A DNA stretch of 20,260 nucleotides from a virus, in the IMG/VR virus record IMGVR_UViG_3300033552_000067, positions 1 to 20,260 of that record; one strand, given 5' to 3'. The translations under genes and the position numbers were made by a program. Positions 1 to 20,260 of the stretch are shown one piece after another (the stretch's first letter is position 1; each line of letters opens with the position of its first letter). The notes under the pieces were generated by a model. That model was not told the origin of the DNA. It did no database searches and was given only the letters and a program-made list of their open reading frames with translations.

Positions 1-160
1 ATTCTATATTTGTCGCTCATTAAGACGACCCTTAGACTATGTTACAAGCCGACCAACTTCACATTAATTCTAAACCTTTAACGTACTTAGAGAACCTTAA
101 GACTTAAAGATTTTTCGCTAAAACACCCTAGCACTTTCATTCACTAACTTATTAATCCCC
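1..160. other. Leader or gene end before the first helicase gene
   Basis: No convincing gene is visible here. Frame 3 closes at a TAA at 19-21 and frame 2 at 65-67, so the first bases could be the end of an upstream gene. TATATTTG at 5-12 fits the Bacteroidetes -7 promoter consensus TAnnTTTG, but its -33 partner would lie outside the window. A weak imperfect inverted repeat (CTTTAA near 76 with TTAAAG near 106) is followed by a short T-run at about 111-115. The stretch TCGCTAAAACACCC near 115-129 faintly resembles the leader element found before 5255, 6099 and 13606. Confidence 0.25.
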
Positions 161-1573
161 ATGAGACAGTTAACACTAGCCTCTGGCCGGACAATTATGC
201 TTAATGAAGAGCAAGAAGAGGCTTTGACCCGTTTAGAAACGTGGGCAGAGTCTGAAAGCTATTTCTTTTTGTTATCCGGTTACGCAGGAACAGGGAAGAC
301 CACCCTGATTAAAGAATTCATTACCTATGTTAAACAAGAGTACGGCTCTTCAGTTGCTATTTCGGCGCCAACGCACAAGGCAAAAAAAGTAATTGTTGAA
401 GCCACGGGGTTACCCGGCTTTACCGTACAAAAACTATTAGGATTGGGATTAGACGTAGACATTTCAAACTTTGATCCGGCTAAACCCGAGTTTAAAGTTC
501 GCTACATTCCCCTAATGCCTGATTATGAGTATGTAATTATTGACGAAGGCTCAATGATTAACAAACAACTATTCCATTTCATTGTTAAAACAGCATTTAA
601 ACACAGCGTTAAAGTTGTTTTTATGGCTGACAAAGCTCAACTTCCCCCAGTAAATGAAGAATTGAGTGAAATTTTTACCAGCCCAGAAATTAAAGACAAG
701 TATCAACTGACCAAAGTTGAGCGTCAAGCTGGCGACAATCCTTTAATGCTGGTTTACGACGCAATTCGCTCGAATCTGCGCTCAGCTAAAGACATGTTTC
801 CCAAAGAAACGCACATGACAGAAGAAGGAGAAGGTGTTAGTTTCTTAAATTCAACTAATTTTACAGAGAGCGCTTTGATTTCTTACACCTCTGAGGAGTT
901 TGATGAAGACGCTGGACACTGCAAAGTTTTAGCCTGGACGAACCAAGAAGTTTCAATATGGAACAGAACAATTCGTAAGCATCGAATGGAAAAACTTTAC
1001 CCCGATGGAAGGATTGGAGCAGTCATGCCAGGAGACCTATTAATGGCCTACGCAACTCGTGAAGGCTATATTGTTAATTCCTCTGAGTATATAATTCAGT
1101 CCGCAAGCCTTAGCACTATTGAAATTGAATACCCAAATTTGAGAAACTTTGCTGAGAAGTTTGTAAAAAAGATTCGCTATATTAGCGCTCTTTCCAAAGA
1201 TGTAGACACAGGCGCTCAAATAGAATTACGCATTCTAAACCCCTGGGATAAAGCTGCAATTAGTGACTGGATAGAAGTTTATCAAGCCTTTACAGGCAAA
1301 GCCAAAAAATTTCCCAAAGCTTGGGCCGATTATTTTTCGTTTCGTGGCAAAATACTGTTATTACAAGATGTGCAAACTCCATACAGTGTCGTTAAAAAAG
1401 ACATTGACTTTGGCTATGCCTTAACAGTTCACCGTTCACAAGGCTCTACCTACAATGAAGTTTTTATTGTGGATTCAGACATCAACAAGAATAGAAGGAC
1501 AACAGAGAGAAATCAGTTGAAGTATGTTGCATTTTCAAGACCAAGGAAACGCGCATACGTACTCAGCAATTAA
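161..1573 (+). CDS. Dda/RecD-like SF1 DNA helicase
   Basis: This is an ATP-dependent DNA helicase of superfamily 1B, of the type represented by T4 Dda, which translocates 5'-3' on single strands and serves phage replication and recombination. Seen in the 470 residues: Walker A GYAGTGKT at about 40-47, motif Ia SAPTHKAKK near 68-77, Walker B VIIDEGSM near 124-131, motif III FMADKAQLPPV, and near the C-terminus YALTVHRSQGSTYNEVF and YVAFSRPRKRAYV, the UvrD_C_2-like motifs V and VI. The length is close to that of Dda (about 440 residues). The ATG follows a C-rich, non-Shine-Dalgarno context. A second helicase gene starts 24 bases after the stop. The exact role in replication is inferred. Confidence 0.92.
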   Translation: MRQLTLASGRTIMLNEEQEEALTRLETWAESESYFFLLSGYAGTGKTTLIKEFITYVKQEYGSSVAISAPTHKAKKVIVEATGLPGFTVQKLLGLGLDVDISNFDPAKPEFKVRYIPLMPDYEYVIIDEGSMINKQLFHFIVKTAFKHSVKVVFMADKAQLPPVNEELSEIFTSPEIKDKYQLTKVERQAGDNPLMLVYDAIRSNLRSAKDMFPKETHMTEEGEGVSFLNSTNFTESALISYTSEEFDEDAGHCKVLAWTNQEVSIWNRTIRKHRMEKLYPDGRIGAVMPGDLLMAYATREGYIVNSSEYIIQSASLSTIEIEYPNLRNFAEKFVKKIRYISALSKDVDTGAQIELRILNPWDKAAISDWIEVYQAFTGKAKKFPKAWADYFSFRGKILLLQDVQTPYSVVKKDIDFGYALTVHRSQGSTYNEVFIVDSDINKNRRTTERNQLKYVAFSRPRKRAYVLSN

Positions 1574-1597
1574 GAAACCATAAAAGACGCACATTTT

Positions 1598-2722
1598 ATG
1601 ATGACCAAAAATGACCTGCAACAAGAGGCGTATGGCGCAGTTGTTGCGAATTCCTACAAAGGACAAGTTTTAGCCGCCACAGGTTCGGGAAAATCAAGAA
1701 TTGGCGTTTTAGCCGCTCAAGATGCTTTTGAAACTTTTGGTGCAGCTACTGACATTGTTATTGTAGCCCCTTTCATTAAACTACTCACTGAAAACTGGCC
1801 TGAAGAGCTAGAAAAGTGGAATAGTTCTCATCTCCTTCCATTTATCACTTTTGTAACTTACGTATCTTTCAACAAGTTACCAAAACACAAGCGTTCGCTA
1901 GTCATCCTTGACGAAGCCCACCACTTGACAGAGGCAAGTATTGAGTTTTTTAAAAACAACCCTCAAGACCGCATTCTTGTATTAACTGCCACTCCTCCCG
2001 AAGATCAAGGCAAAATTGATTTACTTGCAAGCCTGGCCCCAGTAGTTTTCAAGTACAAACTAGACGAAGCTGTAGCCGACGGTCTAGTAGCCGACTACCG
2101 CATTCACATTGTTGATTGTTTTTTAGATACTAAGGATAAGTATATTCCTGGTGGAAAAAAGACAGCGCCTTTCATGACCACAGAAGCTTCTGGATATTTG
2201 TTTTTAGATAAGCAGATTAAAAAAGCCATGATTATGAGAAATGACGGGTGGATGCAAGCTTTAATTACCAAAAGAATGCACATGATTTACAACTTGCGTT
2301 CTAAAACTAACATTGCCCGAAAGCTTCTTGACAAGTTAGACCCCGACTTACGAATTATTGTTTTTTGTGGTTCTATTGCTCAGGCAAATGAGCTAATGGG
2401 CGACGCAGTTTACCATTCTAAATCTTCTGGACAAGCTTTAGCTGACTTTAAATCGGGTGTAATAAACCGAATTGGCGTAGTTAAAGCTTTGGATGAAGGA
2501 CATAATTTAGAAGGAATTGACGCAGAAGTAATTGTGCAGGGTACGGCGGTTAAACGCCAGGTAGGTCAAAGAATTGGCAGAGCCATCAGGGTAAGACCTA
2601 ATCACGTTGCTAAAATCTTTGTGCTTTCCACAGAAGGTACAGTAGATAAAAAGTGGGTGTTAAACTCTCTTGAAGACTTTGACCAGTCTAAAATTTCTCA
2701 TTACTCCAGTAACAATTTATAG
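1598..2722 (+). CDS. DEAH-box SF2 helicase (UvsW/type III Res-like)
   Basis: This is a superfamily 2 helicase or translocase. Seen in the 374 residues: a Q-like NDLQQEAY at the N-terminus, Walker A ATGSGKS at about 27-33, DEAH box D105-H108, motif III TATP at 130-133, and motif VI QRIGRAIR at about 324-331. The N- and C-terminal RecA-like lobes are both complete but there is little extra sequence, so it is a compact member. Phage relatives such as T4 UvsW remodel recombination and replication forks. Two adjacent ATG codons open the frame and either could start translation. It lies 24 bases after the SF1 helicase and one base before the next gene, so it is probably co-transcribed. Which DNA structures it acts on cannot be read from the sequence. 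Confidence 0.88.
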   Translation: MMTKNDLQQEAYGAVVANSYKGQVLAATGSGKSRIGVLAAQDAFETFGAATDIVIVAPFIKLLTENWPEELEKWNSSHLLPFITFVTYVSFNKLPKHKRSLVILDEAHHLTEASIEFFKNNPQDRILVLTATPPEDQGKIDLLASLAPVVFKYKLDEAVADGLVADYRIHIVDCFLDTKDKYIPGGKKTAPFMTTEASGYLFLDKQIKKAMIMRNDGWMQALITKRMHMIYNLRSKTNIARKLLDKLDPDLRIIVFCGSIAQANELMGDAVYHSKSSGQALADFKSGVINRIGVVKALDEGHNLEGIDAEVIVQGTAVKRQVGQRIGRAIRVRPNHVAKIFVLSTEGTVDKKWVLNSLEDFDQSKISHYSSNNL

Positions 2723-2723
2723 T

Positions 2724-3404
2724 ATGGAAGAGATAGTTTATATGCTGCACCATTTGGTTGCACATGGGTATGTATTGCGCACTCAGCAAGACCACTTTGT
2801 TTTTACAAACAAATTCTACAAGGAAATTACCGGCAACGACATTGGAGCCATTCCTGCTAGAGAAATCATAATGGTGAAAACTGCTGACGCTGTAATTACT
2901 GTTCCAAGTGCTCAAACTGCCGCTATCACATTGAAAACTACTATGAAAACTGAGGACGTTAAACGTGCTTATTTAGAGTTTATTAAAACTTGCAACATTC
3001 AGCGTAAAGGCGAGACCAGCACTCATGAAGCTTACAGCTTAAATCAGTATTCAGACAAAGGAGCTAAATCCTTTGCTAAAATTCTTAAACGGGTAAGCAC
3101 CGGAGAACTGGACTTAAATCTTGTGATTAAATCTACCGAATTGTATTACAAATCCCCAGGGATGAAACTTAAAGTAGGTAACTACATCGGAGAAGGCACA
3201 TGGGAAACCCATTACAATGAATTGCTGGAAAGCATCAAAAATAAATCACTTGTTCACCACATTAAAGACAGCTTAACACATGATACCAAAGGAACCAGCA
3301 GATACCACGTCGGAGAATCTAATAGAGAGAGTTCGAGCGAGGATCCAAGACGGCAAATTGGGAAACAACCTGGGATTACCCTTTCAATTACAGAACATAA
3401 ATAA
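2724..3404 (+). CDS. Unknown protein upstream of the DnaB-like helicase
   Basis: I do not recognise this 226-residue protein. The frame is open back to an ATG at 2670, but the ATG at 2724, one base after the preceding stop, is the likely start because the longer version would overlap the helicase gene. The first 35 residues (MEEIVYMLHHL...HFVFTNKFYKEI) look like a small helix-turn-helix fold. The middle is basic with a helical TLKTTMKTEDVKRAYLEFIKT stretch. The last 41 residues are polar and are encoded inside the start of the DnaB-like gene, a 125-base overlap that is unusually long for this window. Its position next to the replicative helicase suggests a loader or initiation role, which is inference only. 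Confidence 0.7.
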   Translation: MEEIVYMLHHLVAHGYVLRTQQDHFVFTNKFYKEITGNDIGAIPAREIIMVKTADAVITVPSAQTAAITLKTTMKTEDVKRAYLEFIKTCNIQRKGETSTHEAYSLNQYSDKGAKSFAKILKRVSTGELDLNLVIKSTELYYKSPGMKLKVGNYIGEGTWETHYNELLESIKNKSLVHHIKDSLTHDTKGTSRYHVGESNRESSSEDPRRQIGKQPGITLSITEHK

Positions 3405-4470
3405 AGTTTTGTATGGCTTGCAACAAGCAAGATACTACTTGGTAGGAGCAGACTCAGGCGTTGGTAAAACTACGTTCGCTGATTTTATGTTTGTGCTTCA
3501 TTCTTACATTACTGCAAAGAAAGAGGGCAGAAAGCTGAAGATATTTTACTACTCTTTTGAGATTTCAGAAGAGGAAAAAATAGCCAAGTGGATATGCTTT
3601 GTTTCTAAAACCGTGTATGGTTTAGCCCTGCACATGGATTACGTAATGGGCAGAATTCACGGTATGAAGGTAAATGAAGAAGATCAAGAAGTCATTGATA
3701 AATGCCTTGATTTCTTAGCTGAATTGCTGGATTGTGTCACCTTTATTGATACGCCTAAAAACCCTACAGCCATATTTCATGATGCAATAGAGTACGCGGA
3801 AGCAAACGGTGTGGTCAAAAGAACGGAAGTGATCAACAAGAAAGTTTTAGACAAAGCAGGTAAACCAAAAGTTACTTCTTACATCACTGGTTTCACGCCT
3901 ACGGATGCTAGACAAACTGTAATGTATTTGGTTGACCACGTTGCACTGTGTACTTCAGAACAAGGATTTAACACTAAAGAGACCATGGACTTGCTAAGTA
4001 AATACATGGTGTTTATAAGAAACAAGTTTAGATTTTCTCCGGTGATTATCCAACAGTTTAACACAGAGTTGCAGAGTGTAGAACGTAGAAAGTTCAAATC
4101 TGCAGCTTTGGCCCCGCAACGTAATGACTTTGGAGATAGCAAGTACACCTATAGAGATGCTGACATTGTATTTGGTTTATTAAAACCCTCTCAATTCGAC
4201 ATCGCTGAGTTTTACGGTTACTCGATTCTTCCAGGAAAAGACAACAATGCCAGTTATTACTTCGGCGATAACTTCTTAGCTGTATTCTTAATGAAAAATC
4301 GTTACGGAGCGTCTGGAATACTTTTTCCACTGTTTATGGACGGCATGTCTGGAGTTTTTAAAGACTTATCGCCTTCAACAGGAGATTATGATTTTGAGCT
4401 GGAATCAGCAGCCGAAGAATGTTTACAATTAACTAAAATCAACGAATGGTACTCCCCGAAACCCCAATAA
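3280..4470 (+). CDS. DnaB-like replicative helicase (SF4, RecA-fold core only)
   Basis: This is a homologue of the hexameric replicative helicase that unwinds DNA ahead of the phage replisome. The 396-residue protein has the region GLPFQLQNINKVLYGLQQ, then Walker A GADSGVGKTT at 56-65, a hydrophobic strand ending VMYLVDH (Walker B region), and VIIQQFN, matching the conserved glutamine motif of DnaB. The N-terminal primase-interaction domain of bacterial DnaB is missing, as in several phage families. The start is fixed by an in-frame TAA at 3274-3276 immediately upstream and by the absence of another methionine before Walker A. It overlaps the upstream gene by 125 bases and the downstream ATPase gene by 25 bases, so translation is probably coupled. 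Confidence 0.88.
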   Translation: MIPKEPADTTSENLIERVRARIQDGKLGNNLGLPFQLQNINKVLYGLQQARYYLVGADSGVGKTTFADFMFVLHSYITAKKEGRKLKIFYYSFEISEEEKIAKWICFVSKTVYGLALHMDYVMGRIHGMKVNEEDQEVIDKCLDFLAELLDCVTFIDTPKNPTAIFHDAIEYAEANGVVKRTEVINKKVLDKAGKPKVTSYITGFTPTDARQTVMYLVDHVALCTSEQGFNTKETMDLLSKYMVFIRNKFRFSPVIIQQFNTELQSVERRKFKSAALAPQRNDFGDSKYTYRDADIVFGLLKPSQFDIAEFYGYSILPGKDNNASYYFGDNFLAVFLMKNRYGASGILFPLFMDGMSGVFKDLSPSTGDYDFELESAAEECLQLTKINEWYSPKPQ

Positions 4471-5183
4471 AACCAACCCGTATCAATCCCAAAATATTGG
4501 TGATATACGGTTTGCCAAAAGTAGGTAAGACCAAAATCTTATCTCAACTTCCAGAGAATTTAATTCTGGATTTAGAAGACGGTGCAGCGTATTACGAAGC
4601 ACTTAGAATCTCAATTACTAAAACTTCTGACCTTGATGAGCTTTACGCAGAAATCATGAAAGAAGGCGCTAAACGTGTAAAAGACGGTAAAAAAGGAGCT
4701 GATGTGTTTCCTTACAAATACATTTCTTTAGACACCATTGATGCTTTAGAGGATATGGCCGAACGTACAGCAACAGCTAAGTACAAAAGTACAACAATAG
4801 GTAAATCTTTTACAGGTGAATCTGTTATTGAGCTTCCCAACGGCGGTGGTTATTACTACCTACGTAAAGAAGTGATGGAAAAGCTCATCCTTATATCTAA
4901 GGTTTGTAAAACCCTCATCATTGTTTCTCACGTTAAGGAAAAGAACTTAACCAAAGGCGGTATGGACGTAAGCGTACGCGATATTTCACTGACTGGAAAG
5001 TTAGGCGGAATTGTTTGTGCCAGAGCCGACGCAATTGGTTATGTATTTAGAGAGCCAGATGGCCCTTTAATGATTTCTTTTGAAACCGTAGAAAGCGGTG
5101 CAATTATGGGTGGAAGGTGCGAACATTTAAAAGGCAAAGTGATGCCGTTTGAGTGGGATAAAATCTTTCTTCCAGAAAATTAA
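4446..5183 (+). CDS. Sak4/AAA_24-type RecA-like ATPase
   Basis: This is a phage NTPase of the AAA_24 family, which includes Sak4-type single-strand annealing recombinases. Seen in the 245 residues: the N-terminal INPKILVIYGLPKVGKTK with Walker A GLPKVGKT at 22-29, the acidic LILDLEDG strand, a Walker B-like YKYISLDTIDALEDM, and a sensor strand TLIIVSHVKEKN, with the core arranged as in RecA-fold ATPases. It starts inside the end of the DnaB-like gene. Sak4 proteins usually act with a single-stranded-DNA-binding protein, and the next two genes are candidates for that partner. The ATPase fold is secure; the recombinase role is inferred from family and context. Confidence 0.82.
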   Translation: MVLPETPIKPTRINPKILVIYGLPKVGKTKILSQLPENLILDLEDGAAYYEALRISITKTSDLDELYAEIMKEGAKRVKDGKKGADVFPYKYISLDTIDALEDMAERTATAKYKSTTIGKSFTGESVIELPNGGGYYYLRKEVMEKLILISKVCKTLIIVSHVKEKNLTKGGMDVSVRDISLTGKLGGIVCARADAIGYVFREPDGPLMISFETVESGAIMGGRCEHLKGKVMPFEWDKIFLPEN

Positions 5184-5186
5184 TAC

Positions 5187-5205
5187 CAGCTTAAGACCAA
5201 AGCTG
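5187..5205 (+). other. Small perfect hairpin in the leader of the 5255 gene
   Basis: CAGCTT (5187-5192) and AAGCTG (5200-5205) are exact inverted repeats around a 7-base loop, AAGACCA. No T-run follows, so this is not a standard intrinsic terminator. It sits 4 bases after the Sak4-like stop codon and could be an RNA processing or stability element. A chance occurrence is possible. Confidence 0.3.
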
Positions 5206-5231
5206 TAAGTAAGCAATCAATTCATTCATTT

Positions 5232-5254
5232 ATACAATTTAATACGCAAAGACC
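5232..5254 (+). promoter_or_regulatory. Shared leader element, copy 1
   Basis: ACAATTTAATACGCAAA at 5234-5250 is identical over 17 bases to 13583-13599 before the rIIB-like gene. Both copies run into GACCATGTT, where ATG is the start codon, with a 2-base length difference between the two blocks. A looser copy precedes 6099. It is either a phage-specific promoter end and 5' leader or a translation-enhancing element. No Shine-Dalgarno sequence is present. Confidence 0.55.
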
Positions 5255-6010
5255 ATGTTATCATTTTTAAGTAAAGTTACCGTATCTGCAGTTGAACCGG
5301 CTAAGAAAACGCCAGCAGCAAGACCTAAAAAACAATATCAGCCAATAAACGCTGACATTCGTATCTGGGCTTCAGGTGCAGTTTTTCCATCAGCAGCATT
5401 AGTTGTTGAGTTTAATTTAGGCTACCAGTCTAAGGAGGCCGAGCACAAAGGTTTTGGTTTCGACATTATCGACATTGAGCAAATGCCGGCAATCAAATCA
5501 CCAGAGCGTTTTGTTGCCATTTCTGCTACATTAAAAAATGCAGGTAAAGTAGACATTTTCTCTTCTGTTGGTTACAACGAAGCAGATGGATCACCAAAAG
5601 TGACTGTTGAAGAACAAGGAGCTGCAACTTTCGGTAAGGAAGTTTTATTACCACTTTTAAAAGAAGTGTACAACGTAGAACCTAATGAAGAGGGTTTTAT
5701 TGATTTAAACATCTTCAGAGACATGCCATTTGTATCTCCAAACGGCATATTTAATTTCCCTAAAACAGTATCTCGTGGAGACAAAAAAGGAGAAACAACT
5801 TACACACGCAGAGAAAACCAATCGGTTTACGCTTTGGTGCCTTTTGCTTCAGAAACTGATACAGCTGAGAACGCAGCAGAATTAAGTGCTGATGACTTGC
5901 CAGGAATGGACACTTTGATGGAGGTAGAAAAAGAAGTAGTAGCACAAGCAGATTTATTTGCTAATGTACCTGCAACTTCAACTCCTAAAAAAGCAACTGC
6001 AAAAGCCTAA
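5255..6010 (+). CDS. Uncharacterised replication-block protein, possible ssDNA-binding protein
   Basis: I do not recognise a defined domain in this 251-residue protein. The first 28 residues are lysine- and proline-rich (AKKTPAARPKK). A central region of about 170 residues alternates beta-strands and helices (INADIRIWASGAVFPSAALVVEF, FVAISATLKNAGKVDIF). The tail is acidic (residues about 200-235) and ends in a basic, alanine-rich TPKKATAKA. There is no visible catalytic motif. It has its own leader and is followed directly by a terminator hairpin overlapping its stop codon, suggesting a separately transcribed, abundant protein. Its place after a Sak4-like ATPase makes a single-stranded-DNA-binding role plausible, but a structure prediction would be needed to show an OB fold. 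Confidence 0.7.
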   Translation: MLSFLSKVTVSAVEPAKKTPAARPKKQYQPINADIRIWASGAVFPSAALVVEFNLGYQSKEAEHKGFGFDIIDIEQMPAIKSPERFVAISATLKNAGKVDIFSSVGYNEADGSPKVTVEEQGAATFGKEVLLPLLKEVYNVEPNEEGFIDLNIFRDMPFVSPNGIFNFPKTVSRGDKKGETTYTRRENQSVYALVPFASETDTAENAAELSADDLPGMDTLMEVEKEVVAQADLFANVPATSTPKKATAKA

Positions 6011-6026
6011 GTATCGCTTAGGTTTT
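6002..6026 (+). terminator. Intrinsic terminator after the 5255 gene
   Basis: CCTAAG (6006-6011) pairs with CTTAGG (6017-6022) around a TATCG loop, extended outward by G-T and A-T pairs and followed by TTTT. The hairpin includes the stop codon of the upstream gene. Confidence 0.7.
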
Positions 6027-6035
6027 AAAACAACC

Positions 6036-6059
6036 ATGAATTCACCCCTGGGGAGATAG
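6036..6059 (+). CDS. Seven-codon possible leader peptide (MNSPLGR)
   Basis: An ATG in the context AACAACCATG opens a seven-codon frame that closes at TAG 6057-6059. The last four codons overlap the 5' arm of the second hairpin (6048-6072). A ribosome ending here would cover that arm, so the peptide could control read-through. The frame is very short and may be accidental. Confidence 0.2.
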   Translation: MNSPLGR

Positions 6060-6076
6060 ACCGTCTCCTCAGTTTT
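6048..6076 (+). terminator. Second terminator-like hairpin, before the 6099 gene
   Basis: CTGGGGAGA (6048-6056) pairs with TCTCCTCAG (6064-6072), nine pairs with one G-T wobble, around a 7-base loop, followed by TTTT. With 6002-6026 it makes a tandem pair of hairpins between two same-strand genes, so it may be a back-up terminator or an attenuator of the downstream gene. Confidence 0.55.
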
Positions 6077-6092
6077 ACGCACAAATAGACCC
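6073..6092 (+). promoter_or_regulatory. Shared leader element, diverged copy 3
   Basis: TTTTACGCACAAATAGACCC resembles the core TACGCA-AAA-AGACC of the elements at 5232 and 13581, with 1-3 bases of extra spacing. It begins right at the end of two terminator-like hairpins and lies 6 bases before the ATG at 6099, where a new transcript or a translation signal would be expected. Confidence 0.4.
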
Positions 6093-6098
6093 ATTATT

Positions 6099-6839
6099 AT
6101 GATTGGAATTGGAATCAATGAAAATGTTTACTTAGGTAAACCAACTACAGATGAAAAATCAGGAGTGCTTATCATTTCTTTTAAAGAACCTGTTGCAGGT
6201 GAAGCTGAACTAAAAGAAGCCATGACAGCAAATCCATTTGCTGATTGGGAAGATGGCGGTTCACTATCTCACACAGAAGGGGGCAACGGCATATCATTAA
6301 GGATGTTTCCTTTTGACAGTAAGTCACCGGTGAGCGAACCGGATAAAGTGATTGACGGAATCGAAATGAAGAACCGTATTTCTCAACTGCGTGATCCGTT
6401 AGTCCATATACTGTCTCAGTACATGACTAATGACAAGATTATCTTTTCTCCTGCTATCATCTTTAAAGGTACGGGTATTGACAAAGACGTATCTGCTTAC
6501 GGGACTAAAATTCTGTCTGACACAGTGCAAGAAAAGGTTTACAACAACATTGTAAATCAGTTTATCGCTTTGGCAACTCCTTTTATAGAAAATCCAGAGT
6601 TGTTGTTCCGTTTAAAGTTGCCAAGACAATCTGCAAAGAAAGCTTATGCAACCATTCCTTCACGTTACTTGAAAGACTCTCCGTTTATGGAACCAATGAG
6701 TATCCCTAAAGCGGCGAGTAAAATCAAGTTTTCTGCGTGGGAGATTAAGAACGGTTTTGACAATGCTGACCCAGTTAGTGTAACAACTGCTGATGTTAAA
6801 GAAGCAGAACCTGAGAACGATCCGTTTGCAAACCAGTAA
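6099..6839 (+). CDS. Uncharacterised protein with acidic DPF tail, possible SSB or recombination accessory
   Basis: I do not recognise this 246-residue protein. It starts with a glycine-rich strand (MIGIGINENVYLG), has an internal low-complexity segment (about 45-65, WEDGGSLSHTEGGNG), and a helical central region. The C-terminus is strongly acidic and ends AEPENDPFANQ. The acidic tail with a Pro-Phe near the end is reminiscent of the protein-docking tail of single-stranded-DNA-binding proteins, though here three residues follow. No catalytic motif is visible. Its gene is separated from 5255 by two hairpins and is followed 11 bases later by the primase, so it belongs to the replication block. 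Function is inferred only from tail chemistry and position. Confidence 0.7.
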   Translation: MIGIGINENVYLGKPTTDEKSGVLIISFKEPVAGEAELKEAMTANPFADWEDGGSLSHTEGGNGISLRMFPFDSKSPVSEPDKVIDGIEMKNRISQLRDPLVHILSQYMTNDKIIFSPAIIFKGTGIDKDVSAYGTKILSDTVQEKVYNNIVNQFIALATPFIENPELLFRLKLPRQSAKKAYATIPSRYLKDSPFMEPMSIPKAASKIKFSAWEIKNGFDNADPVSVTTADVKEAEPENDPFANQ

Positions 6840-6850
6840 CTGAACCTGCT

Positions 6851-7843
6851 GTGGAAAGTTTAGATGATTACTTAGAAGGAGCCATCTTATCTGACAAAGC
6901 AATATTAGAGCGCGTTGATGAATACGCGCTCTATAGTTACTACTTGGGTTTTGCACCCGAATTGGGCCCAAAATTTAAGTCACCCGTTCGTGATAATGCT
7001 GACCCAGATACGACCAGTTCATTTTCTTTATTTCCTGACGGTTTAAAGAAAACTGAATATGAGTATATGTGGAAAGACCACGGCACAGGTAACTCCGGCA
7101 ACATCTTTAAGATGATTGGCCTCATTCATGGAATTAAAAACAAGGATGATGTCTATAGAATTATTGACAGGGATTTTGAACTAGGTTTTTTAGAAAACTT
7201 ACCCATAGAACACAAGATTATTAGTACTTACATACCAGAGCCAAAGTTTGTTTGCGACATCCATATTAAATCCAGACCATTTAAGGAAAAGGATTTCAAC
7301 TACTGGAGTCAATATGGAATTACCGAACAAACGCTAGCACTGTACAATGTAAAAGCAGTAGAGTTATTCTGGTTATTAAAACAACAGAAACACCCTAAAG
7401 CGCCTGGAGATTTATGTTACAGCTACCGAATATGGAGCAAACATAAAATCTACAGACCTTACGCTGCCAACAAAGATGACAAGTTTAGAAATGATTACAC
7501 ATCAAGGCACATTGAAGGGTTTTGCCAATTAAAGTTTCAAACAGATACTTTAATCATTACAAAATCCAACAAGGACAACATGATGTTTCATGAGTTTGGT
7601 TACGAATCTGTTGCTTCTCACAGCGAGAACAATTTGCTTAGCGCTCAAGCCCTTTCTTACTTAGAATCTAAGTACAAAAATATTGTGGTATGGTATGACA
7701 ACGATGGAAAGCACTTAGCTGATAAATACCCCTACGATAAAGTTTACGTTCCTCTGGAAAGTGGTGAAAAAGATCCTACTGACTTTAGAAAACGATATGG
7801 CGAAGAAGCCACACTCAAATTAATACAGCAACTTATACACTAG
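6851..7843 (+). CDS. DnaG-like primase with TOPRIM domain
   Basis: This is predicted to be the RNA primase for phage replication. In the 330 residues, the N-terminal segment FKSPVRDNADPDTTSSFSLF (about 42-61) corresponds in position to the CHC2 zinc-finger region but has lost its cysteines. The TOPRIM core follows, with LIITKSNKD at 234-242, SHSENN, and WYDNDG with D283 and D285 in the metal-binding DxD. The glutamate normally found in the first TOPRIM motif is replaced (K238 near that position), as I recall for other phage primases of this type. The start is GTG at 6851; no ATG in the frame occurs before residue 73. The gene lies 11 bases after the previous stop and 2 bases before the next gene. 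Confidence 0.85.
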   Translation: MESLDDYLEGAILSDKAILERVDEYALYSYYLGFAPELGPKFKSPVRDNADPDTTSSFSLFPDGLKKTEYEYMWKDHGTGNSGNIFKMIGLIHGIKNKDDVYRIIDRDFELGFLENLPIEHKIISTYIPEPKFVCDIHIKSRPFKEKDFNYWSQYGITEQTLALYNVKAVELFWLLKQQKHPKAPGDLCYSYRIWSKHKIYRPYAANKDDKFRNDYTSRHIEGFCQLKFQTDTLIITKSNKDNMMFHEFGYESVASHSENNLLSAQALSYLESKYKNIVVWYDNDGKHLADKYPYDKVYVPLESGEKDPTDFRKRYGEEATLKLIQQLIH

Positions 7844-7845
7844 GC

Positions 7846-8079
7846 ATGGAAGATTTAAGCTACAAACGTCGAGGAGTTCTTGAAGAACAACTGGACGCAA
7901 ATTACCATGGACGTTTTGTCGCTATGGAAGCCCCTAATAAAGAACTTTTGTACGGTAGAATCCAAACAATAGGTATAGAGTGTGATGGCCAGTTCAGTTA
8001 TACGGTTACAATAAATCTGGACGGTAAAAGAGTGATTAGTGACTATGACAATTTTATAAAAACTACACAACTTTTATGA
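7846..8079 (+). CDS. Small unknown protein
   Basis: This 77-residue protein has no motif I recognise. The N-terminal 20 residues are helical and charged (MEDLSYKRRGVLEEQLDAN); the rest alternates strands (HGRFVAMEAPNKELLYGRI, SYTVTINLDGKRVISDY), suggesting a small beta-barrel or Sm/SH3-like fold. It begins 2 bases after the primase stop and shares ATGA with the MazG-like gene, so it is translated with its neighbours. Confidence 0.65.
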   Translation: MEDLSYKRRGVLEEQLDANYHGRFVAMEAPNKELLYGRIQTIGIECDGQFSYTVTINLDGKRVISDYDNFIKTTQLL

Positions 8080-8639
8080 CTATTAGAGAATTTAAAAACA
8101 TCGTACCTAGAACGTTGAACGACTTGGGAAGTCCTCTATTAAATAGCATACATGCGTGTTTAGGTATGGGCAGTGAAATAATGTGTGAATTAACGCAGGC
8201 ATTTCAAACTCGGGATGAAGTTAATCTTTCAGAAGAATTAGCAGATGCCCAGTGGTTTGGTTGTGCTTACGCCATAACTCACAGCATTTATATACCGGAA
8301 GAATTCACACCTATTCACCCTGAGCAGGCTACACGTAAGCAACGTAAAGACTACTACGACAAACTCAGAATTTCACTGGGCAAGTTGCAGGATTACGATA
8401 AGTCGGAACTGGCTTACAAAAAAGTGAAATGCACACCTGAAGAGCGCGCTGAAACTCTGTATTTGTTTTTTACTTGTGTGGAATTTGTTGCACTTGACCG
8501 CAATAGAAGCATGAAAGAAGCAAGAGCTACTGTTCATAAAAAGTTGAAGATTCGTTTTCCTGAGAAGTTTGATTACAATCAAGCAGTAACTAGGAACTTA
8601 AACGAAGAGCGTGCTGCTTTGGAGGAGCAAAAAGCATGA
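8076..8639 (+). CDS. MazG-like all-alpha NTP pyrophosphohydrolase
   Basis: Members of this family hydrolyse (d)NTPs to monophosphates and can clean the nucleotide pool or lower alarmone levels. In the 187 residues, the N-terminal half has GMGSEIMCEL (E34, E38), then NLSEELADAQWFGCAYA (E53, E54, D57), matching the two metal-binding helices. The C-terminal segment KIRFPEKFDYNQAVTRNLNEERAALE matches the 'RFPEKF...A..RNL..ER..LE' end of phage MazG-like proteins. The first glutamate pair is spaced ExxxE rather than the usual ExxE. An insertion of about 60 charged residues separates the two parts. The 4-base ATGA overlaps on both sides place it in one translational unit with the dNMP kinase and ThyX run. 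Family confidence is good; activity is inferred. Confidence 0.75.
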   Translation: MTIREFKNIVPRTLNDLGSPLLNSIHACLGMGSEIMCELTQAFQTRDEVNLSEELADAQWFGCAYAITHSIYIPEEFTPIHPEQATRKQRKDYYDKLRISLGKLQDYDKSELAYKKVKCTPEERAETLYLFFTCVEFVALDRNRSMKEARATVHKKLKIRFPEKFDYNQAVTRNLNEERAALEEQKA

Positions 8640-8824
8640 AAGAGCCACTCATATATGTTTTTGTAATTCTTATTTCAGGACTCACAATTTTAATAGCGCT
8701 TTATCTGTCTAAAACGACAATTGATGATATGGCAGTTAGAATTGAGTCCCCCGAAAAGGGTCTTGTATTTATTATTATGTGTGTTGCAATTCTGCTATTA
8801 ATAAAAATGCACACCTCTATTTAA
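8636..8824 (+). CDS. Small two-span membrane protein
   Basis: This 62-residue protein has two hydrophobic segments, about 5-24 (LIYVFVILISGLTILIALYL) and about 42-57, joined by a charged loop (TTIDDMAVRIESPEKG). Both ends are short. It resembles a holin in topology but lies in the nucleotide-metabolism run rather than the lysis cassette, overlapping the MazG-like gene by ATGA and ending 10 bases before the dNMP kinase. Function is unknown. Confidence 0.65.
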   Translation: MKEPLIYVFVILISGLTILIALYLSKTTIDDMAVRIESPEKGLVFIIMCVAILLLIKMHTSI

Positions 8825-8834
8825 CCCAATTATC

Positions 8835-9692
8835 ATGTCCATAATAGCAATATCTGGAAAAATCGGCAGCGGCAAAGACGCCGTTGCTGGTATGATTCAA
8901 AAATTAACAAGCCAAGAGTTTAACTGGAAAACAAATACACCATCTGTTGACAGCACTTGGAAAGTTAGGAAGTTTGCTGGTAAGCTTAAACAAATGGCAT
9001 CACTGCTAACTGGATTTTCAGTTGAGGACTTAGAAAAACCCGAAGTTAAGAATTCCGCGCTTGGCCCTGAATGGGAGCGTAAGATTATTTGGACAGCAGG
9101 ACTAGAAAAAGACTATCGAATAGGTTATGTTAATCATAATACTGGCTTGTTTAAAGCTAAGATTGAACCAATGACTGTACGTCAACTTCTTCAAGAACTG
9201 GGAACGGATGCAGTCAGAAACCAGGTGCATCAAAATGCCTGGGTCAATGCTTTGTTTGCGGACTACAAATCATTTCCAAAAGGTAAAGCACATGATTTAA
9301 AAGATTTTAGTGAACTGTATCGCCATAAGGCTTGTATCAATTGTGCCAAATCTTACAACGGTTTTAAACGACAGCATTTATGTAAAGATTGTATAGAAAA
9401 CCCAGAAGTTGTTTTTTATCCTAACTGGCTTATTTCTGACATGAGGTTTCCCAACGAGCTTGAAGGCGTTAAAGCTAGAGGTGGTTTTACTGTTAGAGTT
9501 AACCGCCCGAAAGAACGAGAGATGTTTTTAATGAATGCTCATATTACAATCGACACTCGAAAAGTAGAGCATGAATCGGAAACAGCTCTTGACAATGCAA
9601 ACTTTGACTACACTATTGAAAACAACGGTACGCTCGATGACTTGCTTGTCAAAGTGCAAGAAATGTTAGTTCACTTTAAAATAATCACATGA
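8835..9692 (+). CDS. Deoxynucleoside monophosphate kinase with zinc-ribbon insert
   Basis: This kinase phosphorylates dNMPs for phage DNA synthesis, as T4 gp1 does. In the 285 residues, the P-loop GKIGSGKD lies at 8-15, a substrate-binding segment MTVRQLLQELGTDAVRNQVHQNAWV lies near residues 113-137, and WLISDMRFPNELEGVKARGG is the characteristic later motif of this family. Between the last two, C167-x2-C170 and C183-x2-C186 form a compact four-cysteine zinc-ribbon-like insert, so the protein is longer than the roughly 240 residues of T4 gp1. The gene shares ATGA with thyX, consistent with joint production for dTMP and dTTP supply. Confidence 0.87.
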   Translation: MSIIAISGKIGSGKDAVAGMIQKLTSQEFNWKTNTPSVDSTWKVRKFAGKLKQMASLLTGFSVEDLEKPEVKNSALGPEWERKIIWTAGLEKDYRIGYVNHNTGLFKAKIEPMTVRQLLQELGTDAVRNQVHQNAWVNALFADYKSFPKGKAHDLKDFSELYRHKACINCAKSYNGFKRQHLCKDCIENPEVVFYPNWLISDMRFPNELEGVKARGGFTVRVNRPKEREMFLMNAHITIDTRKVEHESETALDNANFDYTIENNGTLDDLLVKVQEMLVHFKIIT

Positions 9693-10822
9693 TTAAAGCA
9701 AACATAGTTGCGGACAGCCGCACAGAAAGAGGCAATCGTATTACCACAATGGTAGTTACGTTCCCTCGATTCATTCTTGCTGAGTTAAACACTCACAGAA
9801 TGATGAGTAGAAACTCCGCCAGCAGCCGAGCAATACCTTTTGAGAAAATGCTAAAGTCGGTTGAAGAAAATCCTTTTATCCCTATTGCTTGGCAAAAAGA
9901 TCACAAAGGAATGCAAGGAACAGAGTATTTTACCAACGCAGACAAAATTACTCTTGATATAGGCGGTAGTTATGCTGGCGGATTGACACAGAATTTTGAA
10001 GCAGAAAAACTGTTTAAAGAAGAGTGGATAGCTGCCTCTAAGTCAGCTATAAAAGAAGCGGAAAGATTGCACAGTCTAGGTTTAACCAAACAGCTTTGTA
10101 ACAGATTACTTGAGCCATTTATGTGGCATACAGTAATTATAACTGCAACAGAGTGGGAAAACTTCTTTGCTTTGAGATGTCCTCAATACGGTGGAGATAA
10201 TTTAAGGTCTTGGAAAGAATACGCAAGCAAAGGTTTAGAAAACGAAGATGCTGTGTATAAGCTTACCCACAACAAAGGGCAAGCTGAAATTCACATGATG
10301 GCTTTAGCTGAAGCAATGTGGGACGCTTTAAATGAAAGTACGCCCAAAGAGTTGAAAGCTGGAGATTGGCATATACCGTTTGGAGATAGTGTCGACGATA
10401 AACAGTTAGAAGATACTGTAAACTTCAAATCATTGAATCATGATGGAACTTACGCCCAGGCTCACAAGTATAATCTTGAAAATACTTTAGAAAACTGCAA
10501 AGCACTAATACAAAACAGAATCAAAGTTGCTACAGCGCGTTGTGCTAGAGTTTCTTACACAGTTGTTGGAGAAGAAGGTAAACCCGCTAATTACGAAAAC
10601 GACATCAAGCTTCACGACAATTTAGCTAAATCTGGACACTGGTCACCTTTTGAACATTGTGCTAAAGTTATGACCGAGAGTGAATACTACGGCCATCATG
10701 CTACACAAGGGGACGGAAATCCTTTTGGCAGTAACAACAAAGAAGAGTTTGGTGTTTCGGGCAACTTTAGAGGTTTTATCCAGTATCGTAAAACTTTCAA
10801 CAACGAAAACATAACCAAGTAA
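9689..10822 (+). CDS. thyX: FAD-dependent thymidylate synthase ThyX
   Basis: ThyX methylates dUMP to dTMP using methylene-tetrahydrofolate, FAD and NADPH. Seen in the 377 residues: LAELNTHRMMSRNSASSRAI at about 30-49, which aligns with the ThyX signature RHRxxSxNExSxR but has Thr in place of the first Arg, and near the C-terminus KVATARCARVSY and LAKSGHWSPFEHCAKV. It is longer than typical bacterial ThyX (about 220-250 residues), in line with the larger phage type that carries an internal insertion. The gene overlaps the dNMP kinase by 4 bases. Identity is secure; the effect of the signature change is not known from sequence. Confidence 0.9.
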   Translation: MIKANIVADSRTERGNRITTMVVTFPRFILAELNTHRMMSRNSASSRAIPFEKMLKSVEENPFIPIAWQKDHKGMQGTEYFTNADKITLDIGGSYAGGLTQNFEAEKLFKEEWIAASKSAIKEAERLHSLGLTKQLCNRLLEPFMWHTVIITATEWENFFALRCPQYGGDNLRSWKEYASKGLENEDAVYKLTHNKGQAEIHMMALAEAMWDALNESTPKELKAGDWHIPFGDSVDDKQLEDTVNFKSLNHDGTYAQAHKYNLENTLENCKALIQNRIKVATARCARVSYTVVGEEGKPANYENDIKLHDNLAKSGHWSPFEHCAKVMTESEYYGHHATQGDGNPFGSNNKEEFGVSGNFRGFIQYRKTFNNENITK

Positions 10823-10842
10823 TTTACTAAACCATAAACTGT

Positions 10843-13539
10843 ATGGCAATTCACGAAGAAGAAGTAATTGAGCACTCGGGTATGCTTAAAGAAATTGATG
10901 AAGGTGCGCAAGCCATGTTGTTCGACAACTTGCAGCGTTCCCAGTATCAATACCCGATTAAGTCTACAATCAGAGAACTGGTTTCCAATGGAATTGATGC
11001 AATTAACGAAAGAGACAACGCAATAGCAATTCTCAAAGGCAAAGCCAAAGAATCTGATTTTTACTACACTGAAGGCAACGAAAACTTAGACGAGTCCATT
11101 CAAGCTAACCGTGGGGTGTACAAAGACAGTACTTTTGACCCAAACTACTACAATGCTGAGTTTTTAAACAAAGATGCAAACAAGGTAAATATCATTTACA
11201 AAGAGCAAGGAGCTCTTGAACGTGATTTGCTAATTGTTTCAGACAAAGGCGTTGGTTTAGGTGGAAATAGACTGTTAGGCTATTTTAAGTTGGGCTACAG
11301 TACCAAAAGATTAGCTAAAAAACCGCTAGGTAAGTTTGGTTTAGGTGCTAAGGTAGCTTTATCAACCGGCGTAAAGTATTACACTACCACTAGTTACTAC
11401 AATGGAGAGCGTTTCTGTTTCAATGTTTACAGCAATCACGTAGAAAGTATCATTCCTCCCTTTAACTCACTTAACGGCAAAGCCAATAAGAAGTACGTTG
11501 TAGCGCGTACCAAAACTAAGATTGACGAGAACGGAGAGTTGATAATTGTCAAATACGATGATGTTTACTATTCTGAAGAAACTGCAGAGCTTAACGGCAT
11601 TGACATTACAGTGGAAGTTAAAAAGCACAACAAAACTGAGCTGATTAACGCTGTAAAAAACCAGTTACTGTATTTTCCCAACATCTCACTTGCTATACAC
11701 CATTATAGTGGAGAAGAAGAAATCATTGTTACTGAAGCAGAAATACTGTATGAAGATGACAAGATTGTTATTTCGGACAACAATCAGTTTTCTAAACCTC
11801 ATATTCTGATTAATGGTATCTCTTACGGTTACATTGATTTCCTAGAACTAGAAACCGAAGAACAGCAAGGTAACATTGGTATTAAAGTTCAGCCTCATGA
11901 GATTGAAGTTAGCCCAAGTAGAGAATCTGTGATTTGGAACGAAATTACGGGCGCCACGATTAAGAAACGATTTAAAGAAGTTGTGGAAATAGCTACAAAC
12001 TATGTATCTACTCAACTTGTAGAAGAAGATTTCTTAAAATGGTTAAGGTTGTGTTCAGCTTCATTGCTGGGTAATGGTTACAATCATGGCAAGTCTTCGG
12101 ATAAGCAGGTTCGAGTAATGGCGACTTTAGCTAACATAGCTAATTTGACTGAGCTAAAACCTGCGTACATTGGAGATAGCAGCATTAAGTTTTCGGCAAG
12201 CTTAGAGACTTTGTTTCCTATGATGACTTCTATTGGTGTGGTTACTAAAGAAAACCGCTACGATAAGGAATCTAACATGAGCTACAAAGCCAGCAGAAGA
12301 TCCTCAAAAACACTGGGAGATTTAGGAAACTTGCCTATTTTTATCAAGTACGAAAACACCTCTTATAAGAAAGATTTGTATTTACTGAGTTTGTATCCTG
12401 AAGGTTTTGTAACCTACATGCCCTTTATTCCAGATAAAGAAAACCCAGAACGTCCAAGTTTATTTAACAAAGAAGACGACGCTCCAATTACATTGCGCAA
12501 AAGAAAAGCCGAAGAGCTGTTTTTGGCCAGTGCCGGATTGCTAAAGTACGAGGAAGTAGACGTTCCTGAAGGTTTTGGAAACGTAGCAGTTGACGAGGAA
12601 ATTGAAGAAGATGCTGTAGTTGAAACTCAATCAGGTAAGATAAGTACCAGTGCTAAAGAGCGTAGAAAACTTGAAGGCAAAATGGTAGGTTTTACTCCCT
12701 CAGTTTGGTCTGGCGAAGAATCTTCGTGGCACAAAGTCGAAGTAACGTTTGATAAACTAGAAAACCTTCACGATTTGGAGTTTTATTACGGAAACCAAGA
12801 GTACGAAGAATTGTTGCGTATCGCTGCGATTTTTATTACTGGGCACATCGATAAATTAGCAGCAGAAGACCCTAACGGGCCAATCCCTGCAATGTCTTGG
12901 GGCGATGTTAGTGGAAAATCTTGGTTTAATGGTTCTCCATTCAGGTTGCTAAAGATTTCTAAAGCCAACGAGCGATACATGGGTGATAACCATGCTCACA
13001 TTACCTCATTTTTTGTACGATTTAACAATGGAATTTTAACCATGAGTCAATTACTAGTGCAGTGGAATACTGCAAGAATCATCAATGCTCATTTAAATCT
13101 TCTTCAATTTATGCACGGTTACAAGTCAATTGACGCCGATGTGTATGAGAAGTTTAACTTTTTAAATGCGTACTCTGATCTTCACTATAAAAAACTGGAA
13201 AGTTTATTAGATCAGTCTGAAGCAGCGGCTGAAATTGTTGACCACATTGACAAAGTCATGGTTTTACAGTTGTTTGTTGCTCAATTTCCTGACGATGCCG
13301 AAGCTATTGCGGAGAAAGCTAAAGAGCTGTTTCCTGACGACGACAATGCAGGCAACATTAAAGGAGCAGTAGGCATTGACCTTGAGTTATACAAAAACTT
13401 AATGGGCTTGCTGGAATACGCTAAGCCAATTTCGACCATGTTAAATATGGTAACTTCATTGACAGACGCCAGAGACTTAACTCTTGAACAAGAGCAAGTT
13501 ATTAAGGCTTATGTGGATGAAAGAGTCGACAAAAATTAG
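10843..13539 (+). CDS. rIIA: rIIA-like protein with GHKL ATPase domain
   Basis: This is a homologue of phage rIIA, a membrane-associated lysis-inhibition and exclusion-resistance factor in T4. The N-terminal third of the 898 residues is a GHKL/HSP90-type ATPase: N box RELVSNGIDA with N49 and D52, G1 box SDKGVGLG at 133-140, and G2 box GKFGLGAK at 163-170. A later segment, VQPHEIEVSPSRESVIW, matches the conserved piece after the ATPase domain in rIIA relatives. The C-terminal two thirds are helical with an acidic linker (about 580-600, DEEIEEDAVVE). It is somewhat longer than T4 rIIA (725 residues). The rIIB-like gene follows after 66 bases. The domain call is firm; the biological role in this host is inferred. 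Confidence 0.87.
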   Translation: MAIHEEEVIEHSGMLKEIDEGAQAMLFDNLQRSQYQYPIKSTIRELVSNGIDAINERDNAIAILKGKAKESDFYYTEGNENLDESIQANRGVYKDSTFDPNYYNAEFLNKDANKVNIIYKEQGALERDLLIVSDKGVGLGGNRLLGYFKLGYSTKRLAKKPLGKFGLGAKVALSTGVKYYTTTSYYNGERFCFNVYSNHVESIIPPFNSLNGKANKKYVVARTKTKIDENGELIIVKYDDVYYSEETAELNGIDITVEVKKHNKTELINAVKNQLLYFPNISLAIHHYSGEEEIIVTEAEILYEDDKIVISDNNQFSKPHILINGISYGYIDFLELETEEQQGNIGIKVQPHEIEVSPSRESVIWNEITGATIKKRFKEVVEIATNYVSTQLVEEDFLKWLRLCSASLLGNGYNHGKSSDKQVRVMATLANIANLTELKPAYIGDSSIKFSASLETLFPMMTSIGVVTKENRYDKESNMSYKASRRSSKTLGDLGNLPIFIKYENTSYKKDLYLLSLYPEGFVTYMPFIPDKENPERPSLFNKEDDAPITLRKRKAEELFLASAGLLKYEEVDVPEGFGNVAVDEEIEEDAVVETQSGKISTSAKERRKLEGKMVGFTPSVWSGEESSWHKVEVTFDKLENLHDLEFYYGNQEYEELLRIAAIFITGHIDKLAAEDPNGPIPAMSWGDVSGKSWFNGSPFRLLKISKANERYMGDNHAHITSFFVRFNNGILTMSQLLVQWNTARIINAHLNLLQFMHGYKSIDADVYEKFNFLNAYSDLHYKKLESLLDQSEAAAEIVDHIDKVMVLQLFVAQFPDDAEAIAEKAKELFPDDDNAGNIKGAVGIDLELYKNLMGLLEYAKPISTMLNMVTSLTDARDLTLEQEQVIKAYVDERVDKN

Positions 13540-13580
13540 CATACTTACAATTAATTACATAATTTCACAATTCAATAATT
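13540..13580 (+). repeat. AT-rich imperfect repeats in the rIIB leader
   Basis: The leader contains ACAATT three times (13547, 13567 and 13583) and TAATTACA twice (13552 and 13576), in a stretch with almost no G. The short units could be a protein-binding site, an unstructured mRNA leader, or simple compositional bias. Confidence 0.35.
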
Positions 13581-13605
13581 ACACAATTTAATACGCAAAC
13601 AGACC
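13581..13605 (+). promoter_or_regulatory. Shared leader element, copy 2
   Basis: ACAATTTAATACGCAAA at 13583-13599 is identical to 5234-5250, and GACCATGTT (13602-13610) is identical to 5251-5259. Here CA is inserted between the two blocks. No Shine-Dalgarno sequence is visible. See copy 1 for possible roles. Confidence 0.55.
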
Positions 13606-14802
13606 ATGTTCATTAATGTAACAAGATCCGGCAAAGTTATCACTGGAAGTGCTAACGGTAAGTCATTTGGTGTAACCTATAAAGAGGAACTTTATAAAAC
13701 CATGAAAGATTTGGAAGCTAAGGCTAACCAAGCAAAAACCATGGAAGAGGTTACTGCCATATTAGAAGAGTTTGCTCCCTTAACTAAGGAGAATTTCAAA
13801 GTGCAAGCAGAGACCATTTGTCCTTACATCTTTGTAAATGCAGCTACTGGTAAGTTTTACTTGCAGTTAAAAGGTAGAATCTTAAAAGAGCCAATGCCAC
13901 AAGCTTTAGTGGATAGAATTTTAAAGTCCATCGAGGAAGGTTTAGAATTTATGCCACTGATTAAAGTGTGGGTAAGGTTCCTAAGAAATCCAGTTTGGAA
14001 AAAAGGTTCTGCTGCAGGACAAGCCAAAGGCAAGTTGCTGGCCAATTACATCAACACTAAATACACTGACAACGGTTTGTTGAAGGATTTTTTAGAGCAG
14101 GGCGCCTCTAACGAGGTTGCTAAAGAGATGGCTACTGGGTACCAAACTTCAATCACCGAAGAAGGTTTGCTGGTAAGTTACAAAGTGAGCAACGAGCTAA
14201 CTGAAAAGTGGACTTTAGATGCTGAAGGCAACAGAAAACAAGTTTCTCGCTACACACCAACCATTGATGAAAACACCGGTATTGTTTCTTACGATACTCC
14301 TGCTTTTGTAGAAGAAAGAGTGTTTGAACCGGCCGTTATGGGCACTGGCGGTGATGTCTTTGTTTGTGAAAACACAGATGGGGAGCAAGCTGAGGGTCAC
14401 ATTATCAGAGTTGGCTGTCGCCACTTCTTAAAAGAGTGGAACCAAGTTAACTGTACTGACGGCGTATTTGGAGACAAAGGTTTACACATTGGAAACTTAG
14501 ATTACATCAGAGGTTACCAAAATCCTGGCACTGTAACCCATAACGTGTTCCTGGACCCAGCCATGATTGGACGCTTCACCGACCAAGGTGATGGTGCAGT
14601 TATAGTAAAGGAATACTTTGTTTTTAAATCGTTTGCTGGTGTGAACAGAAGTATCTACTTCTCTTCTGATTACGGTAAATTGACCGACAAAGAATACGAA
14701 GCGATGTTAAATGACTCGTTGGTAGAATTAGGTGAAGTAGCTCAAAAAACAGAAGATACTTCTGGTGATTTGAAAGCTATTGCAACTACTGATTTAGACT
14801 AA
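13606..14802 (+). CDS. rIIB: rIIB-like protein
   Basis: This is a homologue of phage rIIB, the partner of rIIA. In the 398 residues, an N-terminal segment (1-60) is followed by a helical part, then EGLEFMPLIKVWVRFLRNPVW (about 108-128) and, further on, ITEEGLLVSYKVSNE, which together match the 'W..FL.NP ... it.dG..l.YK' pattern conserved in phage rIIB proteins. The remaining C-terminal half is mostly beta-strand with a GCRHFLKEW segment. Its leader is shared with the 5255 gene, and an intrinsic terminator begins 8 bases after its stop codon, so it can be made as a single-gene transcript. Assignment rests on remembered family patterns and on adjacency to rIIA. Confidence 0.8.
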   Translation: MFINVTRSGKVITGSANGKSFGVTYKEELYKTMKDLEAKANQAKTMEEVTAILEEFAPLTKENFKVQAETICPYIFVNAATGKFYLQLKGRILKEPMPQALVDRILKSIEEGLEFMPLIKVWVRFLRNPVWKKGSAAGQAKGKLLANYINTKYTDNGLLKDFLEQGASNEVAKEMATGYQTSITEEGLLVSYKVSNELTEKWTLDAEGNRKQVSRYTPTIDENTGIVSYDTPAFVEERVFEPAVMGTGGDVFVCENTDGEQAEGHIIRVGCRHFLKEWNQVNCTDGVFGDKGLHIGNLDYIRGYQNPGTVTHNVFLDPAMIGRFTDQGDGAVIVKEYFVFKSFAGVNRSIYFSSDYGKLTDKEYEAMLNDSLVELGEVAQKTEDTSGDLKAIATTDLD

Positions 14803-14810
14803 TCAACCTA

Positions 14811-14837
14811 CCCCTCGGCACAGTTCGAGGGGTTTTT
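14811..14837 (+). terminator. Intrinsic terminator after rIIB
   Basis: CCCCTCG (14811-14817) and CGAGGGG (14826-14832) pair perfectly around an 8-base loop and are followed by TTTTT. It lies in the 46-base gap before the next gene, whose leader is therefore only about a dozen bases after the T-run. Confidence 0.88.
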
Positions 14838-14848
14838 ACTTACTCTTT

Positions 14849-15289
14849 ATGCCCGAACCTAAAAAGTCCAATCGCAACAGAACTGCAGGACACGCTTATG
14901 AATTAAAAACAATCAAGAAACTCAAACCTATCTTTCCTCATGCGGCCAGCTCAAGAAGTTGCAACAGAGCCAGAGATGGAGAAAAAGTAGATATTGTTAA
15001 TTACGACGAGTTTGCTAACGGAAGAATTCCTGTAAACGTTCAGTGCAAAGACGTGACTGGCGCTGTCAAATACCATTCACTTCTTAAAGAACTCCCAACT
15101 AACCCAGGAGTTATCAATGTTGTTTTTCATAACTACAGAGTTAAGAAAGGAACTAAGTTTTATACTGCTGGAGAATTTGCAATTACTCATGTTGAGGATT
15201 TTGTAGAGTTGTTAAGGTGTAAAGAAGAATTGTTGCAATTAAAACAACTACGAAATGAGTCAAATACATTCCTTAATAAACAAGCCTGA
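14849..15289 (+). CDS. PDDEXK-type nuclease, possible Holliday junction resolvase
   Basis: A 146-residue basic protein with the layout of small PDDEXK nucleases: TAGHAYELKTIKKLKPIFP with E18 in the first helix, SSRSCNRARDGEKVDIV with D48, and PVNVQCKDVTGAVKYHSLL with Q65-x-K67 replacing the usual E-x-K. A helical tail (EELLQLKQLRNES) follows. Archaeal-type Holliday junction resolvases and phage recombination nucleases share this arrangement. The gene sits just after a terminator and its last 35 bases overlap the exonuclease gene, linking it to DNA processing. The nuclease fold is likely; the substrate is not known from sequence. Confidence 0.7.
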   Translation: MPEPKKSNRNRTAGHAYELKTIKKLKPIFPHAASSRSCNRARDGEKVDIVNYDEFANGRIPVNVQCKDVTGAVKYHSLLKELPTNPGVINVVFHNYRVKKGTKFYTAGEFAITHVEDFVELLRCKEELLQLKQLRNESNTFLNKQA

Positions 15290-16106
15290 AGGAGTTAAAG
15301 ACCTTACAGGCAATTCTTGTATTACAGCTTTGATTGATGCAGACTCTATACTTTATATTGTAGGTTGGCATTACAAAGATACCGATAATACTGACCACGT
15401 AAGAGACGCTGTGGATAGATTCATTACTGAAATTCTTGTAAAGACCAAGGCTCGGCAGTATGCTGGGTTTTTCTCTTCAAAAATCACGTTTAGAAACAAT
15501 ATCTATAGCGCCTACAAAGCAAACAGAGCAGAAACGCACCCAGGAATTGAAAAGTGGAAACCTTACATCACAGAATACTGCATTCAAGAGTGGAAGTTTG
15601 AAAAACTAAGTAACTACGAGGCTGATGATGCAGTTGCAGAACTACACCGCGTCATGCAAAACACAGTTATTTGTTCTCCAGACAAGGATTTGAAGCAAGT
15701 ACCCGGCAACAACTTTAACTACGGTAAAGATGTACACTCAGTTATTGAGCCGGCAGAAGCTTTGAAAAACTGGGCCGTTCAAATGCTGATAGGAGATACT
15801 GGAGATAACATCAAAGGAATTCCAGGCATGGGCAAAGTTGGAGCAGCTAAATTACTGGTTGACGTTGATTTTACTGATGCCCAGGCTGCTGATAATGTAG
15901 TAAGAAAAGCATACTTTAAAAAGTTCGGTGATTTAGTTGAATACGAGCTTCATTGCAGGCTAATCGGCTTAGGTTTACCGGATGCTGAAATTGCGTATCC
16001 GTACATTAATACGTTTGAACTTGATAATGCGGCCAGTTCTGAATACATTCGTGTCCCTGAAGATCAAATTGGCCAGGATGCCGAAGACCTATTTGGTTCT
16101 TGGTAG
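15255..16106 (+). CDS. 5'-3' exonuclease / flap endonuclease
   Basis: This enzyme removes RNA primers and 5' flaps during replication, like T4 RNase H or the PolI N-terminal domain. Seen in the 283 residues: LIDADS with D28 and D30, FRNNIYSAYKANR, the acidic cluster YEADDA at 121-126, SPDKDLKQVPG near 141-151, and the helix-hairpin-helix DNA-binding segment GDTGDNIKGIPGMGKVGAAKLL. All the expected metal ligands appear to be present. The start overlaps the nuclease gene by 35 bases. The window shows no DNA polymerase, so it would act with a polymerase encoded elsewhere. Confidence 0.92.
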   Translation: MSQIHSLINKPEGVKDLTGNSCITALIDADSILYIVGWHYKDTDNTDHVRDAVDRFITEILVKTKARQYAGFFSSKITFRNNIYSAYKANRAETHPGIEKWKPYITEYCIQEWKFEKLSNYEADDAVAELHRVMQNTVICSPDKDLKQVPGNNFNYGKDVHSVIEPAEALKNWAVQMLIGDTGDNIKGIPGMGKVGAAKLLVDVDFTDAQAADNVVRKAYFKKFGDLVEYELHCRLIGLGLPDAEIAYPYINTFELDNAASSEYIRVPEDQIGQDAEDLFGSW

Positions 16107-16125
16107 ACCATAATACATCAGTTAT

Positions 16126-16701
16126 ATGAATAAATTCTTTGATGCCGTGTACGATTATCACTTGTGTACTTACTATCTTTTACCGTTAACTCGGTTAAAT
16201 AAGTATGCTTTTGGTCACAATAATTTTAAACAATGTTACGTCAATCGTGACAACCCAATGTTGCTTCATGTGGAAGTATTCTATATTCCAATGAGAATAG
16301 ACCAACAACAAACTTTTCAATACGCTCAAAAACAAGATGGCAGAATGTTCATTACGTTTTTGTTGCCTGACGAGTGGTTAGCTGATGTTGATTTGTTTTT
16401 ACAAGGAAAGTATTCTCAATTCAGTTCAGATGCAAAGCGCAGAATAGTTGACCACGCTGGTTTATCTTACAAACAGATAAAAAGTGAAAACGGGAAACCT
16501 TATACAGACGCCAGGCTTATGGCTATAGATGATGATTTGAAAATGCGTACATTCTTAAAAGTGTACATAGAAAATGCTTTGGGGGTAAGATTGAACGCAA
16601 GTGACGAGCTAATGTCGCCACCCAACTATGATTGTTTTATATATTACTCGGTTGAACAATACAATAAAACCACTAGTTTAGAGTCTCAGGTACAATCCTG
16701 A
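16126..16701 (+). CDS. Unknown protein at the end of the plus-strand block
   Basis: I do not recognise this 191-residue protein. It is aromatic-rich at the N-terminus (FFDAVYDYHLCTYYLLPLTRL), has predicted strands in the middle (LLHVEVFYIPMRI, RMFITFLLPDEWL), and a mixed C-terminus. No catalytic motif, signal peptide or clear membrane segment is visible. The gene is the last on this strand, 19 bases after the exonuclease, and its stop codon lies within the arm of the terminal hairpin, so the last codons also serve RNA structure. Confidence 0.6.
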   Translation: MNKFFDAVYDYHLCTYYLLPLTRLNKYAFGHNNFKQCYVNRDNPMLLHVEVFYIPMRIDQQQTFQYAQKQDGRMFITFLLPDEWLADVDLFLQGKYSQFSSDAKRRIVDHAGLSYKQIKSENGKPYTDARLMAIDDDLKMRTFLKVYIENALGVRLNASDELMSPPNYDCFIYYSVEQYNKTTSLESQVQS

Positions 16702-16724
16702 GACTTGGCTAGTGGTTTTTTTTT
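16666..16724. terminator. Bidirectional terminator between convergent blocks
   Basis: An outer stem AAAACCACTAG (16666-16676) with CTAGTGGTTTT (16709-16719) encloses an inner stem GTCTCAGG (16683-16690) with CCTGAGAC (16697-16704). Nine T residues follow on the plus strand (16716-16724). On the minus strand the other edge provides four U residues. It can end transcripts from both the plus-strand block and the minus-strand lysis operon. The stop codon of the 16126 gene falls in the inner stem. Confidence 0.9.
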
Positions 16725-16742
16725 ACTGGTCGGCCTATATTT

Positions 16743-17282
16743 TTAAGCTTCGTTGGTTGATAGCACTCCGTCTCTGGTCATAGAAACTTGTCTTACATTA
16801 TCAGGTTCTCCCACTACATACTTAGGTCTTCTTGCTCCCAATAATCTACTTTTAGCTATCCAGGTAAAACCTACAGAATCTGATTGGTTTCCTCCGTACA
16901 CACAAAAGCTTGTTGCATCTTCCGCCACATAAAAACCTACGTGGCCTCCACCTTCTCTAACAAATACAAGTACGTCCCAAAGCATTTCTCTACCTTTTAT
17001 TACTGGATCGCCCCACTTTATCCACTCTCTAGCGGATAGTAATTTATTCTTGTCAAAAGCATAATTACACTTGTGAGCTACCCAGCCCACAAATAAACCG
17101 CACCAGGGGATTGAATCTTTGCTGTACCAACTAATTCCCAAAGTCTTAGCCCAACTTAAAATTGTTGGGTTGTCATTGGCGCCAATTACTTCTTTTAAAC
17201 CATTGTACTTTAAAGCTTCTACTAACATAGCTGGAGCTTTTTCTTCCGCTAACCAGCTGAACTTGTTTTCTAATTTTACCAT
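16743..17282 (-). CDS. Endolysin, CHAP/NlpC-P60-like (TIGR02594 type)
   Basis: This is a predicted peptidoglycan-cleaving enzyme for host lysis. The 179-residue protein has DSIPWCGLFVGWVAHK with catalytic Cys61, then AREWIKWGDPV, a VLVFVREGGGHVGFYV strand pair with His114, and VYGGNQSDSVGFTWI with Asn132, the order found in TIGR02594-type cysteine peptidases. There is no signal peptide, so release depends on the holin candidate upstream in the operon. It is the last gene of the minus-strand operon, ending 19 bases from the shared terminator. Family confidence is high; the bond cleaved is not determined by sequence. Confidence 0.88.
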   Translation of the reverse strand: MVKLENKFSWLAEEKAPAMLVEALKYNGLKEVIGANDNPTILSWAKTLGISWYSKDSIPWCGLFVGWVAHKCNYAFDKNKLLSAREWIKWGDPVIKGREMLWDVLVFVREGGGHVGFYVAEDATSFCVYGGNQSDSVGFTWIAKSRLLGARRPKYVVGEPDNVRQVSMTRDGVLSTNEA

Positions 17283-17290
17283 GTTCTAGT

Positions 17291-17545
17291 TTACCATTTG
17301 TTAAGTGGACACCTTGAATGCTCCCCAGCTGTTTTACCAGCTAAGGGACAATGGCATTCTCCGCATTTGTACATCGAACTGTTTTCGTTAATTGCGTTAA
17401 GGATAAGTTGCCCAGTTGATCCTATTTGTACTTTAGATGGGCACAAGTCGCAAATAGCTAAGCGACGTTGAGCTAATTCCTGAATTTCAGGAGTTTGTTG
17501 AATAAAGCTGTACCAGGCTTTTGCTATTTCAGTTAAACTGCTCAT
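17291..17545 (-). CDS. Small six-cysteine zinc-binding-like protein
   Basis: An 84-residue protein with CDLC at 32-35, KCGECHCPLAGKT at 60-72 and RCPLNKW at the C-terminus. The six cysteines (32, 35, 61, 64, 66, 79) suggest one zinc site and perhaps a second. I recall small phage proteins with a similar 'CxxC...CxCPLxxK...CPxxKW' pattern, but no established function. The N-terminal 30 residues are helical. It lies 10 bases after the large membrane-anchored protein and 8 bases before the endolysin gene, so it is in the lysis cassette by position. Confidence 0.7.
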   Translation of the reverse strand: MSSLTEIAKAWYSFIQQTPEIQELAQRRLAICDLCPSKVQIGSTGQLILNAINENSSMYKCGECHCPLAGKTAGEHSRCPLNKW

Positions 17546-17554
17546 ATTAAGTTT

Positions 17555-18364
17555 TTAAAACCTGACAAAATCGTAATTAATACCTACAGCTTGGAACCAA
17601 TTCCGATCAGTAACGTTGTAATAACTATACCCGATAATGTTATACCTTTTAAAATCAAAACTTGCGCCTGGGCCTACAAAGAGTTTTTGGCTATCCATTA
17701 CATAAATACTTCTTAGTTGTAGCCTTAATCCGAATTGAGGCTCCCTTTGTTCAATTTTAAGCCTGTCAATTCCGTTAATAGTGTTTCTTTTGTCATCACT
17801 CCAAATATCTACGTAGCTTCTTTTCGCACCGATAACAGGGAATTTCTTTTTCCAGTATTGAACATAATTGAGTTTAGCATTATACATATAATCAAAAGTT
17901 GGAATTGTGTCTACGGCATCCGGCAGCTTAAACTTAACGGCTAAATAATTATCGTTATAGGTGTAGAAAACTCGATTTAAAGAATCTATGGTCTTTTTTA
18001 AAACAAGATTTTCCGCGGCTAAAGTCGTGTTGATAATGGTAATAGATTCAACCTGCTTTTTTCTAATGTTCAAATCCGAGGCTGTAGAATCTACAATACC
18101 GGGTCTAACTTCATCATCATTCAGAAAACCCCTAGGTAAAATGTTTTCTGCTTCTGCAATGGTCACGCGTTCTAGGCCCTCCTCGCTAATTTTGCGATTT
18201 AAAATAGTTGCCTCTGTTTGAATTTCCTTTTTTTGAAGAGCTTCTTTTTTATTGGCCTGGGTAATCACAGCTTTCATTTCTATGTTGTCTTTCCGTAGAA
18301 AAATAATTACAAGTACTAGAGCAGGAATCACCAGCAAGTACCAAAATCTTAATAAACTTCTCAT
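17555..18364 (-). CDS. Membrane-anchored protein with beta-strand C-terminus, spanin candidate
   Basis: No family is recognised with certainty. The 269 residues show an N-terminal transmembrane helix at about 6-23 preceded by arginines (inside) and followed by a long helical, coiled-coil-prone periplasmic part (about 25-130). The last 80 residues form several amphipathic strands (FGLRLQLRSIYV, KLFVGPGASFDF, YNIIGYSYYNV, WFQAVGINYDFVRF) and the protein ends in Phe, as outer-membrane proteins do. This fits a single protein that could bridge the inner and outer membranes. It overlaps the 99-residue membrane protein gene by ATGA and sits between the holin candidate and the endolysin. The spanin role is inference; a structural or tail role is the alternative. 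Confidence 0.65.
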   Translation of the reverse strand: MRSLLRFWYLLVIPALVLVIIFLRKDNIEMKAVITQANKKEALQKKEIQTEATILNRKISEEGLERVTIAEAENILPRGFLNDDEVRPGIVDSTASDLNIRKKQVESITIINTTLAAENLVLKKTIDSLNRVFYTYNDNYLAVKFKLPDAVDTIPTFDYMYNAKLNYVQYWKKKFPVIGAKRSYVDIWSDDKRNTINGIDRLKIEQREPQFGLRLQLRSIYVMDSQKLFVGPGASFDFKRYNIIGYSYYNVTDRNWFQAVGINYDFVRF

Positions 18365-18660
18365 TTTTGCGTTGTTTTTAAACTGTCTGTTTTTGTTGTT
18401 TCCGTTTTTTTATCAATTATTTTAAGTACTCCAGTGCTCACTAATAAGGCGTTATATAACTCGTTTTTTTCTTTTCGTTCCTGTCTTATTTCTGTTCTTA
18501 ATCGTTCATTATCAGCTTCACAACTTTTATTTGATGAAGAGGTAACGTCTGAATTTTGGTAGAATAAAAACCCTATAATACCGACTGCACTTATGAGCAT
18601 ATAAGCCCATGGATACTTTGCAACTTCCTGTATGGTTGGTTTTAAGTGTATCTCTTCCAT
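18361..18660 (-). CDS. Small N-terminally anchored coiled-coil protein, possible i-spanin
   Basis: A 99-residue protein with one transmembrane segment at about 17-34 (YPWAYMLISAVGIIGFLFYQ) and then a charged, coiled-coil-prone periplasmic region (CEADNERLRTEIRQERKEKNELY) with a single cysteine at 47. The topology is that of Rz-type inner-membrane spanin subunits. Its stop shares ATGA with the start of the 269-residue gene, similar to the nested or overlapping pairs common in spanins. It follows the holin candidate by 24 bases. The function is inferred from size, topology and context. Confidence 0.65.
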   Translation of the reverse strand: MEEIHLKPTIQEVAKYPWAYMLISAVGIIGFLFYQNSDVTSSSNKSCEADNERLRTEIRQERKEKNELYNALLVSTGVLKIIDKKTETTKTDSLKTTQK

Positions 18661-18684
18661 TATTTTTAAAAGTTAATAACTTCA

Positions 18685-18954
18685 TCAATCATCTGATTTC
18701 GTAATTGTTGCGACTACTTTTGCTACCGTTGTTTCGCCTGTTTTTGGCACTGGGGGTTTATCTGAACTGCTGAAATAAACTCCCATTACGCTACCTACCA
18801 TTGAGCCACCCATTACAAAACCTATGAGTAATTGTAATATGCCTGCATCGTCACCGTGAACCACAACTACATAGCTCATAAAAATCATTGTGTAAGCCAT
18901 GATAGCAACAGCTAGTAAGCTTCTTATTGGATTGTCTTTTATTGACTGGTTCAT
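18685..18954 (-). CDS. Two-span holin candidate
   Basis: An 89-residue protein with hydrophobic segments at about 10-32 (IRSLLAVAIMAYTMIFMSYV) and 37-61 (AGILQLLIGFVMGGSMVGSVMGVYF) separated by a short HGDDAG loop. The C-terminus is a hydrophilic, lysine-containing tail. This is a class II holin-like layout, consistent with a pore-former that times lysis. It is immediately followed by the two other membrane proteins and the endolysin on the same strand. Small phage membrane proteins are hard to assign individually, so the call depends on context. Confidence 0.7.
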   Translation of the reverse strand: MNQSIKDNPIRSLLAVAIMAYTMIFMSYVVVVHGDDAGILQLLIGFVMGGSMVGSVMGVYFSSSDKPPVPKTGETTVAKVVATITKSDD

Positions 18955-18955
18955 T

Positions 18956-19228
18956 TTAAATTGTGTTTAATTGTGGAGGTACTACTACTAATCCTAAAGT
19001 ACTAATAACATAATCAATCAATACTTGGTCATTATCATTCCAAAGAATTACAAGTTCTTTAGGTATTTCTACTATTTTTTGGTCATCTATTAAATCACCA
19101 TCTTTATAAAAAAGAAGCCTTACTCTACACGCTTCGTTGCTACCTAAGACATATCCACCTTGACGTAGTTGAATGAAGTTTGCTTCTGTTTGAAAGGCTA
19201 CTTGTATTGGTTCTATCTGTATTTTCAT
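18956..19228 (-). CDS. Short tail-associated protein of unknown function
   Basis: A 90-residue protein beginning MKIQIEPIQVAFQTEANFIQ, with strands through CRVRLLFYKDGDLIDDQKI and a C-terminal helix with the WNDNDQVLIDYVISTLGL pattern. I recall short proteins with the layout 'MKIxIxPIxV...W..D...ieyv...Lgl' next to tail fibre genes in phages of Bacteroidetes, with no known activity. It lies 4 bases after the tail-fibre-like gene and 1 base before the holin candidate. A chaperone or small structural role is possible. Confidence 0.65.
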   Translation of the reverse strand: MKIQIEPIQVAFQTEANFIQLRQGGYVLGSNEACRVRLLFYKDGDLIDDQKIVEIPKELVILWNDNDQVLIDYVISTLGLVVVPPQLNTI

Positions 19229-19232
19229 AATC

Positions 19233-20066
19233 TTATGAATAAAATGGATTTCTTTTTAATGACGATTGTAAGTTGTTTGTTATTAAAAATAGACTAGATA
19301 ATTCTAAGTCAGTTAAGCCTGCACCTAGTATGATTAACCTACTTTCTCTCATTGAACTTGCGCTTGCGATTGCTTCCCCAAACAATATCACCTCCGAATT
19401 TGGAAACACATTAGAAGTATTTGAAATAGTATTTAAAGTTTGATTTTTAAATACTGTGGTTTGAGTTGCATTTATTCGATTAATTCCATACCATCCTAAA
19501 GAGTTGGTTGCAGCTATCTGATGAAAAGTTGAAGAACTTAACTGACCACCATTAAAACCAGAACCATTGCCGTAAATTCTAAATGCTCCTGCGCCTGCAC
19601 TTATATCATAAAAATTATTTTGAACATTTGTTCCTGAATAAAATGATAAGTGTAAGCTGTTTTGAGATGCTAAATTTAAAGAGGGGTTTAGATAGGTATT
19701 AGCTATAGATGTAGCAGAACTAGGTAACGCTCCTGTACCAGAATGAGTAAATGTGCTATTAAAGACTAACCTAAATGCAGCATCTAAATCTCTAGGGTCT
19801 TTAAGGTTAAACTTGTGCATACTTGCTGTTCCACCTATAAAAACATAGACAGCTTTCATTCTTTCCCAAACTGTTTGAGTTTGACCAATATCTTTTAAAC
19901 TCTTTAATCCAACAACAAAGAAATGCAAAGCCATTCTAGCTTCTTCTGCTGTATATAAACCAGCTACACTTAAATTACTATCAGTATTTAAGCCACTAGC
20001 ATCAATAAAATTACGTGCATCTTTATCAATGCGAATATGTACTCTTGTTTTATGGCGTGAAATCAT
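19233..20066 (-). CDS. Tail fibre / receptor-binding-like protein
   Basis: A 277-residue protein. Residues about 64-102 (TQTVWERMKAVYVFIGGTASMHKFNLKDPRDLDAAFRL) match a recurrent module of phage tail fibre and appendage proteins. It is followed by glycine-, serine- and asparagine-rich beta-strand sequence and a helical C-terminus (GLTDLELSSLFLITNNLQSSL) that also typifies that module. The middle resembles a concanavalin A/LamG-type jelly-roll. It probably contributes to host attachment. Its ATG overlaps the preceding stop by one base, so it follows directly from the gene at the window edge. Fibre identity is likely; the receptor cannot be predicted. Confidence 0.75.
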   Translation of the reverse strand: MISRHKTRVHIRIDKDARNFIDASGLNTDSNLSVAGLYTAEEARMALHFFVVGLKSLKDIGQTQTVWERMKAVYVFIGGTASMHKFNLKDPRDLDAAFRLVFNSTFTHSGTGALPSSATSIANTYLNPSLNLASQNSLHLSFYSGTNVQNNFYDISAGAGAFRIYGNGSGFNGGQLSSSTFHQIAATNSLGWYGINRINATQTTVFKNQTLNTISNTSNVFPNSEVILFGEAIASASSMRESRLIILGAGLTDLELSSLFLITNNLQSSLKRNPFYS

Positions 20067-20260
20067 TATAACCTACCTTTAATGTTTTGTAATGTTTTTA
20101 TTAAATGTGAAAATCTTTGCACCTTAACGTCTAATATTCCTAAGCCTATTAAAGCAAAAGATAACCCTCTTGGTGAAAAGCAAACGCTTCCTGTATGAGT
20201 TCTTCCTGAAAGAGTTATCGTGTCAGTTATTTCAGTATTACTTACAAGACTGTTAATAAT
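20066..20260 (-). CDS. C-terminal end of a gene running off the window
   Basis: A frame is open on the minus strand from the window edge to TAA at 20066-20068: 64 residues, starting IINSLVSNTEITDTITLSG and ending LIKTLQNIKGRL. The stop shares one base with the start of the fibre-like gene, typical of coupled genes. The visible part has strands and a helical basic end (RFSHLIKTLQN). It is probably another tail-associated protein, but too little is present to assign. Confidence 0.65.
   Translation of the reverse strand: MINSLVSNTEITDTITLSGRTHTGSVCFSPRGLSFALIGLGILDVKVQRFSHLIKTLQNIKGRL

Follow-up and report, generated by a model that had tools for sequence, protein, structure and literature searches.

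The 269-aa protein described here, encoded in the lysis cassette of a Bacteroidota phage, is best read as a spanin of inverted topology, with its N-terminus in the inner membrane and a C-terminal β-structured tip in the outer membrane. We put the probability of this at about 0.6. Spanins are the machines that break the outer membrane and let new phages out. A spanin with an N-terminal inner-membrane anchor and a β-stranded outer-membrane end had been suggested in a first-pass annotation of the window (the whole stretch of viral DNA analysed, 20,260 nucleotides), and except for the coiled coil that it assigned to the 269-aa protein, this remains the best-supported reading. The reasons are that linkage to the lysis cassette is conserved across endolysin types, that the strands of the tip have the character of outer-membrane strands, and that the same position in the cassette is held by unimolecular spanins (u-spanins) in phages RAP44 and 11b.

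The relevant features of the window are as follows.

16743-17282, minus strand: 179-aa endolysin of the TIGR02594 family (104 bits, cut-off 70.6), also with PHROG lysozyme/endolysin matches.
17291-17545, minus strand: 84-aa Cys-rich (C4-type) protein, between the 269-aa gene and the endolysin; matches phrog_13558 (E = 6.3e-8, no function given).
17555-18364, minus strand: 269-aa candidate inverted-topology spanin (DUF6549/DUF6808-like), with an N-terminal transmembrane (TM) segment, a β-rich, predicted periplasmic body and a four-strand C-terminal tip.
17558-17746, minus strand: codons of residues 207-269 of that protein, four amphipathic β strands with a terminal Phe; putative outer-membrane anchor.
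18227-18361, minus strand: codons of residues 2-46 of the same protein, N-terminal helix with the inner-membrane segment and no lipobox.
18361-18660, minus strand: 99-aa partner, i-spanin-like, with an N-terminal TM and a short probable coiled coil.
18685-18954, minus strand: 89-aa two-TM protein, holin candidate; weak match to phrog_9990 (no function given).

Both open reading frames of the pair were confirmed from the sequence and the ORF coordinates, as was their ATGA overlap, which joins the stop of the 99-aa frame to the start of the 269-aa frame. The two-TM gene lies upstream of the pair, and the Cys-rich protein and then the endolysin lie downstream. The closest relative of the 269-aa protein (64% identity, in an IMG/VR locus) has an 82-aa two-TM gene in the position of the window's 89-aa gene. 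The 269-aa gene sits in a lysis cassette, which is the location expected of a unimolecular spanin. A lipobox scan found no plausible lipobox ORF on the pair's strand anywhere in the 20-kb window, and both the scan and the sequence show that the 269-aa protein itself has none. A hidden, embedded Rz1-like lipoprotein was considered and ruled out, none being found on that strand. The pair in the window is accompanied by neither a lipoprotein o-spanin gene nor a classical u-spanin gene.

The AlphaFold2 monomer model of the 269-aa protein (pLDDT 88.5, pTM 0.62) has helices at residues 2-46 and 88-98, with the rest being β. The N-terminal membrane helix seen in the first-pass annotation is therefore present in the model. 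The middle of the chain, taken there to be a long coiled coil, is mostly β; coiled coil seems more developed in relatives that have no tip, judging from inspection of their sequences and from Pfam coiled-coil matches. The four amphipathic C-terminal strands with a terminal Phe were also recognised correctly, both in the model and in the alternation of hydrophobic and polar residues. They lie at residues 211-222, 227-238, 241-250 and 255-264 (pLDDT 95-97), and the chain ends in YDFVRF.

A Foldseek search of the PDB with the whole model gave no significant match, and no PDB sequence relative has a significant E-value. Taken as a separate unit, residues 207-269 align to the membrane parts of AtaA and Hia (Z 5.3-5.4, rmsd 3.1-3.3 Å), to barrel strands in the BAM-EspP and SAM-Mdm10 complexes, and also to unrelated sheets, all PDB matches having Z under 6. 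A C-terminal part folding as a soluble domain would have spoken against a spanin of this kind; since the model shows the tip as a four-strand sheet on its own, and membrane barrels are prominent among its weak structural matches, this is not the picture obtained. The model of a relative with only two tip strands (locus L027) gives weak PDB matches to Ig-like sheets only, and in BFVD it matches DUF6808 and phi17:2 proteins.

Searches of Pfam, PHROG and NCBIfam assign the 269-aa protein to no family above threshold, DUF6808 (PF20647) at its gathering cut-off included. Its family can nevertheless be identified through its relatives. After the IMG/VR protein noted above (L003), the next closest is a 234-aa protein of Elizabethkingia phage TCUEAP3 (30% identity, tblastn 7e-8), which scores above the DUF6808 gathering cut-off (30.1 bits vs 24.4). 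Foldseek matches the 269-aa model to a DUF6808 protein (2e-6), and 24 of the 42 aligned relatives match DUF6808 at E ≤ 0.01. In proteins of the family the body corresponds to DUF6549 and the tip to DUF6808. One of them, L013, scores above cut-off for DUF6808 and just short of it for DUF6549, which makes the two domains parts of one superfamily. By homology of both body and tip, the 269-aa protein belongs to the TCUEAP3/L003 family of this DUF6549/DUF6808 superfamily of Bacteroidota phages (PHROGs 14010 and 26448, no function given); it differs from the Pfam entries in falling under the reporting limit and in having two additional tip strands. Neither DUF is mentioned in the literature searched.

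Searching phage contigs and Bacteroidota genomes with profiles gave 63 non-identical loci, whose members fall into three classes: tip-less, two-strand and four-strand. Tip-less relatives are frequent, with 133 phage records matching that of B124-14, so whatever the body does can be done without the tip. Should the body function on its own in those phages, the outer-membrane step would have to be carried out there by something else.

In the window protein, hydrophobic/polar alternation in the four tip strands exceeds that of composition-matched permutations (P = 0.015), whereas its other strands do not stand out (P = 0.34). The same holds throughout the family: compared with shuffles, the tips give Stouffer z values of 8.6 (four-strand class) and 10.4 (two-strand class), against 0.7 and 0.3 for the bodies of the same two classes. 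The last residue is Phe or Trp in 33 of 39 non-redundant members, compared with a C-terminal aromatic in 21 of 295 neighbouring ORFs (P about 3e-25), a count that is partly selected because some of the members came from searches with a profile of the C-terminus, although most of the four-strand group was recovered with a full-length profile. The tips are also enriched in Gly. Alternation, a C-terminal aromatic and Gly enrichment are all typical of membrane β strands, and the four C-terminal strands are very probably a small β-sheet anchor for the outer membrane.

These features of the tip bear directly on what we regard as the most serious alternative, though an unlikely one: that the 269-aa protein is anchored in the inner membrane like an i-spanin, while its C-terminal sheet stays periplasmic and attaches to a separate o-spanin, to a host outer-membrane protein or to the outer membrane, without inserting into it. 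This would fit with the weakness of the tip's structural matches, and with the tip-less relatives, which carry the same body and occupy the same cassettes. It would also fit phage B40-8, in which a tip-less member is about 1 kb from a downstream lipoprotein gene. The distance agrees with the separated i-/o-spanin pair described for that phage (PMC6139136), and we infer that these are the same two genes. Against it count the alternation, the terminal aromatic and the Gly enrichment, and the pair's strand in the window offers no lipoprotein candidate to serve as the o-spanin.

A search for relatives beside endolysins had been proposed as a check on the spanin reading, and it was successful: the family usually adjoins an endolysin. 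In 44 of the 63 loci a cell-wall hydrolase could be recognised nearby on the same strand (36 by homology to cassette enzymes and 8 by Pfam), and six further loci have what are, by similarity, plain copies of tested hydrolases. In eight loci, all from one prophage clade, no endolysin was seen close by; the last five include contigs that end early. The hydrolases are of about ten unrelated kinds (Amidase_2, Amidase_3, M15_3, M15_4, TIGR02594/CHAP-like, GH19, GH24-type lysozyme, GH108-like, PF11860 muramidase and glucosaminidase), which implies that the association of the family with a hydrolase has been remade many times. None of the 63 loci contains a classical u-spanin. In other Bacteroidota phages the slot is filled either by a classical u-spanin, with a lipobox and a C-terminal TM, as in the equivalent cassettes of RAP44 and 11b, or by a tip-less relative, as in B124-14, where it adjoins an M15 endolysin.

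The range of endolysins also weighs against the idea that the protein is a virion-associated (tail or ejection) protein, lying near endolysin genes by chance, which we consider improbable. Its main support comes from Cellulophaga phage phi4:1, whose gp57 (identical to phi17:2 gp59) is annotated as a structural protein from MS/MS proteomics. This is a probable distant relative of the window protein, with a structural match at E = 1.8e-8 and a weak sequence match at E about 4e-4, and the gp57 gene shares 11 nt with the endolysin gene. Purified virions can carry membrane proteins along, and gp57 may belong to the virion or be a contaminant from a membrane. In addition, in three regions fetched from the prophage clade without a nearby endolysin, the pair is inside a tail module. 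Presence in virions, which the first-pass annotation would have taken as evidence against a spanin, is thus indicated in part, by a weakly matching relative; the conserved N-terminal membrane segment and the translational coupling to a short N-anchored partner both argue against a structural role.

This partner, the 99-aa protein in the window, had been described as an N-anchored coiled-coil protein. An N-anchor is predicted, its TM being identified by sequence inspection with a hydropathy just under the cut-off used; the coil is probable. The protein has a weak match to the PHROG 'Rz-like spanin' (phrog_739, E = 2.9e-4). By sequence alone it has no close relatives in IMG/VR or phages, and its relatives were instead recovered through gene neighbourhood. 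A homologous short partner, N-anchored in most cases, lies directly upstream of the family member in 44 of the 63 loci, and although coiled coil can inflate such matches, its position and overlap are independent signs, the overlap being exactly 4 nt in 31 of those 44. The co-translated 99-aa protein is probably an i-spanin-like partner.

In its general arrangement the pair recalls lambda Rz/Rz1, which is also an overlapping gene pair whose first protein has an N-anchor and a coiled coil, as is predicted for the 99-aa protein. It differs in that the o-spanin lipoprotein is missing, and the second protein carries a β-tip as well as an N-anchor of its own. The closer functional comparison is with the unimolecular spanins (T1 gp11, RAP44 gp03 and 11b gp49). 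In these, as in the window, one protein is predicted to link both membranes, the gene lies in the same place by the endolysin, and the periplasmic part is β-rich (as reported for gp11). The polarity, however, is opposite. A u-spanin is attached to the outer membrane through a lipobox at its N-terminus and to the inner membrane through a TM helix at its C-terminus, whereas the window protein has its inner-membrane anchor at the N-terminus, and its outer-membrane anchor would be the C-terminal β-tip; in place of a C-terminal TM helix the AlphaFold2 model has β structure. The 269-aa protein thus probably works like a u-spanin, yet lacks two of the features that define the class.

On the basis of these observations, we propose the following mechanism. 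The N-terminal helix would hold the 269-aa protein in the inner membrane and its β-rich body would span the periplasm, while the four-strand tip would insert in the outer membrane, probably by way of the host BAM machinery reading the C-terminal Phe as a signal. Since four strands are too few to form a closed barrel, the tip probably acts as an oligomer; three copies, for instance, would give 12 strands, as in the anchors of trimeric autotransporters. These anchors (Hia, AtaA and YadA type) likewise have four amphipathic C-terminal strands per chain and a terminal aromatic; their passengers are surface-exposed, whereas the body of the window protein would be periplasmic and remain linked to the inner membrane, and the likeness is a weak one, of structure and not of sequence. 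Once the holin and endolysin had removed the peptidoglycan, the linked pair would be free to cluster, drawing the two membranes together and so disrupting the outer membrane, with some division of labour between the 269-aa protein and its partner. How an inner-membrane-anchored protein gets its C-terminus folded into the outer membrane is a question raised by this proposal.

More tentatively, and at somewhat less than even odds, Bacteroidota phages may rely on a distinct class of spanin: a chain anchored in the inner membrane would end in an oligomeric outer-membrane β-barrel and so be fixed, as a single chain, at both membranes, the u-spanin topology would be reversed, and lysis would proceed by barrel insertion and not by a lipid anchor. 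Surveys of spanins require a lipobox and would therefore have missed such a design. Kongari et al. (2018; PMC6139136) listed B124-14 and the Croceibacter phages P2559S and P2559Y among phages without spanins; they deemed an outer-membrane protein possible as an o-spanin, and left it out of consideration. A lipobox-filtered survey from 2025 states that Bacteroidetes phages use unimolecular spanins only (PMC12596118). The present family supplies concrete candidates for the outer-membrane-protein option, and suggests a testable role for DUF6808, DUF6549 and PHROGs 14010 and 26448.

P2559S is also the source of a further, very improbable alternative, in which the N-terminal segment would act as a signal peptide and be cleaved off, the tip would hold a secreted o-spanin to the outer membrane and the 99-aa partner alone would be the i-spanin. 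In that phage an N-anchored 124-aa protein overlaps an ORF that appears to encode a signal peptide, along with a coil and a hairpin at the C-terminus ending FYYGGRLSFAIW, a pair likened to the window's by its layout and not by homology. In the 269-aa protein, however, the hydrophobic stretch (IIFLRKDN) is not followed by small residues at -3/-1, and the helix of the model is unbroken from residue 2 to 46.

Three loci merit separate mention. In P2559S (L079, 27300-28065) gp30 has probably been annotated with the wrong start (27826), and it is the longer ORF that carries the signal peptide, coil and hairpin. In L027, a cassette with a tip-bearing member, a 124-aa lipoprotein (2195-2569) follows a GH108 endolysin, and is either a possible o-spanin or unrelated. 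Finally, L029 (MT135313.1, 404-1520) places a Zot-like ATPase next to an M15 peptidase, a two-TM protein and a protein with a DUF6808 tip. It would be odd for a filamentous-type phage to carry a lysis cassette; the record, an unverified circular one of 4.6 kb labelled Inovirus, may be chimeric.
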